Part shown: positions 1 through 64,000 of the stretch, piece after piece
Layout of the letters: every line of letters starts with the position of its first letter
Numbering within the stretch: the stretch's first letter is position 1
Source of the DNA: Jeotgalibacillus malaysiensis
GTDB taxonomy: Bacteria > Bacillota > Bacilli > Bacillales > Jeotgalibacillaceae
Direction of reading: 5' to 3'
Assembly: GCA_000818095.1 (NCBI GenBank)
Contig: CP009416.1
Span: 1,906,501-1,970,500 of the forward strand
Length of the DNA stretch: 64,000 nucleotides
Made by a program: the position numbers and the translations under genes
Notes under the pieces: generated by a model
What the model was told of the DNA's origin: nothing
Databases searched by the model: none
The model's input: only the letters and a program-made list of their open reading frames with translations

Positions 1-163
1 AAGCGGATTGCAGGCTGAAGAAATTCTTCAGAATAAACGTGCAAACCTGATTTTTATTGCACGAGAGCTGCTAAGAGACCCTTATTGGGCAAGAACTGCT
101 GCACTTGAATTAAAGACGTCAATTGAATCACTTGAACAATATAAGCGGGGTTGGGTATTTTAA
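1..163 (+). CDS. namA: NADPH dehydrogenase NamA (YqjM family), C-terminal fragment
   Basis: Only the last 53 codons are inside the window; the gene begins upstream. The frame opens at base 2 and stops with TAA at 161-163. The fragment contains the [13 protein letters not shown] stretch and ends QYKRGWVF, matching the C-terminus of YqjM/NamA old yellow enzymes (…LLRNPY…QYERGW). These FMN enzymes reduce the C=C bond of enones and some nitro compounds with NADPH. A strong terminator follows within 5 bases of the stop. The family call rests on the C-terminal signature alone, but position next to rnz and zwf fits the bacillus gene order. Confidence 0.8.
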
Positions 164-167
164 TGAG

Positions 168-203
168 CAGCACACTGATGAATAATCATCAGTGTGCTGT
201 TTT
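168..203 (+). terminator. Rho-independent terminator of namA
   Basis: A perfect 13-bp stem (168-180 with 187-199), loop AATAAT, is followed by a T run at 200-203. It ends at the stop codon of convergent rnz, so it probably separates the two transcripts. Confidence 0.85.
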
Positions 204-1114
204 CAAATATCTTCTTCAAGCAGGTCATGCGCAAGATAACTACTCGGCATAATTTCTCTGGCCTGATTTAGAAGTTCCTGCTCTTTCCCATCAGCATACC
301 TGGCACTGATATGTGTCAGCCAGAGTTTTTTTACACCGGCAACTACTGCAACTTCTGCCGCCTGGACTGCTGTAGAGTGGTAATAGTCATAGGCCATCTC
401 CGCATTTTCCGATCCGAACGTTGCTTCATGTATAAGAATATCTGCCTCTCTTGCAAGCTCTACTGCAGCCTCACATTTTCTTGTATCCCCTGCAACTGCA
501 ATCACTTTTCCTTTTATCGGCGCTTCAATAAAATCATTACCATTAATTAACTGTCCTTCCCATTCAATTGTCTCTCCATTTTTCAGCTTTTTATATGCAG
601 GACCCGGGTGAATACCCAACTGCTGCAGTTTTTCAGCGTTCAGTCTGCCCGGTCTATCCTTCTCCTGAACTCTATAGCCATATGAGGGTATGACATGCTC
701 AAGTTTTTTGACAGAGAGAATAAAATCCTCTTCATCAAAAATTTCTCCGTCATTAACTTCTATGATCTCGAGTTCATATTTTAAATATGTTCTGCTTAGT
801 TTAAGTGAAGTCGTAATGTAATCTTTAATTCCCTCAGGACCATAAACTGTCAGAGGTTCTGTACCCCCCTGAAAGGATCGGCTTCCAAGAAATCCAGGCA
901 GGCCGAAGATATGATCCCCGTGCAGATGGGTCACAAAAATTTTCTTTACTCTCCTTGGCTTAATTGTTGTATGAAGAATTTGATGCTGGGTTGCTTCACC
1001 GCAGTCAAACAGCCAGATATCGCCGTGTTTATTGATCTGTCTTAATGCAAACGAAGAAACATTCCGTTCTTTCCCGGGCACGCCGGCACCGGTACCTAAA
1101 AAATGCATGCGCAT
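203..1114 (-). CDS. rnz: Ribonuclease Z
   Basis: tRNase Z cleaves the 3' trailer from tRNA precursors lacking an encoded CCA. The 303-residue product has the metallo-beta-lactamase zinc motif HLHGDH at residues 63-68, an early LGTGAG motif, the GSRSFQGG exosite/loop region, a downstream AGDTR aspartate and THISARY near the C-terminus. Length and motif positions match B. subtilis RnZ closely. The ATG is preceded by AGGAGG 7 nt away. It is transcribed alone, divergent from zwf and convergent with namA. Confidence 0.97.
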
Positions 1115-1198
1115 AATTTTCCTCCTTTATATGTAACCATTGTCTTTGCTTAAGTTGTTAAAATTGTTCTGCCTGTATGTTCAAGTTCTGCGTAAAGG

Positions 1199-1227
1199 TT
1201 GCATCTCTTACAAACCCGCTATACAAT
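1199..1227 (+). promoter_or_regulatory. Sigma-A-type promoter of zwf
   Basis: TTGCAT (1199-1204), a 17-bp spacer and TACAAT (1222-1227) lie about 60 bp upstream of the zwf start. Read by eye only. Confidence 0.6.
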
Positions 1228-1284
1228 TTAGATATTGTATTTCCGGCTAATGGCCGAATTGAATAATAAAGTGAGGTCCTGAAA

Positions 1285-2778
1285 GTGAAACAGACATCTA
1301 CACCCCCAACATTAATTATGATTTTTGGCGCAACCGGAGACCTTGCTAAACGCAAATTGTACCCTTCATTATATCAGCTTTATCTGAAAGGTAGCTTAGA
1401 AAAACAATTTGCAGTGCTTGGTATCGGACGGCGTGAATGGACAAATGATCAGTTCATACAGCACATTCGCGATTCCTTAACACAAGCCTCAAGTAATCAT
1501 GACGAGATTGAGTCGTTTATTGAGCATTGTGTTTATGAGTCACATGATGTGGAAGATTCCTCATCATACATAAAACTAAAAGATAAAGCGAATGAATTAG
1601 ATGAGAAGTTTGATCTAAAAGGAAACAGAATCTTTTATCTGGCAATGGCACCGGAATTTTTCGGTACGATTACAGATCATTTAAAAGCTGATGGTCTGAC
1701 TGATAATGATGGATTCTGCCGACTGGTAATTGAAAAACCGTTTGGTCATAACCTGCCATCTGCTAATGCATTAAATGATCAGATCAGACAATCCTTCCCG
1801 GAAGAGTCAATTTACCGGATTGATCATTACCTCGGAAAAGAAATGGTACAGAATATTGAGGTCATCCGTTTTGCCAATGCTTTATTCGAGCCTTTGTGGA
1901 ACAGCCGTTTCATTTCAAATATCCAGATTACATCCTCTGAGGTTCTTGGTGTTGAAGAACGTGGCCGGTATTATGAAAAAAGTGGTGCTTTAAGAGATAT
2001 GGTACAAAACCACATGCTTCAAATGGTGGCACTGCTTGCAATGGAACCGCCAATCAGCCTGAGCACAGATGAGATCAGGAGTGAAAAAGTCCGCGCTTTA
2101 CGCTCGCTTCGCTCAATTGAGGGCAGTGAAGTGGATGACTATTTCGTCAGAGGGCAATATGGTCCTGATCATAAGGGTGAACAAAAAGGCTATCGCGATA
2201 ATGCGAATGTGAACCCTGAGTCTAATACTGAAACGTATGTAGCCGGTAAAGTTATGATTGACAACTTCCGCTGGGCAGGCGTACCGTTTTATATCCGCAC
2301 AGGAAAAAGCATGGCAGTTAAATCAACAAAAATCGTAGTCCAGTTCAAAGATATCCCTATGAACCTTTACTACAATAAAGAACATTCCCTTGATCCAAAC
2401 CTTCTTGTCATTCACATTCAGCCTGATGAAGGCATCACGCTGCATCTGAATGCGAAGAAAACGGCTCAGGGAATCGATACAGACAGCGTTAAGTTAAGTT
2501 ACTCAGCAAGCAGTATTGACGGTATTAACACGCCTGAAGCCTACGAAAAGCTGTTACTGGATTGTATTCTTGGTGATGCGACAAACTTTACACATTGGGA
2601 TGAGGTTAGGCATTCATGGAGCTTTGTAGATAAGATCTCTGATCACTGGGAAAAAACGCAGGATAAAACATTCCCGAATTACTTTGCAGGTTCAATGGGA
2701 CCTGAAAGAAGCGACTGGCTACTTGAAAAAGACGGCTTTGAATGGTGGCCGATCGGTGAGCTTGATGTAGAAGAATAA
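1285..2778 (+). CDS. zwf: Glucose-6-phosphate 1-dehydrogenase
   Basis: Oxidises glucose 6-phosphate to 6-phosphogluconolactone with NADP+, the entry step of the oxidative pentose phosphate pathway. The 497-residue protein has the dinucleotide motif [11 protein letters not shown] near residue 15, the active-site signature RIDHYLGKE from residue 178, and IEKPFGHNL before it. The start is GTG (codes MKQTS), with AGGT 7-8 nt upstream. gndA, the third oxidative step, lies 0.8 kb away on the other strand; no 6-phosphogluconolactonase gene is seen here. A strong terminator follows. Confidence 0.98.
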
Positions 2779-2788
2779 ACGAATATGA

Positions 2789-2825
2789 TTCCCGTCCGGA
2801 TAATTATCTCGGGCGGGAGTTTTTT
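2789..2825 (+). terminator. Terminator of zwf
   Basis: A GC-rich 10-bp stem with two G-U pairs (2789-2798 with 2810-2819) is followed by six T residues at 2820-2825. Confidence 0.9.
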
Positions 2826-3136
2826 GTGGAACAAATTTATTACTTAGGCAGTGATAGAAGTCTGTTTGAAGGTGACTTCAGTTAACGGATGAAGGTTGGC
2901 TGAGCAGAATTCCTTCATTTCACGAGATTATCAATCAATCTGAATTTCATTGCATCACTCTTAGGTTCAATTCTATCAATCCCGAAATTTTTTACTTCAT
3001 GGTGATACAGACGATCATATTACATTCATTTTGAACGTTATATCCTTCAGCACATTTATTATTTGCTTCACTTATCATATCGATCCCTTCATACACCCTG
3101 CCCGTATCCCCCGAATACCTGCCTACTTTTTTACAT
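2826..3136 (-). other. About 310 bp without an intact gene; possible coding remnant
   Basis: No ORF with a convincing start is present. On the minus strand two short open stretches in different frames, about 3138-2992 and 3015-2915, read like pieces of one small protein (for example KVGRYSGDTGRVYEG, then IEPKSDAMKFRLIDNLV). They could be a decayed gene joined by a frameshift. I do not recognise the family and cannot exclude chance. Confidence 0.2.
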
Positions 3137-3172
3137 AAAAAAAGTAAGACGGATCATACCGTCCTACTTTTT
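3137..3172 (-). terminator. Terminator of the DoxX-like gene, overlapping its 3' end
   Basis: Stem of about 14 bp with one mismatch (3138-3152 with 3159-3172); on the minus strand it ends in seven T residues. The last five codons and the stop of the gene form part of the stem. Confidence 0.7.
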
Positions 3173-3510
3173 GATATATTCCATGCCCATTTGATCAGCG
3201 GAATTTGAAAGAGTACCCTTCCCCATAGTGCAGCTGGCATCCTTTTACCCGCTATCTTGAAGTTTTTCTGAGCCATATAAATATTAGCAGGCCATACTGC
3301 CACTAAAAACAGAGCGAGTCCTTTTCCTGCAAACTTAGCTCCTTTATTAAAAACAAGCATGGCGCCAAGCACAACTTCAATCACACCGGTTATATAGACA
3401 ATCGCTTTTTTAAACGGAAGAACGGGAGGAACAATCTTTCTGAAATTCTTTTCTTTAAAGAAATGCATGATCCCTGCACACAAAACAATCGCACCATATA
3501 TTCTTCTCAT
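3154..3510 (-). CDS. DoxX-like small membrane protein
   Basis: A 118-residue hydrophobic protein with about four predicted membrane segments (near residues 1-16, 36-55, 62-80 and 93-112), basic loops and the pattern GVIEVVLGAMLV, all typical of DoxX/DUF-type four-helix membrane proteins. These are often linked to redox or thiol homeostasis, but no biochemical role can be read from this sequence. Monocistronic: it has its own terminator and is separated from gndA by another. Family assignment is by overall pattern only. Confidence 0.55.
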   Translation of the reverse strand: MRRIYGAIVLCAGIMHFFKEKNFRKIVPPVLPFKKAIVYITGVIEVVLGAMLVFNKGAKFAGKGLALFLVAVWPANIYMAQKNFKIAGKRMPAALWGRVLFQIPLIKWAWNISKSRTV

Positions 3511-3529
3511 GATTAGCTCTCCATTCTAT

Positions 3530-3564
3530 AAAACCCGCCTCTCAAACTGAAGAGAAGAGGCGGG
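3530..3564 (-). terminator. Terminator of gndA
   Basis: A 9-bp perfect stem (3534-3542 with 3556-3564) is followed on the minus strand by TTTT (3530-3533). Confidence 0.75.
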
Positions 3565-3570
3565 TATATA

Positions 3571-4980
3571 TTATTCCATCCATTCAGTATGGAATGTACC
3601 TTCTTTGTCAACTCTTTCATACGTATGAGCACCGAAGTAGTCGCGCTGCGCCTGAATCAGGTTAGCCGGCAGAACTGCTGTGCGGTAGCTGTCATAGTAA
3701 GACAATGCTGTAGAGAATCCAGGTACCGGAATACCATTTTTCACTGCAAGTGCAATCACATCACGAAGTGCACTCTGATAGTTCTCAACGATGTCTTTAA
3801 AGTAATCATCAAGCATCAGGTTCGTGAGCTTTGGATCTCTGTCATAGGCTTCTTTAATTTTCTGAAGGAACTGTGCACGGATGATACAACCTCCGCGGAA
3901 GATCATAGCAATTTCCCCGAATTTAAGGTCCCAGTTATACTCTTCAGAAGCGGCTCTCATCTGCGCAAAGCCTTGAGCGTATGATGCAATCTTAGACATA
4001 TACAATGCGCGTCTGATTGCTTCAACCCACTCATTTTTATCTTCTTCAGGAAGCTTTGGTTCCGGACCATTTAAAATGCCGCTAGCTTTTACACGTTCAT
4101 CTTTAAGTGCAGAGATAAATCTTGCAAATACAGACTCTGTAATAATTGGAAGCGGAGTCCCAAGGTCCAGCGCGCTCTGGCTCGTCCATTTACCTGTTCC
4201 TTTTTGCCCTGCTTTATCAAGGATGACATCGACCATCGGTTTACCTGTTTCTTCATCATACTTTTTAAAAATATCAGCAGTGATTTCGATCAGATAGCTG
4301 TCAAGTTCTCCTTTATTCCATTCAGAAAATACTTCATGCAGCGCTTCTGCATCCAGTCCGAGTACCTGCTTCATCAGGAAATAAGACTCTGCAATCAGCT
4401 GCATATCCGCATATTCAATGCCGTTATGCACCATTTTCACATAGTGTCCCGCTCCATCAGGACCAATATATGTGCTGCATGCTTCTCCGTTTACTTTTGC
4501 AGAGATTTCATTAAAAATCGGCGCAACAAGGTCATACGCTTCTTTTTGTCCGCCAGGCATGATTGAAGGCCCTGTCAGTGCACCTTCTTCACCACCCGAT
4601 ACACCTGTACCGATAAAGTGAACACCATATTCACTCAGCTCTTTATTACGGCGGATTGTATCGCGGTAGAAGGTGTTACCACCATCAATCAGGATATCTC
4701 CTTTATCAAGGAGTGGAAGCAATCCTGAGATCGTTGCATCTGTTGCAGGACCTGCTTTAACCATCAGCATGATTTTTCTCGGTGTTTCAAGAGAATCCAC
4801 GAACTCTTCAAGACTGTATGTACCGTGGATCTGCTTTCCTTCAGATTCTTTTAACATATCATCAACTTTTTCAGAAGACCGGTTATAGACAGCTACTGAG
4901 AATCCTCTGCTTTCAATATTCCATGCAAGGTTTTTACCCATTACCGCTAGACCAACAACGCCAAACTGGTGTTTTGACAT
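3571..4980 (-). CDS. gndA: 6-phosphogluconate dehydrogenase (decarboxylating)
   Basis: Converts 6-phosphogluconate to ribulose 5-phosphate and CO2, producing NADPH. The N-terminal Rossmann motif [12 protein letters not shown], the substrate signature ending [13 protein letters not shown] and the all-helical C-terminal dimer domain are present. About 469 residues, normal for the family. I start it at the ATG of MSKHQFG (4980), which sits 6 nt after AAAGGAAG; an in-frame TTG two codons earlier is less likely. With zwf it supplies NADPH and pentose phosphate. Confidence 0.97.
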
Positions 4981-5064
4981 AATCAACTTCCTTTCTTTAA
5001 TTCGTTCTCCCTTTGATCCTAAACTATTGTATCATTAAACGCGAAAAAATCTAATCAGGACCTT

Positions 5065-6291
5065 TTAATCGTGGTCATCCAGGAAATCTTTACTGAAACT
5101 TGTTTCAGCATTCTGATGATTTTTAGAGCTTTTAAGTCCACGGGTCAAAATACCCTTCCCATGCTTTTCTTCCAGTTCTCTCATTACTTTTTCAACTGGT
5201 TCATACTTTACGTCTTCCTTATAGGAAAAAAGATTAATCTGCTTATATGCATGACTTTTATCTGCCAGATCCTGAACAGTTACACCAAGCAGCCTCACAG
5301 GTGTACCATTCCAGTGCTTAAGAAAAAGTGATTTAGCGTGCTCTGCTATATGGACCTGTTCGTATAAGGGATGACTGAGCGTTAAGCTTCGTGTAATTGT
5401 TTTTCTGTTTTTAAAGCGGATCATGACCTGAAGACCATAACCAAGCATTTGTTTGGATCTTAACCGCTCACTGACTTTGGCTGAAAGCTGCTCAATGATT
5501 TTTAATAGTTCATTCTGATTTGTCAGGTCTCTTGGCAGCGTGGTTGAGTTTCCGACACTTTTAAAGTCATATACACTTTCAGGATCAACCTTTCTTTCAT
5601 CTACTCCATTTGCTCTGCTTCTAAGCTTCAAACCATTCATACCCAAAAGAGACTTCAATTGTATTTCTTCAGCCCGGGCAAGATCTCCGATTGTGCTAAT
5701 AGATAGGGCCGCAAGCTTTTCAGCAGTTTTCTCCCCAACCCCATGCATTTCTCTAATTGGCAGCGGCCAAAGTTTTTCCCGGATCTCTCTTTTGCGAATC
5801 ACTGTAATCCCCATTGGCTTTTTCATATCTGATGCCATTTTAGATAGAAATTTATTTGGCGAAACTCCTATACTGCAAGGCAGGTCGAGCTCTCTTAAGA
5901 TACGATCCTGAATCTCTTTTATCAGTTCCACCGGATTTCCGCTCAAATCAGTTATATCCATATAACCTTCATCAATTGATACCGGCTCAACAAGCTCTGT
6001 ATAGCTTCTTAAAAGATCAAACATTGCTTTTGATGCCTGTCGGTATTTGGTGAAATCCGGTCTCAAAACAATTAACTCAGGACATAATTTTAACGCTTCA
6101 TGTACCTGCATGGTTGTTTTTACACCTTTGCTTCTGGCTTCATAACTGCATGTGACGACAATCCCTCTGCGTTCTTCAGGATTACCGGCAATAGCAATCG
6201 GTTTCCCTTTCAGTTCCGGCTGATGAGCAGCTTCCACTGAAGCATAAAAGCTGTTCATATCTATATGTAGTATTATTTTGGCTTTACTCAT
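5065..6291 (-). CDS. dinB: DNA polymerase IV (Y-family translesion polymerase)
   Basis: Error-prone lesion-bypass polymerase. The palm motifs HIDMNSFYASVE at the N-terminus and SIDEGYMDIT about residue 100 supply the three metal-binding acidic residues. GVSPNKFLSKMASDMKKP and the helix-hairpin-helix MHGVGEKTAEKL follow, then the little-finger domain. Length about 408 residues is typical of DinB/PolY1. Start chosen at ATG 6291 with AGGA upstream; a TTG directly before is possible. No LexA (DinR) box was recognised upstream by eye. Confidence 0.95.
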   Translation of the reverse strand: MSKAKIILHIDMNSFYASVEAAHQPELKGKPIAIAGNPEERRGIVVTCSYEARSKGVKTTMQVHEALKLCPELIVLRPDFTKYRQASKAMFDLLRSYTELVEPVSIDEGYMDITDLSGNPVELIKEIQDRILRELDLPCSIGVSPNKFLSKMASDMKKPMGITVIRKREIREKLWPLPIREMHGVGEKTAEKLAALSISTIGDLARAEEIQLKSLLGMNGLKLRSRANGVDERKVDPESVYDFKSVGNSTTLPRDLTNQNELLKIIEQLSAKVSERLRSKQMLGYGLQVMIRFKNRKTITRSLTLSHPLYEQVHIAEHAKSLFLKHWNGTPVRLLGVTVQDLADKSHAYKQINLFSYKEDVKYEPVEKVMRELEEKHGKGILTRGLKSSKNHQNAETSFSKDFLDDHD

Positions 6292-6340
6292 CAACTCAGT
6301 CCTTTCATTTCTCTATACAGATTTTACATGAAATTAACCT

Positions 6341-6370
6341 AAAAAAAAATGTTCCTGTATACAGGAACAT
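6341..6370 (-). terminator. Terminator after the CheW-domain gene
   Basis: A perfect 22-bp palindrome (6349-6370) is followed on the minus strand by a run of nine T residues (6341-6349). Confidence 0.85.
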
Positions 6371-6383
6371 GCATGTTAGTATT

Positions 6384-6863
6384 TCACAATGACTCTGAGG
6401 TTTTCATCTGCAGCATATAATCTCTGATTTCTTTCATGCCCTGGAGATTTTCTGTCAGTATTTCCGGATCAATGATTGTAATCAGTCGATCTTCAAGTTG
6501 TGCTACACCTTTAAAATATTCAGTCTGTTTGTATGCTGCAAGACCGATTTGCTTCAGCTGATTTGAAGGAATATCAACAATTTCTTTCGCATCTTTCACG
6601 CGGACTGCGAGCGACAACTGTGCTGTTTTAACGACCAGCATCTTCACATCTGATTCAGTTAACTGCCTGCGATAAAGAATTTGTTCAAAATCCAGTACCG
6701 GAACTAACTCTCCTCTTACTTGAGTGATTCCCGGCATATATTCAGGAAGATGCGGTACAGCAGTGATTTTTTCCTCTTTTTCGATTGATATAATATTATG
6801 TATGGAAATTGCATACTCCTCACTTCCACAGGTAAAAACGACAGCTTTAAATCCATCAGACAT
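6384..6863 (-). CDS. CheW-like domain protein
   Basis: A single CheW domain of 159 residues: the N-terminal FTCGSEEYAISIHNIISIEK strand pair, the PHLPEYMPGITQVRGELVPVLDF core typical of CheW, and ILYRRQ… / AVRVKDAKEIVDI in the second subdomain. CheW couples chemoreceptors to the CheA kinase at the membrane. No other chemotaxis gene is nearby, so it is an orphan here; it could be the cell's main CheW, a second adaptor, or a CheV lacking its receiver. Start ATG is preceded by GGGGG at about 9 nt, and a terminator follows. Confidence 0.85.
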   Translation of the reverse strand: MSDGFKAVVFTCGSEEYAISIHNIISIEKEEKITAVPHLPEYMPGITQVRGELVPVLDFEQILYRRQLTESDVKMLVVKTAQLSLAVRVKDAKEIVDIPSNQLKQIGLAAYKQTEYFKGVAQLEDRLITIIDPEILTENLQGMKEIRDYMLQMKTSESL

Positions 6864-6965
6864 AACCTTTTACCCCCTTTAATTACATGATACTAATGTA
6901 CCATATAGTGAATTTATTTGCGAATGTTTAACAGTTTACATAATATAATTATATTAATCCTAAAT

Positions 6966-6990
6966 AAAAAGCGGGATAACCCCGCTTTTT
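6966..6990 (-). terminator. Terminator of the M20 peptidase gene
   Basis: Ten-bp stem (6966-6975 with 6981-6990), loop ATAAC, starting at the stop codon; the stem arm ends in T residues on the minus strand. Confidence 0.8.
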
Positions 6991-8110
6991 ATTTATTACT
7001 TTCAATCACAATTTGTGTTAATAATTCGCTTAATTTCACCAGTTCTTCAACCGGCATACGTTCATTTGTTGTGTGAATCTCTTCATATCCTACTGCGAGG
7101 TTAACAGTCGGTACACCCATGCCTGCAATGACATTGGCATCACTTCCACCTCCACTAGTCAGCAATTCAGAAGTTCTGCCAATTTCTTTAGCAGCCCGTT
7201 TTGCAAGCTGAACAACGTGATCTTTTTCACCGAATTTAAATCCTGGGTACATGACCTGAATCTCTACTTCAGCTTTGCCACCCATTTCTTCTGCCGCATC
7301 TTCAAATGCTTTTTTCATTGCTGCAGCCTGCTTTTCCATTTTTTCAGGCACCAGTGATCTTGCTTCAGCCAGTACATCAACCCTGTCACAAACAATATTA
7401 GTTGCACTTCCACCTTCGAAACGACCGATATTCGCAGTTGTTTCTTCATCCAGTCGTCCAAGCTCCATATTCGCAATTGCTTTCGATGCAATGGTGATAG
7501 CAGAGACACCTTTTTCCGGTGCGACGCCAGCATGAGCGGTTTTACCGTGAATAACTGCTTTTATTTTTGCCTGAGTAGGTGCAGCCACGATAATGTTTCC
7601 TACCTGACCATCACTGTCGACTGCATATCCGTATTTTGCTGTTACATAAGATGGATCAAGTGCTTTTGCACCAACAAGACCCGATTCTTCTCCTGCTGTA
7701 ATAATAAATTGAATATCGCCGTGCTTAATATTGTGCTCTTTCAGCTGATGAATCATTTCAATCATCGCTGCGATACCTGCTTTATCATCCGCGCCAAGGA
7801 TCGTAGTGCCATCAGAATAAATATACCCGTCTTCTTTAATCACAGGCTTAATTCCTTTACCAGGCGTCACAGTATCCATATGTGAAGTGAAATAAATGGT
7901 ATCTGCTGACTGGTCTTCACCTTTTAATGTGATAATCAGATTATTAGCACCATGACCTGTCTCTCTCATGCTATCATCTTCCTGAATATCACAGCCGAGT
8001 TCTGTAAATATTTTCTTCAGTACTTTAGAAATCTCTGCTTCATATTTCGTTTCTGAATCCACTTTGACCAGTTCAAGAAATTGATTTACAACGCGTTCCT
8101 TATTCATCAT
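6989..8110 (-). CDS. M20-family peptidase, tripeptidase T-like (YqjE type)
   Basis: Dinuclear zinc aminopeptidase family. Metal and catalytic motifs are visible: FTSHMDTVTPG (His, catalytic Asp), GADDKAGIAAMIE (bridging Asp), TAGEESGLVGAK (catalytic Glu pair), YAVDSDG, and HTTNERM near the C-terminus. The 373-residue length and the HAGVAPEKG dimerisation lid match the PepT-like YqjE group. Start MMNKER follows GGAGG. It probably trims peptides in the cytosol; the substrate is not deducible. Confidence 0.88.
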   Translation of the reverse strand: MMNKERVVNQFLELVKVDSETKYEAEISKVLKKIFTELGCDIQEDDSMRETGHGANNLIITLKGEDQSADTIYFTSHMDTVTPGKGIKPVIKEDGYIYSDGTTILGADDKAGIAAMIEMIHQLKEHNIKHGDIQFIITAGEESGLVGAKALDPSYVTAKYGYAVDSDGQVGNIIVAAPTQAKIKAVIHGKTAHAGVAPEKGVSAITIASKAIANMELGRLDEETTANIGRFEGGSATNIVCDRVDVLAEARSLVPEKMEKQAAAMKKAFEDAAEEMGGKAEVEIQVMYPGFKFGEKDHVVQLAKRAAKEIGRTSELLTSGGGSDANVIAGMGVPTVNLAVGYEEIHTTNERMPVEELVKLSELLTQIVIESNK

Positions 8111-8164
8111 AAAACCTCCACTATTACATGCTAAGATTTTAGTATAACGAAGAATGGCTCTTAA

Positions 8165-9715
8165 TTACAGCGGTATGTTACCGTGCTTCTTCTTCGGGCG
8201 GTCTTCATGTTTGTTTCTCATCATTTCAAGCCCCTGTATGAGCTTTATTCTTGTCTCCCTCGGGTCAATTACATCATCAACCATTCCTCTTGAGGCAGCG
8301 ACAAATGGATTAGCAAACTTTTCACGATATTCTTCGATCTTTTGTGCACGCATCGCTTCAGGGTTTTCGCTACTTGCAATCTCTTTTGCAAAAATGATAT
8401 TTGCTGCTCCCTGAGGACCCATAACAGCGATTTCTGCATTTGGCCAAGCAAATACAAGGTCAGCACCGATTGATTTGCTGTTTAGTGCCACATAAGCCCC
8501 ACCATACGCTTTACGAAGAATCACTGTCATTTTTGGTACGGTTGCTTCAGAATAGGCATATAAAATTTTAGCACCGTGTCTGATAATGCCACCATGCTCC
8601 TGCTTGATGCCAGGGAAGAAACCGGTCACATCTTCAAACGTAATGATCGGAATATTGAATGAGTCACAAAAACGGATAAACCTTGATGCTTTATCGCTTG
8701 AATCAATATCAAGACCACCTGCCATCACTTTAGGCTGGTTACAAACAAGACCAACTGTTTCTCCTTTTATTCTTGCAAAGCCAACTACAATATTGCGTGC
8801 AAATTCTTTTTGCACTTCCATGAAGGATCCTTTATCAACAACGTGATCGAGAACAATACGCACATCATAGGGGCGAAGCGGATCAAAAGGGATAGCGTCT
8901 GCGAGGTCAGGTCTGTCATCAGATTCATGATCGTAATCCGCTACCGGCGGCTGCTCTTCATTTGATTGCGGCAGGTAACTCAGCAGCTGTCTAACCTGCT
9001 CAAGCGTTTCCTGTTCAGTTTCCGCACGAAAATGAGCATTTCCGCTAATCGCATTATGTATTTTCGATCCGCCCAAATCTTCAGATGAAATTTTTTCGCC
9101 TGTCACCGTTTCAATTACTTTTGGACCGGTAATAAACATCTGACTTGTTTTATCTACCATAAATACAAAATCAGTGATCGCAGGTGAATACACGGCTCCT
9201 CCTGCGCATGGCCCCATTATTACAGAGATCTGTGGCATAACCCCTGAATAAATTGAATTCCGGTAAAAAATCTGACCGTATCCATCCAGTGAAACAACAC
9301 CTTCCTGAATACGTGCGCCTCCGGAATCATTTAACCCGATAAAAGGTGCTCTGTTCTTTGCTGCAAGATCCATAACATTCGCAATTTTAGCTGCGTGCAT
9401 TTCACCCAATGCCCCACCAAATACAGTGAAGTCCTGTGAAAATAGATAGATCGGCCGGCCGTTTACTTTCCCGTAGCCTGTCACTACCCCATCTCCAGGT
9501 CCTTTTTGAGTTTCCATTCCAAAGTCGCCGCACCTGTGTTCAATAAAAGGATTTAACTCAACAAATGAGCCTTCATCAACAAGAAGATCGATTCTTTCAC
9601 GCGCAGTCAGCTTTCCTTTTTCATGCTGCCTGTCAATCCGCTCATCACCGCCGCCAAGTTCAATTTCTCTTCTTCTATCATACAATTCATTTATTTTTTC
9701 AAACATATCACTCAT
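8165..9715 (-). CDS. mmdA: Propionyl-CoA/methylmalonyl-CoA carboxyltransferase beta chain
   Basis: Carboxyltransferase subunit of acyl-CoA carboxylase, adding a biotin-borne carboxyl to propionyl-CoA to give (S)-methylmalonyl-CoA. Crotonase-fold motifs are clear: GGARIQEGVVSLDGYGQIF, MGPCAGGAVYSPA, GGLDIDSSDKASRFIRFCD and AYGGAYVALNSK. The likely start is ATG 9715 (MSDMFEK, 516 residues), overlapping the mce stop and preceded by GGAGG; a longer frame to 9754 would overlap mce by 47 bp. No dedicated biotin carboxylase lies beside it; AccC/AccB at 44-46 kb could serve as partner, which is inference. Confidence 0.94.
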   Translation of the reverse strand: MSDMFEKINELYDRRREIELGGGDERIDRQHEKGKLTARERIDLLVDEGSFVELNPFIEHRCGDFGMETQKGPGDGVVTGYGKVNGRPIYLFSQDFTVFGGALGEMHAAKIANVMDLAAKNRAPFIGLNDSGGARIQEGVVSLDGYGQIFYRNSIYSGVMPQISVIMGPCAGGAVYSPAITDFVFMVDKTSQMFITGPKVIETVTGEKISSEDLGGSKIHNAISGNAHFRAETEQETLEQVRQLLSYLPQSNEEQPPVADYDHESDDRPDLADAIPFDPLRPYDVRIVLDHVVDKGSFMEVQKEFARNIVVGFARIKGETVGLVCNQPKVMAGGLDIDSSDKASRFIRFCDSFNIPIITFEDVTGFFPGIKQEHGGIIRHGAKILYAYSEATVPKMTVILRKAYGGAYVALNSKSIGADLVFAWPNAEIAVMGPQGAANIIFAKEIASSENPEAMRAQKIEEYREKFANPFVAASRGMVDDVIDPRETRIKLIQGLEMMRNKHEDRPKKKHGNIPL

Positions 9716-10130
9716 GATGATCGCCTCCGCCGTAAGAATGGTCACAAAGCTCATATAAAACCCCGTGAGCCTGTTTAGGATGCAGGAAAGCTACCTGCGC
9801 CCCGCCTGCACCCCGCTTTGATGTATCAGTAGTAAACTGAAGGCCTTTCGCACGTAATTCTTCCATTCTCTTATCGATATGCTCCACTCCGAATGCTACG
9901 TGGTGGATTCCTTCACCCTTTTTTTCAATAAACTTAGCAATTGGGGATTGGTCGTGAATTGGCTCAAGTAACTCAATTTTAATGTTACCAGCATCCAAAA
10001 AGGCAACCTTGACTCCCTGAGAATCTACTGTTTCCTGTTTAAGTAAAGTAAGCGCTAACATATCAGTATAAAAAGGAAGCGCCTCTTCAATTGATTTAAC
10101 CGCTATGCCAATATGATCTGTTTTTTTCAT
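9708..10130 (-). CDS. mce: Methylmalonyl-CoA epimerase
   Basis: VOC-fold enzyme that interconverts (S)- and (R)-methylmalonyl-CoA so that the mutase can use the product of propionyl-CoA carboxylase. The 140-residue protein shows TDHIGIAVKSIEEAL at the N-terminus (first metal His), GIHHVAFGVEHID in the middle (second His) and GVLYELCDH at the end (metal Glu). The product ends GGGDHHE and its stop overlaps the start of mmdA by 8 nt, so the two are translationally coupled. Confidence 0.95.
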   Translation of the reverse strand: MKKTDHIGIAVKSIEEALPFYTDMLALTLLKQETVDSQGVKVAFLDAGNIKIELLEPIHDQSPIAKFIEKKGEGIHHVAFGVEHIDKRMEELRAKGLQFTTDTSKRGAGGAQVAFLHPKQAHGVLYELCDHSYGGGDHHE

Positions 10131-10194
10131 CTGAATGCTCCTTTCAAACGACTACTTTTCTATTGTAACGATATCAGCTGAAGTTGACCACTAC

Positions 10195-10223
10195 TTGCGT
10201 CAGATTAGGGTTCAGTGTACAAT
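10195..10223 (+). promoter_or_regulatory. Promoter of prli42
   Basis: TTGCGT (10195-10200), a 17-bp spacer and TACAAT (10218-10223), 33 bp before the TTG start codon. Confidence 0.55.
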
Positions 10224-10256
10224 TAAATCACTATGCTGTAAAAGGAGCGAATCATT

Positions 10257-10355
10257 TTGCGCAACCGCAAATTCAGAACTTTTATCGTTTACCTGATGAT
10301 TTTTGCAATGCTTGCTTCAACGCTTGCAATCGGATTATCAATGGTTGTTTTTTAA
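10257..10355 (+). CDS. prli42: Stressosome-associated membrane miniprotein Prli42
   Basis: A 32-residue protein beginning with TTG after an excellent AAAGGAG ribosome site 8 nt upstream. It has a short basic head (RNRKFR) and one membrane helix (VYLMIFAMLASTLAIGLSM). The pattern K-x(2-4)-V-Y-x-M-x-x-x-A-M-L-x-S-T-L matches Prli42, which in Listeria anchors the stressosome to the membrane and starts the general stress response. It has its own promoter and terminator. Easily missed because of its size and TTG start. Confidence 0.85.
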   Translation: MRNRKFRTFIVYLMIFAMLASTLAIGLSMVVF

Positions 10356-10372
10356 ATTAGAATATCTGAATG

Positions 10373-10416
10373 AAAAGCAGTCCCTTTCCGATTCAAACTG
10401 GGAAGGGACTGCTTTT
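10373..10416. terminator. Bidirectional terminator between prli42 and the exporter gene
   Basis: A 17-bp stem with one imperfect pair (10373-10389 with 10400-10416), A-rich on the left and T-rich on the right, so it can stop both convergent transcripts. Confidence 0.85.
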
Positions 10417-11390
10417 TAAGTTACTGCCTGTCTTTTTGATGATGGAATCCCTCTAAACGACTGCTTGATCTGAAGATATTCTTCCATTTCTCTGATGAAT
10501 TGAAATAATGCTGCTCTTGTTTCAAATTCTTCCCGTTCTTTTGGCATTGGCATCTGTTCAATAATCAGTTTCATATCATACAGCTTTTTTAAATAAAGCA
10601 CCGCAGTGTTACCAGGGTGAATATGAGTACTTAAATCTTCTACGAATTCAGCGATCATTTCTCGTTGTTCAACTTCAGAATTCAGGGTTCTGAGGATAGG
10701 AAGCATTCTTTTAATCAGTACAAACTGTTTTTCACGCATCGTAAAATATAAATAGTAAATGTTCTCATTACGCAGAAAGTGATTTTCTACGTCCTGAAAG
10801 GCGATGGTTTTACCTTCTTTTAATAAAGCTTCTGTATCTTGTAACAGATTTTCATTCCACTCTATATGAGTATCTCTGAGATAAGCTGACATCTGCTCAA
10901 AAATTTCTTTGAATTGTGTTTCAAGCTCATTTTGCATCTTTGCCATTTTGCTTTCCACACTCGGCATGTATAAGTTCATAACCAGGGCCGTTACAACACC
11001 AATCGTCAGCAGCATCAATTCATTTCCAATTAGAGAAAGGGTGATGTTACTGCTCGTATAAAGGTGCAGGATAATGACACTGCTTGTCACAATGCCTTCT
11101 TTAATTTTCAAAGCAACTGCTGTCGGAATAAAAAATAAAAGTAAAAGTCCAATCATGATTGGGTTAAATGCAATCCCTTCGAAAAATAGATAGGAAAAAA
11201 CCATTGCTACCAGACATGCCAACACTCTGCTCCAAGAGGCTTTAACTGATTTTCTTTTCGTGTTTTGAATACATAAAATTGTGATAATGCCGGCTGATGC
11301 AAAGTTCTCGAGCCCAAGCATATTTGCAATACCAATTGCTGCTGCGGTACCTGCTGCAGTCTTAATCGTACGATAACCTATTCGGAACAT
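10416..11390 (-). CDS. Aromatic acid exporter (ArAE/FUSC) family membrane protein
   Basis: A 324-residue protein. The N-terminal half carries hydrophobic segments (about residues 8-30, 34-45, 57-72, 74-90, 100-115 and 120-140), including GTAAAIGIANMLGLENFASA, typical of DUF939/ArAE proteins such as B. subtilis YqjA. The C-terminal half is a soluble helical domain rich in charged residues. Family members are thought to export aromatic carboxylic acids or relatives, but the substrate is unknown. Monocistronic, bounded by a bidirectional terminator. Confidence 0.8.
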   Translation of the reverse strand: MFRIGYRTIKTAAGTAAAIGIANMLGLENFASAGIITILCIQNTKRKSVKASWSRVLACLVAMVFSYLFFEGIAFNPIMIGLLLLFFIPTAVALKIKEGIVTSSVIILHLYTSSNITLSLIGNELMLLTIGVVTALVMNLYMPSVESKMAKMQNELETQFKEIFEQMSAYLRDTHIEWNENLLQDTEALLKEGKTIAFQDVENHFLRNENIYYLYFTMREKQFVLIKRMLPILRTLNSEVEQREMIAEFVEDLSTHIHPGNTAVLYLKKLYDMKLIIEQMPMPKEREEFETRAALFQFIREMEEYLQIKQSFRGIPSSKRQAVT

Positions 11391-11433
11391 TGATTCTTCC
11401 TTTCTGCATTTAAAAATGAATCACACGTAATAA

Positions 11434-11458
11434 ACCCAAAGTAAAACATACTTTGGGT
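11434..11458 (-). terminator. Possible terminator of the artPQR operon
   Basis: A 9-bp perfect stem (11434-11442 with 11450-11458) 15 bp beyond artR; the following T run is weak. Confidence 0.5.
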
Positions 11459-11472
11459 CAGGGCATACGATA

Positions 11473-12195
11473 TTATAACACTTTTTGCAGAAAATTTCGG
11501 GCTCTTTCTGTTGCTGGTGCGCTGAAAAACGCTTTCGGGTCGGCCTGCTCTACAAGCATGCCTTCATCCATAAAAATAACACGGTCTGCCACTTCGCGTG
11601 CAAATCCCATTTCATGCGTCACGATCATCATTGTCATACCTGTAACTGCAAGTGATTTCATTACATCAAGCACTTCTTTTACCATTTCAGGATCAAGCGC
11701 TGAAGTCGGCTCATCAAACAGCATGACTTTTGGCTCCATTGCAAGTGCCCTTGCAATCGCAACACGCTGCTTCTGGCCTCCTGAAAGTCGATTTGGATAC
11801 TCATTTGCTTTATCAGAGAGCCCTACTTTAGCAAGTAACTCCTTGCCAAGTTTTTCTGCATCTGCTTTATTCACGTTTTTCACTTTTAAAGGTGCATATG
11901 TAACATTTTCAAGCACAGTCATATGCGGGAATAAGTGAAAATGCTGAAATACCATCCCGACTTCCGACCTCAATTTTTGCGGATTGAACTTCTTGCTTGT
12001 TACTTCATCCTGTCCGATCATAATCTTTCCTGCGGTTGGCTCTTCAAGCAGATTCAGACATCTTAGAAATGTTGATTTACCGGACCCTGAAGGCCCGATC
12101 ACAACCACTACTTCGCCTTCTTTAATTTCTGCATCAATATTTTTTAAAACTTCAAGATCACCAAAAGATTTATAAAGTCCATCTACTTTAATCAC
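11473..12195 (-). CDS. artR: Polar amino acid ABC transporter, ATP-binding protein
   Basis: ATPase of an amino acid importer. Walker [10 protein letters not shown] about residue 34, Q-loop, signature [15 protein letters not shown], Walker [13 protein letters not shown] and the switch histidine in IVTHEMGFA are all present. The 240-residue length is standard for GlnQ/ArtR. It overlaps the permease gene by 8 nt. Order SBP-permease-ATPase and position next to yqj genes match B. subtilis artPQR (yqiXYZ), an arginine transporter; the substrate assignment is from synteny, not from binding residues. Confidence 0.9.
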
Positions 12196-12841
12196 TTCTT
12201 CTCATTCTCCCTTCAACCCATTTACCGGCAAACGTCAGAACAAGTACCATTAAGTAATAAATGAGCCCGGCAAACAACAGCGGCTCGAGGAACGAAAACT
12301 TGTCACTTCCAACGATATAAGCTCTTCTCATAATATCAGTAACACCGATGACAGTCACAATTGCTGATTCTTTCGTTAATGTAATAAATTCATTCATGAG
12401 TGCTGGTAAGATATTCTTCATTGCCTGAGGCAGTATAACGTCTTTCATCATTTTATTATAAGGTACACCCAGCGCCATCGCTGCTTCACGCTGTCCTTTA
12501 TCAACTGCCTGAATACCGGCACGGATGATTTCAGAAATATAAGCAGCTGAATTCAGGCCAAACGACAGGATAGCTGCAGTATAAGCCTCAATCTGAACAC
12601 CAAATAGCTGCGGCGATGCGTAATAGATAATCATCAGCTGAAGTACGAGTGGTGTTCCTCTAAATATCGAAGTATAACCATCAGCAAACCATCTTAAAAA
12701 TGGAATTCTGCCGATCTTAAATAATGATAGTATAATTCCTATTGCAAAACCAAGTAATCCGGCAATCAGAATAATCTGAAGCGTGACCCAGATCCCCTGA
12801 AGGATATATGGCATTGAAGGAACGATTTGCTCAAAGTTCAT
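12188..12841 (-). CDS. artQ: Polar amino acid ABC transporter, permease
   Basis: A 217-residue membrane protein of the HisMQ type with about five membrane segments and the EAA loop [14 protein letters not shown] that docks to the ATPase. [23 protein letters not shown] is the classic family signature just before it. It likely forms a homodimeric channel for the substrate delivered by the upstream lipoprotein. Confidence 0.9.
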
Positions 12842-12878
12842 TTATATCCCTCCTGTTAATCTTCTAGTAATAAAAATG

Positions 12879-12910
12879 AAAAGAGTGCTTTTGAAAAGGA
12901 GCACTCTTTT
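12879..12910 (-). terminator. Intra-operon hairpin between artP and artQ
   Basis: An 11-bp perfect stem (12879-12889 with 12900-12910) followed by a broken T run (CATTTTTA) on the minus strand. It probably lowers transcription into artQR, so that the binding protein is made in excess, as is common in importer operons. Confidence 0.6.
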
Positions 12911-12919
12911 TTGATCAGG

Positions 12920-13711
12920 TTATTCAGCTGCATCTCCGCCAAACCATTTTTCAGCCAGTTTTTCAAGTTCACCCGATTCTTCTAGTTCGGCAAGCACTTC
13001 ATTAAACTGATCCGTCCATTCACTTTCAAGTGGCAGTGCAATTGCAGAACCTGCTTCCTGCTCTTCAACTTCAATCGTTTCACCTGTTAACTCTTCACTA
13101 TTATTCAAATATCCTTCAGCGACTGTGTTTTCAACAATAATTGCATCAAATCTTTCATTAATTACGTCCTGCATCAGTTCAGGAATACGATTTCTCGTCT
13201 CAACTGTAATATCCATTTCCTCAGCAAGCCCGTCAACATATTCCTGCTGAATAGATCCGAGTTGAACACCTACCGTTTTGCCTTCAAGATCTTCTGGCGT
13301 TGAAATGTCGCTGCCCTCAAGTGAAATAATCATATCCTGCGCTACATAGTAGATGTCTGTAAATTCCACATTTTCTTTTCTCTCTTCTGTCGGTGTCATC
13401 GCAGCAAGTACAAAGTCGACCTGTTCATTTTGAAGTGCCGTGATGAGTCCGCTGAATTCCATGTCCTGAATCGTAAACTCAAATCCAAGTTCATCTGCAA
13501 TCAGGTTAGCAAGATCAACATCATAGCCGATGATTTCATCCCCGTTTGCAGTATCTACATATTCAAAAGGTCTGTAATCTGCTGAAGTACCCATTACAAG
13601 CTGAGGTGTATCTTCAGATGAGCCAGCCTGACCTGACTGTTCTTCCTCCGAACCGCATGCTGATAGAATTAAAACACCTGTTAATGTTGAGATAAATAAT
13701 GTTTTGTTCAT
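12920..13711 (-). CDS. artP: Amino acid ABC transporter, substrate-binding lipoprotein
   Basis: A 263-residue extracytoplasmic binding protein. The signal peptide MNKTLFISTLTGVLILSAC ends in a lipobox (LSAC) with the lipidated cysteine at residue 19. An acidic linker follows, then the bilobed SBP_bac_3 fold: FEYVDTANGDEIIGYDVDLA, DFVLAAMTPTEERKENVEFT and GKTVGVQLGSIQQEYV. First gene of the operon, with promoter elements and a dyad upstream that could bind an arginine regulator such as ArgR. Confidence 0.9.
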   Translation of the reverse strand: MNKTLFISTLTGVLILSACGSEEEQSGQAGSSEDTPQLVMGTSADYRPFEYVDTANGDEIIGYDVDLANLIADELGFEFTIQDMEFSGLITALQNEQVDFVLAAMTPTEERKENVEFTDIYYVAQDMIISLEGSDISTPEDLEGKTVGVQLGSIQQEYVDGLAEEMDITVETRNRIPELMQDVINERFDAIIVENTVAEGYLNNSEELTGETIEVEEQEAGSAIALPLESEWTDQFNEVLAELEESGELEKLAEKWFGGDAAE

Positions 13712-13768
13712 TGAAATTCCCCCGTTAATGAATTTTAATACAACTTTTTGTATATTTAGTATGTTTTT

Positions 13769-13796
13769 ATTCTATCAGCATTTTTTAAACATGCAA
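13769..13796 (-). promoter_or_regulatory. Promoter of artPQR
   Basis: On the minus strand TTGCAT (13796-13791), a 16-bp spacer and TAGAAT (13774-13769) precede the artP start by about 57 bp. Confidence 0.5.
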
Positions 13797-13812
13797 TACC
13801 TTTTTTAGAAAT

Positions 13813-13873
13813 GAATAAATATAAAATTATTCTGATTTTTCATACAATATAACTCAACGTTAATGAATTGTAT
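13813..13873. promoter_or_regulatory. Possible operator dyads upstream of artP
   Basis: Two dyads lie just upstream of the putative -35. The first (13813-13832) has arms GAATAA and TTATTC, resembling ARG-box halves bound by ArgR/AhrC. The second (13842-13873) has 7-bp arms ATACAAT and ATTGTAT. The rest of the gap to 14008 shows nothing I can name. Confidence 0.35.
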
Positions 13874-14008
13874 CTTTTTTAATTTGATGATGTCATATAC
13901 CCTATAAGGGGAGTTAGTCAAATTTAACAGCTGTATATCAAAAGATTTTCACTACTGCTGCTTTAATAATGCGCCTAACGTGACTAAGCGCAGCCGGCAT
14001 TAGACCGC

Positions 14009-14042
14009 AAAAAAAGCCTCGAGACTATTTGTCTCGAGGCTT
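14009..14042 (-). terminator. Terminator of brxB
   Basis: A perfect 12-bp stem (14014-14025 with 14031-14042), loop TATTT, followed on the minus strand by seven T residues. Confidence 0.92.
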
Positions 14043-14052
14043 CATAGTTTTG

Positions 14053-14490
14053 TTATACTTCTTTACAGTGAACTTCGAACAGACTTTGAAGGTTTGCAAT
14101 AACAGACATTGGATCATGTCCCTCGATCTCGTGTCTTTCCACCATAGAAATAATTTTTCCATCTTTTAATAATGCAAATGATGGGGATGACGGAGGATAT
14201 CCTTCAAAATAGCTTCTTGCTTTCGCTGTTGCTTCTTTATCCTGACCTGCAAAAACTGTTACAAGTCGGTCAGGGCGCTTATCATAATGGATCGCATGAG
14301 CTGCTGCCGGACGTGCAATACCGCCTGCACAGCCGCAAACCGAATTAACCATCACAAGAGTCGTACCTTCTTTTTCAAGTGTTTCCTCGACTGCCTCAGG
14401 TGTAGTCAGCTGCTCATATCCTGCAGTTTCGATTTCTTCTCTCGCCTGACGGACAACGTCATTCATAAAAATATTAAAATCCATACTCAT
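14053..14490 (-). CDS. brxB: Bacilliredoxin BrxB (YqiW)
   Basis: A 145-residue thioredoxin-like protein of the BrxA/BrxB family that removes bacillithiol from S-bacillithiolated proteins after oxidative stress. The redox motif Cys-Gly-Cys lies at residues 52-54 in [15 protein letters not shown]. The [18 protein letters not shown] stretch is also characteristic. Transcribed alone with a strong terminator. The symbol follows B. subtilis YqiW; distinguishing BrxA from BrxB rests on synteny beside the mutase and bkd genes. Confidence 0.93.
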
Positions 14491-14597
14491 TTTCCGACTC
14501 TCCTTTAAAGGTGATTACAAATTTATCATAGATGACCGGGACATGTTTATCAACTATATGCATTTCAAAATAATACGAAAAAAGTTTTAAAATCAGG

Positions 14598-14626
14598 TTT
14601 ACATTTCAATAAAGGTGGAATAATAG
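14598..14626 (+). promoter_or_regulatory. Promoter of the candidate small RNA
   Basis: TTTACA (14598-14603), a 17-bp spacer and TAATAG (14621-14626), placed to start transcription near 14633. Confidence 0.5.
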
Positions 14627-14632
14627 CTACTA

Positions 14633-14700
14633 GGATCTAGATTTAACCCCTAAACTCCCTAGATTTCTTTGGCGGCAGAACCCTCTGTCGTCCTTTTTTT
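14633..14700 (+). ncRNA. Candidate small regulatory RNA with C-rich loop
   Basis: About 68 nt, plus strand, between two minus-strand genes. A 6-bp stem (14635-14640 with 14659-14664) exposes an 18-nt loop containing a CCCC run and the start of a CCC run. A second hairpin (14671-14679 with 14684-14692, tetraloop) is followed by seven T residues at 14694-14700, a classic terminator on the plus strand. No plus-strand gene lies upstream, so the terminator needs a transcript of its own. C-rich loops that pair to ribosome-binding sites are known in RoxS/RsaE and FsrA, but I do not recognise this as either. Confidence 0.5.
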
Positions 14701-14702
14701 AT

Positions 14703-15716
14703 TTAATCCTTATTAAATAATACATCTACTGCTTCAGATGGGGACAGTTCGTTTTGTTTCACTTTTGATTCAAGCTTTTTCATCAGATTTTTCTTTTCCT
14801 GGTTGAAAAAAGACTCATTCAGCCTGATCTGTACAAGCTGACTCATCCAATCGACGGCCTGTCTGCTTCTTCTTTCGCGAAATTCCCCAGTTTCTTTTGT
14901 TTCATGAATAAATTGATGTATGATCTCAAATAATTCTTCAATTCCTTCATTGTATAAAGCAGAACATGTATGAGCTCTTGGCTTCCATCCTTTGGTTGCA
15001 GGTGAGAGAAAGCGTAAAATCTGATTATAATCATGCATCGTCTGAATTGCCTGATCTTTATTAGTGCCATCTGCTTTATTAATGACAATTGCATCCACCA
15101 ATTCCATGATTCCTTTTTTCATTCCCTGTAGTTCATCTCCTGCGCCTGTAAGAGAAAGCAGTAAAAAAAAGTCAGTCATGCCCCTTACGATCCCTTCACT
15201 CTGCCCTACACCAACTGTTTCAACTAAAATGAGGTCATACCCGGCTGCTTCACACAATAAAATTGTTTCTCTTGTCATTCTTGCTACTCCGCCGAGTGTA
15301 CCTGATGATGGTGAAGGTCTGATAAAAACATCCGGATGATGAGCTAAAAACTCCATCCGTGTTTTATCACCCAAAATACTGCCTCCGGATAGAGAAGAGC
15401 TCGGATCTACTGCCAGTACAGCGATTTTATAACTTTTCTTCACTGCTGTTTTCCCAAAAGACTCGATCCAGGTACTTTTGCCGGCACCGGGTACTCCAGT
15501 TATTCCTACACGGATACTGTTACCTGTATGCGGCAGAAGGGACTGTACTAATTCATTTGCTTTTTGTCTGTGATGAATAGCATTGCTTTCAATTAGTGTT
15601 ATCCCTTTTGACAGAGAACCTCTCTCACCTGCAAGTATTTTTTCTGCAAGTGACTCGATCTGAATATCATCCTGTTTCTTCTTTTTGAACACTCTTTTCT
15701 TATTTGGATTATTCAT
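14703..15716 (-). CDS. meaB: Methylmalonyl-CoA mutase-associated GTPase MeaB
   Basis: G3E-family GTPase that loads and protects adenosylcobalamin in methylmalonyl-CoA mutase. Walker A is [18 protein letters not shown], followed by [28 protein letters not shown] and the base-recognition NKADG. I start it at ATG 15716 (MNNPNKK, 337 residues), which overlaps the stop of mutA by 8 nt. A longer frame would extend 11 codons into mutA. Last gene of the mutase operon. Confidence 0.95.
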
Positions 15717-17862
15717 CCCCTGTAACTTCCTCGTAGCCAAGGCGATCATATATCTCTTCGATCACTTTTTCTGCAGCAGCCGGAATGACCGTACCTGGAC
15801 CAAAAATAGCTGATGCTCCGTTATTAAGAAGATACGCATAATCCTGAGCAGGTATAACGCCGCCAATTACGACCATAATGTCTTCTCTGCCCCATTTTTT
15901 CAGCTCCTTCATCAAAGCCGGTACAAGTGTTTTATGTCCAGCTGCAAGAGAGCTGACACCAATAACGTGAACATCATTCTCAACAGCCTGAGCCGCCGTT
16001 TCTTCTGGGGTTTGGAATAATGGTCCGATATCAACATCAAATCCAAGGTCCGCAAATGCAGTGGATATCACTTTTGCCCCTCGATCATGGCCATCCTGTC
16101 CCATTTTTGCAATTAAAATACGCGGTCTTCTGCCTTCCTGCTCCATAAATGTTGCAGTCATTTCACGAACGTGTTCAATCGCATCAGAATCAGAGTACGC
16201 ATCACTATATACACCGCTGACTGAACGGATTACAGCCTGATGTCTGCCACTCACTTTTTCAATCGCATCAGAAATTTCACCAAGGGTTGCTCTGAGTCTT
16301 GCAGCATCTATGGCTTTTTCAAGGAGATTTTCATCAGTTTCAGCTGCTTTTGTTATAGCGTCAAGCGCGCTTACAACTGCCGCTTCATCTCTTTGTTCAC
16401 GCATTTGATTAATTCTGTCGATTTGACCCTGCCTTACTTTTTCATTATCGATTGATAAAATCTCCATTTCATCTTCATGGTCGAGACGGTGACGGTTAAC
16501 GCCAATGATTACTTCTTTACCAGAGTCAATCTTTGCCTGCCTTTTAGCCGCCGCTTCTTCAATCCTCATTTTTGGCAGACCTGTCTCAATTGCTTTTGTC
16601 ATGCCGCCGAGTGATTCTATTTCTTCGATATGAGCCCAGGCTTTTTCCATAATCTGCTCAGTTAAGCTTTCTACATAATAAGAGCCTCCCCAGGGATCAA
16701 TCACATTTGTAATGCCTGTCTCTTCCTGTAGATAAAGCTGAGTATTCCTTGCTATTCTTGCTGAGAAGTCCGTTGGCAGTGCGATTGCCTCATCAAGGGC
16801 ATTTGTATGAAGAGACTGGGTATGACCCATTGCTGCAGCGTGAGCTTCCATTAAAGTCCGCATGACATTGTTATATGGATCCTGCTCAGTCAGTGACCAG
16901 CCGGATGTCTGTGAATGCGTCCTCAGCATTAAAGATTTAGGATTTTCAGGATTGAATGGCTTTATTAGTGATGCCCACATTTTTCTTGCAGCCCTCATTT
17001 TTGCCACTTCCATAAAGTAGTTCATACCGATTCCCCAGAAAAATGATAATCTCGGTGCGAACCGGTCGATTTCTATACCAGCCTTTAAGCCTGTTCTGAC
17101 ATACTCAAGCCCGTCTGCAAGTGTATAAGCAAGCTCAACATCAGCAGGTGCACCAGCTTCCTGAATATGATAGCCGGAGATTGAAATAGAATTAAATTTC
17201 GGCATTTGCCGGGCTGTATACGAAAATATATCCGCAATGATTCTCATCGACATTTCAGGAGGATAGATATAAGTATTCCTTACCATATATTCTTTTAATA
17301 TATCGTTTTGAATCGTGCCTGACAGCTGATCGGGCGTGACGCCTTGTTCTTCAGCTGCCACAATATAAAAAGCCATAATGGGCAATACAGCACCATTCAT
17401 TGTCATTGATACAGACATCTGATCAAGCGGTATACCGTCAAACAGAATTTTCATATCTTCAACAGAATCAATGGCTACCCCTGCTTTTCCCACGTCGCCT
17501 GTCACTCTGTCATGATCTGAGTCGTATCCGCGGTGAGTAGCGAGATCAAACGCAACTGATAAGCCTTTTTGACCCATCTCAAGATTTCTTCTGTAAAAAG
17601 CATTGCTCTCTTCAGCAGTTGAAAAACCGGCATATTGCCTGATTGTCCAGGGTCTTGTTGTATACATTGTCGGGTAAGGTCCGCGTGTAAATGGAGCAGC
17701 TCCCGGCAGCTCCTTTAAACTGTCTGGATTGTGCACATCACGCCCGGTATAAAAAGATTTTATTTCAATTTCTTCATTCGTCATCAGCTGATCATCTGAA
17801 ATGTCAGCGTCGTGCTTATAATCAGACCATTTAAAAGAATCTTTTTTGAATTCAGGCTTCAT
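15709..17862 (-). CDS. mutA: Methylmalonyl-CoA mutase, large (catalytic) subunit
   Basis: Adenosylcobalamin enzyme that rearranges (R)-methylmalonyl-CoA to succinyl-CoA. The 717-residue chain has the TIM barrel ([38 protein letters not shown]) and a C-terminal B12 domain with the base-off signature DGHDRGAKV, then [16 protein letters not shown] and [10 protein letters not shown]. It overlaps mutB by 11 nt and meaB by 8 nt, indicating translational coupling. With mmdA, mce and bkd genes it completes valine, isoleucine and propionate degradation. Confidence 0.96.
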
Positions 17863-19477
17863 GATTTACTCCTCCAGTCCCTGCAAATAATACACTTTCT
17901 AAAAATGACACGATATCAATACCGTGATAAAGACTTCCGTCGATTCCCTCTGCTTCACGCTTACCCGCAATGAAAAATTTCTGATCAGGTTTTTTTGATT
18001 GAACCGCTTCCGCTAAAAGCTGATCATAAGCTGCGTCAGACCCGCACACAATACATACATCCGCTTCATCCTGGTGATACTCCGGCACTACACCCGCTCC
18101 GGCAAAAACACCCTTTACAAAGTCAGCGCGGGGTTTATAATCTTTCAATTCCCCTAAAGTCAGCAGACCAATTTTCCGCACAGGATTGTTTTGAACTTTA
18201 TGTATTAACAGATCCCAGGCATAACCAGCTGTATCAGGAATGTTATCAATCCTGTTTTTCTCAGCAGGTGCATACTTGTTCATACCAACGAGCGATTTTG
18301 TCCTTGTTCTTACTCCATTATCACGTTGATCACGAGTTGCTTGAACGTCAGCCATAAACGACTGATAAGCAGCAGACAACCCTCCACCTGCTTCAATATC
18401 GCATAACGTTTCCCATGCCATTTCGGCAAGTTCTTTTGATAAATGCTCAATATAAAAAGAGCCGCCAGCAGGATCAATCATTTTTTGCAAAAACATCTCT
18501 TCCTTCAGTATCAGGCCAATATTTCTAGCTGCACGGACTGCCTGACTCGATGATACGTTATTAAAACCGTCATGCGGTCTTACATACAAGTAATCAGTTC
18601 CACCTAACACAGCAGCGAATGCTTCGTTTCCGCTTCTAAGCATGTTTGTATGCTCATCCTGTGTAAGCTTTGTAAATGCTGATGTTTCCGTACTGATCGT
18701 CACAGTGGAATCAACACCATACTGAGCGGTAAAATGACGCCAGACTGCACGGAAAGCTCTAAGCTTTGAAATCTCTGTAAAAAAGTCTGATCCGATTGCA
18801 AATTCCACATGCATCTTAGAGAACGTTTTTTCAGCGCTCCAGCCAGATTGTTCTGCGAGCTGTATTACTCTGCTTGCCTGCATAAGAATAAAAGCGAGTT
18901 CCTGAACGGCATTTGCTCCTTTATCGTGGATTGGCAGGCTCGAAAGAATAATTGATTGTAACTCAGGCTGCACCTGATCAATTGTTATAATATCCTCGAT
19001 CCAGTTTTCATTCAGCTCATGGTCACTGCAAGTTTTTCCTAAAATCCCAGTTATATCAGCCTTTTTAGCAGCTGCCATCCACGGTGTAATGTCTGATGAT
19101 TTAATATAGATATGTAAGTTATCTTTTAGAGTCAGAAAATCCAATGCCTGGTCAGAATTAAATAGCGTTGCATTTGTTTCATTCAACGCTGCGACTTCAG
19201 AGCCTCTTTTTAATTCCTCATCTGCAAACCGGATCAACTCCTCCGGCCGCTCACCCTGTGCCTGCTGGGAAATCATCCATTGTGCTTTTGATTTCCATCC
19301 TCTTGAAATATGTGTATCAGATTGATCAGGGCGGTCAGTATAGAGGGGTTTAATTGTAACCCCTTCTAAAGTTTTTATATGCAAGGTATCAACAGGCTTA
19401 CCTTTTAACACCTTTTTAACCTGCTCCTGCCAATCATCATATGATGATGCCGGGAATTCTGTATCTTTTAATGTCAT
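17852..19477 (-). CDS. mutB: Methylmalonyl-CoA mutase, small subunit
   Basis: Non-catalytic partner of MutA. It has the same barrel plus B12-like domain layout but lacks the DxHxxG cobalamin motif. [15 protein letters not shown]-like sequence ([19 protein letters not shown]) is shared with the large subunit. The start is uncertain. ATG 19477 (MTLKDTEFP, 541 residues) fits the family, but the good ribosome site AAGGGGAGGGAG is 18 nt upstream, with a small GCTGC/GCAGC hairpin between. An ATG at 19537 lacks a ribosome site. Confidence 0.9.
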
Positions 19478-19560
19478 AAACGTGCTGCTAAGCAGCTCCC
19501 TCCCCTTTGTAATCGTTTTCAATTCTCTCAAGACCATTATAGAGAAAAGTTGTTCAGATG

Positions 19561-19592
19561 AAAAGAGAGCCGCCAGTATGATACTGGCGGCT
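19561..19592 (-). terminator. Terminator of the bkd operon
   Basis: An 11-bp GC-rich stem (19568-19578 with 19582-19592), then CTCTTTT on the minus strand. Its core arms are identical to those of the spo0A terminator at 30779-30800. Confidence 0.8.
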
Positions 19593-19600
19593 GTTCTTAC

Positions 19601-20890
19601 TTAATAGACTGACGTATTTTCAGATGTGTTTTCAAGAATTTCTTTAACACGCTGCAGGAATCTGCCGCAAACAAGCCCGTCAAGCACGCGGTGATCTAGT
19701 GATAGACATAGATTAACCATATCACGGACTGCAATCATCCCGTTATTCATCACGACAGGACGCTTCACAATCGACTCAACCTGCAAAATTGCAGCCTGCG
19801 GGTGATTGATAATTCCCATAGACTGAACAGAACCAAATGAACCGGTATTATTAACCGTAAATGTTCCGCCCTGCATCTCCTCAGACTTCAACTTGCCTGC
19901 GCGAACTTTGCCTGCAAGCTCATTGATCTCACGTCCGATTCCTTTGATTGTTTTTTCGTCTGCATGTTTAATAACAGGAACGAAAAGTGCATCATCTGTT
20001 GCTACAGCAATTGAAATATTAATATCTTTCTTCTGAATAATCTTATCTCCTGCCCACATTGAATTCATCTGAGGGAATTCCTTAAGGGCCTGTGCTACTG
20101 CTTTTACAAAGAAAGCAAAATAAGTAATATTGAAACCTTCTTTTTGCTTAAAGTCCCCTTTAATTGAATCACGATATTGAACAAGATTCGTTACATCCAC
20201 TTCCATCATTGTCCATGCATGAGGTGCCTCGTGCTTGCTTTTTAGCATATTACTTGCAATTGCTTTTCTGACACCTGTAACCGGAATTTCAATGTCGCCC
20301 GGTGCAGACTGGATATTTTGTGCCGGTGCAGGAGCAGAAGCTTTTGCAGCAGGTGCAGTTTTTACTTCTTCAGCTGGTGTTTCACGCACTTCTTCCTTAG
20401 CTTTCGGCATTTCACCAGAGTCAATGATCTTTTGAAGGTCTTTTCTTGTAATTCTGCCTTCTTTTCCTGATCCTTCAACTAGCGACAGATCAATTCCATG
20501 TTCCTGTGACATTTTCATCACAGCAGGAGAATATCTGACATTTGATTTTTTAGGCTCTGACTTTTGTGCTGGCGCAGCCTGCTTCTGATCAGCAGTTTCA
20601 GAAGATTTTTCTTCAGGCTCTGACGGTGTTTCTTCAGCTGGTCCGCCGCCTTCTACTTCAATTGAACAGATTACCTCGCCAACTTCAAGCGTATCACCTT
20701 CACTTGCAATCAGCTCTTTGATTACCCCTGTGAAAGAGGATGGCACTTCTGCGTTTACTTTATCTGTATTCACTTCAGCAATTGGGTCATATTTATTTAC
20801 AGTATCTCCCGGCTGTACAAGCCATTTTTCAATCGTACCTTCTGTAACTGACTCACCAAGCTGAGGCATCGTCATTTTTTCAATACCCAA
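19601..20890 (-). CDS. bkdB: Branched-chain 2-oxo acid dehydrogenase E2 (lipoamide acyltransferase)
   Basis: Core subunit of the BKD complex; transfers branched acyl groups to CoA. Domains: lipoyl domain with the modified lysine in EVNTDKVNAEVPS (about residue 43), an Ala/Pro/Glu-rich linker, the E1/E3-binding domain VRYSPAVMKMSQEHGIDL, a second linker, and the catalytic domain ending in SLDHRVLDG (active-site His). 429 residues. The start codon is TTG, 8 nt after AAAGGAGG. Last gene of the operon. Confidence 0.96.
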   Translation of the reverse strand: MGIEKMTMPQLGESVTEGTIEKWLVQPGDTVNKYDPIAEVNTDKVNAEVPSSFTGVIKELIASEGDTLEVGEVICSIEVEGGGPAEETPSEPEEKSSETADQKQAAPAQKSEPKKSNVRYSPAVMKMSQEHGIDLSLVEGSGKEGRITRKDLQKIIDSGEMPKAKEEVRETPAEEVKTAPAAKASAPAPAQNIQSAPGDIEIPVTGVRKAIASNMLKSKHEAPHAWTMMEVDVTNLVQYRDSIKGDFKQKEGFNITYFAFFVKAVAQALKEFPQMNSMWAGDKIIQKKDINISIAVATDDALFVPVIKHADEKTIKGIGREINELAGKVRAGKLKSEEMQGGTFTVNNTGSFGSVQSMGIINHPQAAILQVESIVKRPVVMNNGMIAVRDMVNLCLSLDHRVLDGLVCGRFLQRVKEILENTSENTSVY

Positions 20891-20911
20891 GGAAATAGCC
20901 TCCTTTTATGT

Positions 20912-21895
20912 TTAGTATTCAGCAAGTTCTTTCATTGCTTTTTCTACTTTATCAGGATTCACCATAAAGAATTTTTCCATTGTCGGCGCGTAAGGCATTG
21001 CCGGCACATCAGGTCCTGCAAGACGCATGATTGGCGCGTCCAGATCAAATAGACAGTTTTCTGCAATAATGGCAGAAACCTCACCCATAATGCTGCCTTC
21101 TTTTGTATCTTCTGTTAACAGAAGTACTTTTCCTGTTTTTGAAGCAGCTTCAATGATTGCTTCTTTATCAAGCGGATAAATTGTGCGCAGGTCCAGTACG
21201 TGAACACTGTAACCATCTTCTGCAAGACGTTCAGCTGCCTGCAGGGCAAAATGAACGCAGAGCCCGTAAGTGATAACTGTAATGTCTTCACCTTCACGTT
21301 TTACATCTGCTTTACCAATTTCAATTGTGTAATCCTCATCAGGCACTTCACCTTTGATCAGGCGGTAGGCACGCTTATGCTCAAAGAACATAACAGGATC
21401 ATCATCACGAATCGCAGCCTTTAAAAGTCCTTTTACATCGTGAGGCGTAGATGGCATCACAATTTTCAGTCCAGGCTGATTTGCAAATACAGCTTCTACT
21501 GACTGGGAGTGGTAAAGTGCACCGTGAACACCGCCGCCATAAGGTGCACGGATGACCATTGGACAGCTCCAGTCATTGTTCGATCGATAGCGGATCTTTG
21601 CTGCTTCTGAAATAATCTGGTTCACAGCAGGCATAATAAAGTCTGCAAACTGCATCTCAGCGATCGGACGCATACCATACATTGCAGCACCAATACCCAC
21701 TCCAGCGATTGCTGATTCAGCAAGCGGTGTATCAATGACGCGATCTTCACCGAACTGATCATATAATCCGTTGGTCGCTTTAAATACGCCACCTTTTTTC
21801 CCTACATCTTCTCCAAGGACAAACACGCGCTCGTCCCGTTCCATTTCTTCTTTCATTGCTAATGTAACAGCGTCAATATATGACATTACCGGCAT
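20912..21895 (-). CDS. bkdAB: Branched-chain 2-oxo acid dehydrogenase E1 beta
   Basis: Beta chain of the thiamine-dependent decarboxylase component. The 327-residue protein has FVLGEDVGKKGGVFKATNGL, the DTPLAESAIAGVGIGAAMYG region with the thiamine-activating glutamate, the RAPYGGGVHGALYHSQS phosphorylation-loop-like segment and the swivel domain. It follows bkdAA with a 14-bp gap and pairs with it as an alpha2beta2 tetramer. Confidence 0.96.
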   Translation of the reverse strand: MPVMSYIDAVTLAMKEEMERDERVFVLGEDVGKKGGVFKATNGLYDQFGEDRVIDTPLAESAIAGVGIGAAMYGMRPIAEMQFADFIMPAVNQIISEAAKIRYRSNNDWSCPMVIRAPYGGGVHGALYHSQSVEAVFANQPGLKIVMPSTPHDVKGLLKAAIRDDDPVMFFEHKRAYRLIKGEVPDEDYTIEIGKADVKREGEDITVITYGLCVHFALQAAERLAEDGYSVHVLDLRTIYPLDKEAIIEAASKTGKVLLLTEDTKEGSIMGEVSAIIAENCLFDLDAPIMRLAGPDVPAMPYAPTMEKFFMVNPDKVEKAMKELAEY

Positions 21896-21909
21896 CGGTT
21901 TATCCTCCC

Positions 21910-22908
21910 TTATTCTTGTTCTGCGTATACGTATTTTAATGCAGATTCCGGATCAGCGTAAGGCGCCTGTTCTGCATAATCTGTTGCTTCATTAACTTCT
22001 TTCATAATACGGTCATTAATTTCTTTTTCAAGCGCATCATCCATTACACCGTTTTCCTTCAGGTAAGCACCAAACGTAATAATCGGGTCAAGTGACTTCG
22101 CTTTTGCCACTTCATCCGGAGAGCGGTAAGCACGGTCGTCATCATCAGATGAGTGGGCAGTTAATCGGTATGATACAGTTTCAACAAGTGTTGGTCCTTC
22201 TCCGCGACGGCCTCTGTCAGCTGCTTCTTTCACAGCCTTATAGACTTCAAGCGGATCATTTCCATCTACTGTAATACCAGGCATTCCGTAGCCGATTGCA
22301 CGGTCTGATACATTTTCACATGCAAGCTGCTTTTCGATCGGTACTGAGATTGCATATTTATTATTTTCACACATGAAAATAACCGGCAATTTATGTACCC
22401 CTGCAAAGTTTGCACCTTCATGAAAATCACCCTGGTTCGATGAGCCTTCACCAAACGTTACAAATGTCACAAGATCCTTTTTCTCCATCTTTCCTGCAAG
22501 TGCAAGACCTACAGCATGGGGAACCTGAGTCGTAACAGGTGAAGAACCCGTTACAATACGTTTTGCTTTATGGCCGAAGTGTCCCGGCATCTGACGGCCG
22601 CCAGAGTTCGGATCTTCAGCTTTTGCAAAGCCTGAAAGCATTAATTCGCGTGCTGTCATACCAAAGTGCAACACTACGCCCATGTCTCTGTAGTAAGGCA
22701 GTGCAAAGTCTTTTTCCGTATCAAGTGCATACGCAGCACCAACCTGAGCTGCTTCCTGTCCCTGACATGAGATAACAAAAGGAATTTTACCTGATCTGTT
22801 TAATAGCCACATACGCTCATCAATACGTCTGGCCATTAACATCGTTTCATATATTTTCAGTACATCTTCATTAGATAAACCTAATTCTTCATGACGTGAT
22901 TTTGTCAT
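21910..22908 (-). CDS. bkdAA: Branched-chain 2-oxo acid dehydrogenase E1 alpha
   Basis: Binds thiamine diphosphate and decarboxylates 2-oxoisovalerate, 2-oxoisocaproate and 2-oxo-3-methylvalerate. The ThDP motif GEGSSNQGDFHEGANFAGVHKLPVIF-type region (GDG-like GEGSSNQGD ... N) and MCENNKYAIS are clear, with RLTAHSSDDDDRAYRS after it. I start it at ATG 22908 (MTKSRHEE, 332 residues) because AGGAGG lies 11 nt upstream; the ATG at 22929 has no ribosome site. Confidence 0.95.
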   Translation of the reverse strand: MTKSRHEELGLSNEDVLKIYETMLMARRIDERMWLLNRSGKIPFVISCQGQEAAQVGAAYALDTEKDFALPYYRDMGVVLHFGMTARELMLSGFAKAEDPNSGGRQMPGHFGHKAKRIVTGSSPVTTQVPHAVGLALAGKMEKKDLVTFVTFGEGSSNQGDFHEGANFAGVHKLPVIFMCENNKYAISVPIEKQLACENVSDRAIGYGMPGITVDGNDPLEVYKAVKEAADRGRRGEGPTLVETVSYRLTAHSSDDDDRAYRSPDEVAKAKSLDPIITFGAYLKENGVMDDALEKEINDRIMKEVNEATDYAEQAPYADPESALKYVYAEQE

Positions 22909-22929
22909 TGCGTTTTTCGCCTCCTGCAT

Positions 22930-24351
22930 TTAAGAATGAATTGCCTTTCCATCAACTGCTAAAGCTGCTTCCCCGATCGCTTCACTCAGTGTCGGGTGAG
23001 GGTGGATCGTCTGACCAACTTCCCAAGGCGTAGCATCAAGTACTCGTGCAAGGCCCGCTTCGGAAATCATATCAGTTACATGTGGTCCAATCATATGAAC
23101 ACCCAGAATATCGTTTGAAGCTTTATCTGCAACAATCTTTACAAAGCCATCTGACTTACCAAAAACCAGTGCTTTTCCAATCGCTTTAAATGGGAATTTC
23201 CCAATTTTCACATCATAGCCTTCATCTTTTGCCTGCTGCTCTGTTAGCCCTACACTTGCTGCTTCCGGACTGGAATAGATACATTTTGAAACGAGGCTGT
23301 AGTCGATTGGCTCGACATCCAGGTTCGCAATGTGCTCAACTGCATGAATACCTTCATGCGATGCAACATGTGCGAGCTGGAGACCACCAATCACATCACC
23401 AATTGCATAGATGTGTGACTCCTTCGTCTGGAGTTTATTGTTAACTTTAATAAATCCTTTTTCCACCTGAATATCAGTATTTTCTAAGCCGATTCCTTCA
23501 GTATTTGCACTTCTGCCTACTGAAACCAGAATTTTTTCTGCTTTATATTCAACCATTTCACCTTTGACTTCAGCTGAAATAGACGTTTCTTCACCCGTTT
23601 TAGCACTTTTCGCATCTACTTTAGCGTTAGTCACAATTGTAATGCCTTTTTTCTTTAGCAGCTTTTCCATTTCTTTAGAAACATCTGCATCCTCAGTAGG
23701 GATAATGCGATCCGCATACTCCAACACCGTTACCTCAACACCGAAGTCATTCAGCATAGAAGCCCACTCAATACCGATTACGCCCCCGCCAACAATTATG
23801 ATTGACTTTGGCAATTCTTCAAGCTCAAGCAATTCATCTGAACTTAATACGTATGTGCCGTCAATGTTAAGGTCTGGCAGTGAACGCGGTCTTGAGCCGG
23901 TTGCAATAATGACGTTTTTAGGTATGAGCATTTCATTTTCAGTACCATCAGTCATTTCAACTGATACTGTGCCTGGCATCGGAGAGAAAATAGAAGGTCC
24001 AAGAATTCTGCCGAATCCGTCAAAGACATCAATTTTCCCCTGCTTCATCAGGTGCTGAACACCCTTATGCAGCTGATCCACAATCGCCTGTTTACGCTTT
24101 TGGACCTTCGTAAAATTCAGGACTGCTTCACTGATTTCAACACCAAAATCATCTGCATTTTTAGCTGTCGCATAGACTTCTGCGCTTCTTAAAAGTGCTT
24201 TACTAGGGATACATCCACGGTGAAGACACGTTCCACCGATTTTACCTTTTTCAACTATTGCCGTTTTTAACCCCAGCTGGGAAGCTCTGATTGCTGCTAC
24301 ATAACCGCCAGTGCCCCCGCCAAGTATGACGAGATCGTATTCTTCTGCCAT
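22930..24351 (-). CDS. lpdV: Dihydrolipoamide dehydrogenase E3 of the BKD complex
   Basis: FAD flavoprotein that reoxidises the lipoyl groups with NAD+. FAD motif GGGTGGYVAAIRA at the N-terminus, redox-active disulfide in GGTCLHRGCIPSKALL, NAD motif GGGVIGIEWASML and the catalytic HPHPTLSEA near the C-terminus are present. 473 residues, normal length. It is the operon-specific E3 (LpdV type), judged by position between buk and bkdAA. Confidence 0.96.
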   Translation of the reverse strand: MAEEYDLVILGGGTGGYVAAIRASQLGLKTAIVEKGKIGGTCLHRGCIPSKALLRSAEVYATAKNADDFGVEISEAVLNFTKVQKRKQAIVDQLHKGVQHLMKQGKIDVFDGFGRILGPSIFSPMPGTVSVEMTDGTENEMLIPKNVIIATGSRPRSLPDLNIDGTYVLSSDELLELEELPKSIIIVGGGVIGIEWASMLNDFGVEVTVLEYADRIIPTEDADVSKEMEKLLKKKGITIVTNAKVDAKSAKTGEETSISAEVKGEMVEYKAEKILVSVGRSANTEGIGLENTDIQVEKGFIKVNNKLQTKESHIYAIGDVIGGLQLAHVASHEGIHAVEHIANLDVEPIDYSLVSKCIYSSPEAASVGLTEQQAKDEGYDVKIGKFPFKAIGKALVFGKSDGFVKIVADKASNDILGVHMIGPHVTDMISEAGLARVLDATPWEVGQTIHPHPTLSEAIGEAALAVDGKAIHS

Positions 24352-24362
24352 ATTAAAGCCTC

Positions 24363-25448
24363 CTAATCTGCTGAATAAACTTTTGCAGTTTCTTCGTTTC
24401 TGAGAACTCTCAGGGCACCTTCTGCTAGTGCCTGAAGCTCATTTTCTCCTGGCTGGACGATCACATCTGCAATCCAGTCCACCCGGTCGCTGATCAGTTC
24501 TACAAAACCCTTACCATAAGCAAGTCCACCGGTTAAAATAATCGCATCCGCTTTACCTTTAATAACTGCTGATGCTGCACCGATTTCTTTTGCAACCTGA
24601 TAAGCCATTGCGTTATATACCTTTTCAGCTTTTTTATCGCCTTTTTGAATCATCTGTTCAACTTTAACTGCATCATTGGTGCCAAGGTATCCGACAAGAC
24701 CACCCTGCCCAACGAGCATCTTCATAATTTCATCTCTGTAATAATCACCAGAAAAACAAAGTTCCACCAGATCTCCAGCCGGTACGGTTCCTGCCCGCTC
24801 CGGACTGAATGGTCCATCCCCGTGCAGTCCGTTATTTACATCAATGACCCTGCCATGATGGTGCACGCCAACAGTAATACCACCGCCCATATGCGTTACA
24901 ATAAAAGTTGATTCACTGTAAGGCTTTCCGAGCTCCTTGGCAACACGTCGCGCTACTGCTTTTTGATTCAGCGCATGAAAAATACTTTTGCGCTCGATTA
25001 AAGAAAACCCTGATACCCTTGCAGTGTCAGATAACTCATCGACAACAACAGGATCGACAATAAATGATGGAATATTAAGTCCCTGTGCAATCTCATAGGC
25101 AATAATGCCTCCAAGATTTGAAGCATGCTGCCCTGAGTACCCCTGTCTCAGATCTTTCAGCATTGCATCATTCACACTGTATGTTCCGCCTTCGATCGGT
25201 CTTAAAAGTCCGCCTCTTCCGCATACTGCATCAAGCTTTGAGACATTCATTCCTTCTTCATCGAGCGCTTCAAGAATTGTTTTCTTCCGGAACTGATATT
25301 GATCAATAATTTTTTCAAATTGATCAATTTCAGCTGTTTCATGACGAATCGTTTTCTCTAAAATCGCAGTTTCACTATCAAATACGCCAATTTTAGTTGA
25401 CGTTGAACCAGGATTAATGACTAAAATTCTGAATTGTTGATCCTGCAC
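24363..25448 (-). CDS. buk: Butyrate kinase
   Basis: Acetokinase-family enzyme making ATP from butyryl- or branched acyl-phosphate formed by Ptb. [16 protein letters not shown] at the N-terminus is the ASKHA phosphate-1 motif; [20 protein letters not shown] and [12 protein letters not shown] are the later family motifs. GTG 25448 is the likely start (361 residues), 7 nt after GGAGG; the longer frame to 25475 would overlap the preceding hairpin. Confidence 0.95.
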
Positions 25449-25475
25449 GTTATTCCCTCCATACTTACAAACCAA

Positions 25476-25496
25476 TGCACCTGAGATTCAGGTGCA
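25476..25496 (-). other. Hairpin between bcd and buk
   Basis: A 9-bp perfect stem (25476-25484 with 25488-25496), loop of three bases and no T run on the minus strand. Probably an mRNA stability or processing element rather than a terminator. Confidence 0.5.
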
Positions 25497-25509
25497 TCAG
25501 CATATTCAA

Positions 25510-26607
25510 TTATGATCTTCTGCTTAGAATATTATGTTCACTGCGCAAAAACTGGCTTCTTGATTTCGCCATGCTTGCAATGCGCTCTTCAGCCATGCGG
25601 TCAGCAGCAAGATAACTTGGCACGCCATCACGCTTAGCGATTTCAAATACGCGGGCTACATTATCATATACTTTTTCTACATTTTTCATTGCACGCTCGC
25701 GGTTATATCCGTATAATTCGTCAGCAACATTAATAACACCACCTGCATTAATTACATAATCAGGTGCATAGACAATGCCGCGCTCATGCAGAATATCTCC
25801 ATGTCTTGTTTCTTTCAGCTGGTTATTTGCAGCACCTGCGATCACATCCGCTTTTAATACCTCAAGTGTATTGTCATTAATAATTGCTCCGAGCGCACAT
25901 GGTGCAAAAATATCACAGTCAACACCGTAAATTTCATTCGGCTCAACAGCTTTTGCTCCAAATTCATCTACTGCGCGCTGTACTGATTCTTTGTTAATAT
26001 CAGTGACGATCAGCTTGGCACCTTCTTCGTGTAAATGACGGCAAAGTGTAAACGCTACGTTTCCTACACCCTGCACAGCAATTGTTTTCCCTTCAAGAGA
26101 ATCACTGCCGTAGGCTTCATTCGCTGCAGCTTTGATTCCGCGGTAAACTCCGTATGCTGTCACTGGAGAAGGGTTGCCTGATGAACCGAATGCTGGTGAG
26201 ATCCCTGTTACATAATCGGTCTCTTCGTGAATCAGGTCCATATCTTTAACAGTGGTCCCAACATCCTCAGCAGTGATATATCTTCCTGCAAGCCCCTGAA
26301 TGTAACGTCCGAACGCACGGAACATTTCTTCATTCTTGTCCTTTAGAGGATCTCCGATGATAACGGTTTTCCCCCCACCGAGATTCAGTCCTGCAGCAGC
26401 GTTTTTATATGTCATTCCTTTTGCAAGTCGCAGTGCATCTTCAATCGCATCTTCTTCAGAGTCATAAGTCCACATTCTTGTACCGCCAAGTGCAGGTCCA
26501 AGCGTAGTGTCATGAATTGCGATAATCGCTTTTAATCCAGAATTTTTATCCTGGCAGAATACCAGCTGTTCGTAATCATATTTCTCCATATAAGTAAATA
26601 GTTCCAT
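25510..26607 (-). CDS. bcd: Leucine dehydrogenase (branched-chain amino acid dehydrogenase)
   Basis: NAD-dependent oxidative deamination of leucine, valine and isoleucine to the 2-oxo acids used by the BKD complex. ALGGTRMW and [13 protein letters not shown] hold the substrate and catalytic lysines, followed by AEDVGTT, the Rossmann motif [10 protein letters not shown] and [15 protein letters not shown]. 365 residues, as in Bacillus LeuDH. Third gene of bkdR-ptb-bcd-buk-lpdV-bkdAA-bkdAB-bkdB. Confidence 0.97.
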
Positions 26608-26626
26608 CGTAAAAGCCCCCTAAAAA

Positions 26627-27529
26627 TTAATATGATGTACAGATTGCAAGCGCGAGTGAATACAGCTTACTTTCTGCTGAATCAGCTCTTGAAGTCAGTA
26701 CAATCGGTGCTTTGGCACCTGAGATGACTGCTCCAACTTTGCTGTTACCAAAATACATTAATGATTTATATAAAATATTTCCCGCTTCAATTGATGGGAC
26801 AAGCAGGATATCTGCTTTACCCGCAGCCGGACCGGAAATGCCTTTATGTTCAGCAGCCTTTACTGAAATGGCATTATCGAGTGCGAGCGGCCCATCAATC
26901 ACGCAGCCTTTAATCTGGCCTCTCCGGTTCATTTGTGTCAGCGCCGCTGCATCAAGTGTGGCCTGCATGGCAGGGTTTATGGTTTCAACTGCCGCAAGAG
27001 GTGCGACAGATGGATTCTGTACGCCGGCACCGTGCGCAATTTTTACTGCGTTTTGAATAATTTGTACTTTTTGATTCAGATCAGGTGCGATATTCATTGC
27101 GGCATCAGTTATAAAAATACTTCTGTCAATCGCTGGCACTTCAAATAGTGCGACATGAGATAACACATTACCTGTTCTTAAGCCAACCTCTTTATTCAAT
27201 ACAGCTTTTAACAGAATTGATGTTTCAACATGTCCTTTCATCAATACACCTGCTTTACCTGAACTGACAAGCTTTACCGCTTCTAGTGCAGCATTCTGTG
27301 TATTTTCTGCGTGCTGAATGCTGATAGCAGGCTCAGTCAGATCAGGGAAAGACTCCTGAATCATGCTCGCAATCTTCTTTTCGTCTCCGACAAGGATAAA
27401 GCTTGCAAGGTTTTTTTCTACTGCCATGTGTACTGACTTTAATACTTCGTAATCTTCAGCTGATGCTACTGCGACAGTAGCTCCGGCTGCTGCTTCAGCT
27501 TTACTGAAGATCTCTTCAAAACGAACCAA
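26627..27529 (-). CDS. ptb: Phosphate butyryltransferase
   Basis: Exchanges CoA for phosphate on butyryl- and branched acyl-CoA, feeding Buk. PTA/PTB fold with ATVAVASAEDYEVL, GKAGVLMKGHVETSILLKAVL, SHVALFEVPAIDRSIFITDAAMN-type core (FITDAAMN) and GPLALDNAIS. TTG 27529 is the likely start (300 residues), 7 nt after AAAGGAG and only 1 nt after the bkdR stop. A frame extended to 27568 would run into bkdR. There is therefore no room for a separate ptb promoter here, unlike the separate sigma-54 promoter described upstream of ptb in B. subtilis. Confidence 0.94.
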   Translation of the reverse strand: MVRFEEIFSKAEAAAGATVAVASAEDYEVLKSVHMAVEKNLASFILVGDEKKIASMIQESFPDLTEPAISIQHAENTQNAALEAVKLVSSGKAGVLMKGHVETSILLKAVLNKEVGLRTGNVLSHVALFEVPAIDRSIFITDAAMNIAPDLNQKVQIIQNAVKIAHGAGVQNPSVAPLAAVETINPAMQATLDAAALTQMNRRGQIKGCVIDGPLALDNAISVKAAEHKGISGPAAGKADILLVPSIEAGNILYKSLMYFGNSKVGAVISGAKAPIVLTSRADSAESKLYSLALAICTSY

Positions 27530-27530
27530 A

Positions 27531-29546
27531 CTATCCACTCCTTTCTGATTCCACCTGGTACTTCTCAATTTTGTAATACAGATTTCTAATTGAAATGTCG
27601 AGTTCCTTCGCAGTAGCAGTCTTATTCCCGTTATGTTTTCTTAACGTCTGTTCAATGATTTCTTTTTCAACATTTTCAAGCTGCTCAGCTAAAGGTCCGT
27701 TCAATTCTCGCTTGAACGTCTGCTCACTCTGAAGCGGAATCAGATGTTTTTGCTCGATTACTTCTTCTTTTTGATCCATAAAAATCATGGCTCTGCTCAA
27801 AACATTCTCAAGTTCTCTTACGTTTCCTGGCCATTCATATTCAGTCAGCTGCCCGAGTGCATCTTTTGAAATCCCTTTGACTGTTCTGCCAAATGATTGA
27901 TTCAGCTTTAAGATAAGCCGGTCGCATATCACAGGGATATCCTGCTTATGAGACCGGAGCGGTGGTAATTGAAGTGTCAGCCTCGAAAGATAATAATACA
28001 GTTCTTCTGAAAATTGGCCTTTGGCAATCGCTCTCTCAAGGTTGATGTGTGATGCTGTAATCACTCTCGCCTTGAGTTTGATCATTTCATGACTGCCCTG
28101 TTTTTTAATCTCTTTTGATTTAAGGGCTTCAAGCAGCCTATGCTGTGCTTCTATACTCAGCTCGCCTATTTCATCAAGAAAAACTGTCCCTTCACCTGCC
28201 TGGACAAATAACCCGTCCGATTCTTCCGTACCAAAAAGTGTATCAAGCAAAAAGGCAGCGGGCATACTGCCGCAATTTATACGCAAAAACGAATTATACT
28301 TCCGTTCACTGCCATTATGAATGGCATTAGCAAACAGCTCTTTCCCACTCCCTTGTTCACCACGGAGCAGAACCGTTGTATTGGTTTTAGATGCGACTTT
28401 TGCCTGTTCCGTTACAAGAAGGATCTCATCTGAATTACCTAAAATATCTTCAAATGTATATTTCGCTTCTAGCGACCTGATAATTCTTCTTGCGCGGTCA
28501 AGTTCACTCGTCAGTTGATGAATTTCCGACAGGTCATGAATCACACCCACACTGCCTTTCAGCTGACCGTTCACAATGATTGGTGCTACATTTACTGCCA
28601 CTTCTTTTCTATTAGGCCCTACTACCATTTTCACGCCGCGTACAGGACGCCTCGTCTTAAGTACCTGCATATGCATACTTTCACCTTCAGAGATGTCCGC
28701 TTCTGCAGGCTGATTGATCACTTCTGCTTCAGTGAGACCTGTCAGCCTTGTATAAGCTCTGTTGATCATCAGACCCCGGCCCTGTTCATCTACAACAGAT
28801 ATCGCATCGTCGCTCGATTGAATAATCGCCTCTAACATCGTCTGAATTTCTTTTAGGTTTGTCATTTCCTCAGCCAGGTTGACGACTTCTGTAATATCCT
28901 TGAAAACAGCAAATGCTCCAATTACTTCGCCTGTCTCGTTCACCATCGGAATTCTAGTTGTCACAACCTTCATTCCGTTATCAAGCATCAGCTCCTGATT
29001 ATTCTCAGCACGTCCAGTTTCGATAATTCTTGGAAGTCCGCTTAAAGGCACTACCTGATAGATCGACTGATGTAACGCTTTATCTTTGTTGATACCAATC
29101 ATTTCTGCAGCCCGATCGTTAAACAAAATAATCCGATGATCGCAGTCAATGCCGATCATACCGTCATGTGTCGAATTCATTGCGAGTTCTCTTATGTAAG
29201 AATCATGCTCCAGGTGAGAAATCAGTGATTCTTTTTCAGTTAACAGCTGGTATACCAGAGAAGCAACACTTCCGGGAATTAATACCGTCTTTCGTGACCT
29301 GGCTTCCCGCAGCTGGTCAAAAGTTTCCTGATCACCTGTCACATCAATGATGATATCTGTCTGATCACTTAAATACTTTCTCCAGTCCTGTCCAGTTTCA
29401 ATCTCTAATGATTGTGCCAAAGTAAGACCCGGTGCCTGTGGATCATGGTCAACCACTGCATACACCTGAAAAGCATCACTTTCGGCCATCACCTGCAACA
29501 GGGCTACACCTCCACGCCCGGCTCCGACAATCAGCACTTTTTGCAA
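27531..29546 (-). CDS. bkdR: BkdR-like regulator of the sigma-54 activator family, lacking GAFTGA
   Basis: A 671-residue regulator. Order: N-terminal Rossmann-like domain (VLIVGAGRGGVALLQVM, about residues 1-110), two PAS domains (about 118-225 and 235-345), AAA+ domain (about 365-590) and a Fis-type HTH (KHNGNKTATAKELDISIRNL) at the end. Walker A is GEQGSGKE and Walker B GTVFLDEIGEL. The L1 loop is shortened: LFGTEESDGLFVQAGEGT replaces the usual stretch holding GAFTGA. In the usual FREDLYYRL segment the sequence is FSEELYYYL, so both arginines are lost. Contact with sigma-54 and normal ATPase seem unlikely. The TTG start lies after AAGGAAGG. Likely senses branched-chain metabolites. Confidence 0.88.
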   Translation of the reverse strand: MQKVLIVGAGRGGVALLQVMAESDAFQVYAVVDHDPQAPGLTLAQSLEIETGQDWRKYLSDQTDIIIDVTGDQETFDQLREARSRKTVLIPGSVASLVYQLLTEKESLISHLEHDSYIRELAMNSTHDGMIGIDCDHRIILFNDRAAEMIGINKDKALHQSIYQVVPLSGLPRIIETGRAENNQELMLDNGMKVVTTRIPMVNETGEVIGAFAVFKDITEVVNLAEEMTNLKEIQTMLEAIIQSSDDAISVVDEQGRGLMINRAYTRLTGLTEAEVINQPAEADISEGESMHMQVLKTRRPVRGVKMVVGPNRKEVAVNVAPIIVNGQLKGSVGVIHDLSEIHQLTSELDRARRIIRSLEAKYTFEDILGNSDEILLVTEQAKVASKTNTTVLLRGEQGSGKELFANAIHNGSERKYNSFLRINCGSMPAAFLLDTLFGTEESDGLFVQAGEGTVFLDEIGELSIEAQHRLLEALKSKEIKKQGSHEMIKLKARVITASHINLERAIAKGQFSEELYYYLSRLTLQLPPLRSHKQDIPVICDRLILKLNQSFGRTVKGISKDALGQLTEYEWPGNVRELENVLSRAMIFMDQKEEVIEQKHLIPLQSEQTFKRELNGPLAEQLENVEKEIIEQTLRKHNGNKTATAKELDISIRNLYYKIEKYQVESERSG

Positions 29547-29595
29547 TATATTTCATCCTTCCTTATTTTTCACGCAATATCTTGCAACCTCCTAC

Positions 29596-29624
29596 ATTGT
29601 ACATGAAAGCCCTTTCCTTGACAA
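29596..29624 (-). promoter_or_regulatory. Sigma-A-type promoter of the bkdR-ptb-bkd operon
   Basis: On the minus strand TTGTCA (29624-29619), exactly 17 bp, TACAAT (29601-29596). No -24/-12 (GG/GC) element was seen in the gap. Confidence 0.75.
29603..29617. promoter_or_regulatory. Near-match catabolite-responsive element (cre)
   Basis: ATGAAAGCCCTTTCC matches the CcpA consensus WTGNAANCGNWNNCW except in the central G and the last base. It fills the spacer of the bkdR promoter, an ideal place for repression by sugar. Confidence 0.45.
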
Positions 29625-29646
29625 TGTTTTTTATACATAGCATAGT
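29618..29646 (+). promoter_or_regulatory. Divergent promoter of yqzF sharing its -35 with bkdR
   Basis: TTGACA (29618-29623), 17 bp, CATAGT (29641-29646). The -35 hexamer overlaps the opposing bkdR -35 by five bases. Confidence 0.5.
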
Positions 29647-29679
29647 TTGTACATAACCATTGATTGAAGGAGTTATATA

Positions 29680-29922
29680 ATGGCACGAATGATCGCTTTA
29701 ATTATCTTATTAATCCCCGGCGTGATTGCAGCATACGGAATAAAACTCATGCGGGATATGTTTTTTGGGCTCCAGGTTTCCTGGCTTCCTTCTCTTGCGC
29801 TTCAGTTCTTTTTAGGTCTGATTATGTTTGTTGCCGGACTAAGCTTTATCGGCGGGTTTCTTCTGCATAGAGACCGTAAAAAAAATAAAGTTCAGCAGCG
29901 ATTCGTTAAAAAAAAGCAGTGA
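29680..29922 (+). CDS. yqzF: DUF2627 small membrane protein (YqzF)
   Basis: An 80-residue protein with two membrane helices (about residues 3-22 and 35-62) and a very basic tail (HRDRKKNKVQQRFVKKKQ). The head MARMIALIILLIPGVIAAYGIKLMRD and the FGLQVSWLPSLALQF… segment are characteristic of DUF2627. Function unknown. GGAG lies 8-12 nt before the ATG. It is divergent from bkdR, as yqzF is in B. subtilis. Confidence 0.85.
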   Translation: MARMIALIILLIPGVIAAYGIKLMRDMFFGLQVSWLPSLALQFFLGLIMFVAGLSFIGGFLLHRDRKKNKVQQRFVKKKQ

Positions 29923-29949
29923 AGCCTCTGACAGGCAATCACTGCTTTT
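29912..29949. terminator. Bidirectional terminator shared by yqzF and the phosphodiesterase gene
   Basis: Outer 11-bp stem (29912-29922 with 29939-29949) plus inner 4-bp stem (29924-29927 with 29932-29935). The stop codons of both convergent genes lie in its two arms. Confidence 0.85.
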
Positions 29950-30655
29950 CTTTTAGGATGTTCTCTGCAAGCTCAGGGTCGTCTGTAATCACACCTGCAA
30001 GACCTGCATCAATCCATTTTTTGATGAGTGGGGGCTTGTTGAGCGTGTATAATCTGACCGGTATTCCGTGCTGCTGACAGTCTTTCATTAAACTCTCAGT
30101 CATTACTCTGTGATTAGCGTGTATGGCATCAGCCCCGGTTGATTTTACGAGCAAAAGCGGATTTGTGCCTTTTTTTGAATACAGAGCGGCAACTTCTGAA
30201 TCAGTAAGTTGTTTGAGCTTTTTCACACTCTTATGATTAAACGTTGAATAGATCACTCTGTCTCCGAGACCATATTCTGCAACTTTTTGCACAACTGCCT
30301 CTTCCTGACCTTCATAATAAATTTTATCATTTTTAAGTTCAATATTAATGATCAGATTTGTTGTCATCGCCCACTCAAGTACGTCATCTAGAGTAGGGAT
30401 CTTTTCATTTCTATACCATTTCCTCTTAATAGAAAACTTTTTTAGTTCTCTCAGTGTTAAATCTTTAATATATCCTCTTCCATTTGTAGTCCTGTTAACC
30501 GTTTCATCATGTATTACGATTTGATAACCATCTCTCGACATATGCAAATCCAGCTCTATTCCATAACAGCCGGTTTTCTCAGCTTTTTTGAAAGCGAGCA
30601 TTGTATTCTCAGGGTACTTGATGGAGCTTCCCCGATGTGCAAAAACCTTTGACAT
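29939..30655 (-). CDS. Glycerophosphodiester phosphodiesterase
   Basis: Hydrolyses glycerophosphodiesters to glycerol 3-phosphate and an alcohol. GDPD-fold motifs: VFAHRGSSIKYPENTMLAF (catalytic His and Arg), GIELDLHMSRDGYQIVIHD (metal Glu, Asp and catalytic His), NIELKND and GVITDDPELA at the C-terminus. No signal peptide, so it acts in the cytosol (YqiK/UgpQ type). I start it at ATG 30655; an ATG seven codons earlier (30676) is possible, and neither has a strong ribosome site. Confidence 0.93.
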   Translation of the reverse strand: MSKVFAHRGSSIKYPENTMLAFKKAEKTGCYGIELDLHMSRDGYQIVIHDETVNRTTNGRGYIKDLTLRELKKFSIKRKWYRNEKIPTLDDVLEWAMTTNLIINIELKNDKIYYEGQEEAVVQKVAEYGLGDRVIYSTFNHKSVKKLKQLTDSEVAALYSKKGTNPLLLVKSTGADAIHANHRVMTESLMKDCQQHGIPVRLYTLNKPPLIKKWIDAGLAGVITDDPELAENILKEKQ

Positions 30656-30772
30656 ACTTATCACATCCAGACTCATTTTGATTAGACTATGTTAAAGTTA
30701 GCTATTCATTGCAGCAAACAATTCACTCATTTTGCTACGATCAATTGTCAACTTTAATACAGCCTTTGATTT

Positions 30773-30800
30773 AAAAAAACGCCAGTATACATACTGGCGT
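30773..30800 (-). terminator. Terminator of spo0A
   Basis: A 10-bp perfect stem (30779-30788 with 30791-30800) followed by seven T residues on the minus strand. The arms share their 9-bp core with the bkd operon terminator. Confidence 0.85.
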
Positions 30801-30814
30801 CCTGATCAATCATT

Positions 30815-31591
30815 TCAGCTTGCTTTATGTTCGAGCCTGAGTTTATCAGCTACCATTGCAATAAATTCCGAATTGGTCGGCTTTGACTTTGCAGCTGATA
30901 CTGTGTAACCGAACATATTCGTAATTGCATCGACATTTCCACGATTCCACGCTACTTCAATTGCATGTCTGATTGCGCGTTCTACCCGTGAAGATGTTGT
31001 ATTGAATTTTTTTGCAATATCAGGATACAGTATTTTTGTAATTGAACCAAGCAGCTCAATATCGTGATAAACCATCGAGATTGCTTCTCTCAAGTACATG
31101 TACCCTTTTATATGCGCAGGTACACCTATTTCGTGAATGACGCTTGTGATACTTGCATCAAGATTCGGTTTTTTACTTTTTTCCCGTTTTGCACTGCTCA
31201 TGACAGGGCGATCTTTTTTACCCATTACCTGTCTGATTACCTGCAGAAGATTGTCCATGTCGAAAGGCTTCAGGATAAAATAAGAGGCACCAAGCTCCAG
31301 CGCTTTACTCGTAACATCCTCCTGACCAAATGCAGTCAGCATGATCACATGAGGATTTTTTTCAAGCTCAAGTTCTTTCATTTTTTCAAGGGCATTCAAC
31401 CCGTCAATATGAGGCATAATGATGTCAAGCAGACACACATCTACAGGTGTCTCCTCCATCATATCCAGAAACTCCTGGCCATTATAGGCAGTGCCTGTAA
31501 CCTCCATATCCGGCTGGTTATTAATAAATGCTTCAAGTGTTGATACCAGTTCCCGATTATCATCAATAATGCAAACCTTCATTTTATCCAC
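30815..31591 (-). CDS. spo0A: Sporulation master regulator Spo0A
   Basis: Response regulator and end point of the phosphorelay. Starting at GTG 31591 (GGGGAGG 6 nt upstream, [14 protein letters not shown], 258 residues) the phosphoacceptor in [11 protein letters not shown] falls exactly at D56, with the acidic pair at D10-D11 and the lysine in FILKPFD, as in B. subtilis. The C-terminal DNA-binding domain keeps [22 protein letters not shown] and the sigma-A contact region [24 protein letters not shown]. It looks fully functional although neighbouring sporulation genes are broken. An ATG-led frame to 31609 is less likely. Confidence 0.97.
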
Positions 31592-31627
31592 AAAATTCCT
31601 CCCCATCATGATTTCTCACTAGTTACA

Positions 31628-31754
31628 TTCGACATGTGGAATAGATCCCCTTTTTATTTTAAGACTTTTTTAAAAAATAAACAATTTTTCTTTTAAATAC
31701 TCCTGAATGCTCTTCTTTTCGATATATTTCAACAACATCTGACATATTGTCGAA
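31628..31754 (-). promoter_or_regulatory. Two 0A boxes upstream of spo0A
   Basis: TGTCGAA, the Spo0A-P core site, occurs at 31634-31628 (gene strand) and at 31748-31754 (opposite strand). B. subtilis spo0A is autoregulated through such boxes. A vegetative promoter candidate, TTGGGA-17-TACACT on the minus strand, lies just upstream of the distal box at about 31762-31790. No convincing sigma-H promoter was found. Confidence 0.55.
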
Positions 31755-31775
31755 TCATCGATTAGTGTAACATGA

Positions 31776-31805
31776 ATATTGTTTATTCCCAAGTGCATAT
31801 TGTTT
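31776..31805. repeat. Direct repeats ATATTGTTT 21 bp apart upstream of spo0A
   Basis: Two identical nonamers at 31776-31784 and 31797-31805, two helical turns apart, with the second followed by GAACAAT in inverse orientation. Possible regulator site. Confidence 0.4.
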
Positions 31806-31842
31806 GAACAATTTACAGTTATTTTAATTAAATACAAACAAT

Positions 31843-31872
31843 AAAAGAACAGGCTATGAGGCCTGTTCTTTT
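31843..31872 (-). terminator. Terminator of spoIVB
   Basis: A perfect 12-bp stem (31843-31854 with 31861-31872), loop TATGAG; A-rich and T-rich ends. It overlaps the final codons of the spoIVB remnant. Confidence 0.75.
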
Positions 31873-32848
31873 AGCATATCTTCTATATAAAGCGCAAATC
31901 CTTCATTTGGCTGATGTATAAGAACATGGGATACTGCACCAATGATTTTTCCGTTTTGAATAATCGGACTGCCACTCATCCCCTAGATGATTCCACCTGT
32001 TTTTTCAATCAGTTCAGCATCTGCAAGGCGGATCTTCATTCCTTTTTCCCCGCTTGGCAGTATCGCATCTTTTTGTAGTACTTCAATTTCAAAAGATTCG
32101 ACTTTTTGCTCTTTCAGCACTGTCAGGATCTCAGCATTCCCTGATTGAATTTCTTCTTTTTCTGCAGTTTTTAACACCTGTCGCTTTTTCTCAGCGCTGA
32201 CAGATTGAAATAATTCACCAAAAATACCGGTTGATGCATTCTTTTTGATTTCACCGAGCATGCTAGTTTTGTGATCAAAAAATGCAATTTTGCCTCCCGG
32301 ATTTCCTGCTCTACTCTTTTGGATATCTTTTATCTCTGCTGATTTAATATGACCTGATTTCATTTCAACCGGCAGCCTTGTATGCTGTTCAGATACCACA
32401 TGACCTAACGCACCGAAACTGAGTGTTTCAGGATGAATATACGTGAGCGTTCCAACACCCAGAATTTCATGCTTTGCAAAAAACCAAGCTGCTTTTCACC
32501 TTTTTCATTTTTCATCACAGTGACATTTTTAATCAGCGTATTTTTATCTCTGATTACTTCGAGCCTGACCTGTTTTTTCGTCTCAGCCTTTTTAATAGCG
32601 CTGTTCAATTCTTCTACTGTGTTAACTCTGGTATGATTTACACTGCTGATTCTGTCTCCAATTTTAATTCCGGTACGTTCTGACGGAGATTTTTCATTTG
32701 CAGGTGCATAAAACCCTGTTACTAACACGCCATTTGATTCAAGTACAATTCCAATCGACTGACCGCCCGGTATCAATTCTGCCGCTGAACAAAAATGTGC
32801 GGTAACTGAACTTAGGATTAAAATGACAAGAATCAGCTTGTTGAACAT
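31854..32848 (-). pseudogene. spoIVB: spoIVB, broken by a frameshift and an amber stop
   Basis: SpoIVB is the S55-family signalling protease secreted from the forespore that activates SpoIVFB and so sigma-K. Here the N-terminal signal anchor and PDZ domain (PSERTGIKIGDRISSVN) are intact. The frame then breaks at a run of six A (32478-32483, plus strand); one more base would restore LGFFAKHEILGVGTLTYIHP. The second frame carries GALGHVVSEQ with the catalytic His, but reaches TAG at 31983-31985 directly before [11 protein letters not shown], the catalytic-serine motif (CAG/Gln in relatives). The rest continues in frame to TAG 31854. Start at ATG 32848 with GGAGG upstream. Synteny recN-spoIVB-spo0A confirms identity. 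Confidence 0.93.
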
Positions 32849-32913
32849 CTGCATCCCTCCCTTCCAATAGTTATAATTTGAACGAAAAGAGGAAAAATAT
32901 CAGCTGTTCACAT

Positions 32914-32944
32914 AAAAAAAAGCTACCCTTAATGGATAGCTTTT
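32914..32944 (-). terminator. Terminator of recN
   Basis: An 8-bp stem (32918-32925 with 32937-32944), extended past one mismatch, then seven T residues on the minus strand. Confidence 0.7.
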
Positions 32945-34637
32945 ACACAGCACTTTTTTTGATCGTATGTGCAAGGTTGATCAATTCTTCAGCATGACTG
33001 ATTGTAAGGTCTGTTATTTCAACACCGGAAATCATTCTGCTGATTTCTTTTACCCTGTCTTCTTTATTCAGCGGGCTTACGCTTGTGTGTGTTCTGTCAT
33101 TTTTCACTTCTTTTGAAATAAATAAATGTCTGTCACTGATCGCTGCAACCTGTGGCAGGTGTGATATGCAAAGCACCTGCGAATGAGAGGAAATAGAGTA
33201 GATTTTCTCCGCAATGGCCTGAGCGACCCTTCCGCTTACACCTGTATCAACTTCATCAAAGATAATAGAAGTAATACCCTGGTGCTGGGAAAAGATTGTT
33301 TTCAGCGCTAGCATCATTCTTGATATTTCCCCCCCTGAAGCAACTTTAATCAGAGGTTTAAGCGGCTCACCGGGATTTGTCGAAATATAAAATTCAATTT
33401 CGTCCACGCCGTTTGCTTTAAAATCTTCCGGGTGCCGGTCTGTAAAATGAACTTTAAAAACAGCTTTATCCATATAAAGTGCTTTTAACTCACCGTGAAT
33501 TGATTCAGTTAATACATCGGACCATTTTTTTCTAAGGGAAGATAAATGCTCCGCTTCAACGGAAAGATCCTTTTTAACGGATTCAAGCTTACTTTTTAAT
33601 TCTTCAAGGGATGTATCTTTATTTGTAATGGCTTCAATTTCTTCTTCAATACCTGAAAAATATTCCATGATCTCTTCAATTGAAGTGCCATACTTTCTTT
33701 TCAATTGATTAATCTCATTAAACCTGTCTTCAATCATCTGAAGTCTCTCAGGATCAAACTCAAGACCGTCAAGATGCTGTCTGATCTCTCTCGCCGCATC
33801 TTCAAGCTGGTAAAATTGACTGCTGACAGAATCACTGATCTCTTTTAGTTCACTGTCAATATCAGCAGCGTGTTCCATATTCGACATCGCCAGACCGGTC
33901 CAGTCAAGTCCACGCTGGTCTCCCTGAAGTGCATCATAGGCTGTTTGAAGTGATTCATATAGTCTTTCGAAGTTGGTGAGTCTGATTTTCTCATCCATGA
34001 GTTCTTCATCTTCATTAAGCCTCAGATCAGCGTCCTGAATTTCCTTGTATTGAAACTGAATAAGATCAAGTCTGTGCGCCATCTGCTGATCATTTTCAGA
34101 TAAGGATCTGATTTGTTTATTCAAATCAGCATACACTTGAAAAACTTCCTGATAATTCTTTTTTGCTTCAAGAATCTCTTTAGAACCAAACTGATCGAGC
34201 AGGTTGATATGCGCTGACTCATCCATCAGCTCCTGACTTTCATGCTGACCGTGGATATCAATTAAGGCTCCACCGACTTCTCTTAAGATGGAAATTGTTA
34301 CAAGCTTCCCATTAATGCGGCAGGAGCTTTTACCTGATGATGAAATATCCCTTTTGAGCAACACCATTTCATCTTCAATTTCAATTCCAAATTCCTGACA
34401 CTTATGAAAGACAGGATGACCCGAGGGAGCAGAAAACACACCTTCAATTTCAGCTTTTTTCTCACCGTGTCTTACAAATTCTGCAGACCCTCTTGCTCCC
34501 ACCAGCAGCTGCACTGCATCAATAATGATTGACTTCCCTGCTCCGGTTTCTCCGGTTAATACAGTCAGGCCGTCTTCTAATGATAATGATAATTCATCTA
34601 TAATTGCAAAATTCCGAATTGATAAGTCCTGTAACAA
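32943..34637 (-). CDS. recN: DNA repair protein RecN
   Basis: SMC-like ATPase that acts early at DNA double-strand breaks. Walker A VLTGETGAGKSIIIDAV near the N-terminus, QHESQELM, a long coiled coil (about residues 155-360), the signature VASGGEISRMMLALK, Walker B TSIIFDEVDTGVSGRVAQ and CISHLPQVAA are all present in 564 residues. It sits 16 bp after argR and before spoIVB, as in other bacilli. Confidence 0.97.
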   Translation of the reverse strand: MLQDLSIRNFAIIDELSLSLEDGLTVLTGETGAGKSIIIDAVQLLVGARGSAEFVRHGEKKAEIEGVFSAPSGHPVFHKCQEFGIEIEDEMVLLKRDISSSGKSSCRINGKLVTISILREVGGALIDIHGQHESQELMDESAHINLLDQFGSKEILEAKKNYQEVFQVYADLNKQIRSLSENDQQMAHRLDLIQFQYKEIQDADLRLNEDEELMDEKIRLTNFERLYESLQTAYDALQGDQRGLDWTGLAMSNMEHAADIDSELKEISDSVSSQFYQLEDAAREIRQHLDGLEFDPERLQMIEDRFNEINQLKRKYGTSIEEIMEYFSGIEEEIEAITNKDTSLEELKSKLESVKKDLSVEAEHLSSLRKKWSDVLTESIHGELKALYMDKAVFKVHFTDRHPEDFKANGVDEIEFYISTNPGEPLKPLIKVASGGEISRMMLALKTIFSQHQGITSIIFDEVDTGVSGRVAQAIAEKIYSISSHSQVLCISHLPQVAAISDRHLFISKEVKNDRTHTSVSPLNKEDRVKEISRMISGVEITDLTISHAEELINLAHTIKKSAV

Positions 34638-34653
34638 CTAGCCTCACCCCTGT

Positions 34654-35106
34654 TTAAAGCATATCGATAAAGCGCTTGGAAATAATTCCGGCTTCATCTT
34701 CTGATCTGCATATAATTAAACATGTATCATCTCCACATATTGTACCGAGTATCTCATCCCAGTCAAGGTTATCAATGAGGGCACCGATGGCATTCGCATT
34801 ACCAGGTAATGTTTTCATCACAAGTAAATGCCCGGCTCCGTCAATTCTGACAAAAGCATCCGTTAATGTTCTTTTTAATTTCTGAAGCGGATTAAAACGC
34901 TGATCTGCAGGCAGCGAATATTTATATCTGCCATCATGCAGCGGGACTTTAACCAGATGAAGTTCTTTAATATCTCTAGAGATCGTAGCCTGCGTAACAG
35001 GAAAACCTGCATTTTTCAGTTCATCTACCAATTCATCCTGCGTTTCAATATCATTGTTAACAATAATTTCCCTGATCTTTATATGTCGCTGTCCTTTGTT
35101 TATCAT
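34654..35106 (-). CDS. argR: Arginine repressor/regulator ArgR (AhrC)
   Basis: Hexameric arginine-responsive regulator that represses biosynthesis and activates catabolism. N-terminal winged helix with [31 protein letters not shown] (SR motif of the recognition helix), C-terminal oligomerisation and arginine pocket with [26 protein letters not shown] (GDDT). 150 residues. A dyad that may be its own box lies just upstream. It may control the artPQR operon in this window. Confidence 0.95.
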
Positions 35107-35119
35107 ATCTTCACTCCGT

Positions 35120-35149
35120 CTGTATGAATATTTATGCTTAAATATACAG
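35120..35149. promoter_or_regulatory. Nested dyad upstream of argR, possible ARG box
   Basis: Outer arms CTGTAT/ATACAG and inner arms TATTTA/TAAATA separated by four bases, 14 bp before the argR start. Position suggests autoregulation; the match to the ARG consensus is partial. Confidence 0.4.
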
Positions 35150-35311
35150 TTATCTTATCGTACATTTTCCAATTTGTACACTAAGGTATGTAATGAATGT
35201 AACGATCATAACAGACACTACCTATCCGTAAAATCTTTTGATTGATGAGTGTACTTTTACTACAAAGAACATGACCTGTGTCTGCACCATTTTACACTTC
35301 GCTGCAGCTGC

Positions 35312-35343
35312 CCAAAAATAAAGGACAGCCTAAAGGCTATCCT
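35312..35343 (-). terminator. Terminator of tlyA, overlapping its last codons
   Basis: A 9-bp stem with one G-U pair (35322-35330 with 35335-35343), then TTTATTTTT on the minus strand. The last four codons lie inside the hairpin. Confidence 0.7.
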
Positions 35344-36172
35344 CTGATTTTACATTTTTTAAGCTGTCATGTGCTTCTGATACGACCTCTTCCATTTTTA
35401 CATTCGAGGCAATTACTCCTGAATCTCCTTCAGTTGTTTGAAGATGAAACAGAAATTCAATATTTCCATCTCCACCGGTAATTGGTGAAAAAGATGCAGC
35501 AAGCACATCATATCCATGATCTGCAGCAAATGATGAAATTTTATTCACAACTTCAAGGTGAACTTTTTTATCCCTGATAATCCCTTTTTTACCCACCTGG
35601 TCGCGACCTGCTTCAAACTGTGGTTTCACGAGTGCAAGCACGTCACTTCCCGGCTTTAATAAGGTTTTCAAAACAGGAAGTATAATTTTAAGTGAAATAA
35701 ACGATACGTCAATTGAAGCAAAATCAGGTAATCCTTCTTTCAGATCTTCAGGTGTTAAATATCTGAAATTCGTTCTTTCCATCACAATGACGCGGGGGTC
35801 CTGTCTTAATTTCCATGCCAGCTGATTATAACCGACATCTACAGCATATGACTGTCTCGCACCGTTTTGAAGTGCACAATCAGTAAAACCGCCAGTTGAA
35901 GACCCGACATCAATCATACATTTCCCCTGCACATCTATATTGAATTCTTTCAGTGCCTTTTCAAGCTTTAATCCCCCGCGGCTGACATAAGGCATCACCT
36001 TTCCTTTAACAGTCAATACCGCATCTTCAGGAATTTTCTCTCCAGGCTTATCAAGTCTCGTTTCATTGTGAAAAACAAGTCCTGCCATAACGGCTCTCTT
36101 GGCTTTTTCACGTGTTTCCGCCAGTCCCTGATCAACAAGCAGAATATCAACTCTTTGTTTTTTTATTTTCAT
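35330..36172 (-). CDS. tlyA: TlyA-family rRNA (cytidine-2'-O)-methyltransferase
   Basis: A 280-residue protein with an N-terminal S4 RNA-binding domain (VDILLVDQGLAETREKAKRAVMAG) and an FtsJ-type methyltransferase (MIDVGSSTGGFTDCALQNGA as SAM motif I, DFASIDVSFISL, ALVKPQFEAG). Family members methylate 16S/23S rRNA and have been called haemolysin A; the rRNA role is the better supported one. It lies 2 bp after dxs, so they are co-transcribed. B. subtilis homologue YqxC. Confidence 0.9.
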   Translation of the reverse strand: MKIKKQRVDILLVDQGLAETREKAKRAVMAGLVFHNETRLDKPGEKIPEDAVLTVKGKVMPYVSRGGLKLEKALKEFNIDVQGKCMIDVGSSTGGFTDCALQNGARQSYAVDVGYNQLAWKLRQDPRVIVMERTNFRYLTPEDLKEGLPDFASIDVSFISLKIILPVLKTLLKPGSDVLALVKPQFEAGRDQVGKKGIIRDKKVHLEVVNKISSFAADHGYDVLAASFSPITGGDGNIEFLFHLQTTEGDSGVIASNVKMEEVVSEAHDSLKNVKSEDSL

Positions 36173-36174
36173 GC

Positions 36175-38076
36175 TCAGGCTCTTTTCTCCTTCATTGGAA
36201 CAATTGATCTGATCACCTTTACCGCCTGATCAGCTGTCAGGTCAATTTCTTCTAGCAGTTGATCAACGTTACCATGTTCAATAAACTGATCGGGGATACC
36301 CATCCGCTCGATCGTAGCGTGTGAGATTTTCTGTTCATGCGCAAATTCAAGTACCGCACTGCCAAATCCACCCTGAAGCACTGCTTCTTCTATTGTTAGT
36401 AACGGTATATTGAGATTCAATAGATCCTTAAGCATCGCTTCATCTAGCGGCTTAATAAATCTCGCATTGATCACCCGGACAGAAATCCCTTCATTTCTAA
36501 GCTTTTCAGCTGCTTCAAGTGCCATCGGAATCGTTGTACCAAACGTCAGAATCGCAGCATCATTTCCATCTTTCAGCACTTCCCAGCTGCCAATCGGAAT
36601 CTGATAGAGCTTTTCATCCATTGGGACACCCAGTCCATTTCCTCTTGGGTATCTCATTGCGATCGGACCTTTATCATATGTTAAAGCGGTATGAACCATA
36701 TGCTGGCCTTCATTTTCATCTTTTGGCATCATGACAACCATATTCGGAAGACTTCTCAGGAAAGCAATGTCAAAAACGCCCTGGTGAGTCTCACCATCAG
36801 CGCCAACCAGTCCTGCACGGTCTACACCGATAAATACGTTTAAATTCTGGCGGCAGATATCATGAACAACCTGATCATATGCACGCTGCAGGAACGTTGA
36901 ATAAATTGCGAGAAATGGCTTCATATTCTGGGTAGCAAGCCCGGCAGATAAAGTTGTTGCATGCTGTTCTGCTATTCCCACATCAAACATCCTGTCAGGA
37001 AATTCACTCGCAAAACCTTCCAGCTTAGACCCTACAGGCATTGCAGGTGTCACTGCTACAATCCGTTTATCCGTTCTAGCTTCCTTGCGAACCGTTTCTG
37101 CAACTAAAGCGCTCCAGCCAGGTGCTTTTGCTGAAGATTTAATAATATCACCTGTATCAATTTTATATGGGCCTGTCCCGTGCCATGTTCCGACTGTATC
37201 ATTTTCGGCCGGATGAAACCCTTTACCTTTTTTAGTAATGACATGCAGGATAACAGGACCTTTTGTCTTCTTGGCGTATTTGATATTTTCATCCAGCTCA
37301 TCAAAATTATGCCCGTCTACGGGACCAAGGTAAGTAAAGCCCAGTTCTTCAAAAAACATACCTGATACAAGCAGATATTTCAGACTGTCTTTCACTCTTT
37401 CAGCAGCTGATGCAAGTCTTCCCCCGACTGCCGGAACTTTTTTGATCAGATACTCAAGATCATCTTTTGCTTTATTATATTTACCTGCTGTTCTCATGCG
37501 TCCAAGAACGCTGTGCAAAGCACCAACGTTTGGAGCGATCGACATTTCATTATCATTCAAGACAACAATCATATCTTTCTTTTCATGTCCAATATGATTG
37601 AGTGCTTCAAGTGCCATTCCACCCGTCAAAGCACCATCACCGATAATTGGTACAACAAAATTGCTGTCGCCTTTAATATCACGTGCAATTGCCATTCCCA
37701 TGGCAGCTGAAAGCGAAGTGGAGCTATGACCTGTTTCCCATACGTCATGCTCACTTTCAATCATTTTTGGAAAACCGCACAGCCCTTTATATTGTCTGAG
37801 CGTATCAAATTGATCAGCACGTCCTGTCAGGATTTTATGAACATATGATTGATGCCCGACGTCCCAAAGGAACTTATCAAACGGACTGTCAAAATGCTTA
37901 TGAAGGGCAAGTGTTAATTCAACAACACCGAGATTTGGTCCGATATGCCCTCCTGTTGCTGATAATTTTTCAATCAGAAACGTGCGAATCTCTTCACTCA
38001 ATTCAATTAACTGTTCCTTATTCATGTCTTTCAGAAAACCAGGGTCTTTTATCTGATTTATCTCCACCCGGATCAC
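36175..38076 (-). CDS. dxs: 1-deoxy-D-xylulose-5-phosphate synthase
   Basis: First step of the MEP isoprenoid pathway: condenses pyruvate and glyceraldehyde 3-phosphate. Thiamine enzyme with [31 protein letters not shown], the ThDP motif [16 protein letters not shown]…[18 protein letters not shown] and [17 protein letters not shown]. 633 residues. GTG 38076 with GGAG 7 nt upstream is the likely start. Together with ispA it provides isoprenoid precursors; oapA and the OLE RNA lie between them. Confidence 0.96.
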
Positions 38077-38139
38077 TCACTTTCTCCAAGGGGATGATAG
38101 ACTTTTACATTTCAAGTCCGTTGATCCCCAGAATAAATT

Positions 38140-38727
38140 CTATTTCGATTTCTTTGTATCTTTAATTATAACAATGTGTAGCTTTTCCTCAAGAAATTGT
38201 AGGGTTTTTCCCACCCTGAATATGATATCCCTGGAAAAAGTGATTGCAAGAGACTTCCCCATTGCTTTTCCACCAACAGTGAGCGCAGCAATCAGACTTG
38301 TGAGGCCAATATTGATAGAACTCTCAACTAAAGAGCCCTGGCCCAGCTGTAGTTCATTAGCCAGCTGTATAATTACGATTGCCGCAGCCGCTCCGCTGAT
38401 TATACCTGCTATATCCCCTATAACATCGTTACAGAAACTTGCAAAGCGGTCTGCGTTTCTGACAATCCGGATCGCATGCTTGGCTCCATATACTTTTTTA
38501 GCTGCCATTGCGTGAAACGGTTTTTCTTCCCCCGCTGCAGCTGCAATGCCCAGCATATCAAAAAATACGCCAATGATGACGATCATCAATACGACAATGA
38601 GTCCTACAGTCCAGTTCACCTGGTTAAGTATACTTGTCGAAAGAAGTGAAAAAATAGCCGCTAACACACCTGTGATAACGGCTATCGTAACACTCCACTT
38701 TATTGTTTTATGTAAGAAGCTGTTCAC
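38140..38727 (-). CDS. oapA: OLE-associated protein OapA
   Basis: A 195-residue membrane protein with about four hydrophobic segments (residues 11-34, 41-65, 102-123 and 138-164). Between the second and third is a basic, conserved-looking stretch (AAKKVYGAKHAIRIVRNADRFASFC) and the DxxxD motif DVIGD at 101-105. Position directly downstream of the OLE RNA and upstream of dxs is that of OapA, the protein that binds OLE RNA and takes it to the membrane. The start is GTG, 9 nt after AGGTG, just past the RNA's 3' end. Identification is by context plus topology. Confidence 0.85.
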   Translation of the reverse strand: MNSFLHKTIKWSVTIAVITGVLAAIFSLLSTSILNQVNWTVGLIVVLMIVIIGVFFDMLGIAAAAGEEKPFHAMAAKKVYGAKHAIRIVRNADRFASFCNDVIGDIAGIISGAAAAIVIIQLANELQLGQGSLVESSINIGLTSLIAALTVGGKAMGKSLAITFSRDIIFRVGKTLQFLEEKLHIVIIKDTKKSK

Positions 38728-38753
38728 TTTATATCACACCTAACAAAAATAAA

Positions 38754-39345
38754 GGGGTGGTCGTGATCAGAGTTAACATTACGGCTTAGGTCCAGTAGGT
38801 TTTCCCAATTCGACACCAGCTGTTGCCATACTGGCGGTTTCCCATTATACCGAATTCGGCAGGGTTTCCCGCTGCCGGACTGGATTACCACTTAGTCCGC
38901 ACTCTAATCCTCTGAACACGTGTGCGTACAGTCTAGGGGATTTCCCCGGCAGCCCTGATCCAGATTCCTTATCCTCTTTTGCAGAAAGGATTTCATACGG
39001 ACTGAAAAGAACATATTAATGGCCAACTAATGTGTTCTCTGTAACCATAATCCCCTCACCTTCCACTCAAGGCAGGCTACGCTGCGGCTGATTGTCATCA
39101 CTTCCGCAGGGTTATACAATCATTCACCTGCATATGCTTTATGCCAGCTGTAAATGAAAGCCTCCGCGGTAAGCGGGTCATCGCCCACATGCCATTGTGG
39201 ATCGCCCGCAAACCTTACTCCCAGAAAAAGCCCAAAGCTGGGCGCCTCAAGCCTAAACCAGGAACTTCATCGATATGCCCTTTAGTGGATTTTTAGGCCC
39301 ACCTTCGGAAACGGCGGACTGACTAGAATACTGCACCACCCATTG
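38754..39345 (-). ncRNA. ole: OLE RNA (ornate, large, extremophilic)
   Basis: The 662-bp gap between ispA and oapA has no ORF but is dense in conserved-looking, structured sequence. A promoter ends just before 39350, and near the 5' end GGGTGGT (39341-39335) pairs perfectly with ACCACCC near the 3' end (38761-38755), closing a molecule of about 590 nt. Length, orientation and the ispA-ole-oapA-dxs order match OLE RNAs of extremophilic and anaerobic Bacillota. These form a membrane RNP linked to alcohol, cold and Mg2+ stress. I considered RNase P RNA and tmRNA and rejected both. Confidence 0.85.
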
Positions 39346-39350
39346 AGGGA

Positions 39351-39380
39351 AGTATAACATATTCATTTTTCTTATGTCTT
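39351..39380 (-). promoter_or_regulatory. Internal promoter for OLE RNA
   Basis: On the minus strand AAGACA (39380-39375), 18 bp, TATACT (39356-39351), just after the ispA stop; transcription would start at about 39345-39348. Confidence 0.55.
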
Positions 39381-39389
39381 GTGATAAAC

Positions 39390-40268
39390 TCAGTTTTTTC
39401 TGCTGCCAATCAGATCAGTCAATTCCAGGAGCAACGCGGGTTCATTATGCAGTTCATACAGCAGTTCCCGAGCTTTATAAAGGTGATCATCCAACTTTTC
39501 CTTCGCAGATTGCATTCCCAAAATTGCAGGGTAAGTACTTTTTTGCCGCCCTTCATCACTGCCAACAGGTTTACCGATTTCTGCTTCATCACCTTCAATA
39601 TCCAGAATGTCATCCCTGATTTGAAAAGCAAGCCCAATATGCTCGGCGAAAAGCCGGAGTTTATTTAGTTCATGTTCATCAAGCCCACTGATCACGCCAC
39701 CTGCAACAGCTGCAAACTCCAGCAGCTTTCCCGTTTTTCTTTTATGAACGGATTCAAGCTGTTCAAGTGAAAGTGCCATTGATTCACCTTCTATATCTGC
39801 AACCTGACCGCCCACCATTCCTTCAGCTCCTGCTGCTTTTGACAGCATAGAAATAATTTTCACCTTAGATCTGTCATCAAACGGAGAATCAGCAACCAGT
39901 TCAAAGCTTTTGGTAAGCAGTGCATCTCCAGATAAGATGGCAACAGCTTCACCATATACTTTATGATTGGTTGGCAAGCCTCTTCTCAAATCATCATCAT
40001 CCATACTCGGCAGATCATCGTGAATCAGAGAATACGTATGGATCATTTCAAGTGCTGCAGCGGTTTTAAGTCCCTGTTCCGTTTCATTACCGAACGTCTC
40101 CATTACTGCTAAAAGCAAAAGCGGCCGGATTCTTTTGCCACCCGCTTTTAAAGAATACAGCATTGATTCTTTCAGCGATTCAGGCGCTTCTAAAGCGGTG
40201 ACGGCTGAAAATAATTCTTCTTCTACTTTGCTTTTTTGAAGGCTTGTAAAATGTCCAAGTGCATTCAT
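39390..40268 (-). CDS. ispA: Farnesyl diphosphate synthase (polyprenyl synthetase)
   Basis: Condenses IPP with DMAPP and GPP to farnesyl diphosphate. First aspartate-rich motif [17 protein letters not shown] and second motif [13 protein letters not shown] are intact, with [12 protein letters not shown] and [14 protein letters not shown] between. 292 residues. It overlaps xseB by 4 nt, within the xseA-xseB-ispA operon. Confidence 0.96.
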
Positions 40269-40498
40269 TCAGATAGTTCCTCCGGATCGATTGGTGTTTC
40301 GCCTTCTTCAGTCATCATGACAGCCAGCTGTTTTTCAGCACTCTGCAGCTTTTCATGGCATAGCTTAGAAAGTTCTACACCTTTTTTATAATAGTCAATT
40401 GCTTCTTCTAAAGGGACATCTCCTTCTTCAAGCTTGGCCACGATTTCTTCTAGACCTTCCATTGCATCTTCAAAAGAGACTTTTTCAGTTTTCGCCAT
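40265..40498 (-). CDS. xseB: Exodeoxyribonuclease VII small subunit
   Basis: Partner of XseA in the single-strand-specific exonuclease. The 77-residue helical protein shows the family core [36 protein letters not shown] start it at ATG 40498 (MAKTEKVS), about 8 nt after GGAGCG; it overlaps the xseA end by 14 nt. Confidence 0.95.
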
Positions 40499-41846
40499 TT
40501 TGATCACGCTCCAGTTTTTCCTCTACTGAACAGATGAGATCTGCTGTTTGAAGTGATACTTTAATTTTATCGCCATTTTTAACCTGATTGCTACTTTTAA
40601 TCAGCTCATTAGACTCATTAAATACCAGTGAATAACCTCTGTTCATTATTTTTAAAGGGCTGAGTGCTTCTAATGATGCTGCTGCCTGAATAAAACGCTG
40701 CCTATCTGAATTTACTTTTTTAGCAGCTGTATTTTCTAACCGGTCTATCAGCCGTTCAAGACTGTTTTTTTTACGTTCAATCTGACTGCCCGGGTTCAGC
40801 CTGATTAGCCTTTCATGTATTCTTTCTCTTTTAATCTCTGCCTTTTGTACAATCATCGCACTTTCTCTATAAAGTCTTTCATTCAGCCTGTCTAACAGCT
40901 GTGCATGAGGTTCAATTAATTTTCCAGGACGTCTGAATACGATTGAATCAGCCTGTTTTTTCAGCTGCTGTTTTTTATACTGCAGCTGCTGTGTGACCGC
41001 CCTGCCTGCCCTGATCTGAAGACTCATGATCCGTTCTCTAACTTCTTCAATATGAGGCACTGCGATCTCTGCAGCAGCAGTAGGTGTCGGTGCGCGGAGA
41101 TCAGCGGCAAAGTCAGCGATCGTTACATCTGTTTCATGGCCGACTGCAGAAATAACGGGAACCGGAAAGGAAGCGATTGCTCTCGCTACCTGTTCGTCAT
41201 TAAACGCCCATAGTTCCTCGATGGATCCTCCGCCACGGCCGATGATCAACAAATCAAGCGATGAATCTTCTGAGGCAGTTTGAAGTGCTTTTATAATGGA
41301 AGGAACCGCATTTTCTCCCTGAACAGAGCATGGGTATAATCGAATTGAGGCGATTGGATATCTTCTTTGAGCGGTCGTCATGATGTCTTTTATGACTGCA
41401 CCGGACGGAGAAGTAATTACACCAATATGTTCGGGGTAAGGAGGCAGAGATCTTTTTTTGCTTTGATCAAATAATCCTTCATTTTGGAGTTTTTCTTTTA
41501 ATTGCTCATAAGCAAGATAGAGTGCTCCTATGCCATCAGGCTCCATTTTTTTCACATAAAGCTGGTATTGTCCGCTTGATTCGAATACTGACACATCTGC
41601 CTGCAGCATGACTTCCATACCATTTTCAGGCTTGAATTTGAGAGATCCTGCAGCTGAAGAAAACATCACAGCACTGATTCTCGTTTTCTGATCTTTTAAT
41701 GTAAAGTAGACATGTCCGCTTGAGGGCTGTTTGAGGTTTGAAATTTCCCCTTTGATCAGCACTCCTGATAAGTGGGGATCTGCATCAAACTTTCTTTTTA
41801 TGTATTTAGTCAGTGCACTGACAGTTAAGTACCTTAACGTAGACAT
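40485..41846 (-). CDS. xseA: Exodeoxyribonuclease VII large subunit
   Basis: Catalytic subunit. N-terminal OB fold ([27 protein letters not shown]), catalytic domain with [20 protein letters not shown] and [27 protein letters not shown], and a coiled-coil region (about residues 265-400). 453 residues. AGGAGT lies 6 nt before the ATG. Confidence 0.96.
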
Positions 41847-41866
41847 TTTAACACTCCTAAATGAGC

Positions 41867-41899
41867 AAAAGCGGCTCCGAAGAAAGCTTTCGGAACCGC
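41867..41899 (-). terminator. Terminator or attenuator between folD and xseA
   Basis: An 11-bp stem with one mismatch (41871-41881 with 41889-41899) followed by TTTT on the minus strand. Probably partial, since xseA has no obvious promoter after it. Confidence 0.6.
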
Positions 41900-41916
41900 C
41901 AAGCTGATACTTTATG

Positions 41917-42762
41917 TTATCTTGAAAAACGCTCAGCCGATTCTACTGTATTAAAGAGCAGCATGGTAATCGTCATTGGCCCTACGCCACCTGGAACGGG
42001 CGTAATGGCTGAAGCTTTTTGCCTGCACTGCTCAAAGTCTACATCCCCGCACAGTTTCCCATTATCATCGCGATTCATACCGACATCAATCACAACTGCG
42101 CCATCTTTAATATGATCTGCTGTAATCAGATTCCGGATTCCTACAGCTGCAATGATAATGTCCGCCTGTTTTGTATACGTTTTTAAATCGGATGTTTTAG
42201 AATGGCAATAGGTTACCGTTGCACTTTCGTTCAGCAAAAGCTGCCCCATTGGTTTTCCAACAATATTGCTTCTGCCAACGACTACTGCATGCTTGCCTTT
42301 AGGATCAATATGATGAAATTCAAGCATTTTCATAATGCCGTTCGGTGTGCACGGATAGAAAGCTTCTCCACCAGCCTGTAATCTGCCAATATTAATTGGA
42401 TGAAAGCCGTCCACATCTTTTGATGGGTCGATGGCTTCGATCACCGCTGTTTCACCAATGTGATCGGGAAGTGGAAGCTGTACAAGTATACCGTGTATTG
42501 TCTGGTCATTATTTAACTGCTGAATAATATCAAGAAGTGCTGATTCTGTAACAGTATCAGGCAATTTAATCAGCTTTGAATAAATACCGAGGTTCTCACA
42601 CGCTTTTTGCTTCATGGAAACATACGTTTTAGATGCCTGATTATCTCCAATTAATATGACTGCAAGTCCGGGCGTTACCTCTTTCAATTGTTTAATCCGG
42701 TCTTTTAACTGCTCTCTCATTTCCTGAGCAATATGTTTTCCATCAATGATTTCAGCTGACAT
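41917..42762 (-). CDS. folD: Bifunctional methylenetetrahydrofolate dehydrogenase/cyclohydrolase
   Basis: Interconverts 5,10-methylene-THF and 10-formyl-THF, one-carbon carriers that the glycine cleavage system in this window also feeds. Motifs: [15 protein letters not shown] (catalytic Lys in YxxxK), [29 protein letters not shown] and [15 protein letters not shown]. 281 residues, complete. Confidence 0.97.
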
Positions 42763-42781
42763 TCAAATTTCCTCCCGTGAT

Positions 42782-43183
42782 TCAATCACGTGAATGTAAG
42801 TGAGACACTACCTTCGAAAGAAGTCCATTCACGAATTTGCTTGATTTTTCATCACCGAAACGTTTTGAAATTTCAACCGCTTCATTCAGAACCACATTAT
42901 GAGGCACATCATCTTTTTTATATAAAAGCTCATACAGCGCGACTCTCAGAATATTGCGGTCTACTCTCGCAAGACGCTCGATCTTCCATTTTTCAAGATG
43001 GTTCTGTATGACCTGATCGATCTCAGAAAGATGGCCGCTCACACCTTCTACCAGGTCTGTTAAATAATCATCATGCTTTTCATCTTCCAGAATATTTTTA
43101 ATCGCTGTCTCCGGCGTCATTTCGTTCATTTCCATCTGGAATAACGCCTGCAGCGCTTTTTCTCTGGCCGTTCTTCTTTTCAT
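42782..43183 (-). CDS. nusB: Transcription antitermination factor NusB
   Basis: With NusE binds boxA RNA in rRNA leaders. The 133-residue all-helical protein begins KRRTAREKALQALFQMEM and contains RVDRNILRVALYELLYKKDDVPHNVVLNEAVEISKRFGDEKSSKFVNGLL, the typical C-terminal half. It precedes folD by 19 bp. Confidence 0.96.
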   Translation of the reverse strand: MKRRTAREKALQALFQMEMNEMTPETAIKNILEDEKHDDYLTDLVEGVSGHLSEIDQVIQNHLEKWKIERLARVDRNILRVALYELLYKKDDVPHNVVLNEAVEISKRFGDEKSSKFVNGLLSKVVSHLHSRD

Positions 43184-43340
43184 TTCAGGTTTAACTCCTT
43201 CTCTATTTGCATAAAATCCATGTCATAAAAAGATCATAGCATAAAATGAGGCTTCCGACTAACTCTACATGAGAGGAAATCAAAAATTCAATTAGCGTAT
43301 CCGCTTACATTTAAAAATAAAGCTTTGTTAAAAGATAGAT

Positions 43341-43428
43341 GTTGATTGCATCTTCAAAAGAACGCTTTCCGCACGGCTCTCCTGGCACGCTTCTCCTGCA
43401 GGGAGTCGTCCCTTTCGCTACAATCAAC
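43341..43428. repeat. Decayed copy of a bacillus intergenic repeat
   Basis: An 88-bp segment bounded by inverted 8-mers GTTGATTG and CAATCAAC. On the minus strand it reads like the widespread bacillus repeat that starts TAGCGAAAGGGACGACTCC and ends GCGGAAAGC. It sits in the 323-bp gap between nusB and asp23; I see nothing in 43184-43340. Confidence 0.5.
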
Positions 43429-43478
43429 TGCTGAACAAGAACATCATTGGACTTTAACTTAGACGAAAACAAAGAAAA

Positions 43479-43501
43479 GACAACAGCTTTGAGCTGTTGT
43501 C
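43479..43501 (-). terminator. Terminator of asp23
   Basis: A 10-bp perfect stem (43479-43488 with 43492-43501), loop TTG, then TTTTCTTTGTTTT on the minus strand. Confidence 0.8.
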
Positions 43502-43506
43502 CATGA

Positions 43507-43920
43507 TTATTCTTTATCTTCTTCTTCAGTCTTCACTGTTTCAAATTGAATTCCTACAACGTGAATATTCACTTCGTCAGCTTCAAGTGCTGTCATATTG
43601 AGCAGTGTCTGGCGGATATTATCCTGCAGCTTTTGAGCAACTTCAGGAATAGCCGCACCGAATTTCACTGTACAGTATACATCAAGTACGATTCCTTCAT
43701 CACCAAGCTCCACTTTAATTCCCTTGCCGTGATTTTTTTTGCCAAGTCGTTCTGCAACACCTGAGGCGAAGTTTCCTCTCATCTGAGCGATCCCATCTAC
43801 CTCTGATGCAGCAATACCGGCGATCACTTCGATTACTTCAGGCGCAATTTCAACTTTTCCAAGCTGGTTTTGCGCAATGCTGCTCATTTGCAGTAGATTA
43901 TTTTCGTTTTCAGCAGTCAT
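43507..43920 (-). CDS. Asp23/Gls24 family envelope stress protein (YqhY)
   Basis: A 137-residue Asp23-domain protein: LGKVEIAPEVIEVIAGIAASEVDGIAQM, GIKVELGDEGIVLDVYCTVKFGAAIPEVAQKLQDNIRQ and an acidic tail. Family members attach to the membrane or cell-envelope machinery. B. subtilis YqhY, in the same place after accBC, is linked to control of acetyl-CoA carboxylase and lipid synthesis. It lies 12 bp after accC, in one operon accB-accC-asp23. Confidence 0.92.
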   Translation of the reverse strand: MTAENENNLLQMSSIAQNQLGKVEIAPEVIEVIAGIAASEVDGIAQMRGNFASGVAERLGKKNHGKGIKVELGDEGIVLDVYCTVKFGAAIPEVAQKLQDNIRQTLLNMTALEADEVNIHVVGIQFETVKTEEEDKE

Positions 43921-43932
43921 ATGATCCCCCTC

Positions 43933-45294
43933 TTAATCAGCCCTTTTTGTCATGATATCATACTTCTCAAGAAATTTCGTATTGAAGTCTCCACCTGTAA
44001 ATACATCATGGCTTAACAGCTTTAAATGGAATGGAATCGTTGTATGAACACCTTCAACTACAAATTCAGATAATGCGCGCTTCATTTTAGCAACAGCTTC
44101 ATCACGTGTTGCACCGTATGTGATTACTTTTGCGATCATTGAATCATAATATGGTGGAATGTCATAACCAGTATATGCAGCTGAATCTACTCTTACGCCA
44201 GGTCCGCCCGGCGGAAGATACATGGTGATTTTCCCTGCAGAAGGCATAAAGTTCTTTTCAGGATTTTCTGCGTTTATTCTGCACTCAATTGACCACCCGG
44301 TGAAGGTAACCTCTTCTTGAGAAATACTCAGCTTTTCACCTGATGCAACTTTTATCTGTTCTTTAATCAGGTCAACACCAGTAACCATTTCAGTTACAGG
44401 GTGCTCCACCTGAATACGTGTATTCATTTCCATAAAATAAAACGATTTTTCATTATGGTCGTAGATGAATTCAACTGTTCCTGCACCTGTATAACCGACT
44501 GCTTCTGCCGCTTTAACAGCTGCATCACCCATTTTTTCACGTACTTCCTGATCAAGCGCAGGAGACGGCGTTTCCTCAAGCAGCTTTTGCAGTCTTCTTT
44601 GAATCGTGCAGTCCCGCTCTCCAAGGTGAATCGTCTGACCGTGCGTATCAGCCATTACCTGGATCTCAACGTGACGGAAGTCTTCAATGAACTTTTCTAT
44701 GTAGACACCTGGATTACCGAATGCTGCTTCGGCTTCTCTCTGAGTGGCTTTTATGCCTTTTTCAAGATCTTCTTTACTCTTTGCCACGCGGATTCCTTTA
44801 CCGCCTCCACCGGCAGTTGCTTTAATGATTACGGGATATCCCATTTCATCAGCAAGTGACAGTCCTTCTTCAACTGAATTGATAATCCCCTTAGAGCCCG
44901 GCACAACCGGTACACCTGCTGCACGCATTGTTTCACGCGCTACATCTTTCGTACCCATTTTAGAAATTGCTTCTGGACTTGGACCGATAAAAGTTACATT
45001 ACAGTCTCTGCAGAGTTCAGCAAAGTCTTCATTTTCAGCTAGAAATCCATATCCGGGGTGAATCGCATCAGCACCTGTCAGCTTAGCTGCAGAAATCACA
45101 TTTGTGAAGTTTAAGTAGCTGTCTTTTGACAACTTCGGTCCGATACAGATTGCTTCGTCTGCAAGCTGGACATGCAGCGCTTCCTTATCAGCTTCTGAAT
45201 AAACCGCAACTGTTTCAATATCCATTTCCTTACAAGCGCGAATCACGCGAACTGCGATTTCTCCTCTATTGGCAATCAATACTTTTTTTATCAT
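43933..45294 (-). CDS. accC: Acetyl-CoA carboxylase biotin carboxylase subunit
   Basis: ATP-grasp enzyme that carboxylates the biotin of Acc[42 protein letters not shown] (ATP glycine loop), [12 protein letters not shown] and [22 protein letters not shown] are intact in 453 residues. 16 bp after accB. It may also supply the propionyl-CoA carboxylase beta chain MmdA; that is inference. Confidence 0.97.
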
Positions 45295-45310
45295 ACGTAT
45301 TCTCTCCTAA

Positions 45311-45805
45311 CTACTTTTTAACAAGAAATAGAGGCTGTCCGTATTCTACAAGCTGACCGTTTTCAACGAGAATTTTAACAACTTCCCCTTCAGTTTCAGC
45401 TTCAATTTCATTAAATAATTTCATTGCCTCTACAATACATACTGTAGAATCAGCCGTTACTTTTGAACCTACCTTAACGAATGGCTCAGCATCAGGTGAA
45501 GACGCTTCATAGAAAGTTCCGACCATTGGTGATTTAATTTCAGTTGTATTTTCAAGGTCAGCTGCAGGTTCCGCTGCTTCTTCTTTTACTGGCTCAGGCT
45601 GCTTCTCAGCTTTAGCTGGCGCTTTTACTTCTTCAGTGTGCTGAACTGGCACTTGTTCTTTTACCGGCTCAGGTGCCACCTCTGCTGTACGTTTTGATTG
45701 TTTTCTCAGTTTAAGCTTTTCGCCATCCTGTTCATATGTAAATTCATCAATTGAGGATTGGTCGATTAATTTGATAAGTTCTCTGATCTCTTGTACTTTT
45801 AACAT
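45311..45805 (-). CDS. accB: Acetyl-CoA carboxylase biotin carboxyl carrier protein
   Basis: Carries biotin on the lysine of EAMK in VCIVEAMKLFNEIEAE, near residue 129. The N-terminus VQEIRELIKLIDQSSIDEFTY and the Pro/Ala/Glu-rich linker are typical, as are MVGTFYEASSPDAEPFV and the closing GQPLFLV. 164 residues. First gene of the accBC-asp23 operon; a weak promoter (TTGAAT-18-TATGAT, minus strand) lies in the 209-bp gap upstream. Confidence 0.96.
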   Translation of the reverse strand: MLKVQEIRELIKLIDQSSIDEFTYEQDGEKLKLRKQSKRTAEVAPEPVKEQVPVQHTEEVKAPAKAEKQPEPVKEEAAEPAADLENTTEIKSPMVGTFYEASSPDAEPFVKVGSKVTADSTVCIVEAMKLFNEIEAETEGEVVKILVENGQLVEYGQPLFLVKK

Positions 45806-45967
45806 ATTTTACACTCCCTGGTCATTAAATTAATTAGCAGCAGCTGCTATTATCATACGCTAATACTTGACCAAAATTCAAGACAGCCATGAAAAGAGCA
45901 GATAAAACGCTTTCATCAGTCTGATTGTAACACAAATTAATCATGACAAAACTCATTTTTAACATGC

Positions 45968-46012
45968 AAAAATGTCCTTAAAGCCTCAATTAAGTGGCTC
46001 TAAGGACATTTT
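45968..46012 (-). terminator. Terminator after the spoIIIAH remnant
   Basis: A 12-13-bp stem (45968-45980 with 46001-46012) with an inner AGCC/GGCT stem; U-rich at the end on the minus strand. Confidence 0.75.
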
Positions 46013-46014
46013 AT

Positions 46015-46559
46015 TTATTCAGCCGGTTCAAACATGACTGATACGAAAGTATTTTCGCCCATTTCTCTCCGTCCAAGCTGCACGAGCTCATTAGCTGCTT
46101 CCTTCGAGTGTTCATGGTCGACCGATTTGACAGTAATCAGTACTCTTTCTTCATCTGTTCTGACCAGAGCATCTTCATACCCCATTGCCCGGATCATCGT
46201 TTCAATCAGCTTTTCTTTCGACTCAAGTCTGTTCAGCTCTTCCACCGCTTCATAAGCTTCATCTTTTTCTGCTGCAGAAAAGTCTGCTGATGCAACTTTT
46301 GACGTCAGCTGCTCTTTTAACGCGCTTCTCTCATCCTGCACTTCCATTCTCAGTACATTAATCAAATCTTCCGGGGACGACTCGGTTGATACGTCCACTT
46401 CATCTTCAAATACCCATTCCTCTCCGTCTTCACTGCTGACAACTTCAGCATCCTCATATGTAACTGCTGTCTCTGAGACCGGTGACATGACATAATATAC
46501 TGATAACACCACTACAAGTCCGATCATCGTTAACAGCCAGACTGTTTATTTTTCAGCAT
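46015..46559 (-). pseudogene. spoIIIAH: spoIIIAH with an N-terminal frameshift
   Basis: SpoIIIAH is the mother-cell protein that meets forespore SpoIIQ across the septum. The YscJ-like domain (ERVLITVKSVDHEHSKEAANELVQLGRREMG) and transmembrane segment GLVVVLSVYYVMSP are intact. The start that has a ribosome site (ATG 46559, GGGG upstream) gives MLKNKQSGC and a stop. In relatives the same start reads …KQTVWLLTM…; here WLLTMIGLVVV lies one frame away, so 1 or 4 nt are missing near 46541. A downstream ATG (46527) has no ribosome site and would cut into the membrane anchor. Confidence 0.85.
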
Positions 46560-46571
46560 TTTTTCATCCCC

Positions 46572-47135
46572 TTATTCGTATGGTATGACAGCGACTCTGT
46601 GTGTAGACACATCGAGCGCTTTAGAAACCGCATCAATAATTCTCTTTTTAATTCCTGCTGATTCAGAACCTTCTGCTGCAATCAAAACACCTGAAACCAT
46701 GGGCTTCTCAACATACTTTAATACCGGTTCTGCACCAGATGCTTGTCCGATTACGACTTCTGATGTTGTGGATTTCCTGCCTGATACAGACTGCTGATCA
46801 TCCCTGTGTTCTTCACCTGTATCATGCTGAATCGATTCATTACGCTCATAGATCAACCTTTCACCGCTGCCAAGTGTAATCATGACATCGACTTTTGAAG
46901 TACCCAGCGACTTTTTTAAAAGAGAAGAAATCTTTTTTTCCAGCTGTCGTTCCAGATCAGTAATTTCCGCCGCTTCATCTTGTACATCTGATTTTATAAC
47001 GGTTTGTTCTTCAGGTGACCGATTCTGCGTCAAAATCATCACGCCAATAAAGAGCAGTAGAATAATAATCGGGATTTTTTTTTTTTGAAAAGTTGGATCC
47101 CTTGATGAGAAAAGAGCTTCTTTGATTTTATTCAT
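46572..47135 (-). CDS. spoIIIAG: Stage III sporulation protein AG
   Basis: Ring-forming component of the SpoIIIA-SpoIIQ channel between mother cell and forespore. The 187-residue protein has one N-terminal membrane helix (IPIIILLLFIGVMILTQ), an acidic linker and the ring-building domain with SKVDVMITLGSGERLIYERN and KRIIDAVSKALDVSTHRVAVIPYE. It is somewhat short. Start ATG 47135, 5 nt after GGAGG. The frame is open, but its partners AB-AF are deleted and AH is frameshifted, so a working channel is unlikely. Confidence 0.88.
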   Translation of the reverse strand: MNKIKEALFSSRDPTFQKKKIPIIILLLFIGVMILTQNRSPEEQTVIKSDVQDEAAEITDLERQLEKKISSLLKKSLGTSKVDVMITLGSGERLIYERNESIQHDTGEEHRDDQQSVSGRKSTTSEVVIGQASGAEPVLKYVEKPMVSGVLIAAEGSESAGIKKRIIDAVSKALDVSTHRVAVIPYE

Positions 47136-47146
47136 CCTGTCCTCCA

Positions 47147-47353
47147 TTAAGATTCAATAATTAAAATATTTCTCCGGTCTGTAACTTCTCTTTCCATCCA
47201 TTTGCACAACCTGAGACATTCTAAAAGCTCTTTTCTTCTTCTGATCAATTGGGAAGCCCTTCTCATTCCTTCCAGTGTGAAGCCTAAAATCAGACAAACG
47301 GTTCCAATTGAATAAATCATCCGGCATCGATTTGATACGTCAATTTGGTGCAT
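47147..47353 (-). pseudogene. spoIIIAB: spoIIIAB, 5' fragment at a large deletion
   Basis: Only the N-terminal part remains: a membrane segment (IYSIGTVCLILGFTLEG) and RRASQLIRRRKELLECLRLCKWMEREV, which resembles the start of SpoIIIAB (usually about 170 residues). After about 50 residues the similarity ends and the frame stops, 11 bp before spoIIIAG. The rest of AB and all of AC, AD, AE and AF, normally between here and AG, are absent, a loss I estimate at about 2.8 kb from usual gene sizes. Confidence 0.8.
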
Positions 47354-48190
47354 TTAATAAGCATAAGATCCTTTAGATTCATCAACGATGCCAGTTCTTT
47401 TTTTTTGTTTTAATTCCTTAACGGATTCTGCATGTGCAGTCACCATCATTTTTACTCCTGCAGAAATGATTTCATCTACTGCCAGTGCATCTGCAGTACC
47501 TCCTATTTCATCAACAGCAATCGTATCCGGGGACATTGCTCTGAGCATCATTTTCATTCCCCGGATTTTTGGACACTTATCCAGCACCTCAATATGTTCT
47601 CCAAATGTCAGCTGCGGCACTCCCTGGTAACATGCGGCAATTTCTGAACGTTCATCTATTAACGAAACCATTTTAGCAGGTATATCCTGATACCCCTGCG
47701 ATACAAATCTGATCGCATCTCTGATAAAGGTGGTCTTCCCGCTCCCCGGTGGTCCGAAGATCAGAATATGAGGCCACTTAAACTGGTTGTTCCGCCAGAT
47801 CTCAGTCATCAGCTGATTAGAACTCCCTACGTATTCTCGGGCGATCCGGATTGAAAATGATGAAATGTGCTTAAACGTCGGAACATGATTTAAATTCTCT
47901 GTCATTTCCCCGGCAACGCCGATTCGATGACCGCCTTTAACTGTAATGAATCCTTCTGACAGTTCCTGAGCGATTGAATAGACGGAGTGATCAGAAATCT
48001 TTTCAAGAAGCCTGTTACAGTCATCCTCAGTCGTTATACAGTGAATCATTTGATAGCTGTCTTTTATTTTGATAACGATCGGTCTGTTTTTTCTAATTCT
48101 GATCTCATTGACTGACTCGAGGGCTGGACCGGCTGATGTGATCAATTCTTTGACTATATGATCCGGAAGATACGAGAATATCTGATGCAT
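47354..48190 (-). pseudogene. spoIIIAA: spoIIIAA, probably damaged at its C-terminus
   Basis: Secretion-type ATPase of the SpoIIIA channel. Walker A in LIFGPPGSGKTTFIRDAIR, SLIDERSEIAACYQGVPQ and TIAVDEIGGTADALAVDEI are intact. At 278 residues it is about 25-30 shorter than usual: after TAHAESVKELKQKKR the usual R-P-x-x-x-L…F-x-R-Y segment is missing and the chain ends TGIVDESKGSYAY. The active site could still work, but the operon it serves is gone. Start ATG has AAGGAG upstream. The usual yqhV is absent between it and efp. Confidence 0.65.
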
Positions 48191-48250
48191 GAGGGTCTCC
48201 TTCGTGTTTTACGACTATCTTATTGATGAGTTGAGCAGTTTATGCAAAAT

Positions 48251-48278
48251 AAAAAACTGCCCCTTATGAAAGGGCAGT
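48251..48278 (-). terminator. Terminator of efp
   Basis: A 7-bp GC-rich stem (48256-48262 with 48272-48278) followed by six T residues on the minus strand. Confidence 0.75.
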
Positions 48279-48288
48279 CTCAGTGAAA

Positions 48289-48849
48289 TTATTGAACACG
48301 TGATACGTAAGTACCGTCTGTTGTGTTAATGACCAGCTTGTCACCTTCATTTACAAAGAAAGGTACGTTAACAGTTAATCCTGTTTCAACAGTAGCAGGC
48401 TTAGAACCGCCACTTGATGTATCGCCTTTAATACCAGGCTCAGTTTCAGTTACTTCAAGTTCTACTGTGTTTGGAAGTTCGAGGCCCAGCGTTTCAGCCT
48501 GATACATCATAATCTGTACTTCCATGTTTTCTTTAAGGAACTTTAGTTCATATTCAATCTGTGCTGCAGGAAGTTCAATTTGCTCGTAAGATTCATTATC
48601 CATAAAGACATGCATATCGCCATTTGCATACAGATACTGCATACGTTTGTTATCAATCTGTGCCTTAGCAACTTTCTCACCGGCTCTGAACGTTTTCTCC
48701 TGAACTGCTCCAGTACGAAGGTTACGAAGCTTAGACCGTACAAATGCTGCTCCTTTACCAGGCTTTACGTGCTGGAAGTCCATTACACGCCAGATTCCGC
48801 CATCTACTTCTATTGTTAACCCTGTTTTAAAATCATTAACTGAAATCAT
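48289..48849 (-). CDS. efp: Translation elongation factor P
   Basis: Relieves ribosome stalling at polyproline. The 186-residue three-domain protein begins [20 protein letters not shown] and has the tip loop [12 protein letters not shown] with the modifiable lysine near residue 32, plus the C-terminal signature [19 protein letters not shown]. Ribosome site GGAGG precedes the ATG. Confidence 0.98.
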
Positions 48850-48952
48850 ATTTATTCCTCCGTTTTCTTGGGAAATGTCTCTGTTTACCGCTAGTAATTG
48901 TATAGACTTTTTACTGAAAAGTAAACGCCTAATTCGATTGAACTCACTAATT

Positions 48953-50011
48953 TTATAGGATAATCAGATCTTTTGTCGAGTGAGTGAGGGTTTCATTACC
49001 ATTTTCAGTAATAACGGTATCATCCTCAATCCTTACCCCACCGATACCTGGCAGGTAAATACCCGGCTCAACGGTAACGACCATATTTGGTTCAAGCTTC
49101 GTTTCAGATCTTGAAGATAAGCCTGGTCCTTCATGAACCTCCATACCAAGTCCGTGCCCAAGTGAATGCCCAAAATATTCACCATAGCCTTTAGAAGCAA
49201 TATAATCACGCGCAATTGCATCAGCTTCTTTTCCTGTAAGACCAGGTTTAATCTCTTCCATTGCTTTTAGCTGTGCATCAAGCGTAACCTGATAAATTTC
49301 TTTTAGCTTTTCATACGGCTCACCAACTGCAAGCGTTCTTGTCATATCTGATGCGTAGCCTTTATGAAGCGCACCATAGTCAAGCGTAACAAAATCACCT
49401 TTTTCAATTGTCTTGCTGCTTGCGACGCCGTGCGGAAGAGCTGAACGTGTACCGCTGGCAACAATAATATCGAATGATGAAGATACTGCTCCTGCATTTC
49501 TCATAAAGAATTCAAGCTCATTAGACACCTCAATTTCAGTTCGGCCAGGCTGAATAAAATCAAGAATATGCTTAAATGCAGCATCTGCAATGTCAGCTGC
49601 TTCTTTAATAATTTTGATTTCATCTGCAGATTTAATCAAGCGAAGTTTTTCAACAGTTCCGGATAAAGGAACCAATTCAGCATCAATGTGCTCTTCGTAT
49701 TGCTTATATGTACTTAAAACAAGATGATCAGATTCAATTCCGAGCTTTTTAATACCTAATTTTTTACACTGGTCAGCAATTTCTTTTACAATTGGCTGTT
49801 TATGAGTTACTACCTGGTAGTCCGCGGCCTGTTTTTCAGCCTGCTCAGTATAACGGAAATCAGTAATAAATACAGCCTGGTCAGCAGAAATTAACACTGC
49901 ACCTGCAGAACCTGTAAAATTAGTCATGTATCTGCGGTTGTAAGAGCTTGTAATAAGCATCCCATCAGCTGACCCCTGAATTTCATTTCTTAATTTTTCA
50001 ATTTTACTCAT
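48953..50011 (-). CDS. pepP: Xaa-Pro aminopeptidase (M24 family, YqhT type)
   Basis: Removes N-terminal residues before proline. Creatinase-like N-domain, then the pita-bread domain with metal ligands in [18 protein letters not shown] (two Asp), [12 protein letters not shown] (His), [12 protein letters not shown] (Glu) and [10 protein letters not shown] (Glu). 352 residues. It overlaps aroQ by 8 nt, so they are coupled. The symbol follows the enzyme family. Confidence 0.92.
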
Positions 50012-50456
50012 CGTGATTCTCCTTTACATAATGAATTAGAGCGTGCAAAGCCATTTCATAGCCATAGGCACCAAAGCCTGCAATTTGTCCAATTGCTTCA
50101 GCTGCGATCATTGAATGATGGCGAAATGATTCCCGGGCATGAATATTAGATAAGTGCACTTCTGTCACAGGAATTGAAATTGCTGCCACAGCATCTCTTA
50201 GTGCAATACTTGTATGCGTATATGCAGCCGGATTGAAAATAACACCTTTATAGTGCTGGTCATCAGCCTGATGCAGTGCATCTATTAGCTCTCCTTCATG
50301 GTTAGACTGCTTAGCATCTATCATAAAACCATGCTGTTCGGCGACTGAGGACAGGTGAAGTTCAATTGATTCGAGTGTATCTGAGCCATAAATTTCAGGC
50401 TCCCTCTTACCCAGTCTGTTAAGATTTGGACCATTCAACAATAAGATTCTGTCCAT
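50004..50456 (-). CDS. aroQ: Type II 3-dehydroquinate dehydratase
   Basis: Third shikimate pathway step. The 150-residue flavodoxin-like enzyme shows LLLNGPNLNRLGKREPEIYG (catalytic Arg and Tyr), SNHEGELIDALH, VIFNPAAYTHTSIALRDA and EVHLSNIHARESFRHHS (catalytic His). ATG 50456 with AAAGGAG upstream is the start; the frame to 50513 has no ribosome site. Coupled to pepP. Confidence 0.96.
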   Translation of the reverse strand: MDRILLLNGPNLNRLGKREPEIYGSDTLESIELHLSSVAEQHGFMIDAKQSNHEGELIDALHQADDQHYKGVIFNPAAYTHTSIALRDAVAAISIPVTEVHLSNIHARESFRHHSMIAAEAIGQIAGFGAYGYEMALHALIHYVKENHDE

Positions 50457-50509
50457 GACAGTTCGCTCCTTTTGCCTATACTTCGTCACACAAACAAATT
50501 GTAACATAA

Positions 50510-50974
50510 TCAACGCTCAATGTTCTGAATCTTTCTATAAGGTTCCTGATAGGATATTGAATAACCCGTAAATAAACCATAAAGAATAAAAAGGGAATGA
50601 AGCGAGACAATCGATCTCACTTTAAGATCTGCAGGGTTTACTCGCCATTCATTGAGCCAGGCAAATAAAAAAATCACCCATAAAATGATTAGACTGAAAA
50701 AAACCCCTGCATATAACGTATCGTGTTTCTTAAATAACATATAATAAATAAGTGCCCATAAAATGGACGCACCGAGCAGTAGCATAAAAAAAATCAATTC
50801 AATGCTCCATCCTCTTTTAAAAGATTCAGCAAGAAAAGGAATATCCGGTTTTAGCATATCACTTTCAATAAAATGGAAGAACACATATACTCTATAAAAA
50901 CTGTAAAACACGACTGCACCGGCGATTGATGTATAAACAGCAAGTGGTAATCTTTTAATAGTAGGGAAATTCAA
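50510..50974 (-). CDS. YqhR-family membrane protein
   Basis: A 154-residue protein with four predicted membrane helices (about residues 13-33, 58-80, 88-106 and 122-140). Topology, size and location between aroQ and divergent yqhQ match YqhR of bacilli, function unknown. The start is ATG after AAGGAGAGG. Confidence 0.7.
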   Translation of the reverse strand: MNFPTIKRLPLAVYTSIAGAVVFYSFYRVYVFFHFIESDMLKPDIPFLAESFKRGWSIELIFFMLLLGASILWALIYYMLFKKHDTLYAGVFFSLIILWVIFLFAWLNEWRVNPADLKVRSIVSLHSLFILYGLFTGYSISYQEPYRKIQNIER

Positions 50975-51144
50975 AGAAACCTCTCCTTTTTATCAACCAT
51001 TATGCCACTGAATTAAATACGTTATTCCATGCGCCGGACAGTAGAAGAATGACAGATTTTTTAGTAAACTATAATTACCTTATTAATTGTCGGTCTCAGC
51101 TGACAGTTTGAATATTGGAATGTAAGGAATAGGCTGGTGTAAAA

Positions 51145-52089
51145 ATGAAAAATCAAAAACCCGCATATGGCGGTCAGGCAGTGATGGAAGGTGTGATGTT
51201 TGGTGGTAAACGTCATACTGTCACTGCAATCAGAAGGAAAGATCAATCAATTGAATATTTTGACCTTCCGAGAAAGCAAAACCCCACTTTTCAAAAACTG
51301 AAGAAGGTGCCATTCCTACGGGGAATTATTGCGCTGATTGAAGCCAGCGCAAATGGAACTCAGCACCTGAACTTCTCGAGTGAACGCTATGATGTTCTCC
51401 CTGAAGAAGATGAAAAGGTTCAGCAGGAGCAGAAATCATCAAAGCTTGAGATGGTCTTTGGCATTGCAGCAATTGGGGTATTGTCATTTTTATTTGGAAA
51501 GTTTGTCTTTACATTAATTCCCGTATTTCTGGCAGAGCTTTTCAGATTCGCTGTCCCTGGAGATGTTGGACAGGTTCTGCTTGAAAGTGTATTTAAAGTA
51601 ATCCTGCTGTTAGCTTATATTTATTTCATTTCGCTGACACCATTGATCAAACGGGTCTTTCAATATCACGGTGCAGAACATAAAGTGATTAACGCTTATG
51701 AAAACAATCTCCCACTGACAGTTGAAAATGTTCAGTCACAATCAAGACTTCACTACAGATGTGGTTCAAGTTTTATACTCTTTACAGTGATTGTCGGAAT
51801 GTTTGTCTATCTGCTCGTTCCGACTGAGCCGTTAACTGCCCGTATTCTCAACAGAATCGCGCTTATTCCGGTTGTTCTGGGTATTTCTTTTGAAGTGCTT
51901 CAGATTACAAATAAAGTACGCGATATCCCGGTATTGAAATTCCTTGGTTATCCGGGGCTGTGGCTTCAGTTACTCACGACAAAAGAGCCGAAAGATGACC
52001 AGGTTGAAGTGGCGATTGCTTCATTCAATAAGATGCTCGAAATGGAGGAAGAGGCTGAAAAAGGTTTAAAAAAAGCTGCACTTGTCTAA
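51145..52089 (+). CDS. DUF1385 membrane protein YqhQ
   Basis: A 314-residue protein beginning YGGQAVMEGVMFGGKR, the DUF1385 signature. Membrane segments lie near residues 110-130, 150-170 and 210-245, with the conserved FQYHGAEHKVINAYE and RCGSSFILFTVIVG motifs between. A metalloprotease-like role has been suggested from the HGAEHKxxxAxE pattern, but the function is unproven. It is followed 15 bp later by yqhP. Confidence 0.88.
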   Translation: MKNQKPAYGGQAVMEGVMFGGKRHTVTAIRRKDQSIEYFDLPRKQNPTFQKLKKVPFLRGIIALIEASANGTQHLNFSSERYDVLPEEDEKVQQEQKSSKLEMVFGIAAIGVLSFLFGKFVFTLIPVFLAELFRFAVPGDVGQVLLESVFKVILLLAYIYFISLTPLIKRVFQYHGAEHKVINAYENNLPLTVENVQSQSRLHYRCGSSFILFTVIVGMFVYLLVPTEPLTARILNRIALIPVVLGISFEVLQITNKVRDIPVLKFLGYPGLWLQLLTTKEPKDDQVEVAIASFNKMLEMEEEAEKGLKKAALV

Positions 52090-52124
52090 ACTAATAAAAA
52101 GGTTTGCTGCGGGAGGTGGCTGCA

Positions 52125-52511
52125 TTGAATGTTAAAAGTATCGTTTTCTATGCCGTTATTGGTCTGGGAGCGTTTGGATTAATTTCAATGATTTTATTTG
52201 AACCCGGTTCTCTACTTAGAATGATTCTGATTTATGCACTGATTGCTGCTGCGATCTTTGGTATTTACCGCTTTATTATGTCACGCAGAGGGAACAGCCA
52301 GGAAAACAGTGCTTATAAAAAAGCTGTCCGCCAGTCAAAAAAGAAGTATCAGCCTGCAAAATCTTCAAAGGTTCGAAAAATCCAGCCCACGCAAAGAAAG
52401 CAGGCTCAAAGAAAACCTGCTAAAAAAGCCGGCGCTGCAAGATTAAATGGACCAAAGCTGACTGTGATTGAAGGTAAAAAAGGCAAAAAGAAAAAGCGAA
52501 TGACACTTTAG
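52125..52511 (+). CDS. SA1362/YqhP-family membrane protein
   Basis: Two N-terminal membrane helices (about residues 3-23 and 30-48) followed by a very basic, Lys/Arg/Gln-rich tail that may bind RNA or acidic polymers. 128 residues from TTG 52125, which lies 5 nt after GGGAGGTGG; the ATG of LNVKSI is not in this frame. Pairs with yqhQ. Function unknown. Confidence 0.65.
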   Translation: MNVKSIVFYAVIGLGAFGLISMILFEPGSLLRMILIYALIAAAIFGIYRFIMSRRGNSQENSAYKKAVRQSKKKYQPAKSSKVRKIQPTQRKQAQRKPAKKAGAARLNGPKLTVIEGKKGKKKKRMTL

Positions 52512-52540
52512 CACCTGAGCGATCAGGTGTTCTTGTTTTC
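52512..52540 (+). terminator. Terminator of yqhQ-yqhP
   Basis: A 7-bp stem (52512-52518 with 52523-52529), tetraloop GCGA, then TTCTTGTTTT. Confidence 0.65.
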
Positions 52541-52574
52541 AAAAAAATAAGGCCTGGATTTTTATCCAGGCCTT
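52541..52574 (-). terminator. Terminator of nrdJ
   Basis: A perfect 11-bp stem (52549-52559 with 52564-52574) with a T-rich run (complement of 52541-52548) on the minus strand. Confidence 0.9.
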
Positions 52575-52584
52575 TACTAATGGT

Positions 52585-54333
52585 TTATAGTCCACACTTT
52601 AGCTGTGCGTTACAATTTGTACATGTGTTACAGCCGCCTATTTCTTTAACAGTTCCTTTGCGGCAGACCGGACATGTGTTACCAACTTCTGATCCGATTG
52701 TTACGTTTGTTGATCTCAGATCCTGAATGGTATCAATTAACACAACGTTTTGTTTTTCTTTTGGCTTTTGTTCTGTGTTTTCTTCAGCCTTAAGCGTCAG
52801 TACCTGGCTGTCACGGCTTCCGTCCACATAAACAGTACCACCCTTGGCTCCACCTCTATAAAGGCGCTCATATACGCTTTCAACCTGCTCCACTGAGTAG
52901 CCCTTAGGCGCATTCACCGTTTTAGAGATCGAACTGTCAATCCAGCGCTGGATTACACATTGTGTGTCAGCGTGAGCTTCAGGTGCAAGTTCCATTGCTG
53001 TTACAAAGAATGATGGCAGTTCGTCTTCTTCAGTTTTATTATTCATTTCAAGATATTCTTTAACAATATCTGCTTTTACTTCAATAAACTTACCAAGACG
53101 GCCGCTTCTGTAGTACGTATAAGAGAAATAGGGCTCAAGACCAGTTGCCACGCCAACCATTGTTCCTGTGCTGCCTGTTGGAGCAACTGTCAGCAGGTGA
53201 GAGTTACGAATTCCATTTTCAAGAATACTTTTACGGACCTGCTCAGGCATTTTTTTCATATATCCCGTATTGATAAACGCCTCTCTCAAACGCTTCGTTT
53301 CTTCCTCTGTTTCTCCTTCTAAAAACGGGAATGATCCTCGTTCTTTAGACAGTTCAACAGATGTCTCATAAGCTGTCACCGCGATGGTTTCAAAGATTTT
53401 ATCTACAAGTTGATTTCCCTCTTCTGAACCGTATTCCTTTTCACAGTAAATCAGAAGATCTGCAAGACCCATGACTCCAAGACCTACACGACGCTCCCCA
53501 AGCGCCTGTTTCTTATTCTCTTCAAGAAAATAAGGTGTAGCATCAATCACGTTATCCTGCATTCTTACGCCAGTAGCAACTGTTTCTTTCAACTTGTCAA
53601 AAAGTACTGTTTTATTCTTTTTATCTGCAAACTCTGCAAGATTTACAGCAGCAAGGTTACAGACAGAAAATGGTGCAAGTGGTTGTTCCCCGCAAGGATT
53701 TGTAGCCACAACCTGCTGGCCGTAAGCTTTTGCATTTGTCATATCGTTCGCATTATCAATAAAGAAAATCCCAGGTTCAGCAGAATAGGTCGCGCAGATA
53801 TTAATCAGATTCCAAAGCTCTTTTGCTTTAATCGTACGATATGTTCTGACCTTATTCCCCTGCGCTTCCCATTTTCTAACGTCTCCTATTTCATGCCACT
53901 CTTCGTTATAGCGCGCCATTTCTTCTTTAGAGTATGCTTCTACATGAGGGAATCTCAGCGCATATTCCTGATCTTCATCTACAGCTTTCATAAAGTCGTC
54001 TGTCAGGCAGACGGAAATATTTGCTCCTGTCAGGAAATCAGGGTTGTGAACAGAGTAGTTACCGCCTTCAGCAAGCTTCTGTTTTGCATCGTCGATAATC
54101 TCTTGATTGAACCCACCAAAGCCTTCAATGTTTTCATAATTGACAATACTCTGGTACATTGCTGCTTCCTGCTCAGTCAGAGGTGTGAATTTAAGCTTTT
54201 CCTGAGCGATTTTTTTAATAAAATCGTCGTTAGTCGTTTCTAACAGGAATCTCAAAATTCTTGGGTTCTGCATTTTTGAAATTATAAATTCAATAATATC
54301 CGGATGCCAATCTGAGAGCATAATCATTTGTGC
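52585..54333 (-). CDS. nrdJ: Adenosylcobalamin-dependent ribonucleotide reductase, exon 2
   Basis: 3' exon of the class II reductase. It begins AQMIMLSDWHPD, directly completing the exon 1 sequence …GGSRRG. It contains the active-site region VATNPCGEQPLAPFSVCN with Cys and Glu, GVGVMGLADLLIYC-type sequence, and TVAPTGSTGTMVGVATGLEP. The C-terminal cysteine cluster CPVCRKGTVKEIGGCNTCTNC is the redox tail found in NrdJ. Joined with exon 1 the protein is 854 residues. The last four residues before the stop are KCGL. Confidence 0.95.
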   Translation of the reverse strand, partial: AQMIMLSDWHPDIIEFIISKMQNPRILRFLLETTNDDFIKKIAQEKLKFTPLTEQEAAMYQSIVNYENIEGFGGFNQEIIDDAKQKLAEGGNYSVHNPDFLTGANISVCLTDDFMKAVDEDQEYALRFPHVEAYSKEEMARYNEEWHEIGDVRKWEAQGNKVRTYRTIKAKELWNLINICATYSAEPGIFFIDNANDMTNAKAYGQQVVATNPCGEQPLAPFSVCNLAAVNLAEFADKKNKTVLFDKLKETVATGVRMQDNVIDATPYFLEENKKQALGERRVGLGVMGLADLLIYCEKEYGSEEGNQLVDKIFETIAVTAYETSVELSKERGSFPFLEGETEEETKRLREAFINTGYMKKMPEQVRKSILENGIRNSHLLTVAPTGSTGTMVGVATGLEPYFSYTYYRSGRLGKFIEVKADIVKEYLEMNNKTEEDELPSFFVTAMELAPEAHADTQCVIQRWIDSSISKTVNAPKGYSVEQVESVYERLYRGGAKGGTVYVDGSRDSQVLTLKAEENTEQKPKEKQNVVLIDTIQDLRSTNVTIGSEVGNTCPVCRKGTVKEIGGCNTCTNCNAQLKCGL

Positions 54334-55591
54334 CAGCTTGTTACATTGGTTCGCTATACCAATTCTCTAAGTCACCTTAGAGTTCAGACCATATCTTACA
54401 CTCTTTTCGAGTGTCCTCGCACTTCGGAGACGCTTGCCCCCTACTCTACTCCCTTCCGCCTAAGCGTGGTTTCGATGGTCGTTGAACCTTCTCCTTTTAA
54501 GGAGCTTGGCTGCTGATTGTCTTTGTCCACCTGCTGTTTTCAAGCATTCACGCTTGCCGTTTCCAGCTACGTTGTAGCCAGCAGGTCATTTATGACGCTT
54601 TTGACATAATTAAAGTTGTTTAGTATGTCATTTTCCCAAAATCTCACAATGCGATATCCGCTTCTTTTTGCAATCTCATTTTTTTCTAGGTCTCTTTTAA
54701 TTCGCTCAATTTGCCAGTCTGCTGGCTCCGGATAAACACTCGGATTGGCATGCCAGTAATCACCATCACATTCAATAATTAATCTGTACTTTGGAAGAAG
54801 AAAGTCGTATTGTCTTTTCTGAAGTATAAAAGAGTATCTATATTCGATGTTTGCCTCTTTTAAATACTCTTCTAATACTTTTTCAATACGCGTTTTCTTA
54901 AATACTTGTTCTTCCATTTGCTTTAGAGTTGCACTCCGTATCATCTCAATTGTTTCTTCACTATAAATACCTGTTTTACCACTATTCCAAGAAGGTGTTT
55001 TATTTTTTCTTCTAGTTTTAGCGGTCTTGGATATGATCCGTTTAAAATGTTCCTGTTTTTTATTTATTTCCATTGAGTCATGCCACGCTTTTGTCTTTTT
55101 AGACCGAAGCTTTTTTTCACAATCATCACTGCAGGTTTTAGTCTTTCTATGAGGTCTTGTGTTTGTGTCAAATTTCAAGTTACATATAACACAAACAATT
55201 GGTTCAGACCTTCCTCGCCCTCTGCAGGCTTTGGAACAGTAGTTAACAGGAATCCCTCTGTAGAGTTGTACAGCATTGTTACAGAGCTCATAAGAACATA
55301 TTAAATCTTCAGGTTCATAGTAGTATTTGAGAAGATACATCTCAAGCGATATTCCATGTTCATTTTTGATATGTGATGTAAATCGACCTTGTTTATTATG
55401 AGATAGCTCAAATCCGCAAATCTTACATGCTTGGGATTGCTTTGCGTCATATGGTTTCATGCTAATCACCTCAGATTATCAAATTATTTTATAACTTTTC
55501 TGGGTGTCAGACACAATTTTTAACCATAAAGAGTTTCCAGCAATTCACGAGGTTTGTTTATAGACGAGGCATACATGTGTTATGCTACTCT
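54334..55591 (-). mobile_element. Group I intron in nrdJ
   Basis: A 1258-nt self-splicing intron. The 5' exon ends AGACGTGGT and the internal guide GCCTCGTCT (55570-55562) pairs with it in 8 of 9 positions, with the required U-G at the splice site. P-like element AATTGCTGGAAACTC lies near 55535. The 3' half has the classic ACAATCAGCAGCCAAGC, GGTTCAACGACCATCGAAA and AAGATATGGTCTGAAC (P7) segments. The last base is omega-G at 54334. Removal restores RRG|AQM in frame. The endonuclease gene sits between the P-core halves. Confidence 0.93.
54567..55460 (-). CDS. Intron-encoded homing endonuclease, Vsr/EDxHD-like
   Basis: A 297-residue protein. The N-terminal half has several cysteine/histidine clusters (CKICGFELSHNKQGRFTSH, CSYELCNNAVQLYRG…YCSKAC, CVICNLKFDTNTR…CSDDC) that look like zinc fingers. 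A basic helical middle with NUMOD-like repeats follows. The C-terminal nuclease domain reads ILQKRQYDFLLPKYRLIIEC, DGDYWHANP and GYRIVRFWENDIL, the pattern of very-short-patch-repair-like (EDxHD) homing enzymes. It lies wholly within the intron and is read from ATG 55460 with AGGTGAT upstream. It likely cuts intron-less nrdJ alleles. Confidence 0.85.
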   Translation of the reverse strand: MKPYDAKQSQACKICGFELSHNKQGRFTSHIKNEHGISLEMYLLKYYYEPEDLICSYELCNNAVQLYRGIPVNYCSKACRGRGRSEPIVCVICNLKFDTNTRPHRKTKTCSDDCEKKLRSKKTKAWHDSMEINKKQEHFKRIISKTAKTRRKNKTPSWNSGKTGIYSEETIEMIRSATLKQMEEQVFKKTRIEKVLEEYLKEANIEYRYSFILQKRQYDFLLPKYRLIIECDGDYWHANPSVYPEPADWQIERIKRDLEKNEIAKRSGYRIVRFWENDILNNFNYVKSVINDLLATT

Positions 55592-56407
55592 ACCACGTCT
55601 TGATCCACCCTGTTCAACAAGATGTGTCAGCTTTGCGATATCATCAAGCCATGATACAGAACCTGATGATTTTCCGTTTACTCCACGGGCAAGCGTGTTT
55701 CTTGGTCTAAGTGTTGAACCATTCGTTCCTACACCACCACCGCGGCTCATGATCTCCATGACCTGCTTTCTGTGATCCGAAATACCTTCTCTTGAATCCT
55801 GAATGAATGGCATTACGTAGCAGTTGAAGAACGTCACATCCGTTTTTGCACCTGCTCCATACAACACTCTTCCAGCCGGAACAAATCGCATACTAGAAAG
55901 CTCCTGATAGAACTTTTCTGTCCATTCCTTTTGCAGTTCCTCAGTTTTCTCGACAGAAGCAAGGCCTGTCGCATTTCTAAGTGCAATCTGCTCGTAGTAT
56001 ACTTCAAGCGGTTTTTCAATCACGTCAAGTGACCGGACGATAATACCCGATTCAACTTCTTTCGGCGTATCCAGTGAATTTTTGAACTCATCTTCCACCT
56101 GAACTGAAGCGACGCCTTTGTCCCAGTCAATTTCTTTAATATACCCAAGGCCGCGTGCAGGGAATTTCGGGTCTTCTCTGACTGTCAATACGACAAAATC
56201 ACCCTCGCTTAGCGTTTTCTTCTCAGTGTCCTTGAAAGCGTAACGGTCTAACATCACAAGTCTTGAAACACCCTTATGTGTCAGCGTCATATCTTCTGTG
56301 ATCGGATGAACCACCTCGAACGACTGAATGTCCTCATTTAGTTTGTCTTTATTTAATGCTGGCGCTGATGCTGAAATCTGGGCCACTTCCATTTCCCCTT
56401 TCGACAT
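55592..56407 (-). CDS. nrdJ: Adenosylcobalamin-dependent ribonucleotide reductase, exon 1
   Basis: 5' exon, about 272 codons, ending …QGGSRRG at the intron. It has the regulatory N-terminus, LDRYAFKDTEKKTLSEGDFV, SMRFVPAGRVLYGAG and the first active-site cysteine in FFNCYVMPFIQDSREGI, then SRGGGVGTNGSTLRPRN. Reduces ribonucleotides using B12 without oxygen. Start is uncertain: ATG 56407 lacks a strong ribosome site, while GTG 56386 follows AAAGGGG by 8 nt. Without splicing, translation would stop four codons into the intron. Confidence 0.94.
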
Positions 56408-56483
56408 ATATCTTTACTAAACAGCGTGTTAAGTACTTAACTACTGTATGTATTACCAATAATATAAACCTTCAAACCAAAAA

Positions 56484-56529
56484 ACACAACATATTGTGTT
56501 TGCTTTTTTAGCACCTATACAATATATAG
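56484..56529. promoter_or_regulatory. Pair of NrdR boxes upstream of nrdJ
   Basis: ACACAACATATTGTGT (56484-56499) and a weaker CCTATACAATATATAG (56514-56529) have centres 30 bp apart, the spacing typical of NrdR tandem boxes. The second overlaps the promoter -10, so NrdR with dATP would repress. Confidence 0.7.
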
Positions 56530-56542
56530 ATTTTTATGTCAA
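56514..56542 (-). promoter_or_regulatory. Promoter of nrdJ
   Basis: On the minus strand TTGACA (56542-56537), 17 bp, TATAGG (56519-56514). The rest of the 369-bp gap to yqhL is A/T rich and holds a small palindrome (TCATTTTGAAATGA) of unknown meaning. Confidence 0.65.
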
Positions 56543-56713
56543 TTACAAAATTCTTGTCAAATCCAATAAACAGAGGAAATGTGATAAATGATGAGAGAAT
56601 CTGAGAAAACATATTGGAAATTTGTCATTTTGAAATGATTTCATACTTGTTCTTTTTCATCAAGTGATGTCCATGAACTTGTCAAAAATTGATCACGAAT
56701 TTAATAATTTTCT

Positions 56714-56742
56714 TTGAACTTATGAGAGCCGGCTACTATAAT
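56714..56742 (+). promoter_or_regulatory. Promoter of yqhL
   Basis: TTGAAC (56714-56719), 17 bp, TATAAT (56737-56742), 34 bp before the start codon. Confidence 0.7.
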
Positions 56743-56776
56743 AAAGAATAGTGTGAGATAGAAAGGGGTTAAAAAC

Positions 56777-57157
56777 TTGGAGTCATTATATGTACTGATC
56801 ATTGTGCTTGCAGCCATTATTCTTTATTCAGTTTTCACTTACTTCAGACAGAAAAAAATTCTGAAGACGTTAACTGAAGAAGAGTTTAAAGCAGGCTACC
56901 GTAAAGCGCAACTGATTGACGTTCGTGAGCAAAAAGAATATGACGGGGGTCATATTTTAGGCGCAAGAAATATTCCATTATCACAGTTGAAAATGAGACT
57001 TGGAGAAATCCGTGCTGATAAGCCGGTTTATATCTATTGTCAAAATGGAATGAGAAGCGGCCGTGCAGCACAGCTGTTACACAAAAAAGGCGTAAAAGAC
57101 CTTTATCAGCTGCAGGGTGGATTTAAAAAGTGGACAGGTAAAATTAAACGTAAATAA
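56777..57157 (+). CDS. yqhL: Membrane-anchored rhodanese-domain protein (YqhL)
   Basis: A 126-residue protein: one N-terminal membrane helix (YVLIIVLAAIILYSVFTYF) then a rhodanese domain with LIDVREQKEYDGGHILGARNIPL and the catalytic cysteine in YIYCQNGMRSGRAA. It likely handles sulfane sulfur on the inner membrane face. The start is TTG, 8 nt after AAAGGGG. Divergent from nrdJ, convergent with gcvPB. The B. subtilis homologue is YqhL. Confidence 0.9.
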   Translation: MESLYVLIIVLAAIILYSVFTYFRQKKILKTLTEEEFKAGYRKAQLIDVREQKEYDGGHILGARNIPLSQLKMRLGEIRADKPVYIYCQNGMRSGRAAQLLHKKGVKDLYQLQGGFKKWTGKIKRK

Positions 57158-57170
57158 TTTAAAACATTAA

Positions 57171-57201
57171 AAGAGCCTCCTGAACAGTTCAGGAGGCTCT
57201 T
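57171..57201. terminator. Bidirectional terminator between yqhL and gcvPB
   Basis: A perfect 14-bp stem (57171-57184 with 57188-57201), three-base loop, T residues on both sides. Confidence 0.85.
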
Positions 57202-57207
57202 CTAATT

Positions 57208-58683
57208 TTACACTTCTACTGCTTCTTTTTTCATATATCTTAGAACAGGCTTACGTGCTGCCTGCGTTTCATCCAGACGGCTGATTACTGTCGTATGCGG
57301 GGCCTCCTGAACAATTTCAGGATTTTCTTCCGCTTCTTTTGCAATCTGTATCATCGCTTCAATAAATGAATCAAGCGTTTCTTTTGACTCTGTTTCAGTT
57401 GGCTCAATCATCATACATTCCTCAACGTTGATCGGGAAATAGATCGTTGGTGGATGGAAGCCGAAATCAAGCAGTCTCTTTGCGATATCTAATGTGCGGA
57501 CACCTAGTTTTTTCTGGCGCTTGCCGCTGATAACAAATTCATGCTTACAATGTCTGTCATATGGCAGGTCGAAATACTCAGCCAGTCTTCTCATCATATA
57601 GTTAGCATTAATAACCGCATTTTCACTTACTGCTTTCAAGCCATCAGGACCCATCGTTCTGATATAGGTATAGGCACGTACATTGATACCGAAATTACCA
57701 TAATAAGGCTTCACGCGGCCAATAGAGTCCGGGCGGTTATAATCGAATGTAAAGCCTTCTTCCGTTTTAACCAGTACCGGTTTAGGCAGATAAGGAATAA
57801 GATCCTTTTTCACACCAACCGGACCTGAACCAGGACCGCCGCCGCCGTGTGGACCTGTGAACGTTTTATGGAGATTTAAATGTACTACATCAAAGCCCAT
57901 ATCTCCCGGACGCGCCTTAGCCAGCACAGCATTCAGGTTCGCACCGTCATAATATAGCTTTCCGCCAGCATCATGGATGATAGAAGCCATTTCAAGAATA
58001 TCTTCCTCAAACAGTCCAAGCGTATTCGGGTTTGTCAGCATCAGTGCTGCAGTCTGTTCGTCTACTACTCTCTTCAGATCTTCAAGGTCAACAAGGCCGT
58101 TTTCATTTGATTTAACAGTGACCGTTTCAAATCCAGCAACAGTAGCAGAAGCAGGATTGGTTCCATGCGCTGAGTCAGGAACGATTACTTTTGTTCGGTT
58201 GAAGTCTCCATTTGCTTCATGGAAGGCTCTGATCATCATCAGTCCTGTCCACTCACCATGTGCGCCTGCTGCCGGCTGCAAAGTTACTTCATCCATACCG
58301 GTAATTTCAATTAAGTGTTCCTGAAGATCATACATCATCTCCATTGCACCCTGAACAGTGCTTTCATCCTGGAGCGGGTGGATGTGAGCAAATCCAGCAT
58401 AGCGAGCTACTGCTTCATTTACTTTTGGATTGTATTTCATTGTACAGCTTCCAAGCGGATAAAAACCTGAATCTACTCCGTGGTTTCTCTTAGAAAGAGC
58501 TGTGTAATGTCTCATAATATCCAGCTCTGATACTTCAGGCAGTTCAGGAGATTCTTTACGAATAAAACCTTCAGGAAGCAGTTCTTCAACATCTGATTCC
58601 GGTACATCCAGGTCCGGGAGACTATAACCGATTCTTCCTTCACGTGACAATTCAAATATTAGCGGCTGGTTCTCATTACGCAT
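57208..58683 (-). CDS. gcvPB: Glycine dehydrogenase (decarboxylating) subunit 2
   Basis: PLP-dependent P-protein half of the glycine cleavage system that, with GcvPA, decarboxylates glycine and passes the aminomethyl group to lipoylated H protein. The PLP lysine lies in [34 protein letters not shown] and [20 protein letters not shown] are also typical. 491 residues. Overlaps gcvPA by 8 nt. No gcvH is in the window. Confidence 0.97.
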
Positions 58684-60019
58684 ATTGTTTCAGCTCCTCT
58701 GCGAGTACATCAATTTCTTCTTTCGTACGCTGTTCTGTCACTGCAATCAGCATCTGATTCTGACGGCTGTCAAAGTCTCTGCCAAGGTCATAACCGCCAA
58801 TGATGTTTTTCTTCATCAGCGCCTGATTCACTTCAGAGACAGGCTGATTCAGTTCAACAACAAATTCATTAAATGTATAACCACCGTTAACGACCGTTAA
58901 GCCGGCTGCCTTCAGCTGTTTTTTTGCATATGCAGCTTTTTGAAGGTTCTGATGAGCGATTTCCTTAATACCCTGTTTACCAAGGGCTGTCATCGTGACA
59001 GAAGACGCCAGTGCATTAAGCGCCTGATTTGAACAGATATTTGAAGTTGCTTTGTCTCTTCTGATATGCTGCTCACGCGCTTGAAGCGTTAATACATAGC
59101 CACGCTGTCCTTCTTCATCATTCGTTTCCCCTACCAGTCGGCCAGGTACTTTTCTCATGAGCTTTTTTGTAACAGCAAAATATCCGCAGTGAGGGCCGCC
59201 AAACGACTGAGGGAGTCCAAATGGCTGTGCGTCACCTACAACAATGTCAGCACCAAATTCTCCTGGCGGTGTCAGTGCACCGAGTGATAAAGGATTTGAA
59301 GATACCACAAACATTGCTTTACTTCCGTGAGCAAGCTGTTCAATCTGATCAAGTCTTTCAATCTGACCGAAGAAGTTTGGATATTGCACCATTACTGCAG
59401 CGATTTCATCTGACATGAGCGCTTTTAGTTCATTCAGGTCTGTAACGCCATCTTTTTCAGGTACCATGACAACTTCAATATGCTGCCCGGCTGCATATGT
59501 TTCAAGCACCGCTTTTGATTCAGGATGAACAGCACCCGAGACAAGCACTTTCTTACGCTTCGTCTGACCAGCTGAAAGCATGGCTGCTTCCGCAAAAGAT
59601 GTGCCTCCATCGTACATTGAAGAGTTGGCTACATCCATTCCAGTCAGTTCAGCAATCATTGTCTGAAATTCAAAAATTGCCTGAAGTTCACCCTGTGAGA
59701 TTTCCGGCTGATAAGGTGTATATGCTGTATAAAATTCTGATCTTGAAATCACATGGTCCATAATGACTGGTGAGTAATGATCATATACTCCAGCACCGAG
59801 GAATGATGTGTTTTGCTGCGTATCAGCATTTTTCCCTGCAAGCTGGGCAAGTTCCTTCATTAGTGCGGATTCAGTTTTAGCAGGCTTAATGTTTAATTCC
59901 CCTTTAAAACGCACTTTTTCAGGAATGTCCTCAAATAGTTCTTCAACTGATGAGACCCCAATTGTTTTAAGCATTTCCTTCTGATCCTGTTCAGTCATTG
60001 GTAAATAACGATGCTTCAT
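58676..60019 (-). CDS. gcvPA: Glycine dehydrogenase (decarboxylating) subunit 1
   Basis: The second, PLP-lysine-lacking half of the split P-protein: [68 protein letters not shown] and [21 protein letters not shown] are diagnostic. 447 residues, normal. It sits between gcvT and gcvPB in one operon controlled by the glycine riboswitch. Confidence 0.97.
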
Positions 60020-60039
60020 ATTCTCTGCTCCCTTCTTTA

Positions 60040-61137
60040 TTACCTTTTATAAAATGGCGATTTCACAACTTCAGCTTTTAATTTCTTTTTTCTCACTTCA
60101 ACTAATACTTCCTGACCGAGTGAAGCGTATTCTTTTTCTACTAGGATATAACCTACATTTTTACCTAAAGTCGGTGACTGGGTACCTGTTGTTACAAAGC
60201 CGATTTCATTTTCACCTGCAAATACTTTGTATCCATGACGTGGTATTCCTTTATCAATCATCTCGATTCCAACCAGCTTGCGTGGCGCGCCATTTGCTTT
60301 TTGTTCTTTTAATACGTCCTGACCGATAAAAGCTGTTTCTTTATCCGGCTTAACAGCAAACCCGATGCCAGCCTCGATTGGAGAAATATCAGCAGTAAGT
60401 TCCTGACCATATAGTGCAAGTTTCGCTTCAAATCTAAGCGTATCCCGTGCACCAAGACCGCATGGCAGCAAACCATCTTCTTTACCTGCTTCAAGCAGCT
60501 CTTTCCAAAGCTTTTCTGCATCTTCAGGACTGCAGTATAGTTCGAATCCATCCTCACCTGTATAACCCGTTCTTGAAACAAGCACTGATGAACCGTTAAT
60601 ATTCACATCATCTTTAAATTTAAAAAATGTAATCGCACTCAGATCTTCCTGTGTCAGCTTTTGAAGAATTGATTCAGCTTTCGGTCCCTGCAGGGCAATC
60701 TGAGCAACCTGATCTGAAATATTTTCAACTGTCACATTGTCAATTTTATGCTGCTGCATCCACTCTACATCTTTTTCAATATTAGACGCATTAATCACTA
60801 ACAGATAATCATCTTCACTCTTTTTATACACGAGCAGATCATCAACTGTTCCGCCATTCTCATAGCACATCGCTGTATATTGCGCTTGTCCGTTTTTAAT
60901 TTTGCTAATATCATTTGTCATCATTTTCTGAAGGTAAGCAAGACTTCCTGATCCCGTCACTTTCACTTCTCCCATATGGGAAACATCGAATAAACCTGCA
61001 TTTTTTCTTACAGCATGGTGCTCTTCTTTGATACTTGAAAACTGTACCGGCAGCGCCCATCCTCCAAAATCAATTACTTTTCCACCAAACTCTTTATAAG
61101 TGTCAAAGAGCGGGGTCTTCTTCAAAGTGTCATTCAT
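60040..61137 (-). CDS. gcvT: Aminomethyltransferase (glycine cleavage T protein)
   Basis: Transfers the aminomethyl carbon from H protein to tetrahydrofolate, yielding methylene-THF for Fol[55 protein letters not shown] and [15 protein letters not shown] (catalytic Asp region) are present. ATG 61137 (MNDTLKK, 365 residues) lies 7 nt after GGAGG; the frame to 61221 runs through the riboswitch terminator and is not real coding. Confidence 0.96.
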
Positions 61138-61171
61138 CAGGCTTCCTCCTCTTACTGGTCCAAATACATAC

Positions 61172-61380
61172 AAAAAAGGACAGGGATACCCCTTTTGATA
61201 ACGGGTCCCTGTCCTTTTCACCTGAAAGTTTTACCTTGCGGCTTTCCTCTTTGGTGGTTTCATCTAATGAGAAACACTCTCCAGAGTTGCGTCCGGCAGA
61301 AGTCTTTTTGCCTGAGAGATTCACGGATCTGTTTGCTCCTTCGGCGCTCTTTGTAAAAGAGTCTCTCCCTCTGCTTTCAT
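61172..61380 (-). promoter_or_regulatory. Tandem glycine riboswitch with terminator
   Basis: On the minus strand aptamer 1 shows GCGCCGAAGGAGCAA, TCTCAGGCAAAAAGAC and GGACGCAACTCTGGAGAG. Aptamer 2 shows ACCACCAAAGAGGAAAGCCG and CTTTCAGGTGAAAAGGAC. A 13-bp intrinsic terminator (61174-61186 with 61206-61218) with a T run follows. Its 5' arm overlaps the end of aptamer 2, so glycine binding would favour read-through into gcvT-gcvPA-gcvPB. Confidence 0.93.
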
Positions 61381-61383
61381 TCG

Positions 61384-61411
61384 CTTATATTTGTTTAATA
61401 AATGGACACAA
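61384..61411 (-). promoter_or_regulatory. Promoter of the glycine riboswitch operon
   Basis: On the minus strand TTGTGT (61411-61406), 16 bp, TATAAG (61389-61384), just before the aptamer. The remaining space to yqhH at 61519 shows nothing else I can name. Confidence 0.5.
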
Positions 61412-61518
61412 TAACAAATAGTTTATTCATTTCATTCTGATTACTCTTAAAATCATCTTTATCGTACCATCATCTTTCTATTACAACAATCATTAATTGC
61501 AAGGAAAGGAGATTTATT

Positions 61519-63153
61519 ATGTCGATATCAGCTGTTTCTCATGAAGAAAACTGGAAAGAGGCATTTTTGTCCTATTTATATAAACCTAAATCTCCAAACT
61601 ATGATTTAAGTCTTCAAGTGCGGAAACATCACCAGGAAATGACTGTGGCTGAAGGTGAATTAAAATCATTAAAGGCGCTTACTTCTTTTAACCCGCTCCC
61701 GCATCAGGTGGATGCAGTGAAGAAAGTAATTTTCAACATGAATGGACAGGCAATTCTTGCAGATGAAGTCGGTCTCGGCAAGACAGCTGAAGCAGCATTG
61801 ATCCTAAAGGAGCTTCAACTAAGATATTTGGTATCTACCGTATTGATCCTTGTACCTTCTTCACTTGCTGGGCAGTGGCAGGCTGAACTGCAGAGCCTTG
61901 GCATCGCTTCAATCATCCATAAAGGTAAAAAAGAATGGCGGACTTACCCTATTACCATCGCATCTATCGATCTTTTGAAAAGAGAGCCTTTTAAAACGAT
62001 GTTTACTGAACTTGCCTTTGACCTTGTGATTGTTGATGAGGCGCATAAACTCTCTAATCCAAAAACGATGAATTATCAATTTACAGCTTCCCTGACTAAG
62101 AAGTATCTGCTGCTTTTAACCGCAACACCTGTTCAGAATAAATCAGAAGAGCTATATACGCTCTCAACGTTAGTCAAACCTAGTCTTTTTGAGGATAAAA
62201 AACAATTTAATCGATTATGCAGAGAACAACCTGATGAATTACAAAGCCGGATCAGTCAAATGATGATCAGAACTAGAAAGCAGGACACAGAAATCAAGTG
62301 GACAAAGAGAAATATAAATATAAAATGGCTTGAACAGAGCGGGTATGAAAAAGAGCTTTATACCGCGCTTGAAAAAGCATTCAGAGAGCTGAAAAGATTA
62401 AACAAACATCAATTCACCCATCTGACCTTGTTAAAACAGGGGTGCAGTTCAAGCATTGCACTATTAAAAGCACTGAGAAGAGAGCAGCATCAGGATATCT
62501 GCCATATTCTCGGTCCGGTGCTGAACGTCACACCAGATCAGCTTGAAACAATTAAAGCGCGAGAGATCTTAAAGATGATTAAAAGCAGACAGGAGAAAGT
62601 GCTGATTTTTACCCAGTACCGCGCTACACAACTTTATCTTCAGTGGTACTTAAAACAGCATGGTGTAGCGTCAGTCATGTTTCGCGGAGGATTTAAGAAA
62701 GGAAAAAAGAAATGGATGACAGATCTTTTCAGGGACCATGCCGATGTGATGATTGCGACTGAGGCAGGATCTGAGGGTTTGAACCTGCAGTTTTGCAGCT
62801 GTATTATTCACGCAGATCTGCCCTGGAATCCAATGAAGCTTGAGCAGAGGATTGGAAGGGTTCACAGGCTAGGTCAGAAAAAAGATGTTGAAATTATTTA
62901 CCTGTTAAACCGACATACAATTGAAGAACGGATATGGAAGCTGCTTGAAAGTAAAGTGTATCTATTTGAAACGATTGTGGGAAGACATGAGCAAATCTTT
63001 TCACCTTATAGACTAGAGGCAGAAAAATATCTCGAGGATACACTGATGCATTCGCGGTCTGAAAATGAAATCAATTATAAGCTCAATATACTCGAAAACT
63101 TTTTAGCCAAAGAAGGTGAAGACAATGATAGAAACAGTCAGGCTGGTTACTGA
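61519..63153 (+). CDS. yqhH: SNF2-family helicase-like protein (YqhH)
   Basis: A 544-residue SWI2/SNF2 ATPase. Motif I ADEVGLGKTAEAALILKE, motif Ia LVPSSLAGQWQAEL, motif II VIVDEAHKLSN, motif III LTATPVQN, motif V ATEAGSEGLNLQFC and motif VI EQRIGRVHRLGQ are complete. Such proteins remodel nucleoprotein or RNA polymerase complexes (RapA-like), but the role of YqhH is unknown. It follows GGAG by 7 nt and overlaps yqhG by 29 bp. Confidence 0.9.
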   Translation: MSISAVSHEENWKEAFLSYLYKPKSPNYDLSLQVRKHHQEMTVAEGELKSLKALTSFNPLPHQVDAVKKVIFNMNGQAILADEVGLGKTAEAALILKELQLRYLVSTVLILVPSSLAGQWQAELQSLGIASIIHKGKKEWRTYPITIASIDLLKREPFKTMFTELAFDLVIVDEAHKLSNPKTMNYQFTASLTKKYLLLLTATPVQNKSEELYTLSTLVKPSLFEDKKQFNRLCREQPDELQSRISQMMIRTRKQDTEIKWTKRNINIKWLEQSGYEKELYTALEKAFRELKRLNKHQFTHLTLLKQGCSSSIALLKALRREQHQDICHILGPVLNVTPDQLETIKAREILKMIKSRQEKVLIFTQYRATQLYLQWYLKQHGVASVMFRGGFKKGKKKWMTDLFRDHADVMIATEAGSEGLNLQFCSCIIHADLPWNPMKLEQRIGRVHRLGQKKDVEIIYLLNRHTIEERIWKLLESKVYLFETIVGRHEQIFSPYRLEAEKYLEDTLMHSRSENEINYKLNILENFLAKEGEDNDRNSQAGY

Positions 63154-63774
63154 ATATTTAAAGTCTCTTGGAGCTGTTGTAACAGAATCATCTGATAAAG
63201 CTGCTGCGTTTTTGGCTGAAGAGCTCGATAGAAAGTTTATGAATAGACCTTTTTATTGGCACTACAGAGATGCACTGCAGCAGCCGGGTGCACCTATGCA
63301 GATCATTCTTACATCAACACCCGGCCTAGTGCAGCATAAAGATATCATTCAGCTCCATCCTGACCATCCGATCTTTGAAGCGATGCTCGAGGCTGCACAG
63401 GTGGATAACCGTTTTTATACTGCCTATGCGCATACTGAAGAAATAACAGAGCTCTTCCCATGGATCAGTCTGCATTTGACTGCTGAAACAGTGCCTCCAA
63501 AATCTGCAACGATCAGATTGAATGGCTGTATCTCTCTCACGACAGGCTGTATAAAAATAAACGATGCTGGACATCCTCTTACAGCTATACGGCCAGACGG
63601 AAGTATTATAAAAAAAACAAGCTGCCTTTTGAAGTTGCATTAAACCTGCTGGATCTGGAGCTCGAAAAAACAGTCAGATCAGCATTCAAACTACATCATG
63701 ATCATGGATCTTCTGAATTTGACATTCAGACTTACCATATATCAGCCGGTTTAATCTATCTTCATTCCCCTTAA
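63125..63774 (+). pseudogene. yqhG: yqhG, frameshifted
   Basis: YqhG is a bacillus protein of unknown function encoded after yqhH. The first frame reads from ATG 63125 (TVRLVTEYLKSLGAVV, NRPFYWHYRDAL, HPIFEAM) and stops at 63643. The expected C-terminus (LPFEVALNLLDLELEKTVRS … HISAGLIYLHSP) follows in the next frame to TAA 63772-63774. A run of eight A at 63610-63617 is the best break point: one more A would join IIKK to NKLPFE seamlessly. A shift near 63490 is an alternative. Even joined, the protein (about 217 residues) is shorter than usual, so an internal loss is possible. Confidence 0.65.
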
Positions 63775-64000
63775 CTGTTCGAGAATTTCTGAAACAGTTT
63801 CATAAGGTGAGCGATCTGATACTGAAACAGTTAAATGCGATACCTCTCTATAGGCTATATCCCTATTTTCAAACAGACTTTTTAATTCGTTGTAGGGTTT
63901 TGCAGCGACAGGTCTTGAAGAATCACCCTGAATTCTTTTATATAACTCTTCAAACGGGGCATAGAGATACACAACTAATCCGGCGTTTTGCAGCCATTCA
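63751..64000 (-). CDS. aroK: Shikimate kinase, C-terminal fragment
   Basis: The 5' part lies beyond the window. The visible 82 residues contain GLVVYLYAPFEELYKRIQGDSSRPV, matching the adenine-side lid of shikimate kinase (V-x-L-x-x-x-x-x-x-L-x-x-R-…-R-P), and end VSEILEQLRGMKID. Shikimate kinase phosphorylates shikimate on the way to aromatic amino acids; aroQ of the same pathway lies at 50 kb. It is convergent with yqhG and overlaps the frame-shifted yqhG end by 24 bp. Confidence 0.8.
   Translation of the reverse strand, partial: EWLQNAGLVVYLYAPFEELYKRIQGDSSRPVAAKPYNELKSLFENRDIAYREVSHLTVSVSDRSPYETVSEILEQLRGMKID

Follow-up and report, generated by a model that had tools for sequence, protein, structure and literature searches.

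Background

OLE is among the largest bacterial RNAs without known function. In passages of two published accounts, the RNA is described as very abundant, as having its own promoter within an operon and as reaching a length of about 630 nt presumably through processing (PMC9723947, PMC12054373). Another source, available in part, places two partial sites for the protein OapA in or near P2 and P4a of OLE and lists the YqhY gene as OLE-associated (PMC12265935), while an excerpt of a further paper describes OapA and MpfA as related (PMC11332333). Among systems unconnected with OLE, the bmrB leader of B. subtilis is described, in the accessible part of the source, as an intrinsic terminator within a coding region that is subject to ribosome-mediated attenuation (PMC4191407).

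Here we describe an OLE locus of Jeotgalibacillus malaysiensis and a hairpin located inside its oapA gene. The DNA analyzed, hereafter the window, is a stretch of 64,000 nucleotides from a genome of 4.12 Mb in two contigs. A search of PubMed Central found nothing joining OLE with Jeotgalibacillus.

Results

The OLE-OapA locus

A preliminary description of the window had assigned the interval 38140-39389, which consists of oapA and the gap between ispA and oapA, to OLE RNA and its protein partner. The gene order is ispA-ole-oapA-dxs, with the following features.

39390..40268, minus strand: ispA, the upstream neighbour (farnesyl diphosphate synthase model)
39351..39380, minus strand: promoter-like site of ole, i.e., AAGACA (39380-39375), 18 nt, TATACT (39356-39351), with TG before the latter
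38741..39355, minus strand: OLE RNA, full length (Rfam RF01071)
39335..39341, minus strand: GGGTGGT, presumed P1 5' strand, covarying with the 3' strand
39321..39326, minus strand: CTAGTC, with a CTAG palindrome, at P2; present in 83/83 OLE rows
39269..39274, minus strand: ATCGAT palindrome near P4a; present in 82/83 OLE rows
38755..38761, minus strand: ACCACCC, presumed P1 3' strand, covarying with the 5' strand
38140..38727, minus strand: oapA, GTG start, 195 aa, putative membrane protein partner of OLE
36175..38076, minus strand: dxs, the downstream neighbour

The identification of OLE was confirmed by a match to the Rfam model over its full length (positions 1-616; 470.5 bits, E = 6e-135, gathering score 50), and the window RNA agrees with 82 other OLE RNAs at 260 of the 261 columns with a conservation of at least 97% among them. 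The gap that had been described as free of ORFs extends over 662 bp, from the ispA stop (39390) to the oapA start (38727), and contains no ORF of at least 60 aa. The two heptamers, GGGTGGT (39341-39335) and ACCACCC (38761-38755), are found exactly where the preliminary description had located them, and their proposed long-range pairing is borne out by an alignment of 83 OLE RNAs (six loci, L094-L096 and L099-L101, were dropped before all 83-row counts as they represent the same contigs as other loci). In this alignment, 563 of 579 cells were paired and 57 two-sided changes were observed, as compared to maxima of 539 cells and 35 two-sided changes in 500 shuffles and of 372 cells in six slid versions of the helix; both controls leave the kinship of the OLE sequences in place. 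We take this long-range terminal helix, which is unpaired in the Rfam OLE consensus, to be P1 of OLE.

A promoter after ispA had also been proposed. The AAGACA-18 nt-TATACT site is present, with a transcript start predicted near 39344, and an extended -10 element (at least 7 of 8 bases, at most 60 nt upstream of OLE) was found in 82/83 rows as compared to 6/83 shuffled sequences; a promoter motif scan of the region alone showed no excess over chance (4 sites versus 2.9 expected). The CTAGTC motif at P2 may correspond to one of the two partial OapA sites described in the literature and ATCGAT near P4a to the second, both assignments being made here. Overall, the OLE-OapA locus is genuine, intact and ordinary, and on its own it adds a new member to a known class.

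OapA and related proteins

Among the protein relatives of the oapA product, of which the best 80 of 557 were kept, OLE was located directly upstream of the gene in 80/80, as would be expected for OapA; the closest named relatives were from Jeotgalibacillus species (80-94% identity). The four-helix protein with a DxxxD motif that had been read from the sequence is also apparent in a structure model (mean pLDDT 78; membrane placement is not part of the prediction), which is nearly all helical with four long helices (residues 2-35, 39-65, 92-125 and 133-163). The motif is present as D101-x3-D105, and both aspartates are invariant in 33 aligned OapA; following the earlier description, we take DxxxD to be a hallmark of OapA. 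The CNNM profile scored weakly against the oapA region (13.6 bits, under the cut-off of 28.4). A PDB structure search with the OapA model yielded no match at E ≤ 0.001, and its two best matches were chains of MtCorB, a CNNM protein (E = 0.02, with a probability of 1.00, and E = 0.03). The weak profile score and the MtCorB matches agree with the relationship between OapA and MpfA described in the literature.

The genes for OapB and for an OapC/YbxF-type protein lie in other parts of the genome. The best PDB match of the former was 7k9b (E = 3e-28), and the latter has 87 aa and a Pfam L7Ae domain; from the position before rpsL, we read this 87-aa protein, and not the second L7Ae match, as the YbxF paralogue. 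The same genome encodes five CNNM proteins, four of them with full MpfA architecture, which thus coexist with OLE.

Three further observations concern other parts of the window. The ORF at 43507-43920 (minus strand) resembles YqhY in our own reading. A tandem glycine riboswitch is present at 61207-61380 (minus strand), with two aptamers scoring 76.2 and 40.4 bits, and a match to sbrA, a Listeria sRNA family, occurs outside Listeria at 14631-14700 (plus strand; 46.9 bits versus a threshold of 45).

A conserved hairpin inside oapA

The 5' part of oapA contains a hairpin that is followed by a T-run; the preliminary description makes no mention of this element.

38657..38682, minus strand: hairpin core GCCGTTATCAC-AGGT-GTGTTAGCGGC, oapA codons 16-24
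38649..38654, minus strand: T-run TTTTTT after the hairpin; 6 or more T among 8 bases in 83/83 oapA genes

The consensus is GCCGTTATCAC-n4-GTGnTAGCGGC, then the T-run (oapA codons 16-24, or 16-26 with the T-run). The 21 fixed bases of this consensus showed no mismatches in 81/83 oapA genes and one mismatch in 2/83, among proteins with identities down to 57%; the six peptide patterns used to gather the oapA genes fall outside the element. In 32 oapA genes with less than 75% DNA identity, the same-codon fraction in the top 8-codon window was 0.88 as compared to 0.32 expected. Synonymous conservation reached z = 17 to 36 in 8-codon windows starting at oapA codons 11 to 24, as compared to a gene median of 1.4 and a maximum of 4.8 over 200 permutations.

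The hairpin of the window folds with -12.9 kcal/mol as compared to a mean of -4.7 for synonymous recodings, and for each of 32 representatives the native fold energy was matched by only 0-2 of 200 synonymous recodings. In a further fold the hairpin reaches -18.8 kcal/mol (z = -5.3), and with the 6 T that follow, it looks like an intrinsic terminator in form; some members have a short T-run (AATTTTC). The stem holds a U.G pair and a 1x1 mismatch. Rfam contains no such family, and no Rfam match above the gathering score was found at the hairpin.

Intrinsic terminator sequences are expected to drift. Identical hairpin elements were removed before the alignment (A1). The ten core pairs show zero two-sided changes, including three pairs that, in our reading, could vary synonymously. 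Covariation is seen only in the outer pairs, and the outer pair adjoining the core is unpaired in 51/81 rows. As the core pairs of a plain terminator should drift and those of this hairpin do not, terminator function alone fails to explain the frozen sequence, and selection on the hairpin seems to exceed what the fold alone would demand.

In the part of the PubMed Central literature that was covered, no mention of this hairpin was found, and an earlier mention is possible. In one OLE paper found there, the passages on a terminator concern a ykoY riboswitch.

Distribution of the hairpin with and without OLE

With at most 2 mismatches, the hairpin pattern was found in 13 of 299 class genomes, with one copy in each, and the backwards pattern had no matches among the class genomes listed at the same threshold; related species are not independent in this or any other count of hairpins or OLE. 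Eight of these 13 genomes have OLE and carry the hairpin in oapA, and the other five, which lack OLE and oapA at the locus, carry it between ispA and dxs with 0 mismatches. Among the 70 genomes of the class draw that have OLE, no more than 8 showed the hairpin at this threshold, so that most OLE loci of the draw do without it. A hairpin model run on 60 OLE loci (phylum and class draws) recovered four hairpins of the window type, plus one further locus with a weak score (L185, E = 0.004). For the window's order, which is represented by 27 genomes in the class draw, the hairpin was present in 4/4 OLE-bearing genomes and kept in 4/23 OLE-less genomes (6/23 if the variant described below is counted). 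Retention of the hairpin after OLE loss is a minority outcome; most OLE-less relatives lost it.

In an order-level draw, 289 of 397 genomes matched at up to 3 mismatches, chance matches included; the backwards control matched approx. 27 genomes (by eye) in this tally, and we relied on cases with 0-1 mismatches and on the shared variant. We read 61 loci, which are pattern matches with coordinates and not a random sample; 45 have OLE and 16 do not. The hairpin lies in an open oapA frame in 44/45 OLE-bearing loci; in the remaining one (L168, genome G422), which has OLE and the hairpin, the oapA stretch aligned to the window's OapA fails the open-frame check, probably because of a stop. Of the 16 OLE-less loci, one was a chance match elsewhere, and 15, which were chosen by matching, have the hairpin or its variant in the ispA-dxs gap. 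All 15 have an extended -10 element (at least 7 of 8 bases, at most 110 nt upstream), as compared to 32/300 shuffles, and show 4-9 T in the 10 nt after the hairpin; the distance from the promoter-like site to the hairpin is 15-83 nt in these loci as compared to about 670 nt in the window. A shared variant, with the mismatch shifted by one position and the helix kept, occurs in five of these 15 loci.

Recent common ancestry of the whole gap was mostly rejected as an explanation for these similarities, as upstream flanks were 61-81% alike between families (11 OLE-less loci, permissive alignment) with a shuffled baseline of 72%. Some OLE-less pairs had downstream flanks that were 83-90% alike, partly from running into dxs. 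Pairing between hairpin and OLE was also set aside as a cause of the invariance, as the sequence is kept in OLE-less species. Overall, it is the frozen hairpin inside oapA, occurring across the order and outliving OLE in some species, that may be new at this locus.

Losses of OLE within Jeotgalibacillus

OLE was found in 9 of 12 Jeotgalibacillus genomes (G000-G011). The other three, G002, G009 and G007, have lost OLE and no longer have an intact oapA, and an Rfam search of their ispA-dxs gaps found no OLE match. In these decayed loci (L127, L128 and L129, respectively), pieces of the oapA region are still recognisable in the ispA-dxs gap (E = 8e-11, 4e-12 and 2e-27, respectively, as compared to a best value of 0.26 in 60 shuffled gaps). 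According to a tree of flanking proteins, OLE was lost twice within the genus. G002 and G009 keep the hairpin and T-run from the 5' part of oapA; G007 lost the hairpin.

CNNM proteins are encoded in all 12 genomes, with 3-8 in those with OLE (the count of 8, for G005, may include an assembly duplicate) and 4, 4 and 5 in those without. As these counts are alike with and without OLE, replacement of OLE by MpfA within the genus was rejected; CNNM proteins as counted here are a broader group than the published definition of MpfA. The occurrence of 3-8 CNNM/MpfA-type proteins regardless of OLE departs from the published tendency. With two losses in one genus and several MpfA-type genes throughout, Jeotgalibacillus offers a natural comparison for the role of OLE.

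Discussion

Proposed role of the hairpin

Judging from the sequences, we consider it probable that the abundant OLE transcript ends at the hairpin, which would act as an intrinsic terminator, that the 3' end of this transcript is trimmed, and that oapA is expressed via read-through. A promoter at the ispA end would drive OLE RNA, with oapA next, and the hairpin would stop the OLE transcript about 690-700 nt past its start, after which the 3' end would be trimmed to that of mature OLE. The gene oapA, whose start codon precedes the hairpin, would be made only by polymerases reading through, and a single promoter would thus yield much OLE RNA and little oapA mRNA. We conjecture that a recognising factor might tune read-through at the hairpin. 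As B. subtilis RNA polymerase outruns ribosomes according to an excerpt of a published report (PMC13323073), a hairpin this early in a gene would be exposed.

Other OLE lineages were informative with regard to this role. After the four loci sharing the oapA element were dropped, 56 OLE loci of other lineages were left, and 22 of these showed a terminator-like hairpin (-9 kcal/mol or better) within 160 nt after OLE; the corresponding numbers were 8/56 and 4/56 in the next two windows, 1/56 in antisense and 12/280 in shuffles. In a wider scan, 30 of 37 terminator-like hairpins were located inside the oapA start, including four that represent the window-type element. These unrelated hairpins, located where the window has its own, speak for an RNA terminator, as does the T-rich stretch that is kept after the core in non-coding loci. 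Among these lineages, oapA starts with their own, differing hairpin sequences were seen in L186, L187 and L190, in L197-L199 and L210, and in L183, L192 and L208.

Alternative explanations

It is possible, albeit somewhat unlikely, that the hairpin represents a 3' processing or stability signal or the site of an RNA-binding protein and that termination is secondary. The exact stem is kept, and its U.G pair and 1x1 mismatch could be recognised; moreover, one publication presumes that processing yields an OLE of about 630 nt (PMC9723947), in which case a terminator would not be required. On the other hand, the T-run is kept as well, and OLE-less species hold no OLE to process.

The latter species bear on a second, rather doubtful possibility, i.e., that the hairpin could be a sequence-specific, protein-controlled attenuator that acts independently of OLE and, in the window's order, overlaps the oapA codons, with a partner setting the passage of polymerase into oapA and dxs. 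That the hairpin is kept in some lineages without OLE and oapA argues for a role that is not tied to OLE alone, and its near-invariant sequence suggests a recognising factor. If such an attenuator existed, one switch would fix the ratio of OLE RNA to OapA, and the promoter and hairpin of OLE-less loci could survive in the ispA-dxs gap as a very small, independent control RNA.

We regard as unlikely a role of the hairpin that is unrelated to OLE and limited to insulating dxs from the ispA operon. Retention between ispA and dxs in some OLE-less loci would fit such a role, as would promoter-like sites for dxs beyond the hairpin, which occur both in the window and among the Jeotgalibacillus remnants; the site in the window is as follows.

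38165..38192, minus strand: promoter-like TTGAGG, 16 nt, TATAAT with a preceding TG, within the oapA 3' end; candidate promoter of dxs

Its spacing recurs in the decayed gaps of all three OLE-less Jeotgalibacillus genomes (read by eye). However, in 45 OLE-bearing loci the hairpin lies downstream of OLE and its promoter and would thus meet OLE transcripts too, and a hairpin is placed there in other OLE lineages as well.

That the inverted repeat is a DNA operator bound by a dimeric transcription factor, and not an RNA hairpin, appears quite improbable, even though a frozen, nearly dyad-symmetric sequence with a core free of compensatory changes is what an operator would show. The T-richness is one-sided, also where the element is non-coding (4-9 T after the core as compared to 0-6 on the opposite side, read on the opposite strand, 17 loci), and the arms show an invariant T/G asymmetry, which would form a wobble pair in RNA. 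The distance to the upstream promoter-like site is not fixed (15-83 nt in OLE-less loci, about 670 nt in the window), and the single copy in each of 13 class genomes (at most 2 mismatches) leaves no regulon. Both the variant lineage, which shifts the mismatch by one step and keeps the helix, and the hairpins of unrelated sequence that other OLE lineages have at this position also argue against an operator.

Finally, a requirement of the first membrane helix of OapA for the peptide AVITxVLAAxF was rejected as the cause of the conserved stretch: eight of its residues are invariant in 33 aligned OapA and the peptide is readable in most of 11 translated OLE-less remnants, but synonymous positions are frozen too, both translated variant remnants have an in-frame stop inside the element, and the majority share at OapA residues 16-26 drops from 0.96 in 33 OapA with the element to 0.45 in 54 OapA of other lineages (0.92 versus 0.72 for the protein core; two loci without an OapA match were dropped), so that the protein sequence there seems to be set by the nucleotides.

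A candidate control element between OLE and oapA provides a direct, testable handle on the making of the OLE complex. A hidden element of this kind would account for a stretch of OapA being invariant in some lineages only, and the hairpin is worth considering when oapA is recoded, deleted or expressed from a plasmid.

Comparison with known systems

With regard to the described OLE system (RF01071 with OapA, OapB and OapC), the locus has the same full-length RNA, partner genes, gene order and conserved nucleotides, and we see no essential difference; the host is a Jeotgalibacillus in which four MpfA proteins of full architecture coexist with OLE. OapA resembles the MpfA/CorC (CNNM) transporters in its weak CNNM profile score and its MtCorB matches, but no CBS or CorC_HlyC domain was found in it.

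The bmrB leader, as far as the accessible part of its description goes, is similar in that a terminator-like hairpin within an ORF has to be passed for downstream expression. In bmrB, however, the ORF is a small leader, whereas here it is the gene for a membrane protein behind a large structured RNA; unlike that of bmrB, the hairpin in oapA is frozen in sequence over many genera. Ordinary intrinsic terminators share the stem, the short loop and the T-run with the oapA hairpin, but they would be expected to drift, whereas the oapA hairpin retains 21/21 fixed positions in 81/83 oapA genes.
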